DNA of 64,000 nucleotides from Acarospora socialis (taxonomy: Eukaryota > Ascomycota > Lecanoromycetes > Acarosporales > Acarosporaceae). Both the position numbers and the translations under genes were made by a program. Below are positions 1 to 64,000 of this stretch, piece by piece. Under the pieces are notes generated by a model. That model saw only the letters and a program-made list of their open reading frames with translations, made no database searches and was not told the origin of the DNA. The stretch lies in assembly GCA_025617375.2 (NCBI GenBank), contig JAMYGW020000004.1, positions 1,240,001-1,304,000 of the forward strand, written 5' to 3'. Positions within the stretch are counted from its first letter, which is position 1. Each line of letters begins with the position of its first letter.

Positions 1-1314
1 CCACTGAAGGAGGTCAAGATCCAGAACACTGCCAGAGTAGACCATCAGGTTACGGCTCGAGTTTTTGATATCATCCCATGTGAAATAAACCTCGCCGGCA
101 CTGTTCAGTCCATAGAACGCGTTCCGCCCGTTCTGCGTGGTGTGACAGGCGTAGCCAAGGTAATACGGAATGGTGAGATTGGGTTGACTCGAGCCATCCT
201 GATTGAACGTCGTGCAAGGAAAGTACCAGGCTAGATCACCGTCCGCGTTTGTCGGCACGTCGGATCCGGATGCCTTGGTGATGAGCCCCTTACAAGCCCC
301 ATTGACGTTTTGGAACAGGAAACTGCCGTCCTGACCGCCATAATGCTGAGGAAGATCGACGGTGACATCGGAATTGAGAGGGATGCCTCTTGCTGCTGGA
401 TGTTCCGAGCCATAGAGATTGTAGGCGCTACCATGAAAGATCATGTACCCAGGCTCGACGTGATTGATCTTCAAACGCAGACCTGGGGCACCACAGACAG
501 CTTGCGTGAAGCCAAAAGTGAGAAAGCCCACGAAGGCACAGATGAGCAAAATGATGCTGATGAGGCCCATCTTTTCACGCCACGCGCGTTGTTGTGCTTT
601 TGCTGGCTTACCGAAACACTTAAGAATGACCCCAGGACACCAAAAGGTGACGATCGCGCAATACACGTTCCAAAGGCTCGGAGGTCGAATGTTCTCCCGT
701 TCCTTCTGCCGCTGCTTCTCTTCCGCGTCCATCAGCTTGGTATCTTTCCGGGTCGCCTTCCGCTGCAGTCTTCTGCTCCCGACTTCTCTACCCATGGGGG
801 CCGCGTCTCTCCGACGTGGAGGAGAGCCTTCTGTGTAAGACACGCCTCCCGGGCCTGCTCGGTCCGGTCGATTCAGGCTTTTCATGTCTGTGCTCTCTGA
901 GCTAACCGTCTCCGCCTCGCCGTGATCTTCAACAATTGGATCGTTTCCAGTCGTGGACGGTTGAACCGTCATATTCTGGGCATGTTGGCGGTAGTGGTAA
1001 TTGGGGTGATCTCTGTCAATGCGATTACGCTCGGGTCGGATCAGGCTTCGCTTTCGCCCAAAATCACCACCTGCACCCTGTGTCGCCATCATGGGTTCTC
1101 GGTCTCCAGTGGGAGTGCCGGGCGATGGCATGGCTTGAACGTAGGCCTCGTGCCTACCCTTTGGCTCCGAAGTATAAGGCGTCCTCGGACTGTCAAAATA
1201 GGCCCCAGCCTCTACATCTTGTGGGCGAGCGCGTCGGGAATGGGATTCTCTGTGCTGCGGACGCCTTTGGTCTCGCTTCGGAGAAGTGGGCTGAGGTCTT
1301 AAAGGGAGAGACAT
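1..1314 (-). CDS. Class IV chitin synthase, N-terminal part (runs off left edge)
   Basis: Membrane glycosyltransferase that polymerises N-acetylglucosamine from UDP-GlcNAc into cell-wall chitin. Reading the minus strand from ATG at 1314-1312, the frame is open for 438 codons to the window edge, with no intron needed. The first ~200 residues are Arg/Pro/Ser-rich and look disordered. After them comes the class IV signature: IRPPSLWNVYCAIVTFWCPG, then EKMGLISIILLICAFVGFL (first membrane segments), VCGAPGLRLK, GGQDGSFLFQNVNG, SDVPTNADGDLAWYFPC and FTWDDIKNSSRN. These match fungal class IV enzymes (the yeast Chs3 / Aspergillus ChsD / Neurospora chs-4 group) and not the myosin-motor class V/VI. The catalytic QRRRW region lies outside the window. 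A Skt5-like activator of this enzyme class is encoded at 7917. Start choice: first ATG after upstream stops, and the opening MSLP fits remembered homologues. Confidence 0.92.
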   Translation of the reverse strand, partial: MSLPLRPQPTSPKRDQRRPQHRESHSRRARPQDVEAGAYFDSPRTPYTSEPKGRHEAYVQAMPSPGTPTGDREPMMATQGAGGDFGRKRSLIRPERNRIDRDHPNYHYRQHAQNMTVQPSTTGNDPIVEDHGEAETVSSESTDMKSLNRPDRAGPGGVSYTEGSPPRRRDAAPMGREVGSRRLQRKATRKDTKLMDAEEKQRQKERENIRPPSLWNVYCAIVTFWCPGVILKCFGKPAKAQQRAWREKMGLISIILLICAFVGFLTFGFTQAVCGAPGLRLKINHVEPGYMIFHGSAYNLYGSEHPAARGIPLNSDVTVDLPQHYGGQDGSFLFQNVNGACKGLITKASGSDVPTNADGDLAWYFPCTTFNQDGSSQPNLTIPYYLGYACHTTQNGRNAFYGLNSAGEVYFTWDDIKNSSRNLMVYSGSVLDLDLLQW

Positions 1315-3075
1315 GATGCTATGAGAACTTGATTTAGCGACATTCCAAAAACGTGGTCCCTCATGAGCCACTTACATAGTATATCTTGCCGCTCAGTTCC
1401 CAATAGACCTTTAACGATGAAATGGTGCTCGTACCAATTTCGCACCGCTTTGGGCCACAGATACTCTGGCCGTGCAGCTCCAATCGGTGTGAGACAGATG
1501 TAGCAACGTTGATGGCCCGGCGACAAGTGGGGATGAAGCGTCTCAAACACCGACGAGGACGGTACTATGTGTTGTATCCGAGAGAGCTGACTTTGGATAG
1601 TGATACAGTCGGTCAGAGACGGTATGAAGAGATCGAGAGATCCCCGAAGTGTGAGTATAACTGAGATAAGGCTGTGCAGAGCCTCCTGGCTCGTGGGTAA
1701 TTCCAACAGACGCGGAGATCTGACTTGTCGAAACAAATGGGCGGCAGCGAAAACGACGAATGAGGCAAAGGGAGCCAAGCGAATGAATAACTACCAGCAA
1801 TCACTGACCGATGGCAGTGATAGCTCTAGTAGATAGAATAATGACTGGTCGGCAAAGCCGCCTAAGAACGAGTGGAACGAATGATGGACTGTTGATGATG
1901 AAGAGTTGGAGTTTGTAGCACAAAAACAAAAAATCAACACCAAAGGAGTTCCTTCTTGTCGGTAACTTACGAGTACGGTGTGACAAGATTTCCACCATGT
2001 TGATCTCCAAGGACATCCCTGCATCAAAACACAGACTGCAGAAGCTCTCGCCTGAAACGGTAAAGTTTCGCTGTACTGTACTGTACACATACCTAGCTGC
2101 TAACGTAAGGTTAGCTTACTAAAAGCGCGGCTTGTGCGGAGCTTCACATCTATTCTTAGCTACGCGAACAGCCACAGTCGCCCGCTCAACCACAGTTGAT
2201 TTAATGTGTGGCGAAGATGTTTCTTCGTTCTCATATGTAATATGATATACTCTCTACTGTTTCTTAAGGGCAAGAACCCTCCCTTAGATGACAGTGCTCT
2301 GCTGTCCCCCATCAGATCAAAATTCAGTATTAGAAACCGACCGACACCTGGACTAACGAACAGCGAACTAGGGACAAAGACCTCTAGAAAGCTATCCGCG
2401 ATTGCTTTCCCTAAAGGCACCTTTAAATTGTGACTGTCTCCTACAACGTCACTGAAGAACTACAGTTTCGAAAACACTTTGTAGCTGGAAAGCTCCCTTT
2501 TCTTATTCGCATAATTGATTTGACACCTACCTATCCTATCAGTTAAAGCAAGGCAACGTAACACCCCCACCTCAGAAGATAAGCGACCCAAACTGTGGAT
2601 CTGTCAAGCTGTCCTCTGACCATTCCGCGCAGGTATGGCACGGAGTTTACCTAGGCTAACACGCTTTCAAGAGATCCAGTGATTGACATTCTGCACGTCA
2701 CACCACGTACTTACCCTCTCTACCGGGAGACAATTTTGCTTCGAGATGGACCCCACCGGTGCTTATACCAGTCAGTTGTTGCCAGCACTTAAGAATGCTA
2801 AATCAAGCCCTTGGGTCCGCCTCAGCATACATTCAGACCCGAAAAGAAGGCACTTCTGGTTTCAGTAATGGACACATACGCTCTGTTGACGTTTTACTTT
2901 GCGCGACGAATCAGGGTCCTGCATACAACCTTGAAGCTTGCATAGCTTCCAGGCTCCCCGAAGTGCATTCGTTCTGCCTTGCCATCTATTTAATGGTTGC
3001 GTTTTCCACATCCTTACTGTCTGTTTATTGATGAAATTACCGTCTATTGCAGGCCGTACCCATTCCTTTCTTGAG
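1315..3075. other. Intergenic spacer, chitin synthase / DUF3176
   Basis: Divergent promoter region of about 1.76 kb between the chitin synthase start (-) and the DUF3176 start (+). Short open frames occur on both strands, but none has recognisable protein character. A CT-rich stretch with an acceptor-like ctattgcag at about 3044-3052, just before the DUF3176 ATG, could end a 5' UTR intron. Two overlapping GTACTGTAC motifs lie at 2073-2086. Confidence 0.6.
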
Positions 3076-5434
3076 ATGGATTCGGCTCAGTTACGAGATC
3101 ATATACCGGAACGCGCTTTACCTCCAAATCAGGAACAACAATATGCCCAATTCGAGTTGCAACACAGGCTGTTGCCTTTTCAGCCACCATCACCAATAAG
3201 TCAAAGCGAAGCCGAGGAGGCTCACCATTACTCAAGTGTATCCCTCCCAGCAAGTTCTCGAAGCAGTGTCATCTCGAGTCTGCACAGCAGCGACCAAGAA
3301 CGAAATACAAGTCGAAAAGGATCCTTTTTGCAGGAGTCCTCCGCTGCCAACATTGGTAATTCGGAGGCTCGCCACAAGCAACGTACATCTGACATAAGAA
3401 ACTGGTCTCGTTACCTGGTCGCTGCATCCAGGATTGTCAATAAATGGTGGTTGTTGGAAATGGCGAGTTGTCTTGTGGCTCTCACATTCGCTGCAGCGAC
3501 TGTTACAATACTTGCCATCTACAATGACCGTCCTTTACCGCATTGGCCGTATAATATCACTGTTAACTCTTTGATATCTCTGTTCGTAACCATTTCAAAG
3601 GCAGCTTTGCTACTCCCGATTGCCGAGGGTATCTCTCTACTCGCTTTACTTGCGGTACTATCTGCTGATTGATTCCAGGTATCAGTCAACTCAAATGGCT
3701 ATGGTTTCGTCATCCACGTTATCTGAACGATTTCAATACCTTTGACTTAGCCAGTAGAGGCCCTTGGGGTGCATGCCAGTTATTAATCAGCTTGCGCAGT
3801 TTGTGAGTTGCTCTCCTTGTGGACCAATGAACCTACCTACTCTTCGGTTGTGTACTAGCTCTTGGGTTTCTTTTGTAATCGTTTGGAAGACTGAAGTTCA
3901 AAGAAAATTGCATCAAAAGTCCGAGTTATCTAGACTGATACAGCTGCCACGCAGGCATATGGCATCCCTAGGATCCTTGCTGACAATAGCGGCCCTCGCC
4001 ATCGACCCGTTCACTCAACAAGTTGTTCAATATACGACCCGCAACGTACCAATGCCATACATGAATGCATCACTCCCCAGAAGGAACAATTTCAACCCCA
4101 GCGGCAATTCTTTCTCGAGCCAAGGGCGTTCTCCCATGGATCAGTCACTAAAAGCAGCTATCTACAACAGCCTCTACAACCCGAGTGGCGGTCCTTTGGC
4201 TATAAAACCGAACTGCCCGACTGGGAACTGCACCTTTCCCGTAGAGAATGGAAGTTCTTTTTCGTCGATCGGAGTTTGTAGTCGATGTGCAGAGATTACC
4301 GACGATATCCATACAATCTGTTACAATCGCACCGCATTCTCCTGGACCGGAGTCAATAAAACCTTAGTCAATGAAACCTTTTTGCAATGCAATCACACGT
4401 TGCCAAATAGTCAGCGGCTGATCATTCGCACCGACGAGCTTAATCTTAGGGAGGGCTGGACGTTTATGGTCGCCAATTCGACTCTTGGATCAATCAATGG
4501 AAGTCTCGCTTTGCAAGATATTAGCACTGCATTTAGCAACTTCTCGATGTTGAGTTATGTACACCGGAATTGCACCTCACAGTCTATCAATGATGGATTG
4601 GTTAGAGGCTGCTCTATTGCTTCGTTGACTCTTTTTGCCGTTGAATGTGCGCTTTTCTTTTGTGTCCAGAGCTATACCGCCTCTGTGGAGAATAACGTCT
4701 TGAGTGAACAGGTTGTCTCCGAATTTTCGAGTCCTTCTCGTTTTGCTGTCGAAGGAGATCGCGACTCCTATGTTCTAGCCCCGCAGACTTGCGTGGTCGA
4801 TGGGAAGTCCCAAGACTTGGCATCATTCTTTGGGCAATATCCAAACAACACCGCATACCTGGAGCTATATGATGTTTGGAACGGGACGAATACGTATGTA
4901 CTTCGCGATTGCATCTATTCCGTCTTATCTAGCGCCCGCTATCCAATCACGGAATACTTCAAACACTATTTCGACGGCATAGTATCTGGCTATAACCTTT
5001 TAGCCTTCGACTTTTCGCCAGACATATTGCAGACCTTATACAATAACGGGAATGCAACACTTGAGTCGGTCACAGATATCTTCGCCAACTTAGCAACATC
5101 GATGACCAACAACATGCGGCAGAACGGGGACGATGTCGAGAAAGCCTGGGGTTTGACCTACAAGAATGAGGTATACATCAATGTCCGGTGGGCATGGCTC
5201 ACGCTCCCTATCTCACTAGTGTTGCTGAGCATTGTCTTCCTCGTCATTACGATGATCCAGAGCGCCAATGCCGACATCTGGAAGTCCTCAAGCTTGGCAT
5301 TGCTATACCATGGTCTACAGGACGGTCAGCATGACGGTGCAGTGACTTCAATCCAACAAATGGAGGACAGGGCCAAGAATCACCGAGTCACACTTAGGAG
5401 GACCACGTCTCATGGCGATCTCAGATTAATCTGA
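3076..5434 (+). CDS. DUF3176 family membrane protein
   Basis: Fungal integral membrane protein of unknown function. Model: join(3076..3628, 3679..3802, 3955..5434), 718 aa. Introns are 50 and 152 bp, with donors GTATCT and GTGAGT, and the phases agree across each junction. After a ~110-residue polar N-terminus come the family hallmarks: NKWWLLEMASCLVALTFAAA (TM1), DRPLPHWPYNITVNSLIS, then across the first splice AEGISQLKWLWFRHP and ASRGPWGACQLL, and across the second HMASLGSLLTIAALAIDPFT. The middle ~350 residues are Asn-glycosylation-rich (many NxS/T) and probably extracytoplasmic, including AVECALFFCVQSY. The C-terminal end has the usual WAWLTLPISLVLLSIVFLV membrane segment followed by WKSSSLALLYHGL. 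The ATG at 3076 is chosen because the longer frame upstream has no ATG-supported homology. The family is common in Pezizomycotina, and no role is inferred. Confidence 0.88.
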
Positions 5435-7916
5435 GGTGCTCGATAAGAAGAAGCCCTCGCGTGAATACTCAACGTTCAAGGGCGCTGGGGTTACTTTGGA
5501 GTAACCTTGGGACTGGCTGCAAACCAACGCCAGGCTTTCAATTTTAGACGAAGTGCTGGACACTGATGGCTGAGCAATGGCTTTCTGAATGTATCGTCAA
5601 GTCTGCAGTATAGCAAGGAGCAGAAACTGAGGCCATCGAGGCCTTTGATTACTAAGGTACCACCAGTTGTCGGATGTCTAGCGTAATAGGGGAAACCGGG
5701 TAAGCAACCGATTTATATTTAGACCCACATCCGAGTACGAGTACGGACACGAATCTCAAAGACTCGTGGCGAAGTCATTGGTCCGAGGACGAAGTTTTTG
5801 AACGAATTCTCGGAAGCCAAGCCACCGAAAGAGACGCAGCCCCACCAGGGGAAAGATCCGATTTCAGAAAAAGTGATACGGAGCCGTGTCCCACTAGTAA
5901 TGCCCCATGCGCTAACAGCTGACTAAGATCTCAAAAATTTTTGGATCTTTCATTATGAACATACAGTATAGTTTCCTGTTAATATAATTTTCTTCAACTC
6001 TATTAAAAATAGAAAATCTAGGACTAATACATATCTTTCAAAGAAGTAGAATCAATACTATGAAAGCGCAAAAGTTGTGTCGCTCAAACAATATAACTTA
6101 CATTGATGGTGTTCTGGGGTCCCCCTTAGGCAGATTTAGCGCGTGGGGCATTACTAGTGGGCTACGGCTCCGTACACATCACAAGCTGCGCCCTCTCCGA
6201 TCGGAGGGAGTAGAAGGGTTTTTCGTACTTGTATGTAATCATTCCTGCACTAAGAGAACGAGTCATGTTGTCACCAAAGGAGGAGTGAAAAGGGGATGAC
6301 ATACTGACATTATTAGCTACAGGTAACTATGGTAGAGCTTAGGTACGGTAACAACATTCTGTCATGAGCGTTGGAGTTCAGGGGTGCGATCGCGGACGGT
6401 TCCAAAGCGAAACCAGATGAACAGTTCCATCCCAAGAAAATACCCCTGCCTCGGTACCCGTACCTTACCGACTTACTACTGCAAAGTAATGCACATTCTA
6501 AGGTACTCTAGTTGCAGTCTCGACACAATTTTACTAAGTTATTAATTTCTTCTTTGAAGGTTTCAGGTAGAATGGGAAATCTAACTCTCCGTAAGGGCAA
6601 TTCGTATTGCATTTGAGCTGAGTATTAAAGGCAGTACGCTCCATTAGTCATCACGCCCCAAAGCATGAGGTACTGTACAGTACACACTGATTTTACACAT
6701 GACCTGTGGAATTATGAGCCTTCCAAGAGCAGCATTTCTTATACCTTGTAGTCTGGCTGCATCTGTGATAATTTTCTCTCATAAGGTAGGTAGAGACGAT
6801 CATCCTCATATATTCAGGACAAATCCATTTACCTTACTCCGTATCACTCTGTTTTTTTTGCTCTGTCCATTCTTCATGACGACTGACATTGAAATCGTCA
6901 AGGCTTTCGCTTTGCCGTCGCCGCGATGATTGCTCTTTTGCCGCGCGGAGCAACTCCCTAATACACAAGCTACCTTATACGAGTACCCGACAAGGTCTTG
7001 AGGTAGCGATCCTTGTCTCTCCTGTCTCGAGTTTGGACTGTGCAACGTGCGCGCCCATTGTAAGATAGACGAGAACGTACGAGTACCAAGTAGGTGCCAG
7101 AGGACCGGGCTCCCTTTCCAGATTTGGACGGCTGGACTGCTGGAACTACTGGATCCAGTGGGTTGTCTACTCCTTCCATCGCCAGTCCAGGTCCCCTTCG
7201 ACCATCGTTGCGACCTTACAAGTTACACGACCACACACCGGTCGATATTCCGCACAGCTGTTCTTACTGCCACGGACCTTGTCCATAATTGCTTCAGCCT
7301 GGTGGCGGACACAACTGGCGATTCGTCAGAGTCTTTCACAGCCTGCAACCAGCCGCGTTTCGTTCAAGGGTGACCCTCTGTTTCCTACAAAGTTGTTACA
7401 CAGCACCCTTCTAAGCAGAGTAAGTCGCCCTGTCAATGCATTCCTCATATCTCTCACTCTGGCTGCATACATTGCGCATGCGCCAGACGCTTATGCACTC
7501 CGGCATCGCACTACATCGGCCCATCTCAAGCGTGGATGCAGGCCGATGGAAACTTCGAAATGGATAAGGCTGACTATATATACACTGCGGCAGTACTCCT
7601 CGTCAATGCCAATCAGCGACGGATCTTGAGCTCCACGTTGAAAATCTGCACCATAACAGCAGGCACGTCCAATAGCCCTTATCGCAACAACTGTAAGCCG
7701 GCCTACGAGGTCCAGATTGACCGAGGTTGGAATATACGGATACATTCGTGACGGCTTTGTTGAGGCACATCTAAGCAGCCTTACTGCGCATATCCAAAGT
7801 CGGCAGAGAGCGGCTCATAGCTCGAGCCTGGCTTTTGAAACCCTACCATTCGGAGCAGCTGGGGTGACAAAGTCAAACGAACGTGGACAACCCCCCAAAA
7901 GAGTGTGGCTGCCATC
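5435..7916. other. Intergenic spacer holding a MITE
   Basis: About 2.5 kb without a convincing gene. The centre holds a TA-flanked inverted-repeat element (5879-6172). The rest has a GTACTGTACAGTAC palindrome (6670-6683) and one TACTCCGTA motif (6835-6843). The open frames between 6699 and 7900 are short, mostly with non-ATG starts, and recall no known protein. Confidence 0.55.
5879..6172. mobile_element. Tc1/mariner-type MITE (TA-flanked, 294 bp)
   Basis: A 294-bp non-coding element bounded by imperfect 37-bp terminal inverted repeats, 5879-5915 and 6136-6172. Both ends start CGGAGCCGT and share CCCACTAGTAATGCCCCA; I count three mismatches. A TA dinucleotide lies directly outside each end (5877-5878 and 6173-6174), as expected for Tc1/mariner target-site duplication. 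The inside is AT-rich, especially 5930-6020, and has no transposase frame, so it is non-autonomous. Family assignment rests only on TA target, repeat ends and size. Confidence 0.82.
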
Positions 7917-10199
7917 ATGGTCCACGGCGAAGGCTTTAATGGCCCCGTGCCCCCAACGTCTCCATCAACATCTATTAATAACTCGCCGCTTACGTTCCCA
8001 CCACGCGGCTCGTCTAGAGAGAGCAAGGCTCAGGCCTCTGTCCATTCTCCTCCAAGGAAACCGCTACCACCAATAGCATCTTACTCCACAGCACGAATGC
8101 AAGAAGCACCCTTGTCTCCAGTACGAGTCAGCTATTTGTCCGAGTCAGCACAACCCGAAGCGTCTTTCGCACAGGTTGAATCGTTTGCTGCCTCAGCAAT
8201 GGATCCTAACCAGAGGTCGGCCGCTCAAGACACGGAACCTTACGTGACCCAGTTCCTTTCTGACTTCGGCTTTCCTTCACCGGCACCGAAACCCCATCAG
8301 GCTATGCCACGGCATCCGCCACACCATTCTGATTTTATACAGCGAAGAAATACTTCGTCTCCTGCCAACAGTCCATCCTCGAGCTCCCCCAGATTGAACT
8401 CCCCACAGAGTGGGCGGCCCAAGTCAAGAGAAGAGTCGCAAAGCAGTTCTGATCAGTACTCGAAACCAGCGGACATGTACCCCCCTTTGCAGTACCACCA
8501 CCAGCAACTTTCCGAGGATACCGGCATAAGGCTAGTAGATCACAGGGCTTCGAAGGCTACCGTTCAGTCCTCCACGTCCGACTCCCCATCCTCCTCAAAT
8601 ACTGGGGAAAACGTGCTTGCTGCAAACCAACATCTTGTGCCAAACGGAAATGGCGTTTCAGGACGATTGATACAACGACCGTCGTCAACCTTCTCGGCAG
8701 CCTCTGAGCTTGGTCTTCGAGGCAGAACGCGCTCTCCACAGCTCTCGCCGAATTTTTACGCCCGTGCGGCATCTGCCCATTCCCGACAATCACCCGACAG
8801 CCGACCCCACTCGTACGTTGACCAACTCAATTCGCCGTACCCTCAGCCACCACCGGTTCCAGCGAGTTTCGATAATGCCCACTTACGCAGTGCCGTTGGA
8901 TCGAATGCTTCTTTATTAAGTACGAGACGAACCCTTGAAATGTACCGTGCGAATGTGAAGAAAACAAACGATCCATCGATACAGTACGAGTTTGCAGTTT
9001 TCATGATCAATGCTGCACAGGAAGCAGGAGCGGGTGGCCCAGACGATGACAGTCCTGCAATACAGTCTCCATCCAGTCCAAAACTGGGAAGAGACTCCGA
9101 TGGTAACCATACTGACGGCTCTCCAGCTGCCACACAAGGAGAGCTGTTGCGAGAAGCTCGACAGATACTACAGAAACTGTCGGATAGGAGTTACCCCTTC
9201 GCGCAGTACTATCTGGCTGATGGTTATGCTTCCGGTTTGTTCAACAAGGGTAGAGAAGACTACGACAGAGCTTTTCCATTGTTCATAGCCGCCAGTAAAC
9301 ATGGCCATGCCGAAGCCGGCTATCGCGCAGCTCTGTGTTATGAATTCGGCTGGGGTAGTCGGAAAGATCCAGCCAAAGCTGTACAGTACTTCCGGCAGGC
9401 CGCCTCAAAGAATCATCCTGGAGCAATGCTTAGGCTTGGGAAAGCATGCCTCGTCGGCGACTTGGGTCTCACTAATCGTTATCGAGAGGGGTTAAAATGG
9501 CTGAAGCGTGCGGCAGAATCGGCCGATGTTCAGTATAATGCAGCTCCTTATGAACTTGGTCTGTTGCATGAAACCGGATTTGGAGAGGACGTCTTTCAAG
9601 ATGAGTCGTATGCTGCACAGCTCTTTACGCAATCTGCCGACTTAGGCCATGCAGATGCCAACTACCGATTGGGTGATGCATACGAGCATGGAAAGCTCGG
9701 GTGCCCTCGGGACCCAGCATTGAGTGTACATTTTTATACCGGCGCCGCGCAGGCAGGACACCCACTTGCCATGATGGCGCTGTGTGCATGGTATATGGTC
9801 GGCGCAGAGCCCGTCTTGGACAAAGACGAGAACGAAGCGTATGAGTGGGCTCTGAAGGCGGCCGAGTGTGGTATGCTCCTCTCAAGTCCTGACCTTGCAA
9901 CAGACACTAACTCTCGTCTCGTAGACCTTGCGAAAGCTGAGTACGCGGTAGGCTACTTTACCGAAATGGGCATCGGTTGTCGACGAGACCCCCTGGAAGC
10001 CAACGTGTGGTACGTCAAAGCAGCCGACCAAGGCGACGAACGGGCCAAACAGCGCATAGCTGCCATCCGAGCAGCGGCGTCCGGCGCAACAGCGAGGTCG
10101 TCCGAAACAGAAGCCGTCGGGAAGATCAAAAAGAGCCAGTCCGGCCAACTGGGAGGAAACGACGAAAAGGGCAAGTCGAAGCGGTGGCTCTTGTTTTGA
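7917..10199 (+). CDS. Sel1-repeat protein, Skt5/Chs4-like chitin synthase activator
   Basis: Probable activator and anchor of the Chs3-type (class IV) chitin synthase, acting at the plasma membrane or septum. Model: join(7917..9870, 9925..10199), 742 aa. Residues 1-~330 are Ser/Pro-rich and disordered. From about residue 340 (RTLEMYRANVKKTNDPSIQY) runs an array of roughly seven Sel1 repeats, e.g. AGYRAALCYEFGWGSRKDPA, ANYRLGDAYEHGKLGCPRDP and GYFTEMGIGCRRDPLEANVW. The 54-bp stretch 9871-9924 is read through by the open frame but has GTATGC, CTAAC 14 bases before the end, and TAG, so it is very likely an in-frame intron inside a Sel1 repeat. The tail is basic (KGKSKRWLLF) and lacks the CAAX box of yeast Skt5. 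The start is the first ATG at 7917; the frame opens slightly earlier with GTG. The class IV chitin synthase starts 6.6 kb away. Confidence 0.85.
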   Translation: MVHGEGFNGPVPPTSPSTSINNSPLTFPPRGSSRESKAQASVHSPPRKPLPPIASYSTARMQEAPLSPVRVSYLSESAQPEASFAQVESFAASAMDPNQRSAAQDTEPYVTQFLSDFGFPSPAPKPHQAMPRHPPHHSDFIQRRNTSSPANSPSSSSPRLNSPQSGRPKSREESQSSSDQYSKPADMYPPLQYHHQQLSEDTGIRLVDHRASKATVQSSTSDSPSSSNTGENVLAANQHLVPNGNGVSGRLIQRPSSTFSAASELGLRGRTRSPQLSPNFYARAASAHSRQSPDSRPHSYVDQLNSPYPQPPPVPASFDNAHLRSAVGSNASLLSTRRTLEMYRANVKKTNDPSIQYEFAVFMINAAQEAGAGGPDDDSPAIQSPSSPKLGRDSDGNHTDGSPAATQGELLREARQILQKLSDRSYPFAQYYLADGYASGLFNKGREDYDRAFPLFIAASKHGHAEAGYRAALCYEFGWGSRKDPAKAVQYFRQAASKNHPGAMLRLGKACLVGDLGLTNRYREGLKWLKRAAESADVQYNAAPYELGLLHETGFGEDVFQDESYAAQLFTQSADLGHADANYRLGDAYEHGKLGCPRDPALSVHFYTGAAQAGHPLAMMALCAWYMVGAEPVLDKDENEAYEWALKAAECGMLLSSPDLATDTNSRLVDLAKAEYAVGYFTEMGIGCRRDPLEANVWYVKAADQGDERAKQRIAAIRAAASGATARSSETEAVGKIKKSQSGQLGGNDEKGKSKRWLLF

Positions 10200-10791
10200 T
10201 CGTTCTATAATATTATACATTATTACCTGTATATACTGTTTTGTTTCTGGATATAAGGAGCGTTAGCATTGGGCGGAGAGGATGCATAGACGAAAGAGAT
10301 GGCGTTGGTGGGCATTGCATTTTTTCACTGTATCAAACATTAATCGAAGCTGGCAAGTGGTGGGCCAGGTGTTTGGGAGTGAACTGTTAGGGATCTGGAG
10401 ACCCATAGACTCAGAACGAGTCACTATCTATCCTTAGCTATAAATATCGCATACATATTGGTCATCATACGGTGTAGATTCTAGATTAAGAATTATTTAA
10501 TGCCCTCATTGCTTGCGCGTCTATTTGCGGTGACGCATGCTCGCCTCTAAGTTCGTAGTTAAAGCTTACCTAAGCGAAACGTCCCCAAACATAGAGCCTC
10601 CAGCATCGCATATGACGACGTTGCCTTTTTGTATTCAATTCTCAATTCCCAACAAGACGTATTACAGAGTGATAGATGGGTCTGAATAAACATTGACTGT
10701 CTCATAGCTACGCAAGACCTTTCTCCACAAGAAGAGAGCCTCCAATCAACCTTGGCGCACTGCGCCCGCACTCACTTCCCAGGAGCTCATC
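10200..10791. other. Intergenic spacer, Skt5-like / myosin-I
   Basis: 591 bp holding the 3' end region of the Skt5-like gene (AT-rich around 10205-10245) and the presumed myosin-I promoter. No gene, RNA or repeat recognised. Confidence 0.6.
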
Positions 10792-13700
10792 ATGGTACCA
10801 TGACCTCTTCATACTATTTACGGTCCGAGGATGATCAGACTGATATTTGGAACGACAGGCGGTTACCAAGCGTGCGGGAAGGAAGAAGGAAGCCAGTCAT
10901 GCGAAGGAGTCGTCGAGCGGAGGTGGTGGAGGGAGGCCACAGGTCAAGAAGGCGGTGTTCGAGAGCACGAAGAAGAAGGAGGTTGGAGTTTCGGACCTTA
11001 CGCTGCTCAGCAAGATCTCGAACGAGGCCATCAACGAGAACTTAAAGAAGCGGTTCGAGAACGCGGAAATCTACGTACGTGGGCAGGAGGATGGAATGAG
11101 AAACACAAGCCGTGATGCTAATTGGGATCCATAGACATACATTGGCCATGTCTTGGTTTCTGTCAATCCGTTTCGAGATTGTACGTTCACCTAATCCCTG
11201 ATGTGGATTACAAGAGTGCTAAAGGCAAGCAGTGGGGATTTACACGGATAAGGTGCTCGACACCTACCGGGGCAAGAATCGATTAGAGGTCGCTCCTCAC
11301 GTCTTCGCTGTTGCCGAAGCTGCCTACTACAACATGAACGCTTATAAAGATAACCAATGTGTGATCATCTCAGGAGAGTCGGGGGCAGGGAAGACCGAAG
11401 CGGCGAAGCGGATAATGCAGTACATCGCAAGCGTATCAGGAGGGAGCAATTCTTCCATACAGGAGATCAAGGAGATGGTGCTGGCGACAAATCCGTTGCT
11501 GGAGTCCTTCGGAAACGCCAAAACTCTACGGAACAACAACTCATCTCGATTCGGTAAATATTTGGAGCTGCAGTTCAATGCGCAGGGAGAACCGGTGGGA
11601 GCCAACATCACAAACTATCTTCTGGAAAAGTCGAGGGTTGTGGGCCAGATTACGAATGAACGAAACTTTCATATATTTTACCAGTTTACGAGAGGAGCAT
11701 CGAATCATTACAGAGGTGAGAGTCACACGGATACTGAGGGCTTTACATGTGCTCACGGTTCGGCCAGAGATTTTCGGAGTTCAGCAGCCACAGTCTTACA
11801 CATACACGAGCAAATCCAAGTGCTTTGACGTTCCCACGATTGATGACGGCCAAGATTTCAGCGACACATTGAACGCGATGAAGGTGATCGGCCTTCAACA
11901 AGCCGAGCAAGACGACATTTTTCGAATGCTGGCGGCAATTCTGTGGCTTGGGAATGTCCAATTCATGGAAGATGATAACGGCAATACTGCAATAGTCGAT
12001 CAATCAGTTGTTGAGTTCGTTGCGTACTTACTCGAAGTTGATCCAGCTCATGTCAACAAAGCACTTACTCTGAGAGTGGTGGAGACAAGTAGAGGAGGTC
12101 GACGAGGCTCGGTCTACGAGGTTCCTCTGAATCCAACACAAGCCACGGCTGTTAGGGATGCATTGGCAAAAGCCATCTACTTCAATCTATTCGACTGGAT
12201 TGTGCAGCGTGTGAACGCGTCCCTGCGAGCTCGAGGCGCAATAGCAAATTCTGTTGGTATCTTAGATATCTACGGATTTGAAATATTCGAGAGAAACAGC
12301 TTCGAGCAGCTTTGCATCAACTACGTGAACGAAAAGCTGCAGCAGATTTTCATTCAATTAACGCTGAAAACCGAGCAAGAAGAATATGCTCGGGAACAGA
12401 TTCAATGGACCCCGATCAATTACTTTGATAACAAGATCGTCTGTGATCTCATAGAAGAGAAGCGGCCTCCGGGAGTCTTCGCTGCACTTAACGATGCATG
12501 CGCTACGGCGCACGCCGATTCCGGCGCTGCGGATCAGACGTTCGTTCAAAGGCTCAACATGTTGTCTTCGAATCCTCACTTCCAGCCACGGCAAGGTCAG
12601 TTCATCATCAAGCACTATGCCGGAGATGTGACATATGCCATTGAAGGTATGACCGACAAGAACAAGGATCAATTGCTGAAGGATTTGCTCAACCTTGTTG
12701 GCGAAAGCTCCAACAAATTTGTGCACTCAATTTTCCCACACGAGGTTAATCAGGACGACAAGCGGAGGCCTCCAACTGCGGGAGATAAAATCAAGGCATC
12801 CGCCAATGAGCTTGTGGCCACTCTGATGAGAGCTTCTCCGTCTTACATCCGGACTATAAAACCCAATGACAACAAATCCCCCACCGAGTACAATACTGCG
12901 AACGTAATGCATCAAATCAAGTATTTGGGTCTGCAGGAGAACGTTCGTATCCGACGAGCTGGATTTGCATATCGTCAGACATTTGATAAGTTCGTCGAGC
13001 GATTCTATTTGCTGTCACCAAAGACTTCGTACGCAGGAGATTATACTTGGACTGGAGATGCGCTATCAGGGACCAGGCAGATCCTGAAAGACACGAGTAT
13101 TCCCCCGGATGAATACCAGATGGGTGTGACGAAAGCCTTCATCAAGACCCCTGAGACTCTCTTCGCTCTTGAGCACATGCGGGACCGGTATTGGCACAAC
13201 ATGGCAATTCGAATACAGCGAGCGTGGCGGAATTACCTTCGATATCGGATAGAATGCGCCATACGGATCCAGAGGTTCTGGCGGAAGTTGAAAGGGGGTC
13301 TCGAGTATATTCAGCGCCGGGACTATGGACATCAAGTGCTGCAAAGGCGGAAGGAAAGACGGAGATACAGTCTGGTTGGGTCGAGGAGATTTCTGGGTGA
13401 CTATCTTGGCATTGGGAATCAGGGAGGGCCTGGCGAGCTGATCCGAGGTTCCATACACATTGCCGGTAGGTGTTCAGCAAATCGCAGAACTGGAAGTTTG
13501 AGTGGTTGCTGACACTCCTCAGGGAATGAAAGAGTGCTGTTTTCCTGCCGGTGTGAGCTGCTAGTTACGAAATTCGGAAGGTCAAGTAAACCTGGTCCTC
13601 GAACATTAGTGTTGGTAAGCGATCTCCAAAACAAGTATTCAGTGGACGTGGTCTTACCCCTCTCTAGACGAACAAGAACGTCTACATCGTGGTGCAAGCC

Positions 13701-15068
13701 ATGGTGAACCGACAACTGTCCATACAATCTGAACGAACCATACCTCTCGGAGCGATTAAGTATGTTAGTACATCAACTCTTAAGGATGATTGGTTCTCGT
13801 TGGGCGTTGGCTCGCCGCAGGAACCTGATCCATTGATCAACTGTGTCTTCAAGACTGAGTTCTTCACACATCTGAAATTGGCTATGCCGGGCGGCCTTAA
13901 CTTGAAGATTGCAGAGTCGTAAGTAGAAGCGAGCTCCACTCTAGAGGGTTTCCTTAGCTGACGTTGAGCAGAATTGAATATAACAAGAAACCTGGGAAAC
14001 CCACAGTTATCAAAGTAGTGAAGGACCCTAAAGTGGGCAGAGATGATCTCTACAAAAGTGGAACCATATACACAGGTCCAGGCGAGCCGCCAAATTCACA
14101 GTCGAGACCAACACCTCGACCAAAGCAAGTTGCAGGTAAGCCAATCACCAAAGGCAAGCTTCTACGACCTGGCGGTCCGGGTGGTGGGCCTTCCAAACTC
14201 GCCTCAAGACCTGCCACATCCCGCCCTATTCCGCAAGCCATACCACAATCCGCGCCCTCAGCCACCCTACCCACACAACCTCGACCAGTACCTCAAGTAC
14301 ATACGTCAACACAACGAGCCGTACCGCAGCCACTCGCTGCAATCAACGGTATCAGCCACGGGCGATCCGAGTCCGCATCCTCAACAGAACGAAGTCTACC
14401 ACCACCCCCTCCACCCGCCGCACCACCAGCAGCCCGGAAAAATACATATCGCGCATTATACGACTTCATCGGCCAGAACGCCAACGAGCTCAGTATCACG
14501 AAAGACGATATCGTCGAAGTGATGCAGAAACAAGGCAACGGTAAGCTCCTCCCAAATACCCGTCTACGCCACAATCTCCACATCATCACCCGCTAACATC
14601 CTTACCTCAAAAACAGGCTGGTGGCTCGCCATGAAAGAAGATGGCTCCGCCCAAGGCTGGGCCCCATCCGCCTACCTTGAAGAAGCCGAACCGAAACCCA
14701 TCCCTCCGCCCGCGCCCCCACCAGCAGTTCGCCACGTCCCACCTCCGCCACCCAGCACCAACGGCGTCCCCACCAATGGCACGAGCGCCGTCGCCCGGCC
14801 CGCCGCGAGAGCTAAACCCACGCCTCCCGCCCCGCCGGCTAAGAGACCGACGGCGACAACCGGCAAGAGACCGCTGCCGCCGCCCGCGCCGAGGGATAGC
14901 GCCGTCAGCATGGGCTCGTCGAACGGCAGTGCGGAAGGTGGGAGTGCGAGTGGGAGGGAGACGCCGAGTTCGTCGGGCAATGTCAGTCTCGCGGGTGGGT
15001 TGGCGGAGGCGTTGAGGGCGCGGCAGATGGCGATGCAGGGGCGGAGGGAGGGGGAGGAGGAGTGGTGA
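10792..15068 (+). CDS. myo1: Class I myosin (fungal Myo1/Myo5/MyoA)
   Basis: Actin motor for endocytosis and polarised growth that activates Arp2/3 at cortical actin patches. Nine-exon model: join(10792..10794, 10859..11074, 11135..11180, 11233..11715, 11768..13465, 13523..13614, 13668..13918, 13972..14540, 14617..15068). All phases agree and introns are 52-76 bp. The motor has the P-loop [19 protein letters not shown], switch [14 protein letters not shown], and [21 protein letters not shown] Ser in [14 protein letters not shown] fits the TEDS-rule phosphosite. Two IQ motifs follow ([28 protein letters not shown]), then a TH1 lipid-binding tail, a Pro-rich stretch, an SH3 domain ([16 protein letters not shown] ... 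[10 protein letters not shown]) and a second Pro-rich region. The acidic C-terminus, REGEEEW, is the Arp2/3-binding end. The least certain part is exon 1, an ATG alone before a 64-bp intron with a CTGAT branch site. Confidence 0.93.
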
Positions 15069-15413
15069 TGGGTACGGTGGATGTTTTGTTGAGGTGTTTT
15101 GTCTTTCTGAGTCTTTTGCACTGGAGCGGTAAGGGAATTGCGGCGATGCGACGTGAAATGAAATGCAAAAGACGAGGTTGGGGACTTTAGCGGACTGTCT
15201 CCGTTTGCATGTAGTATGTTTGTTTTTTGCGAAAGCAGGCGCCGCGATGCTCGTCTTGTCTGTTGTCTTGTGCTTTCGTCAAGCGTCCAGCGATCGTCCG
15301 GACACGGTCTTCTTTCGCAACCAATACACATCTATCTCTCTCTTCAACTTTCCGTGACCCCTTCCCCCCCACCCCGACATCTCCTCCAATCCCCCTCGCC
15401 TCGATGCGAACAC
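15069..15413. other. Convergent 3' spacer
   Basis: 345 bp between the convergent stops of myosin-I (+) and the unnamed protein at 15414 (-). CT-rich toward the right. Nothing else seen. Confidence 0.6.
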
Positions 15414-16374
15414 CTACTCAACAACCCACTCCCCCTCCCAAAACTCCACCAACCCCCCCACGACCCCCTCTCCCAAGTATCCACACAACTCCCTCCTCCC
15501 CCGCTCGCTCTCCACCGCCTCCACCAGCGCCCGCAGCGACGGCACGATGTCGCTCAGCACGTTCGTCGCGTGCTGCGGGAGGGGGTAGGGCGGGTAGGTG
15601 GTTGTTGTTATGGGGAGGAGGTGGGTGAGGGCGAATGTTCTCGGTGCGATGTGTTGGAAGGCGGGTTGAGAGCAGAGAGTGGTGGCGTAGTGGTGGAGGG
15701 TGGGGAGGAGATGTTGGGGGGTAGGGAGGGGGATGAGGGGGGTTGTGGGGGAAGTGTGGAGGCTGGGGGTCGGTTAGCTGGGTGTTTTGTTGAATGGCGG
15801 TGCGGGAAGGTTACGGGAGGGAGGGAGGGATGCGGGGAGGGTGAGGGGAGGGAAGGGCAGGCAAGGGGGAAGGGAGGGCTCATGACGTACAGTACCTGCA
15901 ATTCCATAAACGCCTGTGTGCCTTTCGCGCTCGAGCTTGGCGCTGATGGAAATATGTTTGTGGACGTGGGTTGTTTCTGGGGGTCTGGGTCGCTGAGGAG
16001 GAAGATGATTCCGACGTCTTTGGTGTTGCCTGTTAGGGTTGAGAGGCGGTCGATGCGCGCGAGTGTTTGGGAGCGGTTGGTCGCGTGGAGCGAGGTTGGG
16101 GTTAGGAGGAGGAAGTATAGGTAGGCGGGACGGGGGTTGTTGGTTTTGTTGTTTTGGTAGTTGGTGGTGGTGGACGGTGTGGCTGTGAGCGGAAAGGCGA
16201 TGTCGTGGGTTGAGAGGGTTTGTTCTGCGCGGCGTTAGGGGAGGTGTGGATTCTGCAATGGGTTGTGGCTCGCTGGATGACTGACTGACCGTGGAACTTA
16301 GGAGAGGTCGAGAAGAGGAGTGACGGGATTATGGGAGCCCATTCGGGCTGTTTACGGAGGGAGGTGCAGAACAT
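15414..16374 (-). CDS. Uncharacterised fungal protein (~255 aa)
   Basis: I do not recognise a named family. Model on the minus strand: exons 16374..16290, 16224..15891 and 15762..15414, giving 255 aa. The phases are 1 and 2, both acceptors have a CTAAC branch point, and the second donor is GTACGT. The protein opens MFCTSLRKQPEWAPIIPSL and has a core with alternating strand/helix character: PRPAYLYFLLLTPTSLHA, RIDRLSTLTGNTKDVGIIFL and AFMELQVLLHTSP. A helical C-terminal half follows: HATNVLSDIVPSLRALVEAV, then LVEFWEGEWVVE before TAG. It has no signal peptide and no clear membrane span. The coding strand is strongly C-rich, which produces long spurious frames on the opposite strand. The consistent splicing and non-repetitive translation suggest a real gene; the function is unknown. 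Confidence 0.62.
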
Positions 16375-16773
16375 GATGGTACGTTAGAGATAAGTGTGGT
16401 GTGATTTCTTCGTTTTTGGTATTGATATGGTGGTGAGTGGTTGGTTTAAGTACATGTATTGTACATAGGTATATATAGTCTTTGAGATTTTCTCCAGCGC
16501 CTTGCTATGCTTGAGATGGAAGAAACGGAGAGGTGATGGTGGTTGGAGTTGAGATGGTTAGGGCTTTCGTTTAGCCGAGAGCCTTAGGGCTGCCACGTGA
16601 TCGGAGATTGTGAGTGCAAAATGAGGTTGCCTCCAGTAAAACGTTGAGGGATGTGGGGAGAAAGTGTACAGAATGGGGTGTAGAAGTCACAGGAGTTGAG
16701 TGGCTGCAAGTGCACGCTGGAATTGTAGGCCTGAGGTTCCTCGATAGCCTGTCTCGAGTTCTGTAAAGAAAAA
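16375..16773. other. Intergenic spacer, unnamed protein / OPA3-like
   Basis: 399 bp between two minus-strand genes, serving as 5' region of the unnamed protein and 3' region of the OPA3-like gene. It contains a short palindromic GTACATGTATTGTAC stretch near 16452. No gene seen. Confidence 0.6.
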
Positions 16774-17621
16774 TCACGGCTTTGAACTTCCTGGTGTCAC
16801 GGGCGCTAGTTTGGTAGAGGTAGATGCTGCGGCATTGTCTTGCTTCCCTTCGTTTGCTGCTGGCTTAGGAAGCAGCTGCTCCTTCGACTTCTCTTCTGCT
16901 TCTTTTTCATCGTGCTCTTCCAGCTCCAGTAACTCTTTCGGCAGTATTCTCGTTTTTGATCCAGCTGATCCTTTCGCTTCAATCGCCCTCAGCCTCAGGA
17001 TCTCCTTTTCTAACTCTATTAGTGCGTGTCTCGAAGCCCTGTCCCTGTCCTCCAACTCGTTGATTCTTTCCGCAACGTCCAGCCTCCTGTTTGTCTCTTT
17101 GCGTCTCGATCTCCATGACTCGAACAGAATCACACTGGCGCCGACGAAAAAGAGGAATGCTTCGCTGATGAAATTGGCGCCAGAGTCAATGGCTTTGGCT
17201 TCGGAAAGCGGCCTTATCCGTGCTTTTGGTGCAGCTGACAACTTGCTCTCGCTCCCGCTTTTCGATTTCTCTTTCGCAGCATCATCGGCTTTGGTTTGCG
17301 CTTCTGTCTTCACTATTGGGGTCTCCGCTTTCTGTTTCCTCGCTTTCGCTTCGGCCGCTTCTTTCGCTACCTGCTTGTCGATCGCGGCTGTGTCACGAAG
17401 AAGACCGAGTCTGAGGCGCATGTCCAGCCGGTGAAGATACTGTGCAAAGGATATGCAGATACGGCGGAAGCGTTCGTGCTCGCGGGCTTGACCCTTGATT
17501 TGGTTCTGTGTGGTTACTTCAGCTTAGCAGTTCATTGGGGTTGCAAGAAGCAGCCTACAGCAATTGGCTTGGACAGAGTTCGTATGACCAATGACGAGAG
17601 CTTGAGGGTGATGCTGGACAT
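16774..17621 (-). CDS. OPA3-like mitochondrial protein
   Basis: OPA3 family; in animals these proteins sit in mitochondrial membranes and affect mitochondrial shape and lipid metabolism, and the fungal role is little known. Model: exons 17621..17559 and 17505..16774, 264 aa, with a 53-bp intron (donor GTAGGC, acceptor CACAG). The N-terminus MSSITLKLSSLVIRTLSKPI reads as a mitochondrial targeting helix. Across the splice runs the core motif AREHERFRRICISFAQYLHR, then LDMRLRLGLLRDT. A hydrophobic stretch SEAFLFFVGASVILFESWR lies near residue 125, followed by a coiled-coil (ELEDRDRASRHALIELEKEI). The tail of ~65 residues is Lys/Glu- and then Pro/Ser-rich and extends past the usual domain. It is divergent from the polo-like kinase gene, with a 722-bp gap. 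Confidence 0.85.
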
Positions 17622-18343
17622 GACGAGCCATGTGAGTCGGCTGCCCAAGGCAGCTGCACGGGAGGAGGATCAAGCTGGGTGTTGCATGAGGGCTTCCTTC
17701 AAAACATAGCAGGACTGTAGTTGATAGACCAGTTCAGATCCTCAATCCACGTCACAACAATACAATTACCTCTGCTCCCAAGTGCTCTAGTTGAGATTGG
17801 CAAACCAAATGTGCGGTTTCTATCCGCTTACTAAGCATGACCGTTGCTATGCGGACTGAAATCTGGGAGATCTGTGTTTACATACGTTTTGGCGACTACA
17901 TCCAACATCATAAATCGACAACGACCACCAATTCCTCGATAAGCCTCGGATCATTTTGACCAAGAAGTCGAAGGAAGATTGTATGCTGGAACTGACTACT
18001 ATGAGAATCCTGCAACGTGCCAACATCGCACCTTCCATTGTAAGTCCACTTCCCATCCAACCAAATTGCCCGTTGTATATCCTTAGCACTATGTCCAAGG
18101 GGAGCAAAGTTCGAGAAGTTCGCTCAATGACTACTGCATATAGTATGAGGCGCTGACGTATTTGCATATTAGCAATATCAACCTGACAGCATTAACGAAG
18201 TCGGTAAACTCAGACTCTAAGTCGTTTTATTGAACTCCTACGAACGTTACATGAGCGACCTGCATTGATCAAATCACCGATAACACCAGCTACTCTGGAG
18301 TTGGTCAAGTTCCACGACAACCAGAACGCGCCAGGAAGAGGTC
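17622..18343. other. Divergent promoter region, OPA3-like / polo kinase
   Basis: 722 bp between two divergent starts, expected to hold both promoters. Small frames on both strands are not protein-like. No repeat or RNA recognised. Confidence 0.6.
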
Positions 18344-21300
18344 ATGGAGCCTTTGACTCATCGATCACCGAACGTGATTGGGAAGCAGAACACTCTTTCC
18401 AAGAAAGAGGCCATGGAGATGCAAGCATCGGCAGACAAGAAGAGTCAGAAGGACAAAGAACATCCTCCCAAGCCACCGTACTATGTCTCTGAGCCTGATG
18501 GACCGAATGGAGTATCCGGGGAGCGGTATAAGACGGGAAGTCTACTCGGCAAAGGAGGCTTCGCCATCTGTTATAAAGCCGAACTGTGTAATGAAAGATA
18601 CGGAGACGCTGTCCATGAGTTCGCACTGAAGATTGTGAAGACTCACATGAATCAGAAAAAGATGCTAGAGAAGGTATTAAGATGCCATTGTCTATTGCCA
18701 AACCATGCTGACACGGATTTCGCAGTTTCGCACGGAGCTGCAGATCCATTCAAAGCTGCGTCACCCAAATATTGTCGAGTTTCACCGCGCCTTCACATTC
18801 CAAGATAGCACCTACGTGGTGTTGGAGCTCTGCCAAAATGGCTCAATTATGGACATGGTCCGGCAGAGAAGGTGTCTTAGTCTTCCAGAAGTAAGGCGTA
18901 TTACAATCCAGCTTTGTGGGGCGATCAAGTACATGCACAAGCGAAACGTTATACATAGGGATCTCAAGATGGGGAACCTTTTCCTGGATGCCAACATGAA
19001 CATTAAAGTTGGCGACTTTGGTCTTGCCGCTATCCTGGTTACCGACAAGGAGGCAGGATTTGCTCGAAGAACAACGCTCTGCGGCACGCCAAACTATATC
19101 GCGCCGGAAATCCTTGAAAAAGGCAGAAGAGGTCATGATCACAAAGTGGACATATGGGCTATCGGTGTCATTGTGTAAGAGCATCTTCTGCCGCTAAACA
19201 TTGCTTGAACTGATGGGTTCAGATTTGCCATGCTAACCGGTTATCCGCCTTTTCAATCCAACACCCAAGATGAGATATACCGGAAAGTTAAAGATCTCAA
19301 CTATGCCTGGCCGATAGACATAAAATTCCAGAATTATATCCCGGATGAGGCTAAGAGCTTGGTCAAGTCTTTACTCAAGGTCGAGGCCATTGAGCGCCCA
19401 GAACCTGACGATGTTGTTCGTCATGAATTCTTTCTGATGCATGACGGCAATGGTATTCCAGGTTCCCTCGATCCGAGTTGTCGGCGTGAAAAGCCTTCCT
19501 GGCTTGCAAATCGGCATCCTCTGGGCGATGATGCCTTGGATACGAAAGTTAAGGTTCTATGGAGAGACATCTGCCGCGAGTGCGGTGTTGGAAGGGAGCC
19601 TGGCTCAGAACCATATCCAGTCGTCGGACGCTTTTCTACCAAAACACTCTACAAACAATGCGTTGAGGAGGAGTTCCATGGGCGTACGCCTATAGTCCCG
19701 GTACCAGAGGATATGGTTTACATATCCTACCCTGGTCCCACGCGTTGGCCCCCTCTATCACACAGCGACCTACCCGAACACCACGATACCGTCAGAGGCG
19801 AGAAACAAGCTCGCGAAACTCCTGCATCTTTCAAAATGCAAGCCTCTTCATCAAAGATCCAGCAGTCGGAGAACAAAGGCCTGAACGATCTTTTGACTAC
19901 TGGAGCGACCCTTCGCAGTAAACCTTCTGGCGCTACTCGCCCTCGTCGTACAGAGCATCAGAGTCATGCTGCCCAACTTCGACAGAAAGATCAACCAGTG
20001 GTCAAAGGCATCCTCAAATCAAGCCGGCCACGGCCTTTTCCCACAATTGATTCCACTACCCGACCCGCTCCCACTTCGCCTAACACCGTGCCAGAGGCCG
20101 GTCCTACCAGAGGATTACTGAATGATCTACCAGTTCGACGGGCCCCTCGATCAACATCGAGCTCTTCAGTTGTACCGTCCCGCACTCAAGAAGCTCCACG
20201 CTTGACAAGGTCCAATACAGCGCCGGGTGAGCTGAAAGGTGGCTTTCCTGAATTGGATGTATTAAGGAAAACAGGAAGTCATGAATCGGCAACTCCTAAC
20301 CTTGACACGGTAGCCGCGGAACCGCAGGAGATGGATGTGCACTACGACCGTGCTCGGCGTACTCGGTCTGCAACCGTGATAGGAGAGGTGAGAGCTACTG
20401 TTGTTGCAGCACCAGAGGATGCTTTCAACGCCGAAGCAATAGATTCAACCACCAATCCGTCAACTAAGCCAAGGTCTGGTAGAAGAGTCAGAGAGTTAGC
20501 CATACTTAGCAGACCGCCTCAAGTTCTCATTGGACCCCACGAATCTGCTGAGGATGTGCCATTCACGACAGCCGTTTCCGTGCGTCAAGCTCTGAAGATC
20601 ATCTATACTAACCTTGGAGATGCCATTGATACTGCGTCTTCGAGCAAGAACTGTGGGATTGAGGTCCTGCCTACAAGACCCGATAGCATGAGGGAGAGAC
20701 TGGCAGTATCAAAGTGGGTCGACTACACCAACAAGTTCGGCATTGGTTATATTCTCAATGAAGGCACTGTCGGGTGCGTCTTCAAAGGCGAAAACGGCAA
20801 TCCACCAACTTGTATCGCTGTCCGTGGCGGAGAAAGCCATCTCAAGAAGCGCGGACTCGACACATATCCCGAGAAGCACCAAATCGTGCCGAAAGACGGT
20901 CAACCAATCGAGTTCTTCGAGAACCGCGGCGACCTGGGCATCAAGCGTGTCGCCGTTCCTTCGTCCCAATTCCAAGTCGAAGTCGGCAAGGGTGGCATCG
21001 TGGAGAAGTTCGGCCCTGGGAAGGATAGCTACGAGTACCAGAAGAGAAAAAGTGTCTGGCTGTACGACAAGTTCGCCAACTACATGACCAAGGGTCTCGG
21101 AAAGAGCGAAGATGTCGCCATCAAACCACCTAAAGCAGTCTCTTCAGGCAAAGGCAGACCCAGCCGAACGAGCGTCAGACCCTTTGTCAAGTTCTACCAA
21201 CGCATCGGCAACGTGGGCGTCTGGGGTTTCGGCAGCGGTTCATTCCAGGTAAGCCATCCTCATCTCGAACACACGACACCAAAATCCTTCTCATACTGAC

Positions 21301-21773
21301 TTTACCCTCAGTTCAACTTCCCCGACCATACCAAACTCATCATCTCCCACGATGGCAAATGGGTCGACTTCTACCACCTCCCCGCCGCCGCCGCAACCCA
21401 TCTCACCCGCAACCGCGTGCTGCCCAAAGAGTCCCTCGACAACCGCGACATGCTCTCCTACCCCGTGCCCATCCTGCTGCAGGGCCACTTCGCACCCAAA
21501 GGCCGCGAGACCCATGCTTTCGAGGACATCGTCGTCGCCAATCAGTTAAAGGAGAAACTGGCTTTCGTCCGTGACGTCGCAAGGCGCTGGTACACGTGCG
21601 GTGGGATCGGGTGTCTGGGCGAAGGTGAGGGGTCGCGGATGCGGTGGGAGGGCTTGGCGGAGCGGGGTGCCGGGGGGAAGGCGGAGAAGTTGGTTTGGGT
21701 GTCGATTGGGGCGAGGGGGGGCGATTTGAGGTATGAGGAAGTTGTAGAGCAGCGAGGAGTCGGGTCTGGGTGA
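18344..21773 (+). CDS. Polo-like kinase (Cdc5/PlkA type)
   Basis: Serine/threonine kinase controlling mitotic entry, spindle function and cytokinesis. Model: join(18344..18673, 18726..19174, 19223..21248, 21312..21773), 1088 aa, with introns of 52, 48 and 63 bp in consistent phase. The kinase domain spans about residues 65-320: Gly loop LLGKGGFAICYKA, catalytic Lys in FALKIVK, catalytic loop HRDLKMGNLFL, DFGLAA, and T-loop TLCGTPNYIAPEI. A long Ser/Pro/Arg-rich linker of ~300 residues follows. Polo box 1 opens with KWVDYTNKFGIGYILN and polo box 2 with FVKFYQRIGNVGVWGFG, continuing after the last intron (FNFPDHTKLIISHDGKWVDF). The protein is longer than yeast Cdc5 (705 aa), as often in filamentous fungi, because of the linker and a Gly-rich tail. 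It converges on the MutL-type gene. Confidence 0.94.
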
Positions 21774-22282
21774 GGATAACCGGCAAAGGGGGTTATGAGG
21801 CATTCTTTATGAGGGCATGATTAGGTCGTGGCGTCTGGTGGTATGGTACGAAATTTGCTGGGCACTGATTGACTGCATTGGTAGTTTTGTGGCGTGGTTC
21901 TTCCGTCGACTCTATTCTAGTCGGTTCGATTACCTTATTAATTTTCGAAGCATGCCTTCCTGGTGTATGATACCAAAGCGAGAAGGTTGTTTAACCCTCT
22001 CGATCTATTCAGCTGATGAGCTTGCGGTTCCTAATTATACATTCTCCAGCCCTCATCAGGAGCCATCTCTAGCAGTCAAGTCTAGTTGCAGGCCCAAGCA
22101 GAAACTTTATGAGCGTAAACAATGTCACAAGCATGATCTTATCCAGCCGTAGGGGTATATCCAAGCGCGAACCCCGCCTCGCTATGCCAAAAGCCCAGAA
22201 CGCACAAATAGCAGACGTAAATCAATGAAAAACACAAGAGTAGAACATCAGATAACGAAAACAGAAAATAAGAGTCGGAACG
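21774..22282. other. Convergent 3' spacer
   Basis: 509 bp between the stops of the polo-like kinase (+) and the MutL-type gene (-). Moderately AT-rich. No gene or repeat seen. Confidence 0.6.
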
Positions 22283-25200
22283 CTAAGTATGAGCAGCTAA
22301 ATGTCGTCGCAACGCCTGCGAGAAATCAAACGGCATTCCCTCCGTTCTGTCTCCGTTCTCCGGACCAAGATGAGTATCCTTCATCAGATACAAGACCTGC
22401 CGTTCCCAGGTCCGAATTTCATCGTCGGAGATAGTAGCTAGTAGACCGCACGGAATCTCCCCGCTCCGTACATATCCATCTGTGCCCATAGCTTCCACTT
22501 CACGCTTCTTCACAGACGTTACGTCTGTTGAGATGTTGAGGACAAGATTGTGGACTTTTCGGTCTACGGCGATGGTTTCGAGGGGCAACATTGTGGTCCT
22601 GGCCCGACGCAGTTTGTGACTAGCGCTGCTGCCCGAGGCTATGGAGTCCCGCTGGGCAGCCTCTTGTTCGCGCTTTTGGACGCGGATGAGGTATGCTCGA
22701 GGATCGCCATCTGCGAAGATTGGTGGCGTGTTGTCAGTCTTATCAGCTTTGTCTCCCGACAGTGTGAGCGCGGCTTTTGCAGCCTCGTAGCGGTTTTTGT
22801 GCGGTGAGTTTCCGGAGAATAGGTGGCCTCTGTCGACACGTTCGGTGTTAGGAGTTGCCAAACCCAGTTTAGCTTGGTTGTGAAGTGAGGATTTGTATGC
22901 TCGGGTGGCGGCACTTTTGCGGTGTTCGTATTCCATCAGGTCCTCTAGGTCCACCTGGGTCGGGTGGCTAAGTGGAGGAGTTGGGTTGACCAGACTTGTC
23001 TCTGAATTGATATCTTCGGTTTCGCTTTCAAAGCGTATTGGAGCTGTAGTGGCGATGGTGTTTCGAATACTCTGCGATTGAGGGTGCGGATGTGGTCTTG
23101 GTCGGCGCTGTGGCTCCATCTCAAACCAGACTTTAGTGGGGTCGTTAACTGGGGAAACAAATGGCTTGTTGATTGCTCCTTGCTGGTGTTGCTTGCGAAG
23201 ACCTAGCCGTGGAGTTCTTTTGGGCGGTGCTTCAGGAATATCGCTTAGCTGGGTCCCTTGTTGCAAACTGCGGGCAGAGATAAAGTCATTTGAGGGGGCG
23301 TGGACTCGCTGACTTGCGGCCAGCCCATCAGTTCTGTTGTCCCTTACTGGGTCTCGAGTAGAGTGTCTATCGTCAATGCTTTCAGCTGAGTGTCCTATAT
23401 TGGCAGAGCTCTGTATCCAAGCGTCAAGAGCGCCACCACCATTCGGTTCTAGTGCTCGGACTTTTGCCCTGTCAGTAAGATCCGGTTGTGCTTTGCCCCA
23501 GGCTTTGGAAGGAAAGTGCCATGCACCGGATGAAGAGACACCTTTAGGGCTGGGTGAAGGAGAGCGCAGAGCGTGTTGCGGCGTTTGGAGATTTGCATCA
23601 TTGCCCCTTTCTCGATGAACCAATCCATTGCCTGGGACGATCGTACTGGTTCTGTGCCCAATGCGCTCTCGTGCAGGCGTCATGAGCTGGCTGTTCTGAA
23701 CGATATCTCCAATGGCAGAATCCGGTTCTATCCTTCGTCCAGGGTGGACAAAACTATTCATCTTCGCGATTGTCCAAGGATTTGATACATTGACATCCTC
23801 CAATCCTTTTCCGTCAATGATCGCGTCTTCCGTAGCTCGGATCATCGTATTATCAAGCTCTTCGACGGGTTCTTCATCGCCGCCATACATGCTGAAGTGC
23901 CAGGTAGAATTTCCAGCTGGGCTGTGGTTGGGACTCCGAGAATCTCGAGAACTGCGACCAACTTTTTCGAGTTGCGAAGGAGAGACTGATTGGGTTGGCA
24001 ACTGATGATTTTCAGTCCATGTCTCATCTTGTTCCACAGCATGATCTGCGTCCACTCGCAGTTGACCTTCAGTGCTAGACTTGGGGTCTGAATTACCAGT
24101 TATCGCGATCGTTGATATATCTGTACTTGGAGATTCTGGAGACACGGAGCTTGCGATACTTTGCGGCTTCCTGGCAAGCAGCAGGTCGAATCCTTTCTGA
24201 TCCTTAAGTTCGTGGTCGGATCTATTCTTTTGGACTTTCTTGTTGCCCGTTACGTCGAGCTCTCCATAAATGGTTCTGAGAAAGGTCTCTAGTATCAACA
24301 AAAGCCGACTTTGATCTATGAAAAGCACGTCATCCTTGGCCGGCTCGACGTTAGCATCATAACTGCCTAGTGGGCACACAATGTTCATGCAGAGAAACGG
24401 ATTTATGATTCTCTCCGCATACGTCAAACAGGTGGAACGAATGTAATTTTTGTACATTGTAATCAGCTGTTTCAAGAGACCGCGCGTACACGTAACAGGC
24501 CTCGAGTCGACGGAGATGAAGTATCCGGCATTGCCGATAATTGAAGCCTCTAGACAAATGGAACCACATGCGTTAGTCTCATATTCCCTTGAAATAGGTA
24601 AGAGCACTTACCAGCGCCTGGCTTAGGAAGAAACGCTTCGATTCTGTACCGGAAGTCCACTCCTTCTTTATCCTGGCGACCCTCTGATTCCGTCGCGGTG
24701 TCCGTTGCTGGGGTTGCCATTTGAGAAGAACACCAGGATATCCACTGACACTGTCCAGGAATATTCTTGTCCACTACTTTCATTGCCGCATCTGGCACGC
24801 TGGCGCCTGCTTTGGGAGCGTACACCCAGTTTCCCTTCTCATTTTTGGCCTTCAAAACCTTTAGAGATAATCTTATCGAAGGCCGAGCGATAGCATAAGC
24901 TTGCAGAGTATGTTTGATCTTCGCCAAAACCCTTTGCGCAGTTTTCAATGCCGTCTGTTTTCGGACAGGAAGGTATTTCAGGAAGTCGACCACCCTGACG
25001 GTGCTGCCAACAGGATGAGAGGCCTTCTCTTGACTACACTTGAACATCAGCAAGGCTACGTTCTGACGGGTTTGTTTACATCTTACCTTTTGATTTCCCC
25101 GTTTCTGTCAATCTTCAGACTAACAGCTACTGGCTCCCCTTCAATCCTCGTCGTTACAACTAGATTACCGCTCAGCTCCGCAGCACTGGCTAATGCCTCC

Positions 25201-25493
25201 CCCCTAAAGCCTAAAGAGCGACCCCCGATTTCCTTGAGGTCCTCTAAATTCCTGATCTTACTGGTACAGTATCTCCTGCAAACCATCGCCCTATCTTCTG
25301 GCCCGATTCCATAGCCATTGTCCTTGACCTGAATGACATCGAGCGTATTCGGGGATATCTCAACAAATATCGAGGTCGCTCGTGCGTCCAGTGCATTATC
25401 TATGAGCTCTTTCACCACAGAGCATGGGTCTGTAAGGACCTGCGAGGAACCAATAGCGCGGACAGCAATCTCAGAGAGAGCAGCAATGGGCAT
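22283..25493 (-). CDS. MutL-family mismatch repair protein (Mlh2/human PMS1-like)
   Basis: GHKL ATPase of the MutL family, nuclear, acting with an Mlh1-type partner in mismatch repair or recombination. Model: exons 25493..25087, 25033..24612 and 24549..22283, 1031 aa, with introns of 53 and 62 bp. All GHKL motifs are visible in the first ~110 residues: VVKELIDNALDARA, VKDNGYGIGPEDR, TSKIRNLEDL and GGRSLGFRGEALAS. Next come the transducer domain, VGSTVRVVDFLKYLPVRKQT, and YFISVDSRPVTCTRGLLKQL with NPFLCMNIVCPLGSYDANVE. From about residue 370 to the end the protein is low-complexity. I see neither the DQHAX2EX4E endonuclease motif nor a clear MutL C-terminal dimerisation domain, which argues against Pms1 or Mlh3. 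The exact paralogue is not settled. Divergent from pfa4, with starts 246 bp apart. Confidence 0.85.
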
Positions 25494-25738
25494 TATCAGG
25501 TATAGGATGGACAGCCTAGTTCCTTCTGTCGCAGGCTTAGGGTTTGTGTACTCCTAGAGCCATCTCCACCAAGCTCCATCATCTAACTGTCATCGTCAGT
25601 AATTGCTGAGGTTGTCTATCTACGGGAACCTGTCGCGAGTCAACGACGTGACTTGACGCGCTGTCTTATTACGTAAGCAATCTGCCTTCCGGCCCAGGAT
25701 CTCGAACAATCTGTTGACTCCGTAGACAATCAACGAAC

Positions 25739-27285
25739 ATGTTTGAGGCTTCATTATCTCGATTGGCTATTCTAGGCGTCTCATTTCTTATTGGTTTTCT
25801 TTCCTATTCGTCTCAATGGCTTTTCTTATACCTTGAACCGTCACCACTCGATCGGCAGCAAACAATCAAGTTCAACTGTCTGGTGCTGTGTATATGGATC
25901 TGCTACGCTCGGGCTTGCTCGACAGACCCAGGTCATATCCCTGAAGAATGGAAGCCGGGATGGTCCGACGATCTGGGTTCACGCGAAGACGAATCTTCAT
26001 ACCGTTACCGATGGTGCCGAAAATGTGAAGCCCTAGAGCCTCCACGAGCTCATCACTGTAGAGTGTGCAAAAAGTACTCTTTGACAAGACCTCACCGGAG
26101 TCTAAAAACCGACGACTGACCGTCTGGTGATATCAGATGTATTCCTAAGATGGACCATCATTGTCCGTGGACTGCGAACTGTGTATCATACCGCACCTTT
26201 CCACACTTCGTCCGCTTCCTGTTCTATGCTGTGGTCTCACTGGTGTATTGCGAGTACTTTCTATACGTTCGCGCAGCAGCTCTATGGCAGAGTCGAAGTT
26301 TACCAAGTGTATGTCAGCTTACCTTATGTTCAAGGGTTACGATGTAGTGGGCTGATAAGTGTTGTGCAAAGTATCTTGGTCCATCAGCATTCCAGCTCGT
26401 CCATCTGTTTACTCTTGTTGTCGTCAATTCCGTCACGTTGTTTGCTCTCTCAATCATGCTCGTTCGCTCGTTGTGGTCCTTGGGTTCGAATACCACCACG
26501 ATTGAGGGCTGGGAGATTGAGAGGCATCAGGCTTTGCTCCGGCGTGCAAGGGTTTTAGGTGGTTACTTGGACGGTCCTGACGGGGTGAAGGTAAGGATCA
26601 AACGGCAAGAATTTCCGTACGATATTGGAATATGGAAGAACCTAAAGCAGGGGATGGGTGGGAGTTCTAATGTAGGCTATCTCTCCGTTGAAGAAGTAAC
26701 TGCCATAGCTTACAATAAGTGCCGTGAAGGTCCTTGCTTGGTTCTGGCCCTTTGCAACCACTCCGTCTGATCAAAGTGGAGCCCACTTTGAAGTCAACGG
26801 ATTTGAAGGTAAAGATAACCATGACTGTGGTTCACATGTGACAGATACTGATCCATGAAGACCCATCCCTATCTTGGCCTCCACCAGATCCCGATCGTAT
26901 CCCTCGAATGCGCCGGTACTCTGACTCGGGAGACGCTTTCACTCACCGTGAAGGCCAAAACTCAGATGAGGACCCTATTGAATCCTTCCGAAGGAGACAA
27001 CAGGAGGACATGAAGCGTTTTCAGGGCAGCCAATCGCAGTTCTACAGACGGAAACCGTTCCATGACCGCTACCATCTCAAGGAAGAAGAATATGCCGAAG
27101 ATCTACCGGATTCGCAAAGTGGGGGCTCCAGTGCAGGTGAAGAGGGTTGGAGGAACTCGGAAGGGGAATGCCTAGGGGACTTCGGCGTCGAGGAAGAGGT
27201 GGAATTCTACGACGAAGACGATGTCCCCCTTGCTGAGCTGCTGCGACGACGGAAAAGGGCGGAGGTCGTTGTCGATAGAATCTGA
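25739..27285 (+). CDS. pfa4: Palmitoyltransferase Pfa4 (DHHC family)
   Basis: ER membrane S-acyltransferase that palmitoylates cysteines; in yeast Pfa4 modifies the chitin synthase Chs3 so that it can leave the ER. Model: join(25739..26073, 26137..26308, 26372..26671, 26730..26808, 26861..27285), 436 aa, introns 52-63 bp, all phases consistent. Order: TM1 LAILGVSFLIGFLSY; TM2 TIKFNCLVLCIWICY; STDPGHIPEEW; the cysteine-rich zinc part RWCRKCEALEPPRAHHCRVC. The catalytic core spans the first splice as KCIPKMDHHCPWTANCVSY. Then come TM3 FVRFLFYAVVSLVYCEYFLY, YLGPSAFQLVHLFTL with TM4, and the Pfa4-specific WEIERHQALLRRAR, EFPYDIGIW and WPPPDPDRIPRM. The C-terminal ~130 residues are acidic and disordered. 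Confidence 0.94.
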
Positions 27286-29474
27286 ATGGTTTGTTGGGCC
27301 ACTACAGTGGTCATGGTTGTTTCAGGATGTAGATCCGAGTTTTTGATGGCTGAAGTCCGAGCACTTGGAGCCAGGACTCTCGGTATGTTGCGGTGCCATT
27401 CCGCGTTTCCTATTAGAAATCGGATCCACACCGGGCGTCTAGTTGAGGATTTACCCGACGTGGTACGAAACCGTCCCAACTTACACATACTACTATAATG
27501 GGACGAACTCTGATATAGAAATTTTAGTGCGCCACTACGCTACGCCACGCGGCTGCATATCTCCTTACTGTACACGTACTCTTTCACTGGATGAACGTGC
27601 GTTGATCCCTGTCTCAACGGAGATGCACGACAAATAGATCGACAGTCTGTGGGGTTTTGCGGGGTAAGTTGAAGCATGGACTGGTTGAACACGCACTCAC
27701 GTGTTTACCTGGTTGCTGCCGGGCTTTCATTGTATTTGTTCCCGAAGGTGGTTGCGTGGTCTGTTGCATCGGATACGAAATACAAATAATAGTAACTTAC
27801 TCGGGCCTACGGTACTTGGCCTGGATTTGTACTCGGATACAGTGGGGGTCTCTGGTTGTGATATGGATCCCTTCAAGGGTGGGGCGACCAAGGAGGAGTA
27901 AAGATACGATTAAGATTGCTTTGGGAAAATATTCGCAGAGAGAACGGAGGTGATTTATCAGACCGCGTCAGCTGTGGTTCATTCCGGTCCCGAATAATTC
28001 TCGATATGATTTTACACGGCATTCCATCCGTACAAGAGCCTTGAAGGCTCCTAGCGTGGGGGTATCACTTCTCCACCTCAGGGCCCTTTCCCGTCGATGC
28101 TCGGTAGGTAGCGATGAAGTAATAACTAGTTTGCGGCCCTTGCCGGAATTGCCACCCATCGTCAATTATCGCCGACCGTTATGCTTCGGAATCTGAAGAA
28201 TCTGTTTGCCCATGTGGATCCCGCGGATGGTATCCAGTTGTGTATATACACTATAGTACGACAATCAACAGAAATATGTCTATGTTGGGGCTAACCAAAT
28301 CTCACGTACAAGATTGGTTACCAGCCAATATATTTATGCGAAAATAGAGCCAACACACGTACGTATGTCACAACTACGTAAACAGATCGTATGGACGTTT
28401 CTTCTCATTGGCATCGTGGCTCTCGAACAAAGCATTATTCGTTGTTGGTAACCACTACTTTGCAGGTTTTCCTTTTTGACAACTACCCCTTGCCGATATG
28501 AACAGTCTTCCACGCGCTTTGGGATGCTTCACCCCGTCCCTTGATAGCACTGTCAAGATCTCTTCTAAGTTTTTGGTACGTAGCCGTACTGTGGCCTGTA
28601 ACTAGTTAGGACTTCTCTCCGGTTGCACAGCCCCGTTGTCAGCCCAGTCAAGGATATCACAAACCCCCACGCCAAAAGAGGAGCCAGATCTCTGGGCTCA
28701 GTGAATCCGATATCCTGTCTTTTACAGCCGTGCGTATTTCCTTTTGGCGGGAACGTGAAGTCCTCTGCAGCCGCATGGGAGGAGGGCTGGATCGGTTACT
28801 CGTCGTTGGTATTTTCTTCTTGACGTGTCCACCTGTCACCTGTACTTCAGATTGAAGCAGCCACGCGACGGGGCTCCTAAGGTACAACCCCACCTGCAGT
28901 CCCTCTTCCCGAGTATTTCCCTTAGTGCCCGGTGCCTGACAGCTGCAACTTTTCTCCCGCGCTTACACTCTGCAGTTCGGTGTTACCAACTGGCCACTTA
29001 CAACCCCAAATCATATTAATAACGGCCCTACTGTGAATATTACCTTAATAACGAGACCAGGGTTCGCCATTCGAACCTTTTCACCCACCTGATCGTCAGC
29101 CTGCTCGTCACAAGCGCAACTTAAGAGTTCTTTCCTGCTGAATACCGCACCCATTGGTGGGAATTACATGGCCTCCTTTGCCTCCACTACCGGATGCGCC
29201 GTGCATCTGTCTCGTATTAACACCCATCTGGAAGGACTGAGGCAATTTTACTCAAGGGAATCGAGAGCCCAAGATGGTAACGTCGAGGGACCCCCACAGT
29301 CCTCGGGGTTTGCTAGATGGCTTTGGTTTGGTGACTATATAAACCATGCGTCACAGCTGCTATCCCCAACATCGCTGAACTTTGTTGGTCACAGGCTTGC
29401 TTTCGCTTTAAAGTTTTGTTCGGTGCTTCTCTAAGCCATTGCAATTCACTACTTGAGGAGCCAGACCCTCCGCA
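27286..29474. other. Long intergenic spacer, pfa4 / DapA-like
   Basis: About 2.2 kb. No recognisable gene on either strand; the open frames are short and of mixed composition. The right end is the promoter of the aldolase gene, with a clear TATA box. Confidence 0.55.
29336..29343 (+). promoter_or_regulatory. TATA box of the DapA-family gene
   Basis: TATATAAA about 132 bases upstream of the ATG at 29475, in the expected orientation. It is one of few perfect TATA boxes in a fitting place in this window. Confidence 0.6.
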
Positions 29475-30593
29475 ATGCCACCTCACAACGACGCACCTTC
29501 ACCAACTGGCAGTTATACCCAACGGCTAGACAGCATGTCTTCGCGTCCTCAACAAGCAGCCTGGCCAGGCGCCCTCCACTCCGTCTACTCCCAGCCACAG
29601 TACAGCGACTCTTTTGAGAGTAGCTCTGTTGCCTCCTCGAGCGATCACCCGTACCGTCCCCTCACACCTGGCGTCTACGTTCCAACCGTCACGTTCTTCG
29701 ACAAGGCCAGCGAGGACGTCGATACTGAGACTATCGCCAAGCATGCGGTCCGCTTGGCGGAGGCTGGCGTTGCCGGAATCACCACGCAAGGCTCGAACGG
29801 GGAGGCGGTGCACCTTAGTCATGTCGAAAGAAAGCTGGTGACACGAACGACTCGCAAGGCCCTCGATGACGCTGGCTTTCAGTCAATGCCGCTCATCGTT
29901 GGTTGCGGTGCGCAGTCAACACGGGAAACCATCGATCTGTGCCAGGAGGCATTGGCTTCGGGAGGGGACTATGCGCTGGTCCTGCCACCGTCCTACTACA
30001 AGCCGAGCTACAAGCCCGAATCTCTCGTCGAATTTTTCAGGGACGTTGCCAATGCGTCCCCGATTCCGACCCTGATTTACAACTATCCCGGGGCGGTTTC
30101 AGGCATTGATATGGATTCGGATGTCATCATCAAGCTTGCCAAGCATCCTAACATCGTGGGGTGCAAATTGACTTGCGGCAACACCGGCAAGCTGAACAGA
30201 ATCGCTGCGGCGACTTCTGCGGCGACTCCCTCCGACCATGGTTCTGGCTTCATGTGCATGGGTGGGTCCGCAGACTTCACTCTGCAAACCCTCATCGGCG
30301 GTGGTTCCGGCGTTATCTGTGGACTCGGGAACGTCACACCCAAGGCTTGCGTCAAACTCATCAACCTCTACGCATCCGACAAAGTGAAAGAAGCGCAGAG
30401 TCTGCAGGCGGTGGTCGCACGTGGAGATTGGGCCGCTATCACCGGGGGCGTCGTGGGTACGAAGAGCGCGTTGGAGACCTACTTCGGCTACGGTGGCTTT
30501 GCTCGCAAACCATTGCCCCGTCCGACTAAGTCAGACGTTGCCAAGCACGCGGAAGACTTTAGCGAGTTGGTTTCTTTGGAAAAGTCTTTATAG
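29475..30593 (+). CDS. Dihydrodipicolinate synthase (DapA) family aldolase/lyase
   Basis: Class I (Schiff-base) pyruvate-type aldolase, single exon, 372 aa. Fungi make lysine by the aminoadipate route, so the product is more likely a 2-keto-acid aldolase (for example 4-hydroxy-2-oxoglutarate or 2-keto-3-deoxy-sugar-acid type) than a lysine enzyme; the substrate is not readable from the sequence. The first ~65 residues are a Ser/Pro-rich extension without clear targeting. The barrel begins LTPGVYVPTVTFFD. Seen motifs: GVAGITTQGSNGEAVHLS (substrate carboxylate loop), YALVLPPSYYKP, the catalytic Tyr in IYNYPGAVSG, and the Schiff-base Lys in NIVGCKLTCGN, followed by GGSADFTLQTLIGGGSGVI. A TATA box lies 132 bp upstream. 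Confidence 0.9.
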   Translation: MPPHNDAPSPTGSYTQRLDSMSSRPQQAAWPGALHSVYSQPQYSDSFESSSVASSSDHPYRPLTPGVYVPTVTFFDKASEDVDTETIAKHAVRLAEAGVAGITTQGSNGEAVHLSHVERKLVTRTTRKALDDAGFQSMPLIVGCGAQSTRETIDLCQEALASGGDYALVLPPSYYKPSYKPESLVEFFRDVANASPIPTLIYNYPGAVSGIDMDSDVIIKLAKHPNIVGCKLTCGNTGKLNRIAAATSAATPSDHGSGFMCMGGSADFTLQTLIGGGSGVICGLGNVTPKACVKLINLYASDKVKEAQSLQAVVARGDWAAITGGVVGTKSALETYFGYGGFARKPLPRPTKSDVAKHAEDFSELVSLEKSL

Positions 30594-31232
30594 TTTTTCG
30601 GGGACTGGGCGGCTATCTGATTGGGTTTTGCTTCCTTTTAGCCTTGTACACAAGCCCAGGCTTTTCATCCCGATGGCGCTCTCGATTACTGGGTGAGATG
30701 CTTGAGGCGCTGCATGCACAGGTCACTTCTGGGAGGCTATTTGCTATTTGAAAAGCTCTGTGTAAAAACTGCGATTCGATTCGTGCGATGGGTGGACATA
30801 TAGTGTATGTCTGTCACATATCTCATCCACGGTCTCGGATGTTTTGGTCTTATGAGAAGCTCGACGGTACTGCATGCTCTATTTGCAGACTTGGCTTGAC
30901 ATGTCACATGCAGTGATATTCATGCGGTCACACAGCTGCCGTGCCTAACGTCGCCTCACTTTGATGGACAACCCTGTTCTTGCGTTGCTTCTGGCATCAC
31001 GAGCACATTGATATCATTTCCATAACTGTCCTTGCCCTTCATCGATACAGTTACGTTGTGCTACCGTAGACCTTGGTACTTGTAGAGCCGTTGGATGACT
31101 AATCAAAAGATAAGGGTAAAGCTACCTAGGTAAATCAGTGCTATCGATTGGACTACCAGAGTTACTGCTCATCGAGTCATCCGTCCGAGAAAGAACTCAG
31201 GATTTTTGTGATCTACAGGCTCTGAATTGCAG
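30594..31232. other. Intergenic spacer, aldolase / dehydrogenase
   Basis: 639 bp. An unseen first exon of the dehydrogenase gene may lie here. A palindromic CTACCTAGGTA occurs near 31124. No other gene or repeat seen. Confidence 0.55.
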
Positions 31233-32606
31233 TGGCAAAGTCCGACATCAACTCATTCATCTACTATCCTCTCTCAGATCTTTTTCCTTCTAAGATAGCT
31301 GCCTTACGTCTCCAACGTCTTGTTCCGGAAATGGGCGGCGGTCCAGATCCCAAGCCAGAGCATTTGCTCGCTATCCTACCGTTCGCGGAGCCCACGGCAA
31401 TATTCGATAGGATCAGAAAGAACCATCCGAACATCAAGGTCTCGTACTACAACCTGGCGTTTGCGGAAACGGTGTGGCAAGGCTTGAAGAGCGTCCCGAA
31501 GGGTGAGCATTGATCTGTACTTCGTACGCACTGGCACCGGCTCGTGGCGTCGTTCCAGTTTGTGTGATGGGATATCTCTAAGACCAAGTCAATTGTGCTC
31601 TCTACAGAAATATATAAGGACATCACCATACTCGTAACTCTCTCGGCGCTGCCACCATCACCCGAGGATTGCCCAAAGTAAAAGCACAGCCAACCTTCGC
31701 AGGGAGACTTAGGACCTGCTAACGGTGAAACATAGACTAGAGTTGATCCACTTCTTGAGTGCTGGCACAGATCACGTATCGAAAACCCCAATTTACACCT
31801 CAACCGATATTACCCTGACGACCTCGACTGGCATCCATGGCCCGCAGATTGCAGAATGGGTTGTCATGACCGCCCTCGTCAACTCACACCGATACCAGAA
31901 GCTGTACGAGTGGCAGAAGGACCATCATTGGGGTAAGGGCGACAACCATGCCGACCTGATGAGCGTTAGGGACATGGTGGGTCAACGCCTCGGCGTGCTG
32001 GGCTATGGCAGTATCGGACGACAAGTCGGACGGGTCGCGAAGGCCATGGGTATGGACGTAATTGCATACACGGCCAGCCCGCGGAATACCAAGGAGAGTA
32101 AGAAAGATCATGGTTTCATCGTACCTGGGACGGGTGATCCGGACGGGGATTTCCCGAGTGCGTGGTTCAGCGGTCTTGAGAAAGAGAAATTGCACGAGTT
32201 TTTGAGACAGGATATCGACTATCTATTGGTCAGTGTGCCATTGACGAAACAAACGACGCACTTTCTCGGGAAAGATGAATTTGAGATTCTGGGCAAAACG
32301 AGGAATACGTATATCACGAATATTAGCAGAGGCCAGATTCTGCAGCAAGATGATCTGGTAGAGGCGTTGAAGAAGGACATGAAAGAGGGCGGTCTGCGAG
32401 GCGCGGCGCTGGACGTCACCGATCCTGAACCGTTGCCGAAAGACCATCCCTTGTGGGGGACCCCGAATGTCATCATCACGCCCCATATTAGTGGCCTTGG
32501 TACCGCTTATGTGGACCGGTCGTTCCAGGTATTGGAGGTCAACCTGACGAGGAAGGAGAAGGGCGAGAAGCTGATCAACGTGGTCGATCGAAAACGCGGA
32601 TACTAA
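31233..32606 (+). CDS. D-isomer-specific 2-hydroxyacid dehydrogenase (5' end uncertain)
   Basis: NAD(P)-dependent oxidoreductase for 2-hydroxy/2-keto acids. Visible exons: 31233..31502, 31608..31677 and 31736..32606, joined in phase, about 403 codons. The family core is clear: Rossmann motif LGVLGYGSIGRQVGRVAKAM, the substrate region GIHGPQIAEWVVM, ISRGQILQQDDLVEAL with the catalytic Arg in NISRGQ, the Glu region LDVTDPEPLPKDHPLW, and the catalytic His in ITPHISG. There is no in-frame ATG at the head of the first exon. The frame begins right after an acceptor-like ttgcag, so the true start is probably in an upstream exon, or the ATG itself is split by an intron (the exon begins TGGCA, so a preceding A would give ATG). 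The next internal ATG (31330) would cut off part of the conserved N-terminal domain. Confidence 0.85.
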
Positions 32607-33214
32607 TAAATTTCGTAGAGACTCGTGAATGAGGAAAGTATATGCAGCTCTCGTATTGCCCTAGAGACATACGTATCTCACTCCATTATCTGTCTGGCAG
32701 GCTATACTTTATGGCAAGCTCTGATAGGAGTGAGTTTTGGGTTTGGAAGTGAGCCGGTCTGACATCACGTAAGATAAGCATCTAGAAATATAGGCCAGTA
32801 ATAGATGCCCTCCTTGACAATTAGGACGTTCAAAGCAGTCAAGTGATAAGTTCTCAGGTCAGCATCAGGCGTTGACCTCGGAGTCCGTGTAATTCTGGGC
32901 GCATTAAGGTAGAAAGAAGCCTTGCTAAACGACCCTGGTCACACAGCAGCAAACGACCATGCAACGACCTTGGACCTCCATTACACCCTCTACGTACCTT
33001 TTGCTATTTATCAAAGCTCACAGTGACTAAGTTCTTACGCTTGGTCAATAAGGACCCTTATTCAAGCCATGGACCAATTTTTACTTAACGTTCCCCAATT
33101 GTTGCGATTGAAACCCGCTAGCATACGTAACAGAACCCACGAGTCATGCCGGGGAAACGGCGGCATTCCACACATTTTCGAGAAATATGAAGAGGACGGC
33201 CGAGCTTTAGATAA
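32607..33214. other. Intergenic spacer, dehydrogenase / DUF202
   Basis: 608 bp without recognised features apart from the expected 3' and promoter regions. Confidence 0.55.
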
Positions 33215-34169
33215 ATGTCAACCAAAGTGAACAGAGCGACCAATGACTTAGATCATGCGAACGGCGACGAGCGAGAAGCCACCGAACTGCAGACTTATAA
33301 TCAGCCCGCCATCCACAGTGCGGCGTCCGTGACCACCGCTGCCGACGATGACTCTTGCTCTGTCCGGACCAACCGGCTGAAGAGGCAGCGTCCCGAGTCG
33401 CTCTTGGAGTCGATCAGATCGTTTTGGACGCGGCATGTTGTTGTGGCGGTGCCTCACGAGGCTTGTCGAGACCATTTCGGTGCGTTGTTTCTCTACTTCG
33501 GGATGCATTGGCCATCGAGCAGTTTTCTTGGACTTCCTCGTTTCAGTCCTCATACTGCTGTTCCCATCTGGGGTTACTTGGCTTTGTTTGTCTGTCTTTG
33601 CCCGAAGTACACTATTGCTTGCAGTGGAGAGTCCCAAGAAGCTGCTCCCTGGCTTAGACCTGCAAATTACGATATGTGATTCCTACTTGACTTCTGGTAT
33701 GATTTTCATTTACGCCCACGCTGGTGGCACCATTGGACCTATAGAACTACTCTGACTGGAAACCCGTTCACCCGCAGCTCTGGAAAGGACTTTCTTGGGG
33801 TATCTGAGGACGTCATTGGCTCTCTCGATGCTCGGCGTCCTGATAGCCCAGCTGTTCCGTCTTCAGCACAGCCTGAACGATGACCCCATTCTTGGCTTCT
33901 ATGTGGCGGGAGTGCCGCTCGCCACTGCGTGTAACGGAGCAGCCGCGATAGTCGTCGTCCTCGGGGCTTGCAGGTTCTGGCGGCAACAGAGCGCGCTGGC
34001 CAGGGGCAAGGTCTATGCGGGCGGTTGGGAGATGGTGGTTATAGGCTTGGTTATACTTCTTGTGGGTTTTGGCCCCGGGCATGGTTTGTTGTTTTGGCGT
34101 CACTAACAGCTTTAGGTCTCTATGGCCATCTTTGTAGTCATTGTCGCTATTGATATCAAAATTGGCTAG
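33215..34169 (+). CDS. DUF202 (YidH-like) small membrane protein
   Basis: Small integral membrane protein of the DUF202 family, related to the membrane part of yeast Vtc1; no role assigned. Model: join(33215..33479, 33778..34061, 34116..34169), 200 aa. The ~75-residue N-terminus is polar, then VAVPHEACRDHF joins across the intron to ALERTFLGYLRTSLALSMLG, the family signature. Three membrane spans follow: LALSMLGVLIAQLF, GVPLATACNGAAAIVVVLGA, and WEMVVIGLVILLV continuing after the last splice into MAIFVVIVAIDIKIG. The first intron is 298 bp, far longer than the others here, but its donor (GTGCGT), acceptor (CGCAG) and phase restore the ALERTFLGYLRTS motif exactly. Without splicing, that motif is lost. 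Confidence 0.8.
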
Positions 34170-34979
34170 AGTCAGCAAAGCCATAAGGCCGAGCTCGGTA
34201 TCTTGGTTATGGGCTTCAGTCGAGGCAGCCCGCCTCGCTGAGGTAACCTGCGGTCACACCTTGTCTTTCATCCTCCGTACAGTGGTTGGGATCATTGTAT
34301 TAACTACAAGAGTGAAGTGGCGGTGATATTCATAGAACATTGTTCGTAGGATTAGCTTTCGATAGGTGTGATAATCTACGTAGTTAAACACCGGCTAGGG
34401 CTTCAACCTATATTGATATTCCAAGGTAGTAACGGAAGGTGGAAGCTCAGCCATCGCTCAGTCACTGGTTGGACGCCACGTTCCTTGACTGTCAGTGATG
34501 CAGTCATCGTGCATATGGTGTCGATTAAAGACCGCTGTCCACAATTGTTTCGATCATATTCCTTTGAGTCGATGAGAGCAAACTTCATTCACCAGACATC
34601 ATCTCAGTACCTAGTCACCTGAAACTAAGGTAAGTTGATCAAGATATCCACGGATTACCATATACGTACTAGCACGTTTGAGGCACCACTGCCGTCATTT
34701 CTGGGATTAGCCTACCGAACTACTTCCGCCATTCCATCGCCTTCAGCTCTCCACAAACACAAACCGAACCACTTAACTTATTCCGGATGTTGTACATATA
34801 TTGTGGCAACAATCCAATTCCTTTTACTTCGAAGGCACTCGTTCTGAAAAATCTGTACGACCATCCTGCTCAGGTGACTTGAAACCTGCTGTTTACAATT
34901 AACTCAGGACTATCCGGTCCTCATCTCGCTCTGTCAACCGCGCAAAGGCCGAGGGCGCGAGCGGCCCATCAGTGTCACG
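34170..34979. other. Intergenic spacer, DUF202 / zinc transporter
   Basis: 810 bp with no gene, RNA or repeat that I can support. Confidence 0.55.
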
Positions 34980-36906
34980 ATGGGCTTATCCAAGTCGACG
35001 AGGATACTGATACTTCTTTCCATTGATTCCGCTTTCTTCCTTTTGGAGCTTATCGTGGGTCAGTCCAATTGACCCCTCAAAAGTAAAGGTGGGACTCTTG
35101 TGCTAAATGGCGTCTATTCTAGGCTATGCGGTCCACTCGCTCGCTCTTGTGGCGGACTCCTTCCATATGGTCAGTCACCGAATCATCCCTACTCTTCGGT
35201 GTCTCGAAGTATAACAATCTACCAGTTGAACGATGTCCTATCATTATGTGTTGGGCTCTGGGCGGTCAGGGTGGCTAATCAGGAGACAAATTCCAAGATG
35301 TACACATACGGCGTGAGGGACCATACTGCCGATCTTGAGGTGCTGGATAACTGATATGTGGTAGTGGCAACGTGCTGAAACATTAGGTGCTCTCGTCAAC
35401 GGCGTCTTCCTTGTGGCATTGTGTCTTTCTATCTTCTTAGAGGCTATTCAGCGATTCGTCGAGCCACAGACCGTCTCCAACCCCAAGCTTGTTCTGATAG
35501 TTGGGTGCTTTGGTCTCCTATCCAACGTTCTAGGACTCTTCCTCTTCCATGAGCACGGGCACAGCCATGGGGGCGAAGGTCATGGCCATTCCCATCGCGC
35601 CGAGGATAAATTGAGCGCTGCGGAGGAAGGCCATGGTTCTAGGCACAACGCAGGTGCTGATGAATATACCGCTGAGGTTGCGGACGAAAGCGGTAATATC
35701 GCAGATGTGCTGCCCCAGAGTACCGTTGGAGGATGGCCAAGATCCACACGCAATCGTCAAAGCAGTTCGCAAGACGCTTCAGGCGAGCAACGGTCCACCG
35801 GCTCTCGTGGCTTTTCCAGGAGCGACGGGGATGACTCAACTGCTGCCGGCACTACGTCTCCACTCTCGGCAAGGAAGTCGATCAGCAGCGGTCAGCAAAA
35901 GCGACATCTACGCCGCACAAGTCGTTCAAAGTCCAGGGGATTTATAAGCGTGGAGGACTTACCTATCCACCCAGCTGGCATCCGCAATGATATCATTGCG
36001 GCCAGTCGACTAGAAGACATTGAATCAAGGCCTGGCACAGACTCAGAAGCAGAAGAAGCGGTGGAAGACGAGCAAGACGAACCCACGGAGAGAACTGGTC
36101 TGCTTGGGCATGCCAGGAGTAATTCTTCGGTCAAGCGAAGGCGGGATAGTGCCGCAGGCCATAAGCATCACGTTGGAGAGCGGCACGACTCTTGGCATGT
36201 AGATCACAATCACACTCATCCTAAGGACGAGGGAAGCACCGGGGGGCACTCTCATGGAGACCTTAACATGCGAGGTGTATTCCTTCACGTTATGGGGGAC
36301 GCCTTGGGCAACATCGGTGTGATCGGATCTGCTCTGTTCATATGGCTCACGTCCTACTCCTGGAGGTTCTATTCAGACCCTGCAATCTCACTCGTTATTA
36401 CTATCATCATCCTCGGTTCGGCTATTCCGCTCTGCAAGGCGGCCTCTCGGATCTTGCTCCAGGCAGTGCCTGCTGGAATGAGCGTGGACCAAATTCAAGA
36501 TGATATCAAAAGCCTTCCCGGAATTCTAAGCTGTCATCATATTCATGTTTGGCAGCTTAGCGACACAAAGCTTGTTGCGTCACTCCACGTTCGGCTGGAG
36601 TTTGATTTCAAAGGCGAGGGTTCGGCAAGGTACATGCAGCTGGCCAGGGCTGTGCAGACTTGCCTCCACGAATATGGTATTCACTCAGTCACCATCCAGC
36701 CCGAATTCGACAGTGAAGCCACCAGTTCCGGTCCGATGGCGAACGGTTCACATAAGAAGTCAAGCAGAGCCGCGAGCATGCGCAGTGACCCTGATGCTTG
36801 TTTGCTGGAATGCGGAGACAAGTGCGGTGACGGTAGCCAATGTTGTGCTCCCGCCAGCAACGACGGGTCGTCTCACGACGGCCATGATCACGGTCATAGT
36901 CATTGA
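34980..36906 (+). CDS. CDF-family zinc/metal transporter (Zrc1/Cot1 type)
   Basis: Cation diffusion facilitator that exchanges Zn2+ (possibly Co2+) for protons, probably into the vacuole. Model: join(34980..35058, 35123..35169, 35226..35312, 35365..36906), 584 aa, introns 52-64 bp. TM1 is RILILLSIDSAFFLLELIVG. The metal-site motif HSLALVADSFHMLND in TM2 is cut by an intron after HM. Then come MYTYGWQRAETLGALVNGVF and TM4. A long cytoplasmic loop (~260 residues) starts with a His/Gly-rich metal-binding run (HEHGHSHGGEGHGHSH) and continues as a Ser-rich stretch. The second metal-site helix is HVMGDALGNIGVIGSALFIW. The tail carries CGDKCGDGSQCCAP and HDHGHSH, extra potential metal ligands. Confidence 0.93.
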
Positions 36907-37378
36907 CAGCTACCAACTCCGGGCGCTTCTTACACAATGTAAGTATCACTACTCGCGCACAACGATGGGAACTATGGCCACTATCGCAGGGCCAGGGTTG
37001 TGGATTGGAAGGTGGATGATGTGGAGTTGTGGATTATTGGACGAGAGAGAAATGAGTTGGAGCATAATGGGAGTTGGGAGATTGTATGATTCGCTGCAGC
37101 GTTGCTTCGCTGTGTACGGTGGGACAAAAGCTCGCAGCCGAATTGGGATAAAGGGGCCGAACGGGGCGTTCGCTTAGATTACCCGTTTCCAACGTGGCGG
37201 GTATTTTGGCTCTAAATAACTTAATCCCTGCTGTCTTTGTTCAGTATTGCTTGAGCTTTCAATGAATTATTCTACCTCTGTATATAGCTTTTGATGCTAT
37301 CTTATTTTGAGCTGAGGGAGTGAAGTTCACTCATGGATTGAGCATGTCAACGAGCCCTGAACCGTCCGTCGCGATACG
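36907..37378. other. Intergenic spacer, transporter / phosphoesterase
   Basis: 472 bp. No features beyond the expected 3' and promoter regions. Confidence 0.55.
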
Positions 37379-39619
37379 ATGACATTACCGTCTTACTATC
37401 CGCCAGACCCCTATCGCAACAATTTCCTAGAACCGCCTACCTTGGTTGAACGCTTCACCGAAGGGCTCCGTCACGATATAGGTAACTATATCGGCAAGGG
37501 AATCTCCGGCTGGAATGCCTCTACGTATTCTAAGGGCCAAACCCCACAGAGCTTCTGGAACCCCCGACGGCTCATCACCATACCTAATGGCCTTATAATC
37601 TTATGGATTGCGTTGTTGTGGTGGGGGGAACGACTCGTGTTTGAGCAACGCATACGCAAATGTGACTGGAACACATGGGAACGTTGGGTATTCTCCCTCA
37701 GAAGCCTGCCTCCTTATTTACGTTTGTGGTGCTTGTGAAGCTTACAGCGAAGTGCAATACAGCCTCGAGAAGCAACTCCCCATCATTTGATATTCATAGG
37801 GGACCCTCAGTTGGTAGATCCACATACCTACCCTGGCCGTCCTTGGCCTCTGTCGACCTTAACAACCCGCCACACGGACCTTTACCTTCGACGATCCTTT
37901 TCACTCCTTCGAAGGCAACTGCATCCGGACACTGTTTTCTTCCTTGGCGATCTCTTTGACGGTGGTCGCGAATGGGCGACGGACAAGAGCAGAAGTCCCG
38001 AAAAGCAGTACAGAAAGTATGGCGAGAGATACTGGTTGAGGGAGTATAACCGCTTTGGCCGCATATTCTTCGATCACTGGGGTGATGGCGGTATTGAGCC
38101 TGGACCAGGGCAACAGGGGAGGAAAATCATTGCCAGCTTACCAGGGAACCATGACCTGGGCATAGGGAGTGGGATTCAACTACCGGTCCGAGATCGGTTC
38201 AAAGCATATTTCGGCGATGGAAGCAGAATAGACATTATCGCGAACCACACTTTCGTGTCTGTGGATACGGTGTCGCTCAGTGCTATGGATCAACCGGATT
38301 CTCCTGCCGGCAGCGAAGGATTAAATCTCGCGACCGGCGGGGGTGCGAATTCTGCGATTTGGAAGCCCGTACAGGAGTTTCTGGAGCAGGCGAAAGCTGA
38401 GAAGAGCCGTGCTGTCGGAAGGCACTTGATCACGTTGGGCAATAAAACTTTGATTCGTCGGCTTCAGCACACTGTCACGGACTTGAACGACTCTGCCATG
38501 AAGGCTTCAGAAAATCGGCCAATTCCTGTTCCAGATCTGCCCACAATTCTTCTCACACATGTGCCGCTATATCGCGCTCCAGGTACGCCTTGTGGCCCGA
38601 AACGGGAACATTGGCCTCCATCAAAGCCAACAAGTGGGGACGGCGAGCAGTTGTTGGAGGATGAACGTAATGCAATAGCCGTACGAGCTGGGTATCAATA
38701 CCAGAACGTACTGACTCCCGCGGTTTCAAGAGACCTGATCGAGAAGGTCGGAAACGTTGGACACGTCTTTTCTGGCGATGATCACGACTATTGCGAGGTC
38801 GTCCATCGTGAATTTACTGCCTCTTCAATGGGTGGTAGGATAAGGGAGATTACCGTGAAGTCAATGTCATGGGCTATGGGCGTCCGAAAGCCTGGCTTCC
38901 TGATGTTGACTCTCTGGAACCCTATCGACGCTGCTGGCGAACCGATTGGGTCCCTTGGTACTAGACACGGTGGGGCTGATAATGGAGACGGCTCTGCTTC
39001 CATGCAATCGCATCTTTGTTTGCTGCCCGATCAGCTCGGAATATTCACACGTTACGCCCTGCTACTTGGACTGACGCTCATAACTCTAATCGTCAGATCC
39101 GTGATCAAGGGAATCAACGGAACACTGTCCTCGGACTCTCACGCACTTTACTCAAATGAACCCGTACTGCCAATATCCTGGTCCTCTAAGCATCCGACTT
39201 CATCTGCAGAAAACGAAAAAGCGGAAGCTCGTTATCAACGACAGCGAGCAGATTCTTCCAAGTCCACCGAGGGTCCACATTCCTCGAACTCGTCGACATC
39301 ATCGAGAAACGGCGTTCTCGCAGTCCGCTCTTCTGCAGGTCGAACTCGGAGCCTAAGTCCCGCGCTTGGCTATGGCATCCCAATCTCGCAAGTTGGAGGG
39401 TCACCGCAAGCTGGTTACGGCTCCCGGATATCAGGCAACGGTGCGGTCACCGGTTTTCACACGGAGCACCAACCCCGGATCAATATCAGTGTGTCTCTCA
39501 GAGACCGTGGGAGTTCGGGAAGAGGCGTCCGAGCTATGGTTGATGATGCGCTTCGGAGTATATGGCGGGTCGGCTGGGTCGCCACCTTGTGGTATATATG
39601 GCTCGTTTGGCATGGATAG
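37379..39619 (+). CDS. Cdc1/Ted1-like ER metallophosphoesterase
   Basis: Calcineurin-like phosphoesterase of the Cdc1/Ted1 (human MPPE1/PGAP5-related) group, which trims ethanolamine phosphate from GPI anchors in the ER (family knowledge). Model: join(37379..37687, 37748..39619), 726 aa, 60-bp phase-0 intron. The N-terminal membrane anchor is LIILWIALLWWGERLVFE. Metal-site motifs appear in order: FIGDPQLVDPHTYPGRPWPL, FFLGDLFDGGREW, SLPGNHDLGIG, and the His motif GHVFSGDDHDYCE. After residue ~410 there is a second membrane segment (YALLLGLTLITLIV), a Ser-rich ~150-residue stretch, and a last hydrophobic helix near the stop (WVATLWYIWLVW). The N-terminal and two C-terminal spans fit an ER membrane enzyme with a luminal catalytic domain. 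Confidence 0.9.
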
Positions 39620-39974
39620 GATCAGCGTTTCCATCGTTATCTTTTGATCTTAACATCCGTACTGGTGGATAGTGTCCGGTACAGCTCTGTGGGAAGCATG
39701 ATTAGGAGTTTTTGCCTTGGAGGGGAGCTTGTTTGTGACGATACCCGGATGTAAGCTTCTGTGTATTATGAATTGATAGTGTTCTCAGTCGATTAATGAG
39801 TACTGTTTACTTCTAATGCATCTCATGGTGCATTACATTGTAGAGACCCGTCTCAATTCAGTCATGACTGCTGCTGCTACGAAGCTCGCTCGGTGCCAAG
39901 CACTTCATCGACTTGCCTTAAAACCCCCACAAGGTACGCCTCAATAAGAAAAACAATCTAGGAGTTATCTTGCG

Positions 39975-40328
39975 GCGAATGACTCTGGTCAACCCCTAAA
40001 TTTGACCTCGGACTTCAGAGTCTTAAGAATGACGCCGATCAACCCCACACAGAAATCATGCCTAAATCCACACCTAAATCCACACCTGTATCCACGCCTA
40101 AATCCACACCTAAATCTAGGCCTAAATCTACACCTAAAGTTATGCCTTAACCCGCACCTAAACTGACCCCTTGAGTCATGCCAAAATTCAGGCCCAAAGT
40201 CATTGAGTCTAGACATCAGTTTAGATGTGAGTTTAGGTGTGAAGCATGTGGACTCAGGCCTGATTCAGGGTAGGGGTTGATCGGAGCAGTCCTAGTTTAT
40301 AGATTAGGGGTTGACCGGAGTCATTCGC
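39975..40328. mobile_element. Fold-back / MITE-like element with subterminal repeats
   Basis: 354-bp element with 25-bp terminal inverted repeats (39975-39999 and 40304-40328; 24 of 25 match). They share GCGAATGACTC and GGTCAACCCCTAA. A related copy of the same motif lies further in on each side (40027-40046 and, inverted, 40273-40291), so the ends are built from a repeated unit. The centre is a 12-bp minisatellite. There is a TA just outside the right end but not the left, and I see no clear target-site duplication, so the superfamily is open. No coding capacity. Confidence 0.7.
40061..40204 (+). repeat. 12-bp minisatellite, ~12 units
   Basis: Tandem array with consensus CCTAAATCCACA. The left units are nearly perfect and the right units progressively diverged. 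Inverted partial copies (GTTTAGATGTGA, GTTTAGGTGTGA) follow at about 40218-40241, so the array can fold back on itself. It lies wholly inside the element at 39975-40328. Confidence 0.8.
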
Positions 40329-42343
40329 TAATCACTGGGATTTGACAACCAATATCTGATATATCAATCTCAGATCCGTCTCCGCTCATCGTCTCGATAT
40401 GTCCATACAGGACGCCTTCGGATTCCTAGTCACCAGGAGTGCCTCACGGCTAAAAGATCGCCCGTAACAAGCCCCCTAAAAGATGCCATACAAGGAAATA
40501 TTTCCCAACCCGAGATTGAATATGGTTCCCATCGCAGAGGAACCCACACAAGGCTTTCGCCCAAGCGAGTATGCCACGGGCTCACCTTGCTTTTCAATCT
40601 CAGCTACATGATGGCTTGAGATATAGAGCCGGCCCCGGAGCTTCATTTCGGAGGCCACTTTGCAGACCGAATGGACCGAGGCAGCATTGGCGAACCATTT
40701 GATTACCTTAAATTGCTTCTCTGTGTGTGGAAAAGGGAGGGGTGGGTGGAGGCTACGTTCTGTCCCTACCATTCGAAATGATCAAGCCTCGGGAATACGT
40801 CTACAGAAGGGATCCTGAGCATCATGACATCAGGTCTCTGAAAGTGGGCACAGGCTCGATATCGGTATACTCATACATACAGGCCGAGAGTAACCTCGTT
40901 TCAGGTCCTACCGTATGTGACTATCAGCTGTTGACGGCAGGGTGGCGTTACCTTTCTGACGCTCACGCATCCGTGCTGTTGGCGATAAGAGAGTATTTCC
41001 GCGACTGCTCTCCTACCACTACGAGATACCCAAGCCTTGTCATTGTGATATGTTTGGAGGAATGGACTGTCTGTGTCAAGTTCCGGCGTGTTGCACGAGA
41101 AAATGGCGTCCGTTTCATCCTTACCATCGCGATTAGCCAGTGGGCGCCGCCGCCGCTGCAGTTCAGTTTCTGTCAAGTCCTTCTGGTTCTTCCGCATGCA
41201 TGATGCGCTGAACGTTGCCTTTGCACGCTTGATTGACCGTGCATCTTAGAATCCCTCAACCCTAGGAAGCGAAACCAAAACTACAACGGGTTAATGTGCT
41301 GATATGAACAACTAGATTCCAACTGCGCGGTCGCTTGCCCCCTACTCTGGCCTACTCACAATTACAAGGAATGATTGAGAACATTGATGATTGCTAGAGC
41401 TACATGTCGCCGATTCCGGGGGTATGCAAGGCACAAGCTGGCTATATTAAGCTGTCGTGTACGCCCCGGTACGGCAGAGGCGGGTGATGTTAGATCCTTG
41501 GAGCAACCGGGTTCCAACCAGAAGGCCATTTCTCTGCCTTGCCTTCTTCGTTGTACGAGGGAACTCTGATGATACATTCTTCGCAGCTCCCTCCCGTCGG
41601 CGCCTCGGGTGGCACAGCAAGAATCATCACACACTGATAGCAGATAACGGGTCAAAGCAGGTACCCACAACTCGACGGTGACCTGCAGACGGCTCCGATA
41701 CTCGATGTACTGCGCAGCCGATATATCGAACATACTGACTGTGTGTTACTGACCTACATAAGCCACACGGCTCATTCAAGATCCACCCGAACTCTCTATG
41801 GTGCGTTTACATGCCAGCTCACAAGCCACACATCAGGTCAATATTCTGTGGACTCCATATGGGCCTTAGAGAAGGATAGGATAGCCGCATGGACCCTTCA
41901 CGATGTGCTGCAACAATGGAGAGGTTTTCGTATGGACAAGCCGAGGCAATCAAATCTATTTACAGTATCGGTCGTGCTTGGATAGTGTTGTGAGATGTTG
42001 TGGTTACGTTTTCCTGCCCTCGTTCGCGTGCTGCCTTTGGTTGTTGAGGTTATTTGCCGAGGACTTGGTACTCATGTTGCATCAATGGTATTCATTTTTC
42101 GTTTGTTCATGTGTCTAGACGATTGGGGTATCTTTGAGATGAACAAGGCTGCGATCTGGTGTTGTGCTTGAAGAATTGTCTTCACAAAGGTATTTGTTCA
42201 GATCTTTCAACCGAATATCAAATCAAAAATCGGAGGACGAGATATAAGATGGGGGTTTGCCCCGGAAACGGAGCAGGCATCTTCAGCACATTCGACCTTA
42301 TTCGAAGCATTCAAAGATTCCAACAAACAAAATTCCAGACAAA

Positions 42344-44454
42344 ATGGCTATTATGCCTAGACTTCTTCTTCTTGTCCTTGGGACATTGTTCCTCACAAAT
42401 CAAACAAAAGCCGTTGCAATCACTGGCCCACAAGGTGGTGTCGACTCGGCTACAGGGCAGAGACCCTTTCGCAAGGAGATTTCCACCTTTCAGAACTCCG
42501 GACCCGCCTTTGACCTCTACGTTCTTGCTTTCCAGCGCTTTGTCCAACAGAACCAGACAAACATTCTGTCATATTACCAAGTTGCGGGTAAGCTCTCTAC
42601 TTGTTCCCTTCGCATGGACAATGATTTCTAACAATGCCATTAGGCATTCACGGCCGTCCATTTGTTGCTTGGGATGGTGTCAACGGACCGTTCAAAACAG
42701 GTTATTGTACGCATGGATCGATTCTCTTTCCAACATGGCATCGCCCTTATCTTGCCTTGTTCGAGGTACGTGGGATTCCTTTGTCTGACTTTGACACAAT
42801 GCTGACAATGTATAGCAAATCCTCTGGAACAACGCTCAGGACATTGCCGGCACCTACCCAGAATCAGTACGTTCGAAATACAAAGACGCTGCTGTGAGCT
42901 TCCGAATTCCGTACTGGGACTGGGCAAGTAATCCAATGATGCCAGCTGCTGTCAATAAACCTACGCTCCAAATCAACACACCGACCGGTCGGCAAACCCT
43001 AGCCAACCCGTTGTACAATTACACATTCAACCCGAAACCTTCAGCTGCTGATTTCCCACCAAACGAGCGAGTAAGTACCTTTGCCACTCCGAGCGATAGC
43101 GTTGTTTTCGCTCGACAAAACTGTCAGACTGCTTTGTGCTGTGTGTGGTGATATGCACGAAATCCTTTGTCCAGTCCGCTAATAGTTTCTACAGTTGGCT
43201 TCTTTCAAGAGCACCGTCAGATATCCCAATGCTGCAGGCCAAAGTCAGCCGAATCTCGTCAACAAGCAACTGCTGGCGAACGCCCAATCGTGAGTCTCCA
43301 GATTTCCAACTCTTCTATTTGAAGGCTAATCTGAGACAGGCTTCGTACCCAAACTTATCAGCTCATTGCGCAACAATCCGATTATGCTCCTTTCTCCAAT
43401 ACCGGCTACTCCGATGGCCGGGGTGGATTGTATAACAGCTTAGAAAATATCCACAATGCCATCCATGGTCTTGTGGGTAACGGCGGGACTATGGGAAGCA
43501 TCCCATATGCTGCCTTTGACCCCATCTTTTGGCTCCATCATGCGTAAAGTTTTATTCATTGCCCCTTTCCAGCTCACTTCAACTAACATGGTTTGCAGAA
43601 ACGTTGATCGTCTGTTCGCAATTTGGCAAGCGATATACCCAAACTCCTTTGTCACTTCTGAAAAGAATGCCTTCGGTACCTTTACTACCACACCCGGCAG
43701 TATCGAGACCGTCGACACCGCCCTGACACCCTTCCACACCACATCTCCAGGCCAGCTGCACACCTCCACCACAGCGCGCTACACCAAATCCTTCGGCTAC
43801 ACCTACCCGGAGGTTGTTGACTGGGGTATCGACGCCACCCAGCTCTCCACCAACGTCCGCACCAAACTTAACGCCCTCTACAACCCGACGGGGAGTCTCT
43901 CCAAACGATCAACCAACAGCACCACCACCACCACCGGCATCAAAACCAACTCGACCAGCCACCAATACTTTGCCAACATCCGCGTCGACAAAAACGCCCT
44001 CAACTCCACCTCCTTCTTCATCCACTTCTTCCTCAGCCCCTTCGCCGACAAACCCTCCACCTGGTCCTACGACTCCGCCCTCGCCGGCTCCCACACCATC
44101 TTCGCCTCTTCTTCTGCTACTTCTGCCGGCACCACCGGCTCCGACACCACCGTCTACGGCCAAATCCCCCTCACCCACGCCCTCGACGCCGCTGTCGCCG
44201 CCGGCCTCTTGCCCGACCTATCACCGGACAATGTCGTGCCCGTTCTGACGAAACAGCTCACGTGGCGCGTTCAGCGCTTCGACGATTCGGCCGTCGACGT
44301 CAAGGCGCTGCCGAGTCTGCAGGTGCACGTTGTGGGCCAGGAGGTCAAGGCCGCGGCTAGCCCGAGCGAGTTTCCGGTCTTTGGCGATATGGTGGCGTAC
44401 AAGGACGTCACGGCGGGGAAGGCGGGCGGTGAGGGGAGTGGGAATGGGCTGTGA
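42344..44454 (+). CDS. Tyrosinase (secreted, type-3 copper oxidase)
   Basis: Oxidises monophenols and diphenols to quinones, usually for melanin formation. Model: join(42344..42587, 42644..42765, 42816..43070, 43195..43289, 43340..43543, 43599..44454), 591 aa, introns 50-124 bp, all in phase. A signal peptide is evident ([20 protein letters not shown]). CuA ligands lie in [12 protein letters not shown], in [20 protein letters not shown] (the Cys-X-His thioether pair), and in the last His of that motif. CuB ligands lie in [11 protein letters not shown] and [19 protein letters not shown]. Many NxS/T sites fit secretion. The C-terminal ~300 residues form the fungal tyrosinase C-terminal domain, which in this family is removed to activate the enzyme. 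The ATG at 42344 sits in a good context (ACAAAATGG). No other melanin gene is in the window. Confidence 0.94.
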
Positions 44455-45878
44455 GGGTTGAAGATGTATATCCCCTGACCTGTTCTCGTTCCGGAACGAG
44501 TGTGCAGTGTTGTGTTGTTGTTGCCGTCATCGTACCTCTAGCGAGCGTTGTTCGCGAGCGTTGTTCCGATTTCACCTTTCGATTTGGATTCTTTTTGGGT
44601 TCTCATTCTGATACCCCTATCGTTGATCGATATATTCATGTATAGTTTCCTGCTTGGCATCCTCGTTCGATGTTGCGTTGGAAAATAGAGCGAAAAAGCT
44701 TCGTCGTACTCCGTATCTATCTATAGTCATACCCAGTCTTCACTCTATAGATCATTTCCTGGCCGGGGCTCAAAGTTTAAGTTCTCCGAAGAGAGAGAGA
44801 GAGAGAGTGTGAGAGAGAGTGAGAGAAGTAGCAACTTTATCCTACACGTCATCCTATCGACCTACCTATCTATCTCTACTCGTCAATCCTCGACACCCCC
44901 CCACCCCTTGTTACCCACCCCTCCCTCGCGTTCACAGTCCAGATTGTCAGACCAGATGTCGAAGAACGAGGAGAATAATGCGAGGGGAAGGGGAAACAAT
45001 CCGACAAAGCGTCTCTGCGAGATCAGAAACGATGAGCAGAAGTAGAGCTCGGAATGGGTGACGGGTACTTGTATGGAGTGGATAAGTGATGAGAAGCGGG
45101 GGCAACGGATGGATGATAAGGCGTCGCGTGTGTGGAGATTTGCCCGAGCCCTGATGAATTTTGTCTGCTTGCTTTGTTTGGAGAGGATGTGATTGAATGA
45201 TTTCAAGAATGGAGGATTGGATGGATGGATTGGTGGATTGGTGGGAACAGCATGGTGCGGACTCTCTCTCCGTGTGTACTGTACATGTACTTGGGACAAG
45301 AGCATGAGTCTTCGCCCATTGTGGGCTGGGAGGCGAGGGGGGCTAGATGTCTGGTTGGTGATTTTGGCGAAGGTGACAGGTACGGTAGGGGAGAGAGGAG
45401 GTTGGGGCTAGTCGGGATTGAAGGGAATGGAGGGCTGTGTTGAAGGCCCGTCTCGGTGGAGGAAGGATCAGGAGAAAGGTTAGGAGAGGAGAGAGGGTAA
45501 GGGTGCTGGGCAATTGTCTACTGGGAGGAAGTGGTTGTGCCTTGTCTGTGATGGATGAAGCGATGGGTCGTCCATCTGTGCTGGAGGAAAGGTGATGTTG
45601 TCCGATGTGGAGAATAGGATGCAAGGTTACGGTTCGGGCTAGACACACGATAGAGGTGTGCGTGGCCCGAGAAGGGATTCATTGCGTAAGTTGTTAAGGG
45701 CACACTGGTCGAAGATAAACTAAAGCAACAGAGTCGATTCTAGAACCCAGCAGACACGCCCCGCCATTCTCCTTGCCGACACGGAACAAACTACCCCTTT
45801 ACCCTAACCGCCGCCCCTTCCTCAAACGCCTCACATCCACCCTAACAGTACCTACCTACCCTACCCTACCCTGCCCAA
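44455..45878. other. Convergent 3' spacer with GA microsatellite
   Basis: About 1.4 kb between the stops of the tyrosinase (+) and the LRR-like gene (-). It contains a (GA)n tract, a TACTCCGTA motif at 44707-44715, and G-rich plus-strand sequence from 45180 to 45640. No gene supported. Confidence 0.55.
44791..44827 (+). repeat. (GA)n microsatellite
   Basis: A run of GA dinucleotides interrupted by GTGT and GT, about 37 bp. Confidence 0.85.
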
Positions 45879-47910
45879 TCACACCACATCACTCCTTACG
45901 AACCCCGCATCCGGAACGGTCCAATCCTTTGCCCCGAGACACACCGACCGCGGCAGTGCCCCGTGGCCCATCCGTCGCGGTCGCTCGATGCGGTAAGACC
46001 AGCTCGATCCCGCGGAGCGGGTGCCTTCGCAGTAGACGACTTTCTTCAGCGGCGTGTGGGCTGCGGCGGCGGTGGTGGCGGCGAGGAAGCGGCGTCGACG
46101 ACGGTCGTTCGTACTGGTGTTTGCAGTGGTGGGGGCGTGGTGTAGGGTGAAGGTTCGGAGGGACTTGAAGGGTTGGAGGTCGGTTGAGAGGGTTGGCTGG
46201 ATGGTAGGAGAGGTTAGTGGGTGATGGACGAATGGGTGGATGGATTGTTTGAGTGGGAAATGGAATGTTTGTAGTATGGGGCGGTAGGGGGGAACTTACA
46301 AGAAAATTGTCGGCGGGTGCGCGGATCAGCAGATCGGCGAGTTGGGGCGCTTGCTGGCCCATCTCCCTCAGCTCCTCGCGGTCGAACTGGTCGGAGGTGA
46401 TGACTCGTAATTGGCGGAGTGATTTGAGGTGGGTTTGGATGGCGAAGAAGAGATAGTTGTGCAGCGACTGGTCGGCGCCGAACGCTCCTCCGACGATGTG
46501 CAGCCTTTGCAGCTCGAATCTTCCTGCACGGATGAAGTCACAGAGAAGGATATCCTCGACTGCTTGAGCGTCTTCGGATTGATTTTCTCTACACCATGCT
46601 GCCGAGGGCGAGTACACTTCCAGGCGTCGGAGACCGCTTGGTTGATGTGCCAGAGGTCTCAAGAGTTGGGCGTAATCGACGCACCATTCGAGTACGAGAC
46701 TGTGGAATCCTTCCAGGCGGACCTGACTGGTTATATGGTGCCCAGCGGTTGCGGTAAGTCGGACCAGAACGAGCTCTTGTACCATTAGATTGCGATTCGG
46801 CTCAACCGAACTCGTTGGCTTCCCTCTTACATCGCTAGGGCGAACTTGTCGAATGTTCGCTTCTGTAGATGTTGGAGCGCGTACTGTCAGGGTCGTTATA
46901 GAAACGAAGGCTAAGTTTGTCCATTCAGATATCACGGCACAGTCATCCTCACCAGCCTCTTCCAGAACGATCTCAGCCTTAGCAGCAATCTTCCATGCAG
47001 GGCGGTCCGAAGGTACATCAAGGGCTCCTTCCGGAGCGGTACAGAACGGGGTGAGGATTCCTTCCGAGCCTTCTCGCGGGAGGGTCGCTCTGAAGTCTTT
47101 TGGAAAATTGTGGCGTCGAAATGCATCTGCATTGATGCGTACGTAACACCTTCTTAGTTCGGGCCTATAAGCAAGCGTCCTCAAGATGGATAAGCTAATT
47201 GGCAGTTCGGAACTCCATCTGTGGGATTGTCAGAGAAAGCCTTTTGAAATTCGGCACAGAGATCAAACCTAAAGACACGGAGTGCTCTCAGAGTGTCGAG
47301 GACACGTGAAAACCTCAGCATTTGCGACTGGAAATGCTGACTGTCGACACGGTAGCTACTTAAGCTCTCGCAATCGACAAACTCGATAGACTGAATGCCA
47401 TCCACCACCTCGGACCTAGTATTATCCTTCAACTTCTCTTCTGCCTTGCAGAGGAATCGTTCGAAACCTCCTCGTCTATCGACAACTCCCGGGTCCGTCG
47501 GCGCTGCTGGCTCGGGCTTCACCCAGATCGAATCCAGTGACACCACCACGTGAGTCCAGAACGTGGGTGAAACTGTCCGTCGAACCCATTCCGGGAACGC
47601 GCAAAACCCGCAAGCAAAAGCTTTCAATGACGGAACAGGGACCTACGTCCAGATCAGTCTACGTCGCATGGTACGGTCTGGCAAGTATACTTGGACGTAC
47701 ATCGTAGTCGGTCAAGATCCGAGTCATGAGCGGTTGGGTTCCCTCCCCATCCGGACGGTAATTCGAGAGCTTGAAGGGTAAATCTGTCCGGGCTTGACCC
47801 CGAAGATAGTCTCGCACGGCATCGCCCGCCGTGTCTAGATAGGAATAGCTTTGACCTTGAGTGGTCGGCTTTCGAAGGGATCGATGATCTGATTGATATC
47901 GTCCAACCAT
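45879..47910 (-). CDS. Uncharacterised LRR-like protein (possible F-box-family)
   Basis: Family not recognised. Tentative model: exons 47910..47701, 47642..47269, 47194..46300 and 46196..45879, 598 aa, phases consistent throughout. Splice signals: GTACGT/CTGAT/TAG, GTTTGA/CTGAC/TAG (the weakest) and GTAAGT/CTAAC/CAG. The N-terminal ~70 residues are polar. FWTHVVVSLDSIWVKPE resembles the segment after an F-box. The rest shows leucine-rich spacing: QSIEFVDCESLSSYRVD, LDTLRALRVFSLSILRTL, HITSQVRLEGFHSLVLEWCV, PSGLRRLEVYSP, RFELQRLHIVGGA, HLKSLRQLRVIT and QPFKSLRTFTLHH. No true F-box is visible, so the F-box label is only a guess from the overall plan of fungal F-box/LRR proteins. The first-exon start (ATG 47910) is uncertain. 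Confidence 0.5.
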
Positions 47911-50297
47911 GATGGCGCTCGCATACAGTAGTAAAGAGATAACAGTGCGCAGTTGATCATCAAGAACTGATGATGGTGATCAACCAAAGTAGGAACTCGG
48001 AGGAAACAAAGAGAATGATCGAATAGGGCAAAGGCGAGTACAAAGGGGTTATGGATATGTCCGCATGCAGAACAACTGTATATCCATAACGTGCTCCGCC
48101 TTAGGGATGTCATGGCTAGGAGTCGAGGCTTTACTGGAGAATTCTCAGTTCGAATTGTACGAGTAGGAGTACACTGACGGCGAGTTGTTCCCACTGTCGC
48201 GAGACTTTGGTGATGCATTCGAAAGAGAAATGTAGTCTATGGTGACTAAGCGGCTATGAACACCCAAATGTATCATTATTAATCATAGGGATGAGCGACT
48301 GTAACCCTATTAATATGTTGGCATCATGAGGGTCTTGATGCGTCAGCCCTAATAATGCCGTGCTCGCGGTCGGACGTTCCCTATATAAAGCTGTCCCTAA
48401 GCGGGGCAAATGGAAGAAACGAACATCCGTGTAAGCACCGTAGGTAATCCGTAGGGCAATTGCATCCGAACCTGTACGTAACACAAGCAGCGAGATCCAC
48501 TTGATGGCGTTAGTCTGTAAAGTTCCAAGATTCGAGGCGTCAGTTGTCGTCAGTCCGTCTGTTGCCGCCGAGATGAGGCCGATATGGCGGGGTTAGTCCA
48601 TCCGACTAACGATGCACGGCGGCTGTGGCTGAGAGTAGGTAGCGAGACAACAATTGGGAATCTTTTCATCCAGCGACTTGTACCTCCTCGAGTACGGCCG
48701 GAACTCTAAAGAAGATCATTGATCTTACGGTAGAAGAAATAATTCAGCTTCGAGTTATCTTTTAACGTTTACCCGTTATCGCTCGAGCGATGCTTGCCTT
48801 GTGTGCATATTGCTACCTAATCCGGCAGTGTTCAGACCGCTTCCGAAGCGGACATGTGCTGTCACGTGCTCTTACCGATCGAGTGTGCAAGGGCTTGGGT
48901 TGAGGCGACCGAGGCAAAGGCGGAAGAGGAAACATTCTAGAACATCGAGCGACGGCCAACATCACCTCAAAGGACTCCGGCCGTCATATCCTACCTACCT
49001 ATCTTGCTGTGTACCTAGGTACTGTACTCGTCTCGTACGTACCTACGCGGTCTGGACTGCTTAACAAGATGATACTGTGGCGTAAACCCCAAGATCGCGT
49101 GGGGATTTGCTCCCTCGCAGTTGACCCCGTCTGCTATTTGAACTCTGTCTTTGACTCGGCGCTCTTCCCCACAACGCACCAACATCCAACGGCTCGCGAG
49201 CATGTGCCAATCAGCTTCTGCGGCCCATCACCCTTCTTCGGGATGCCGTGCCCTTGAGTAAAGCTGATTGGTGGATGACAAGTCTTTCCCGTTATTTGTA
49301 ACCAACACCATTCCAAGACCAAGCTTAATTCACTGGGTTGTGGGTTACTACCTTAGTATTTGGGACCGAGTAAGGTTCGATGAGGTCGGAGTTGTCTTTG
49401 TCGATGATCTCATCCTACGGCAAGTGTCAGAACTCAGACAGTCATCTCTAATCGTATACCTAGGTAGGAAAGAGGCCGAAGAATTGACTTGTGACAAACT
49501 TCATCATTGACTACCTCACCTTTGGTGATCCACCTTGTCAGCTGTCTGACTGTTTCGCCCTCCGTACGACGAAAAGGAGTTGTGCTGTGCTATGCTGGGC
49601 TTAGTACCTTAGATATGTGTCTGACGATGCCGTCATCAAACGGAAGATATAATACCGCTTTCATACGATACGACGATGTTACAATACAGCTCGAAATCGC
49701 TTGGTCCTTTCGTCAACCGCACTTAGCGATCACACGAGACTCATTTGCGTAAGCTTCGCTGAGAGAGGTGAGGGAACATTACCTAGATTGGTTTGGTATC
49801 TGATCTACTTTACACTAGCCAGTCATCAGAACGCCAGATATTACCATACAGTCCGTCGCTAGCTCGGTCCGCTTTTCAAGGACAAGCCCTGGAATTTCGT
49901 GCTGCACTCAGGAGCTTGGGATGGATACAAGCTCCAGCGCTTGAGATTTCAACCAATTGCTGTCTGGTCCAAGTTCGCCTCCAGTCTGAACTTGCCCTCT
50001 TCCAGCTCTCGTACTGTACTGTACCGTACGCAAGTCACCCACCATCGTAGGGAGACTTTGATCAGCAGTGCAAGCCTCCTACATAAAGACCCCGTCATGT
50101 CTCCCTACTATTGTGTCACATTTTTGTCCTGTTACCGTCTTAAATCTCCCTTCATCAATTCGATCGACCCAGGGTGAAGATTGTACCCTCTTCTCTGTAA
50201 AAGGGTGTTTCACTCCCAGTGTCTCGTTGATATTGATTCATTGTCGTCACTATAATTGAAGTGGTGTTGTGATCGTTCTGCAGAACGAGCCTTCATC
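47911..50297. other. Long divergent spacer, LRR-like / sugar transporter
   Basis: About 2.4 kb between divergent starts. A perfect TATATAAAG lies at 48382-48390 on the plus strand, far from any recognised start. Palindromes of the TACCTAGGTA and GTACTGTAC kind occur at 49013-49027, 49458-49468 and 50011-50024. No protein-like frame found. Confidence 0.5.
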
Positions 50298-52036
50298 ATG
50301 GGGATTATGCTCAAGAAACCCGAGAACGTGGCAGGCTCGGCCGCGCCTGCCATCATCATCGGGTTGTTCGTGGCCTTTGGTGGTATCCTCTTCGGGTATG
50401 TTCATGCAGCGCTGTTGGGCCAGGCTGTGGAAGAGAGGACTGACTTGCAACGTCTAGATATGATACCGGTACGATTGGTGGCATTCTTGCCATGACATAT
50501 TGGCGAGAGCTGTTCTCCACCGGTTACGTCAACCCGAAGGACAATATCAAAGATATCACGTCGACCCAGAAGTCCACGATTGTGTCCATCCTTTCTGCCG
50601 GGACTTTCTTCGGTGCCCTCAGCGCGGCACCGATGGGTGATATCCTCGGACGAAGATGGGGTCTGATCGCATCTACTGGCGTCTTCACCTTTGGCGTCAT
50701 CCTCCAAACCGCCGCGACTGCCATCCCACTCTTCGTTGCCGGTAGATTCTTCGCTGGTTTTGGTGTTGGCCTCATCTCCGCCTTGAGTACGTGACATGAT
50801 TGTAAGTCCTAATTGATATGTAACTAACCGCATATAGTTCCTCTCTACCAATCCGAAACCGCTCCGAAATGGATCCGTGGCACAATCGTTGGCTCTTACC
50901 AGCTCGCCATTACCATCGGTCTGCTCATCGCCTCGATTGTTGACAACGCCACCAAGGATCGCAACGACACTGGCTCGTACCGAATCCCCATCGCCGTTCA
51001 GTTCGCCTGGGCCCTCATCTTGGTTATTGGGATGTTGATCTTGCCGGAGACTCCGCGGTATAACATCAAACGAGGCCACAACGAAGCGGCGGCCAAATCG
51101 CTGTCCAGACTCCGACGGCTTGATGTGACCCACCCGGCGCTGGTCGAGGAACTTGCCGAGATCAAAGCCAACCACGAGTACGAGTTGAGTTTGGGCAAGG
51201 CGTCTTACATCGATTGCTTCAAGGGCACCATGGGCAAGCGTCTTGCCACCGGCTGCGGTCTCCAGGCTCTGCAGCAGCTTACTGGGGTCAATTTCATCTT
51301 CTACTACGGTACCTCTTTCTTTCAAAGTTCCGGCATTCAAAACTCCTTTGTTATCAGTCTGATCACCAACATCGTCAACGTCTGCTCGACCTTCCCGGGT
51401 CTTTACATGGTGGAGAAGTGGGGCCGTCGACCGCTGCTGCTCTTTGGCGCCATCGGCATGTGCGTCTGCCAATTCATCGTCGCCATCGTCGGCACAACAA
51501 CCAGCAACATCGTTGCGAACAAGGTCCTGATCGCCTTCGTGTGCGTCTACATCTTCTTCTTCGCCTGCTCCTGGGGTCCGGTCGCCTGGGTCGTGACGGG
51601 CGAGCTGTTCCCGCTCAAAACGCGCGCCAAGGCCCTCTCCATGACGACCGCCACGAACTGGCTGCTCAACTGGGCCATCGCCTACGCCACCCCGTACATG
51701 GTCGACCCCGGCCCAGGCAACGCCAACCTGCAGGCCAAAGTCTTCTTCGTCTGGGGCGGCTTCTGCCTCATCTGCTGCGCCTTCGTGTACTTTTGCATCT
51801 ACGAGACCAAGGGCCTCTCGCTCGAGCAGGTCGACGAGCTCTACGCAAAGGTCACCAAGGCCTGGAAGTCCAAGGGCTTCGTGCCGACCGTCTCCTACGC
51901 CGAGGTGCAGGATGTTGGGGCCGATATCCGACGGCAGTCCCTTGCTGACATTGAGGCCGTGGCGGAACGCAAGAGGTCCATGGCTCATGTCGATCATAAT
52001 GGTTCGCCGACGATGATACACAATGAGAAGTATTGA
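50298..52036 (+). CDS. MFS sugar (hexose-type) transporter
   Basis: Twelve-helix major facilitator of the sugar porter family, plasma membrane; monosaccharide uptake is likely. Model: join(50298..50395, 50458..50786, 50838..52036), 541 aa, introns 62 and 51 bp. TM1 is IIIGLFVAFGGILFG, followed across the splice by YDTGTIGGI. Seen sugar-porter motifs: GDILGRRWGLI, AGRFFAGFGVGLISAL then PLYQSETAPKWIRG, the loop motif PETPRYNIKRGH, QALQQLTGVNFIFYYG, VEKWGRRPLLLFG, and YETKGLSLEQVDELY after TM12. Both ends look complete. The substrate is not decided by sequence. The final exon is unusually GC-rich, and this gives a long spurious open frame on the opposite strand. Confidence 0.93.
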
Positions 52037-53659
52037 GTTTAGGGTCTGAGTGTGTGAATGTATGTACAAATCAGCGTCGGAGTTGAGAAGACTGCCGATT
52101 GACACTGGCGTTCTTTAACCTGTATATATTGAATACCATCAAATTTATATCAATTTCCGTTGTATAACCGGCATTGGGTACCACGTACGAGAGAGAGTAA
52201 GGCGAAGTCAATCCTATAACCCGAACTTCCACCCTTCTCTATAACGCCCAAGATTCATTCAATCAATCAGACGAATTCAGACTACTATTCACCAACCCAA
52301 TCCCTCCTCTCCCATCCTACTGCAGCACATCCTTGCACCGCTCACATCTCGCCCGCACAGTCATATTCTTCCAACATCAAACCTACCAAAACATCATCCA
52401 TACCCACACCCACACACACCCCTGGTGTCCCCTCCCTACCGCAGATGTCCACCAATCCGCACCTTCCTATTTGTTCCAGAAACGACCAAAGTAAAGATAT
52501 ATCTGCAGCGTAAGCAAGCAGGCGATGTCGAAAGCGAGTCGAGCGTGTTCTTCGGCACGAGTTTCAAGGTTTCTAGGGAGGGGAAGGGAAGGGAAATGGG
52601 GGAAGTGAGAGACGTGGTCGTAGGATGGTAGGGTTGAGGGGATGGTTGGGTGGTTGGACGGTGGGATGATGGGATGGATGCTGGGAGTAGACTGGAGGGT
52701 ACCTATTGGGGCTGTAGTGGGGTGTGTAAGGTTTTCAGGTGGGGAGGAGGTTTGGGAGCTTAGACGGGGTAAGATTGAGGCCAAGCGGAGAGTAGGGTAG
52801 GGAAGGAGGGGAGGGAGGATAGAGGGGTGGTGGAGTGGTGGTTGAATCGGGAAGGAAATAGGAGGGGAAAGCAGGGGAAGGGAAGAGGTACCTTAGGGTA
52901 GAGTAGACGTCCGGAACGGACTGACGTGTATTCGAATCAAGGCTTTGTTCCGTAGACATATGGCGAAGGGGAATAAATTCAGTCAACAGGTAACAAGGGC
53001 GCCTGAATTCAATGTTCACAGTTGCAGTTAGAACTGTTGTTGCCGGCGTCTAACGAAAAGATCCCACAGTGTGGAAGGTTGAGGTCAAGGAATGACTTGC
53101 CCAGAGTCATGAGATGGTGGACCTTAGTTACTGACTTCGGGCCCGTTCTCTTCCATCTCTGTCAGATACTCTCATCATGCGTTTTCGTATCTGTTCAACG
53201 TCAACAAACGTATGAATTGCTCATGTTTGCTCTGGAAGTCCAGGAATGGTTTTTCATCCATTATCCAACACTGGGCGGCAATAATAAGAGTAATTCGATC
53301 TGACCGAAGCCACCCATTCTGGAGCCTAGACAGCAGTTGTGATCGTGTGGGCCACCAGAGCAGCCCTCGAGCTTGAAGAGGTTGTTCCCAAAAGCCAAGC
53401 TTATGTTGACCACTGCTAACAGACAGATAGATGCCTGTCGAGCACCTCAGAGCTCCGTCTGAGCGAAACGCCGCCGAAAAGGCACAGATGATGGGTTTCC
53501 GTAGGCCTTGTAGTGACGAGATGGTCCTCCACTGAGACGTTTCTTAGCGCCATCCCATCTGTCACTGACTGGTGCTGATCGTACCCAGGCCAACCACTAC
53601 TACCTCTGACCCTGTTCTCTTGGCATGTGAAAAGTTCACCTCTTCACCGCTTCGTCCTC
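52037..53659. other. Convergent 3' spacer with purine-rich tract
   Basis: About 1.6 kb between the stops of the transporter (+) and the amidase (-). The plus strand from about 52560 to 52890 is strongly G/purine-rich with many GGG runs. No gene supported. Confidence 0.55.
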
Positions 53660-55212
53660 TTACTCCTCCGTTTCTTCTTTCGCTCGTAATGATTCCTTTA
53701 CAGCTCGCATGATCTTGTCTCCAAGGTCCAGTACCTCCTCGTCGGCAAAACGAGGCCCAAGCAACGTGACTCCATATGGTAGCACGGCTTGCTTGGCCTC
53801 GGTCGTTGCCGGCTCGCCTGTTTGCCCAGATAGCAGAGCGGCGGGGTAGGTAGCTACGGGTAACGCAATCGCGCAAAGGTCAACCACATTCGCGAAATGA
53901 GCAAAGTCCCCTAAGGCGGAATTCTTGACCACCGGATCGGCCAGTACTTCGGAGATTGTGTAGTGAGTCGGTGCTGTAGGAACTAGGAGCACTGATATGC
54001 CGCCATCGTTCGGTAGGAACACCTTCTCCGCTTGCCTTGTATATCTGCCGAAGATTAGATGCGACAAATGCAGCCACCAGTACCTAAGATGTGAGGGAGC
54101 ATGACTTACAATTGCTGCGCGTGAATATCACGGAATACTTGAGTTGCCGTGGTCTTACGGTTCGCCGCACCTTCGAAAATCTGTCGCGTAACGGGATGAA
54201 GTTGCTCCTTATTGGCCTCAAGCCATCCGTCAGGTAGACCTGCAAGCCGCTCCGCTACGAAGGTACCTTCGTAGAGAAGTTTGCCGGCGTTTTCGAAAGG
54301 CGTCCAGTCGATGGGCCTTAGCTTACCGCCTATTGATTGTAGAGTCTTGATGGCCTCATCGAACATGAGACGGTACGGTTGTGAGCACACGGCAAGGGCT
54401 TCGGGTGAGGGAACCCCAAAGGTGAACGTCATTGGCGGCGTGGAAGGTCGATATATGTACGGTTCGGGCTTCGCATATATATCATTTTCATCGTAACCTC
54501 GAATGGTCTGCCAAACGACACGAGCGTCCTCGACGTCTTTCGTCAGGACTGCGATGCAATCCTGAGATTGACAGGCCGGGGTGACCCCTGCGGCAGACAC
54601 TGTGCCTTTGGTAGGTTTCCAGCCTACGATACCATTGAAAGCAGCGGGGAGTCGTCCTGAGCCTGCGGTGTCACTTCCTATGGAGAAGGAGACAAGGCCA
54701 GCCCCAACACTGACACAACTACCACTAGACGAGCCGCCGACAGTGTAGTCTTTAAGATACACCGATGATAGAGTCCCGTATGGGCTCCGGCATCCTGTCA
54801 TTCCCGTAGCCAGCTGCTCCAAATTAGTCTTGCCGATGAAAAGACCGCCTTGCTCAATCAGCCTCCGGTAGACGGGCGCCGACTCTTTCGGGACGCGGGC
54901 CAGGGGAGGGCATGCTGTAGTTGTTGAGATACCTGCTATGTCGATGTTGTCCTTGATACTGAAAGGTATGCCGAACAGGGACGGACGCGTTGCCTTATCC
55001 GGAAACCGCGTCTCAAGGTCTTTGGCGGCGGCGACAACGGACTCTCGGGACTGAAGGTGGATCCACACCGAAGGCTGGACCTTCTGATAGGCATCAATTC
55101 TTTCAAATACCATTTCCACAGCCTCAGCAGGTGATAGACTCTCAGCATATGCAGTGCGCAGAGACGTAATGTCTAGCCGCCCACTCCAAGACTGACCGTT
55201 GATCGATTCCAT
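53660..55212 (-). CDS. Amidase-signature enzyme, allophanate hydrolase type
   Basis: Amidase-signature hydrolase most like the N-terminal domain of allophanate hydrolase (AtzF/DUR2 type), which turns allophanate into ammonia and CO2. Model: exons 55212..54110 and 54044..53660, 495 aa, 65-bp intron (donor GTAAGT). The Ser-cisSer-Lys triad is visible: Lys in GIPFSIKDNIDIAG, cis-Ser in TVGGSSSGSCVSVGAG, and the nucleophile in SFSIGSDTAGSGRLPAAFNG. Allophanate-type context: GKTNLEQLATGMTGCRSPYG, GWKPTKGTVSAAGVTPAC and QSQDCIAV. The protein stops soon after the amidase fold (LPYGVTLLGPRFADEEVL), so the ~120-150-residue C-terminal domain of classic allophanate hydrolases is missing, and no urea carboxylase is fused. 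Divergent from a TamA/Dal81-like regulator. Another amide substrate is possible. Confidence 0.87.
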
Positions 55213-56804
55213 TATCTAAGTCAAGCTTGCCTATGCAACATCAAGGGGCAACGCGGGAATGCACGATTGCAGTTCTGGATTTGTTCCGAGAATCGATGCA
55301 CAGTATGATGAGAAAAAGCTGATTTCCATGACATTATTATTGAAACAGGAGTCTTCCACAAACATTCGATCCTCCGTCACATCCGAGGTAAACATTTTGA
55401 TGATTACCTTATTTTCAGTTGCTGACACAGCAGAGGAAGATCAGATCTGCCGGAAGAGAGGGAGAGCCGAAAGGGTAAAGTAATTTTACGCTTTCCAACT
55501 CCGCCAATGACATCTGGGAGATAAGTCCGGGCCGACGGTCGGAAGCACGTGCAAGACAGGGCAGAGACCTCGAGAGTCGAGATGATACAAAGGCTGACTA
55601 GAGTAAGGTACTCCGTAAAGAGCCACACTCAGGTACGGAGTAGAAAGGGTCAAGATGATATACCTCAGATATAGGTAGGTAATCAAGGTACGAGAATGGC
55701 CTACGTACTTCTACGTCGCTGATTTGTGGTGGGTAACAATCGCAGTCACTGACTCGCGTGCCCTTTTCGTTCTCGTCGATTATCCGTGGGGTGTCTACAT
55801 ATGTAGTATGCGTGAACTGGGAGTTACTGGACCCTGTTCGACCTATCAATCGTCAACCCCTTATCTCTCAAGCACACTTTCACGCTAAACACACGCCTTG
55901 TCTCTTGGATTACCTTATTATTCATAAACTCCCCTTACCCTGTAACCTCCCGTTATTGATATTCTGGAGCAGATCGGACACATACAAACCTCATTAATCT
56001 TACGTTTGAGAAACATGCCTTCACGGGTAGCTGCCTCCAAGCCTTTACCGCTGACGCGCCATCCGCCGCCTCTCAACGCTCGTGTACCTATAATCTTGTC
56101 GCCGGCACCTCCCAGCCTGCCTCGATTCACGGATGAGATTATTGCATCTGTCCGGGCCGCCCGTCGTTTTGTGTTGTCCCCAACTCCAAGACAAAAAAGA
56201 GTGCACCGCACCTGGTATCAAAGGAGCATTTTGATTTCAATGACACGAAGGACCATTCAACTGCTAATTCTCTTTTTTTCCCTTTCGGCACAACCTGATC
56301 CTTGGCGGTGAGGCTCGGCCGGGGCAAGGCAGATCGTCTCTCAAATCGAACTTGATATGCGATAAGCAAATAAATCCCACCCCAATCGTCACAATCGCCA
56401 CAATCGTCCAGTAATCTGGGGTAATCTTAAACGGTGCCTGAACGATATCTATCAAGAAGCCCACTCGGGAAGAAACGTACGGTGATGATGATGACGATGA
56501 CTGCTTCGATTCACCTGTCATAGGCACTAATAAACATGATTGCAGAGAGCTGAACCCGTTCTTGCTCGGTACCTTATCGATATCGATACACTCGGCTTGG
56601 GGGTTTGCATGAGATAGGCGGAACCGTCCGAAAATCTGCAGCAACACCTACTTCCGTTCATCTGCATCGTCAGCAGCTACCAGCATGACCACTGCCATAG
56701 CTATCCAACCGTCTTTGCTACCGTCAGGTATTCGCCATAGTCCCACCATATATCCATATCCCAGGGCAGTAAGGAAAGAGAAGAGCTCGATTCGGCCCAG
56801 ACCG
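55213..56804. other. Divergent promoter region, amidase / Zn2Cys6 regulator
   Basis: About 1.6 kb between divergent starts, expected to hold both promoters. It has two TACTCCGTA/TACGGAGTA motifs in inverted order 16 bp apart (55609-55617 and 55634-55642). A hydrophobic minus-strand frame pair at 56264-56830 overlaps the regulator start; it is not called as a gene. Confidence 0.55.
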
Positions 56805-58970
56805 ATGAGCGGTACTGCTGGCCCTACCATTGTTCAAGCCCAGAGAGACCGCCCGTGCGATGCCTGCCGAAAGCGGAAGGCTCGCTGTTTGATGAGTGAA
56901 CGACAGTCAAGCTGCGTAGCTTGTGGCTCTCACGGTCAGGAATGTACCTTTGTTAATGGTCCCCAGCCTCGGAAACGGAAGGTAGAAAGCGAAGGGCAAG
57001 AAGGCGACGTTACGAAGAAACGGTATTAAACGCCCTCTCCAGGCAACATCAGATGATTGATAGCTCATCAATGTAGAACATCGGAGCCGGGGTTGCGCCC
57101 ACTGCGCGAATTCAAAGCGACACCGAAAGCCGACATCAAGATCGAAGATAAATATGCTCTTCCCAACGATGCAGGCAATGGACAAAGGGAGCTACCGCGA
57201 CGAATTTCTCCGCTTAGCATGCAGCGACAAAGCAGATATATCGGCGACACGACGGAGTTGGAACCAATGTTCTTCGACCTTGTACCATTCGACGCTAATG
57301 GCGAAAGTACGACTTTGGCCGGAAGGTTGCGAAGAAAAGGCGATGGTCCTACCTTCATTGAGTTGCATGATGAAGCAAACGATGAGCTGGAAGCCAACAT
57401 GTCGGTTCTGGCCGAACTGGATGCCATCGTGAAGCCACACGGCCCGGCTCTTGTCGACCTCTACTTTAGCGTCATTCACCCTAGCTTTCCTGTGGTTGAT
57501 GAGCAAACTTTTCGTCAGGAATATGTTCATGGCTATAATGCATTTTCTCCGGAGCTGCTAGCTGGTGTCTATGTTGTGGCTTCACAGTGGTGGACGGAGG
57601 ATGCTCGATTGGTGGCATCTCAACGGCCTGACATCGAACTGTTGGAGGACATGGCGTTACGGCTTATCGGGGACGCCCTGCATCGGCCACGTCTATCCAC
57701 CGTCCAAGCCGGTCTCGTGATCGCGCAGCGACCGTTTGGCGAGTCGAGAGAATTGATGGCGCAGCTGGTGAACATTGGGTATGAGTTGGGCCTTCACCTC
57801 GACTGCTCCACGTGGACGATGCCAGCTTGGGAGATTTCTTTGAGAAGGAGGCTAGCTTGGGCATTGTACATGCAAGATAAATGGAGCTCCTTAATATATG
57901 GTCGACCATCGCAGATATCAAAGGTCAATTGGGCCGTGAGGCCGCTCAGTCGAAATGATTTCCCTACCAACGCGGGAGAGGTGGAGGGAGATGACGAGTC
58001 TGGTGAATTGGAGAAGGGCTGGACTTTATACATCGAGATGGTTGCCCTCACGGAGATTCTCTCCGAGGTGTTGGACACCTTCTACACACTGCAAGCAACG
58101 CGAGAATTCCAAGGTGCAGGCGGTAATGCAACCAGGGTGATTCTCGAAAGAGCGAAACCTGTACAGATAAAGCTCAAAGACTGGTTCTCTCGGCTATCAA
58201 GTCTGCTCAAGGTTGAAGGCAGCATCTCGGGAAAGCTCTCGTCAACCGGTCTGATCTTCTCAAAGATTCTTGGGAACTGTTGCTGACTGCCGGGATTAGG
58301 CTCCCTTCATCTCGCATACTTCGCTACAGAAATCACCTTGCACCGCTGCATCATCCGATCGCTAAGCACCAGCGGTGCTGATCCCTACCTCCATCATATC
58401 TGTCGCTCTGCGGCAAAGACTCGCCTGATATCTGCGATGGAGTTTGTGAACCGACTGAAGCCTAAGCAGCTCCAAGCGTTCTGGTATTTCGCCTCGAAGA
58501 TCAACTTTGCCTTGATCGGTACCTTTGGCAGCCTTTTGCGCGCTACCGCACCCGCGAGAGAAGAAGCCGAATTCTACAGATCCAGGCTACAGGAATATCG
58601 GTGGACGTTGAGCGTGGGCTGCAACAGTGCGCCTTTTCTAAGTTTCTCGGTCAGGTCACTGGACACTTCCTCCAGTTTTTTGGTAAATATGGCCGAGAAG
58701 CCATCGGTTTCAACAGCCAGTCATTCCAATACTACATCGGCTCAGAGCGTCTCACCTCCCCGCGATACCATCCTGACCGACATGTCATCGCCCCATGTCG
58801 GGCAAATCCCAGGTTACTTCGATTCCAGCTACAGAACCTTTTCGCAACAGCACATGCCGGGTGGCTTCTCGTCAACTGCCTCCGGTCTTGCTTCTCCGTC
58901 GACGTCGACGTCGACCTCTGATGGGTCCGTTAGCCAGGAAGCGTTTTCAGCGCCATTTTCGAGCTATTAA
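56805..58970 (+). CDS. Zn2Cys6 transcription factor, TamA/Dal81-like
   Basis: Fungal binuclear zinc cluster regulator, nuclear. Model: join(56805..57022, 57077..58248, 58300..58970), 686 aa, introns 54 and 51 bp. The zinc cluster is near residues 18-48: RPCDACRKRKARC, then SSCVACGSHGQEC (six Cys). A basic tail follows (QPRKRKVE). The middle homology region resembles Aspergillus TamA and yeast Dal81: VKPHGPALVDLYFSVIHPSF, LAGVYVVASQWW, LSTVQAGLVIAQ, GLHLDCSTWTMPAWEISLRR and RLAWALYMQDKWSSLIYGRP. The last ~130 residues are Ser/Thr-rich, fitting an activation domain. In yeast, Dal81 is needed for induction of allophanate, urea and GABA genes, and the neighbour here is an allophanate-hydrolase-type enzyme. 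Dal81 family membership is by recalled similarity, not a search. Confidence 0.83.
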
Positions 58971-59535
58971 GATATGAAGACTCACGGTCGTTTAGAGAAT
59001 AGAGTGTGTTGGATATTCATGGCTAATGATGATGTTTTTTCTCCTAGAATACGCCAGACTCTTTGTTGTTGGCATGATACAAACGTTAACGAACTCGGTA
59101 CTTCTGTTCTTATTGCAGCTGCCCGTTGGATGGACTTGTTTGGAGAAAGGAAGAGGGCTTCAGACGCTGCCATTGATATCATCAAAATTATCAGCTTACC
59201 ATTTTCCACTTGGCGATTCGCAAGCATAAGGTCGGTAGTATCTGCCGTTTGATACGGTGTTTTATGACAACCCATCATTATATCTACTTGACTATCTATA
59301 GCACTTTGCATACTCTGTTTGTTGCCCCTTGTAGATATTGCCTAAGTACGGAGTACTCTTGCACCGTACCAAAGGTAATCAGATGTTACGTCGCACGCAT
59401 TCTCCTCAGCCCTACCGTAACCGGCTCCCTCGGGCCCCTCGGCCCCTAAATAGACGTTTCTCCGCCAAGGTTGACGCTAGTGTTTTATGGTCGGACGATC
59501 CCAACCCCACCACTACCTTACCGACCTATCTAGAG
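58971..59535. other. Intergenic spacer, regulator / methyltransferase
   Basis: 565 bp containing one TACGGAGTA motif (59347-59355). No gene supported. Confidence 0.55.
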
Positions 59536-60465
59536 ATGCCCCGCAAACCTTTAACAGAGCAGACCGATCACTGGTCATCCAAGGTATTATTTTACCCTTC
59601 CGTCGCAGCTGTACATTCCACACGCTAAGCCCTTAGCACCCACCAGGCCTACACCACCTCCGCCGCCTTCGTCCCCCAACTCGCGACCAAAATCACCCGA
59701 TGGCTCGACCCCCAACCAACCGATACGATCCTCGACCTCGGCTGCGGCGACGGCGTGCTCACCGTGCAGATCGCGTCCAGCGCACACACGGTCCTCGGCC
59801 TCGACGCCTCGGCCTCGATGATCGCGACGGCGCAAGCTAAATACGAACGGCCCGACAACAACGACAACAGCACCCCGCACCAAAGCCGCTTCCGCGTCCT
59901 CGACTGCCGCCACCTCGACCACGACCCCTCCATCGTGAACGGCACCTTCGACAAGGTCTTCTCGAACGCGGCGCTGCACTGGATCCTGCACGACAGCGAC
60001 ACGCGCGCGTCGACGCTCCGGGCCGTCCACGCGGCGCTGAAGCCCAACGGCGCGTTCGTCTTCGAGATGGGCGGCGCGGGCAACGTCGCCGAGGTGCATG
60101 CGGCGCTGATCGCGGCGGTGGCGCGGCGGCCGGGCGTGGGGCTGCGGCGGGCGAGGGCGGCGTCGCCGTGGTGGTTTCCGTCGGATAAGGCGATGGCGGG
60201 GGTGTTGGAGGAGGCGGGGTTTGAGGTCGATTGGTTGGAGATGGAGTACAGGCCGACGAAGCTGACGGCGGAGGAGGGGGGTGGGTTGGAGGGGTGGGTG
60301 AGGTTGATGGGGGCAGCGTTTCTGGAGTGCGTGGAGGAGGGGGAGGGGAGGGAGGATGTGGTGAGGGAGGTGTGTGGGGTGTTGGAGAGTGTGGTGACGC
60401 ATGAGGAGGATGGGAGTGCGTGGTTGGGGTATGTGAGGTTGAGGGGGGTCGCCAGTAAGCGGTAG
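59536..60465 (+). CDS. SAM-dependent methyltransferase (class I, trans-aconitate-methyltransferase-like)
   Basis: Small soluble methyltransferase, substrate unknown. Model: join(59536..59583, 59647..60465), 288 aa; the 63-bp intron is phase 0. Exon 1 gives MPRKPLTEQTDHWSSK, then AYTTSAAFVPQLATKITRWL. SAM-binding motif I is ILDLGCGDGVLTVQIA, the acidic residue ending strand 2 is in VLGLDASASMIATAQ, motif II is RFRVLDCRHL, and motif IV is FDKVFSNAALHWILHD, followed by LKPNGAFVFEMGGAGN. The arrangement and the NAALHW motif fit the Tam/UbiE-type group. From about 59650 the coding strand is very GC-rich, clearly above its flanks. That gives long antisense frames and could reflect biased codon use or foreign origin; the sequence alone does not decide. 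Confidence 0.85.
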
Positions 60466-61045
60466 ATGGCTGGCCTTTGTCGGTTGTCGTTCACGAGTTC
60501 ATGATAGATTGAGATTCGGAATCCATGCACCAAGTACGAGTACTCGTTATTCTGCGCCCTATGCGCGCCAACATTGGGATTACCGTAAAAGTTGTTTGGT
60601 GATGGTCGTTCACTGTATACCTAGCATAGGTTCGAAGAGTCTTACGGAGTACCAGGGGCAGGACATTGCGGACTGATGGTTGCTTATGCTAAACTGTGTG
60701 GTATAATCCTCAATTTCTGGGGTTCTCCTACAGATTATTGTATCTGCGCATGAACGTTGATTTCATTTTAGACCCTGGAAATGGCGGGGTGCTTGTTCCG
60801 GTAACGGACGCTGTCAACTAACGACATGCAGTCGAGGAGGACCCCAATCATAAGTGAAGCCTTGACGGGACTCTGAAGACAAGATCGAGGCATGGTGTGG
60901 GATGGCTCTGTCTATGAATAGTTGCCTGGAGAAGGATGATCGTGCTGATTGTAGATAAGTACTTTGTATAGAAGTAATAATTCTGGTGTGTGTTATGGGA
61001 TTGCCCCACGCTGAACCTTTAAGTAGATCTATGTGTACGACTAAG

Positions 61046-61229
61046 TCCATGGCTGACAAGCAAATTTCTCCACCCTTACGGAGTAATCCATTGTACATAC
61101 TCTAAGATACTTGACCCAAAGACATTCGCCTCTCTTTACAGCACCTGGGAAGAGTTTGATCACAGTCCTGACACTGTCACGTGGAGCTGAAGCAAGATCT
61201 ATACCCTGACAGGCATCTTTAGACTTATA
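61046..61229 (+). repeat. Left copy of diverged direct duplication
   Basis: Shares scattered blocks in the same order with 62472-62633: CCATGGCTGACAAGCAAA, CTCTAAGAT, a GTCCTG-CACTGTCAC block, and a block from GATCTA to CTTATA containing ACCCTGAC. The left copy ends at the very TA (61228-61229) where the outer inverted-repeat element begins. Confidence 0.6.
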
Positions 61230-61389
61230 CAGTGCCTATGCGAAAATTCGTGCCGCAACCCAGAGGAGCGAGGGACACACCAAAAAAAATGAAGAGAGGT
61301 TCATCCACATAGCTCAACCACTCACACATATGATTTGAGACTGCAAATTCAGGATCTAATAGATCTGACTGAGTACAGTTGATTATGTA

Positions 61390-61972
61390 AGAGTGAGCGC
61401 TTGATACCTGCAATTCACTGAGCCAAAAGACCACTATAACTGCGCAATTATCGCTAAGAACCTACCTATTAAACTGTAGTACTCCGTACGAAGACAATTG
61501 AGAAGATTCTTCGCCACCGTCCAGCTTGACCTATTTACATAGGATCACAAGAAGAACAACATAATCTTGCAGCAAAGACTTTCAAATGTTGCAGAACGAG
61601 AAATAATCAAGCTGAAGTACCTCAGATGCAGCTGTTATACCTAGTCTCAGCTAGGTATGGGACTTTTGGGACTACTTTGTTGTCAGTCGTAAAGTCTTGG
61701 GACTGGCGAAGAATTTTGTCAGTCGCCATCATACCAGTGCGGCGCCTCCAACGCCCGTCACGCGCTGGGCACCGCTCAAGGCCTCACCTCTAACGCTGTA
61801 AGGGTACGCGTAATAGGCGAGGCCTAGAGCGGTGCCCCGCACATGACGGGCAGTGTGGCTGCCGCGCTGGTACTACAGTTATATAGGAACTTAGCGATAA
61901 CTGCGCCATATGAGCGCAGTTATAGTGGTCTTTACCTCAAGTGAATTGCTTGTGTTACTAAGCGCTCACTCT
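61390..61972. mobile_element. Second TA-flanked element, inserted in the outer one
   Basis: Terminal inverted repeats start AGAGTGAGCGCTT (61390) and end AAGCGCTCACTCT (61972), with TA on each outer side (61388-61389 and 61973-61974). The arms stay similar for about 90-100 bases with small gaps, including CAATTCACT, AAAGACCACTATAACTGCGC, TTATCGCTAAG and ACTGTAGTA. Without the element inside it, it is about 444 bp. Non-coding. Confidence 0.8.
61734..61870. mobile_element. Innermost GC-rich palindromic element (137 bp)
   Basis: A near-palindrome: 56-bp arms matching at 44 positions, separated by a ~25-bp centre. Ends are CCAGTGCGGC and GCCGCGCTGG, with TA on both sides (61732-61733 and 61871-61872). 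GC-rich in contrast with its AT-richer host element. It lies inside the right half of the 61390-61972 element, just outside that element's right arm. Confidence 0.82.
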
Positions 61973-62145
61973 TACAAACGCATACCCTTACAAATCATCA
62001 CATAGACAGCTATCAGAAACACTGTATATTGTATGAGTTTCATGAATATCAATGTCTGTGAATTTCAGTCACAAATTCTTGACTGTCAGACATTTTCAAA
62101 AAGTATATTATAGTATGTATCTTAAAATCCCAAGAATTCATATTA

Positions 62146-62332
62146 GGGTGGCCGCACGGGTCAGTATTTTTGACTTGTTTGACCCGGGGCTAAACCATTT
62201 TGGGACAATAAATTACACACTTTGGTAATTAATGTTTAGGGCAACCAGAAAATGGTAAATTACATGTAATTTATGTAATTTATTTTTTATTACAGGAGGT
62301 GCACGGATTAATACTGACCCGTGCGGCCACCC
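62146..62332. mobile_element. 187-bp TA-flanked MITE with perfect 23-bp ends
   Basis: Terminal inverted repeats of 23 bp match perfectly (62146-62168 and 62310-62332; start GGGTGGCCGCACGGGTCAG), with TA on each side (62144-62145 and 62333-62334). The centre is AT-rich (repeated GTAATTTA-like words). Its right end is 5 bp from the outer element's right inverted repeat, so it landed inside that older element. Perfect ends suggest it is among the youngest insertions here. Confidence 0.87.
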
Positions 62333-62471
62333 TAGCCGTGTGTCCCTCGCTCCTCTGGGTTGCGGCACGAATTTTCGCATAGCACTACTGTAGACCTTGT
62401 ATCCTGAGATTGCCCCTATAATAAAATTATTGAGTATATCTCCACTTTGATAGGAACATACAATGATCAGT

Positions 62472-62633
62472 TCCATGGCTGACAAGCAAACCTCTCCAGC
62501 CTATCTCTAAGATGAAAAGAGGGTTACGACGGTCCTGTCACTGTCACATCAACTGTGTACCACAGTACGTATGAGGTAAGCGAGATCTCTCAAAGGCGAT
62601 CTAGACCCTGACGACGGTCTTTAAGCTTATAAG
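62472..62633 (+). repeat. Right copy of diverged direct duplication
   Basis: Counterpart of 61046-61229 on the other side of the nest, same orientation. The best block (62472-62500) matches the left copy at 26 of 29 positions. Confidence 0.6.
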
Positions 62634-62855
62634 CTAGCGCGTTTTGAACTCCACCTCCGTAACATTCCTTTCATGTACAACGCCACATTCTCGATGATAT
62701 ATTCACTTGACTATTTGCCATGGACGATGAGTGATGTCTTACGGCGGATATCCAATGAGTCCTAAATAACCACTGAGTACCACTAAAGATTCGCCAGTCG
62801 CATTACTGGAGCAGGTGGGAGGGCCGAGAATATTGACGGTACCTCTCGACGGATT

Positions 62856-64000
62856 ATGAACTCTACAAATGGGGACGACGGCTCCGGGCATACCCCAGTG
62901 GGACATGATCGCGTGAAAGATTTTAACAGCTTGAAACAGTCTCTATCTAGGACTCCGAATGGATCTCATGACCATTTACCTCCTCAAGCTGAAGACAATT
63001 CTGCGCTCACCGATGAAGTTCGACGATCGCCCAAGTCAAACAAAAGCAGTCCTCCTCTCTTCGTTGACATACCTAAATTAGCCAGTCCAGCGAATATAGC
63101 CTTCGCTGCTCTTCAGTACCTGCCCACGCCACTCTTGGTTCTCTCGTCCTCTTCGAAGTGTATAGTTCTGGCGAACGAAGCGATGGGAAGGCTACTAGGT
63201 CTCACACAATCAGGGGCGCTCCAGAAGGTGCATGGGGATGGAGAAGTGCAGGAACTGTCTGTGAGCGATGTGCTTCGGGGGCAAACGTTGTCTCAGATTG
63301 GTGTGGACATGCTCCAGGATGGGGAGCCAGTCTGGGCTGATTGGGAGGTATGAAAACCGGGAATTTGTTGACCAATCTTCAAGGCTAAAGATTTTAGAAA
63401 TGTCTTGATCGCCTAGCAGATGAAATGGACAAGGTTGCCGCCGAAGATGAAGCAGAGGGCGAAGGTTCGGCGGCAACTCAAAACAGCACAGTGTCAGCAC
63501 CGGCAACTGCGCGGAAGCAACATACAGATGGTCTACAACCTGGAGGGAATGAGAGGAAAGCATCAAACATGGCCAGGAAGTCCCCAGGGGTACATGATGC
63601 AGTTGTCAATGTTATCCTTTCAGCACAACCCATACAATCCGACACGGTTTCTTCGGATGTCAAGCAAAGACCTATGTCGTTGGAGAATCAAGTGCAGGCG
63701 AACATGATCATTTCCATATGGAACTTGGATAAACAGAAGTACTTCACGTTGACCTTCACGAGCACAGCCCCAGCCGGTCCTCCCTCAACCACTGAACAGT
63801 CACGGACCGTATCCAGAGCACCCAATCGGTTATCCTTGTCACCTAGATCCGGTACAAGCCAACCGTCATCGAATGGTTCAGGAACTAACTCTACCTCCAG
63901 CGCCCGCTCCCCGTCAGTGAGACTTACCTCTCCAACAAGCATCCCCCTTTCACTAGCACCCTTCCCTCTGGCCGGTCCTCCATCATATTCAAATCTGGCT
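62856..64000 (+). CDS. PAS-type sensor protein, probable hybrid histidine kinase (5' part)
   Basis: Only the N-terminal ~365 residues are in the window. Exons: 62856..63347 and 63398 to the right edge, with a 50-bp phase-0 intron (GTATGA / TTTTAG), still open at 64000. After a polar N-terminus comes a PAS-like fold: ANIAFAALQYLPTPLLVLSS, CIVLANEAMGRLLGL, then SDVLRGQTLSQIGVDMLQDG and WADWE, joined to KCLDRLADEMDKVAAEDE. A second part (ENQVQANMIISIWNLDKQKY, FTLTFTSTAP) reads like the start of another PAS module interrupted by Ser/Pro-rich sequence. This plan fits fungal multi-PAS hybrid histidine kinases, but the kinase and receiver domains are not in view, so that part is inference. The ATG at 62856 is the first in frame. 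Confidence 0.65.

Follow-up and report, generated by a model that had tools for sequence, protein, structure and literature searches.

Fungal Tc1-Mariner MITEs of 481–813 nt have been published (excerpted text of PMC4188875), while TRIMs are described in plants, bivalves, an ant and a tapeworm in the portions of that literature at hand. Mutation signatures of fungal repeats have been reported for the contexts CpA, CpT and CpG, and the string CpC is absent from the accessible part of that report (PMC4352252). According to the portion consulted of a further source, CpA is the usual context, with CpG in Microbotryum and CpG together with CpA in A. nidulans (PMC2621366). In Rhizoctonia, a CpG-biased case in which CpC was counted too is given in the available part of PMC4014442.

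Against this background, the locus described here is a nest of five insertions from four families: the TA MITEs D, A and B, and two LTR-like units of one family, LTR1 and LTR2. The nest itself is real and all of its families belong to known kinds. It lies in a stretch of 64,000 nucleotides (contig C4, 1240001–1304000; below, the window) of a 31.1-Mb genome in 38 contigs, between a methyltransferase-like frame (59755–60465) and another frame starting at 62856. A stretch of about 2.4 kb between two predicted frames took in all five insertions. The GC content of the nest block is 0.38–0.49 (500-bp steps), and a Fungal_trans protein is encoded at 57057–58286 of the window; such gene content suggests a filamentous fungus. 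The features are as follows.

61046 to 61076, plus strand: left core of a diverged flanking direct repeat (full left copy 61046–61229)
61230 to 62390, no strand: D, outer TA element, TA at 61228–61229 and 62391–62392, ends CAGTG...
61230 to 61280, plus strand: left terminal inverted repeat of D, 45-nt perfect core, 98% over 50 nt
61386 to 61992, minus strand: LTR2, solo-LTR-like unit split by A and LTR1 and seated in D at a 5-bp slot
61480 to 61488, plus strand: TACTCCGTA next to A, with 7 bp that 17 of 19 aligned genomic LTR copies lack
61489 to 61731, no strand: A, 243-bp TA MITE, TA at 61487–61488 and 61732–61733, inserted in LTR2
61797 to 61976, plus strand: LTR1, 180-bp solo-LTR-like unit, TGTAAGGG...CTCTTACA, inserted in LTR2
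62146 to 62332, no strand: B, 187-bp TA MITE, TA at 62144–62145 and 62333–62334, inserted in D
62338 to 62390, minus strand: right terminal inverted repeat of D, pairing with the left one
62472 to 62502, plus strand: right core of the diverged flanking direct repeat (full right copy 62472–62636)

The arrangement, with LTR2 in D, LTR1 and A in LTR2, and B in D, is in our view very probably correct. Boundaries, duplications, copies elsewhere and uninterrupted homologues at the slots of LTR2 and A were all observed. The order of arrival can indeed be read from the nesting, as an earlier sequence-only reading of this DNA had claimed, but it differs from the order proposed there. In a first step, D, a non-autonomous element of Tc1/mariner type, would have entered a TA. 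Second, an element of the small LTR family would have inserted into D in minus orientation, duplicating 5 bp, and is now represented by the solo LTR named LTR2. The next two steps could have occurred in either order. In one, LTR1 would have inserted into LTR2 in plus orientation, with AACGC duplicated; in the other, the Tc1-type MITE A would have inserted at a TA elsewhere in LTR2. B would have inserted at a TA in D's right part at some point after the arrival of D. We infer that D, A and B were moved in trans by Tc1/mariner transposases, and that the LTR units would have arisen by reverse transcription followed by LTR-LTR recombination.

All three TA elements have terminal inverted repeats and several dispersed copies, and in the window each is flanked by a TA target duplication. 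Elsewhere, TA was seen in the flanked alignments of D and B, with exceptions. The outer element had been recognized correctly as a 1161-bp unit: 45-nt perfect inverted ends (61236–61280 and 62338–62382) with TA directly outside 61230 and 62390, whereas exact arms reached at most 24 nt (mean of the longest arm 10.8) when these 1161 bp were resampled 200 times under a first-order Markov model. If inserts and duplications are subtracted, D comprises 360 bp. The end sequences of the nest were expected to be dispersed, and copies of A, B and the LTR family were found elsewhere (all genome counts for A, B, LTR and D are lower bounds), but the exact outer end of D is rare. Only three other places were found within 3 mismatches, and more distant relatives exist. 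A genome search with an insert-free D query gave relatives whose sequence continues across the site of the presumed second element. Ten relatives were fetched (L083–L092), eight of which are uninterrupted at the slot of LTR2 (e.g. TTGATTCTCACA, ...GATT(C/T)TCACA... or similar), while the window copy reads TT-GATTA-insert-AATCA-TCACA, with a 5-bp slot; L083 and L089 gave no alignment there. The right part of D, with the slot of B, is unaligned in the relatives; the empty-slot comparisons cover the slots of LTR2 and A. Palindromes were analyzed in nine relatives (without L083): five (L084, L085, L087, L090, L091) are near full-length palindromes of 467–588 bp with a self-complementarity of 69–78%. 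Of the other four, L088 contains a 38-nt inverted pair, and none is present in L086, L089 or L092. The ends of the D family mostly read TA-CAGTGCTAT..., and a D-end pattern matched 24 places in the genome vs 4 for the reversed pattern. One pair of D-like ends bounds DDE_3 matches (L093, C17:66138–68199); its inverted ends, CAATGCTATGCGAAAG..., are 74 bp long and 94.6% identical, its DDE_3 frames are broken, and its end is related, not identical, to that of D (70% over 50 nt, E 0.018). L092 combines a D body with ends like those on C17. L093 is the likely helper of D, although only a relative. Another pair of inverted D-like ends, 4.2 kb apart on contig C1 (L082:2089–6289, about 3793588–3797788), encloses an FAD-dependent oxidoreductase (DAO) and two further frames, for which a Pfam search gave no match. 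On the left, this pair is flanked by CA instead of TA. Perhaps genes were caught between transposon ends here.

The repeated landing in one small block had been taken as a hint of a safe haven or of a preference for element interiors. Five insertions within 1.16 kb, without further copies of the nest families found in the 64-kb window, seem to favor a role of the block as a safe haven, or as a functional structure to which insertions are drawn or in which they are retained. About 60 located copies in 31 Mb correspond to roughly 0.002 per 1.2 kb, a rough estimate from lower-bound counts. However, only one of 46 other loci (17 of A, 11 of B and 18 of the LTR family, with about 1.5 kb on each side) holds a second nest family, namely a D fragment about 550 bp from a B copy (L024); this test used BLAST, which very diverged D copies may escape. 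Consequently, the accumulation seems to be a peculiarity of this one block, be it through tolerance or through chance, and we regard a role as safe haven or functional structure as unlikely. The stack itself would be without function.

The two LTR-like units start with TGTAAGGG and finish with CTCTTACA (TGTAAG...CTTACA). Without its inserts LTR2 measures 169 bp and can be aligned to LTR1 throughout its length. LTR1 is flanked by a perfect duplication, AACGC at 61792–61796 and 61977–61981, and 61977–61992 is the head of LTR2, severed by LTR1. The slot of LTR2, GATTA (61381–61385) and AATCA (61993–61997), is identical at three of five positions and is thus an imperfect duplication. The family has at least 18 other loci, and an alignment combined 19 genomic copies with the two arms of the window. 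Ten units with both ends recognized (seven loci identified by script, LTR1, LTR2 and the pair in L046; the LTR heads of L045 and L047, shifted one base from the script position, were read from the letters) allow their 5-bp duplications to be compared. Six are identical (L036, L043, L047, L049, LTR1 and the L046 pair), while four of five positions agree in L039 and L045, three in LTR2 and one in L040. Hence the family shows TG...CA termini and a fixed short target duplication. In a single case, L046 (1122–1656, 535 bp), two direct LTRs (81% over 166 nt) enclose an interior of about 200 bp, with CTCTG on both sides. A primer binding site or polypurine tract was not recognized by eye in this mutated interior, nor was a coding element of this LTR family encountered.

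One might instead take these units for a DNA transposon whose ends are short TGTAAG motifs and whose insertion duplicates 5 bp. Inverted ends of 6–8 nt and the fact that most copies are single would fit, as would the lack of a recognized reverse transcriptase nearby, judged from a listing of the long frames at the 18 loci. However, L046 holds two direct copies and an interior inside one 5-bp duplication, although this is one case. Two direct repeats that flank an interior within one duplication are the arrangement made by LTR elements. We therefore consider the DNA transposon very unlikely and continue to treat LTR1 and LTR2 as solo LTRs.

This assignment also changes how the inner inverted repeats have to be understood. 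The sequence-only reading had described four TA-flanked elements of distinct families. Two of these, D and B, are indeed dispersed non-autonomous TA elements, while the second and third dissolve into two LTR-like copies of one family, and the real third TA element, A (61489–61731), had been missed. The TA flanks of the presumed second element are the inner letters of the TGTAAG/CTTACA ends, and its genomic copies terminate in TTACA, in several cases next to a 5-bp duplication. The presumed third element (61734–61870) is not an element of its own: the inverted repeat 61732–61796/61808–61872 is the meeting point of LTR1 and LTR2, head to head. Its left TA is the target duplication of A, its right TA lies within the LTR's own GTAC. 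Self-inverted repeats were sought at 17 LTR loci and a long one appeared in L055 only. It is thus highly improbable that four nested Tc1/mariner-type elements (61230–62390, 61390–61972, 61734–61870, 62146–62332) built the block, since, although TA dinucleotides do adjoin all four inverted repeats, copies of the second unit end TGTAAG/TTACA, with a 5-bp duplication in most of those whose two ends could be recognized, and the segment absent from LTR copies is 61489–61731 rather than 61734–61870, which the genome search never found as a unit, both halves matching the same places and being met only as the right half joined to an LTR arm (e.g. query 64–243, 82–243) or as the inverted left half. The nest hence illustrates how misleading inverted repeats can be, as two opposite LTRs mimicked two TA elements.

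Element A was found at no fewer than 18 candidate places in the genome, the window included. Its slot is read straight through by 17 of the 19 genomic LTR copies (18 loci), while the other two, L051 and L056, have diverged too far in this part. With fuzzy matching, TA precedes 49 and GTA 42 of 55 A ends (a set that includes some false internal matches), and A inserts usually at GTAC. A search with the A-end pattern gave 37 places vs 0 for the reversed control. Two A-type ends bound a 1.3-kb element with a DDE_3 match (L094, C6:1218006–1219304). Its inverted ends are 59 bp long and 96.6% identical, with identical 30-nt termini, and enclose an unbroken frame of 306 aa with DDE_3 and HTH_Tnp_Tc3_2, the sole PDB match of which at E 0.001 is the Sleeping Beauty transposase (E 4.5e-14). 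From these similarities L094 is likely the helper of A, with a Tc1-type transposase, and it is possibly still able to move. The anticipated transposase with matching ends has thus been located for A as an open frame and for D as a relative with related ends and broken frames (L093), but not for B: a search with B's end pattern gave eight matches, all of them B copies. With respect to excision footprints beside A, 5 of 49 TA-preceded ends abut one of eight short TA-N-TA motifs, while in the control, the 496 flanks of the window's 248 GTAC sites, 43 do; this is no clear excess.

B, the fourth element of the earlier description, was confirmed, with TA on either side and 25-nt perfect arms when TA is included. 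It occurs at 12 or more places, the window and 11 others. Among 11 copies compared, the window copy has the highest GC content. Ten of the 11 other copies (L031 was left out owing to poor alignment) differ from it by 9–33 C-to-T/G-to-A changes and 0–2 reverse ones; consequently, if taken as ancestor, the window copy looks the least mutated. A B-like stretch (70%, 100 bp) in L069, beside a DDE_1 relic, was not counted as a partner, as it may be shared AT-rich sequence. Inverted ends were found around DDE_1 matches at 9 of 17 loci within 1.5-kb flanks, which may be too short; inspection by eye showed mostly TAACG-type ends and none like those of D, A or B.

Another aspect of the window is a 9-mer, TACGGAGTA/TACTCCGTA, which occurs eight times vs 0.37 expected (6835, 44707, 55609, 55634, 59347, 60643, 61077 and 61480), and GTACAGTAC occurs ten times vs 0.52 expected. 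The motif is rarer in the other DNA fetched (2 sites in about 227 kb). Within LTR2 it sits at GTAC, and 17 of the 19 LTR copies keep GTAC without the 7 bp. More cautiously, we suggest that TACGGAGTA may originate when 7 bp are inserted at GTAC, for instance as an excision footprint (61480–61486). When homologues of eight TACGGAGTA contexts were sought, seven matched only themselves and that of L038 gave one weak extra match (E 0.001), in a search insensitive enough to miss a known window repeat at 62472 as well. In the available text of PMC12153272, CTACGGAGTA is over-represented in A. fumigatus Af293 and is a repeat at Tardis Starships, for which a transcription-factor site is suggested. The left flanking repeat carries TACGGAGTA and the right copy lacks it, in a poor alignment. 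D starts exactly where the left flanking copy ends (CTTATA).

Besides the nest, mutated transposon copies of this genome show a mutation context that may matter more than the nest. Comparison of an open 577-aa DDE_1 copy (L065) with a relic (L068) gave 106 C-to-T/G-to-A changes, 5 reverse changes and one transversion. The C-to-T changes lie on both strands and, by 3' neighbor, affect 61/220 CC and 41/114 CG, vs 3/273 CA and 1/260 CT. In the DDE_3 pair L108 to L106, the values are 12/67 CC, 10/32 CG, 1/73 CA and 1/69 CT, and in the ten pooled copies of B (L021–L030) 140/268 CC, 59/113 CG, 17/244 CA and 8/88 CT. The CpC/CpG context was thus seen in three families: DDE_1 (pogo/Fot1-type), DDE_3 and the 187-bp MITE B. 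A heavier relic, L071, compared with L065, has 178/221 CC, 60/114 CG, 30/275 CA and 38/260 CT, and in relics of greater divergence CpA and CpT were lost as well (up to about 45% of CpA). Copies of A and of the LTR family show a weak or mixed bias, and the D pairs compared show no clear one. Among stop codons within transposase matches, TGA accounts for 53 of 75 in one set of matches and 15 of 18 in another, which is what CGA-to-TGA and TGG-to-TGA changes would give. Read from such comparisons, repeats were probably inactivated by a RIP-like process that targets C before C or G and spares CpA, and which the window copy of B would largely have escaped. If true, such a process needs a cytosine methyltransferase or deaminase with CpS preference. 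In the parts consulted of the fungal literature on mutation context we found no CpC-led repeat mutation, which is not proof of its absence. If CpC and CpG are the target and CpA is spared, a target change in RIP-like defence would become directly testable.

Taken together, D, A and B resemble fungal Tc1/mariner MITEs in being short and non-coding, and in their inverted ends and TA duplication; A and, with related ends, D also have transposase-bearing relatives. In contrast, five of nine D relatives are nearly full-length palindromes, and A favors GTAC. The LTR family recalls TRIMs and solo LTRs, since L046 has two direct LTRs, a gene-free interior of about 200 bp and a 5-bp duplication, while, unlike in TRIMs, no primer binding site was recognized by eye in its mutated interior. 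The mutation of the repeats shares with RIP the C-to-T changes on both strands of repeated transposon copies, with few transversions in close pairs. In contrast to classical RIP, C-to-T changes in L065/L068 and L108/L106 do not fall mainly at CpA: in such close pairs CpA is nearly spared, and it is C before C or G that is hit.
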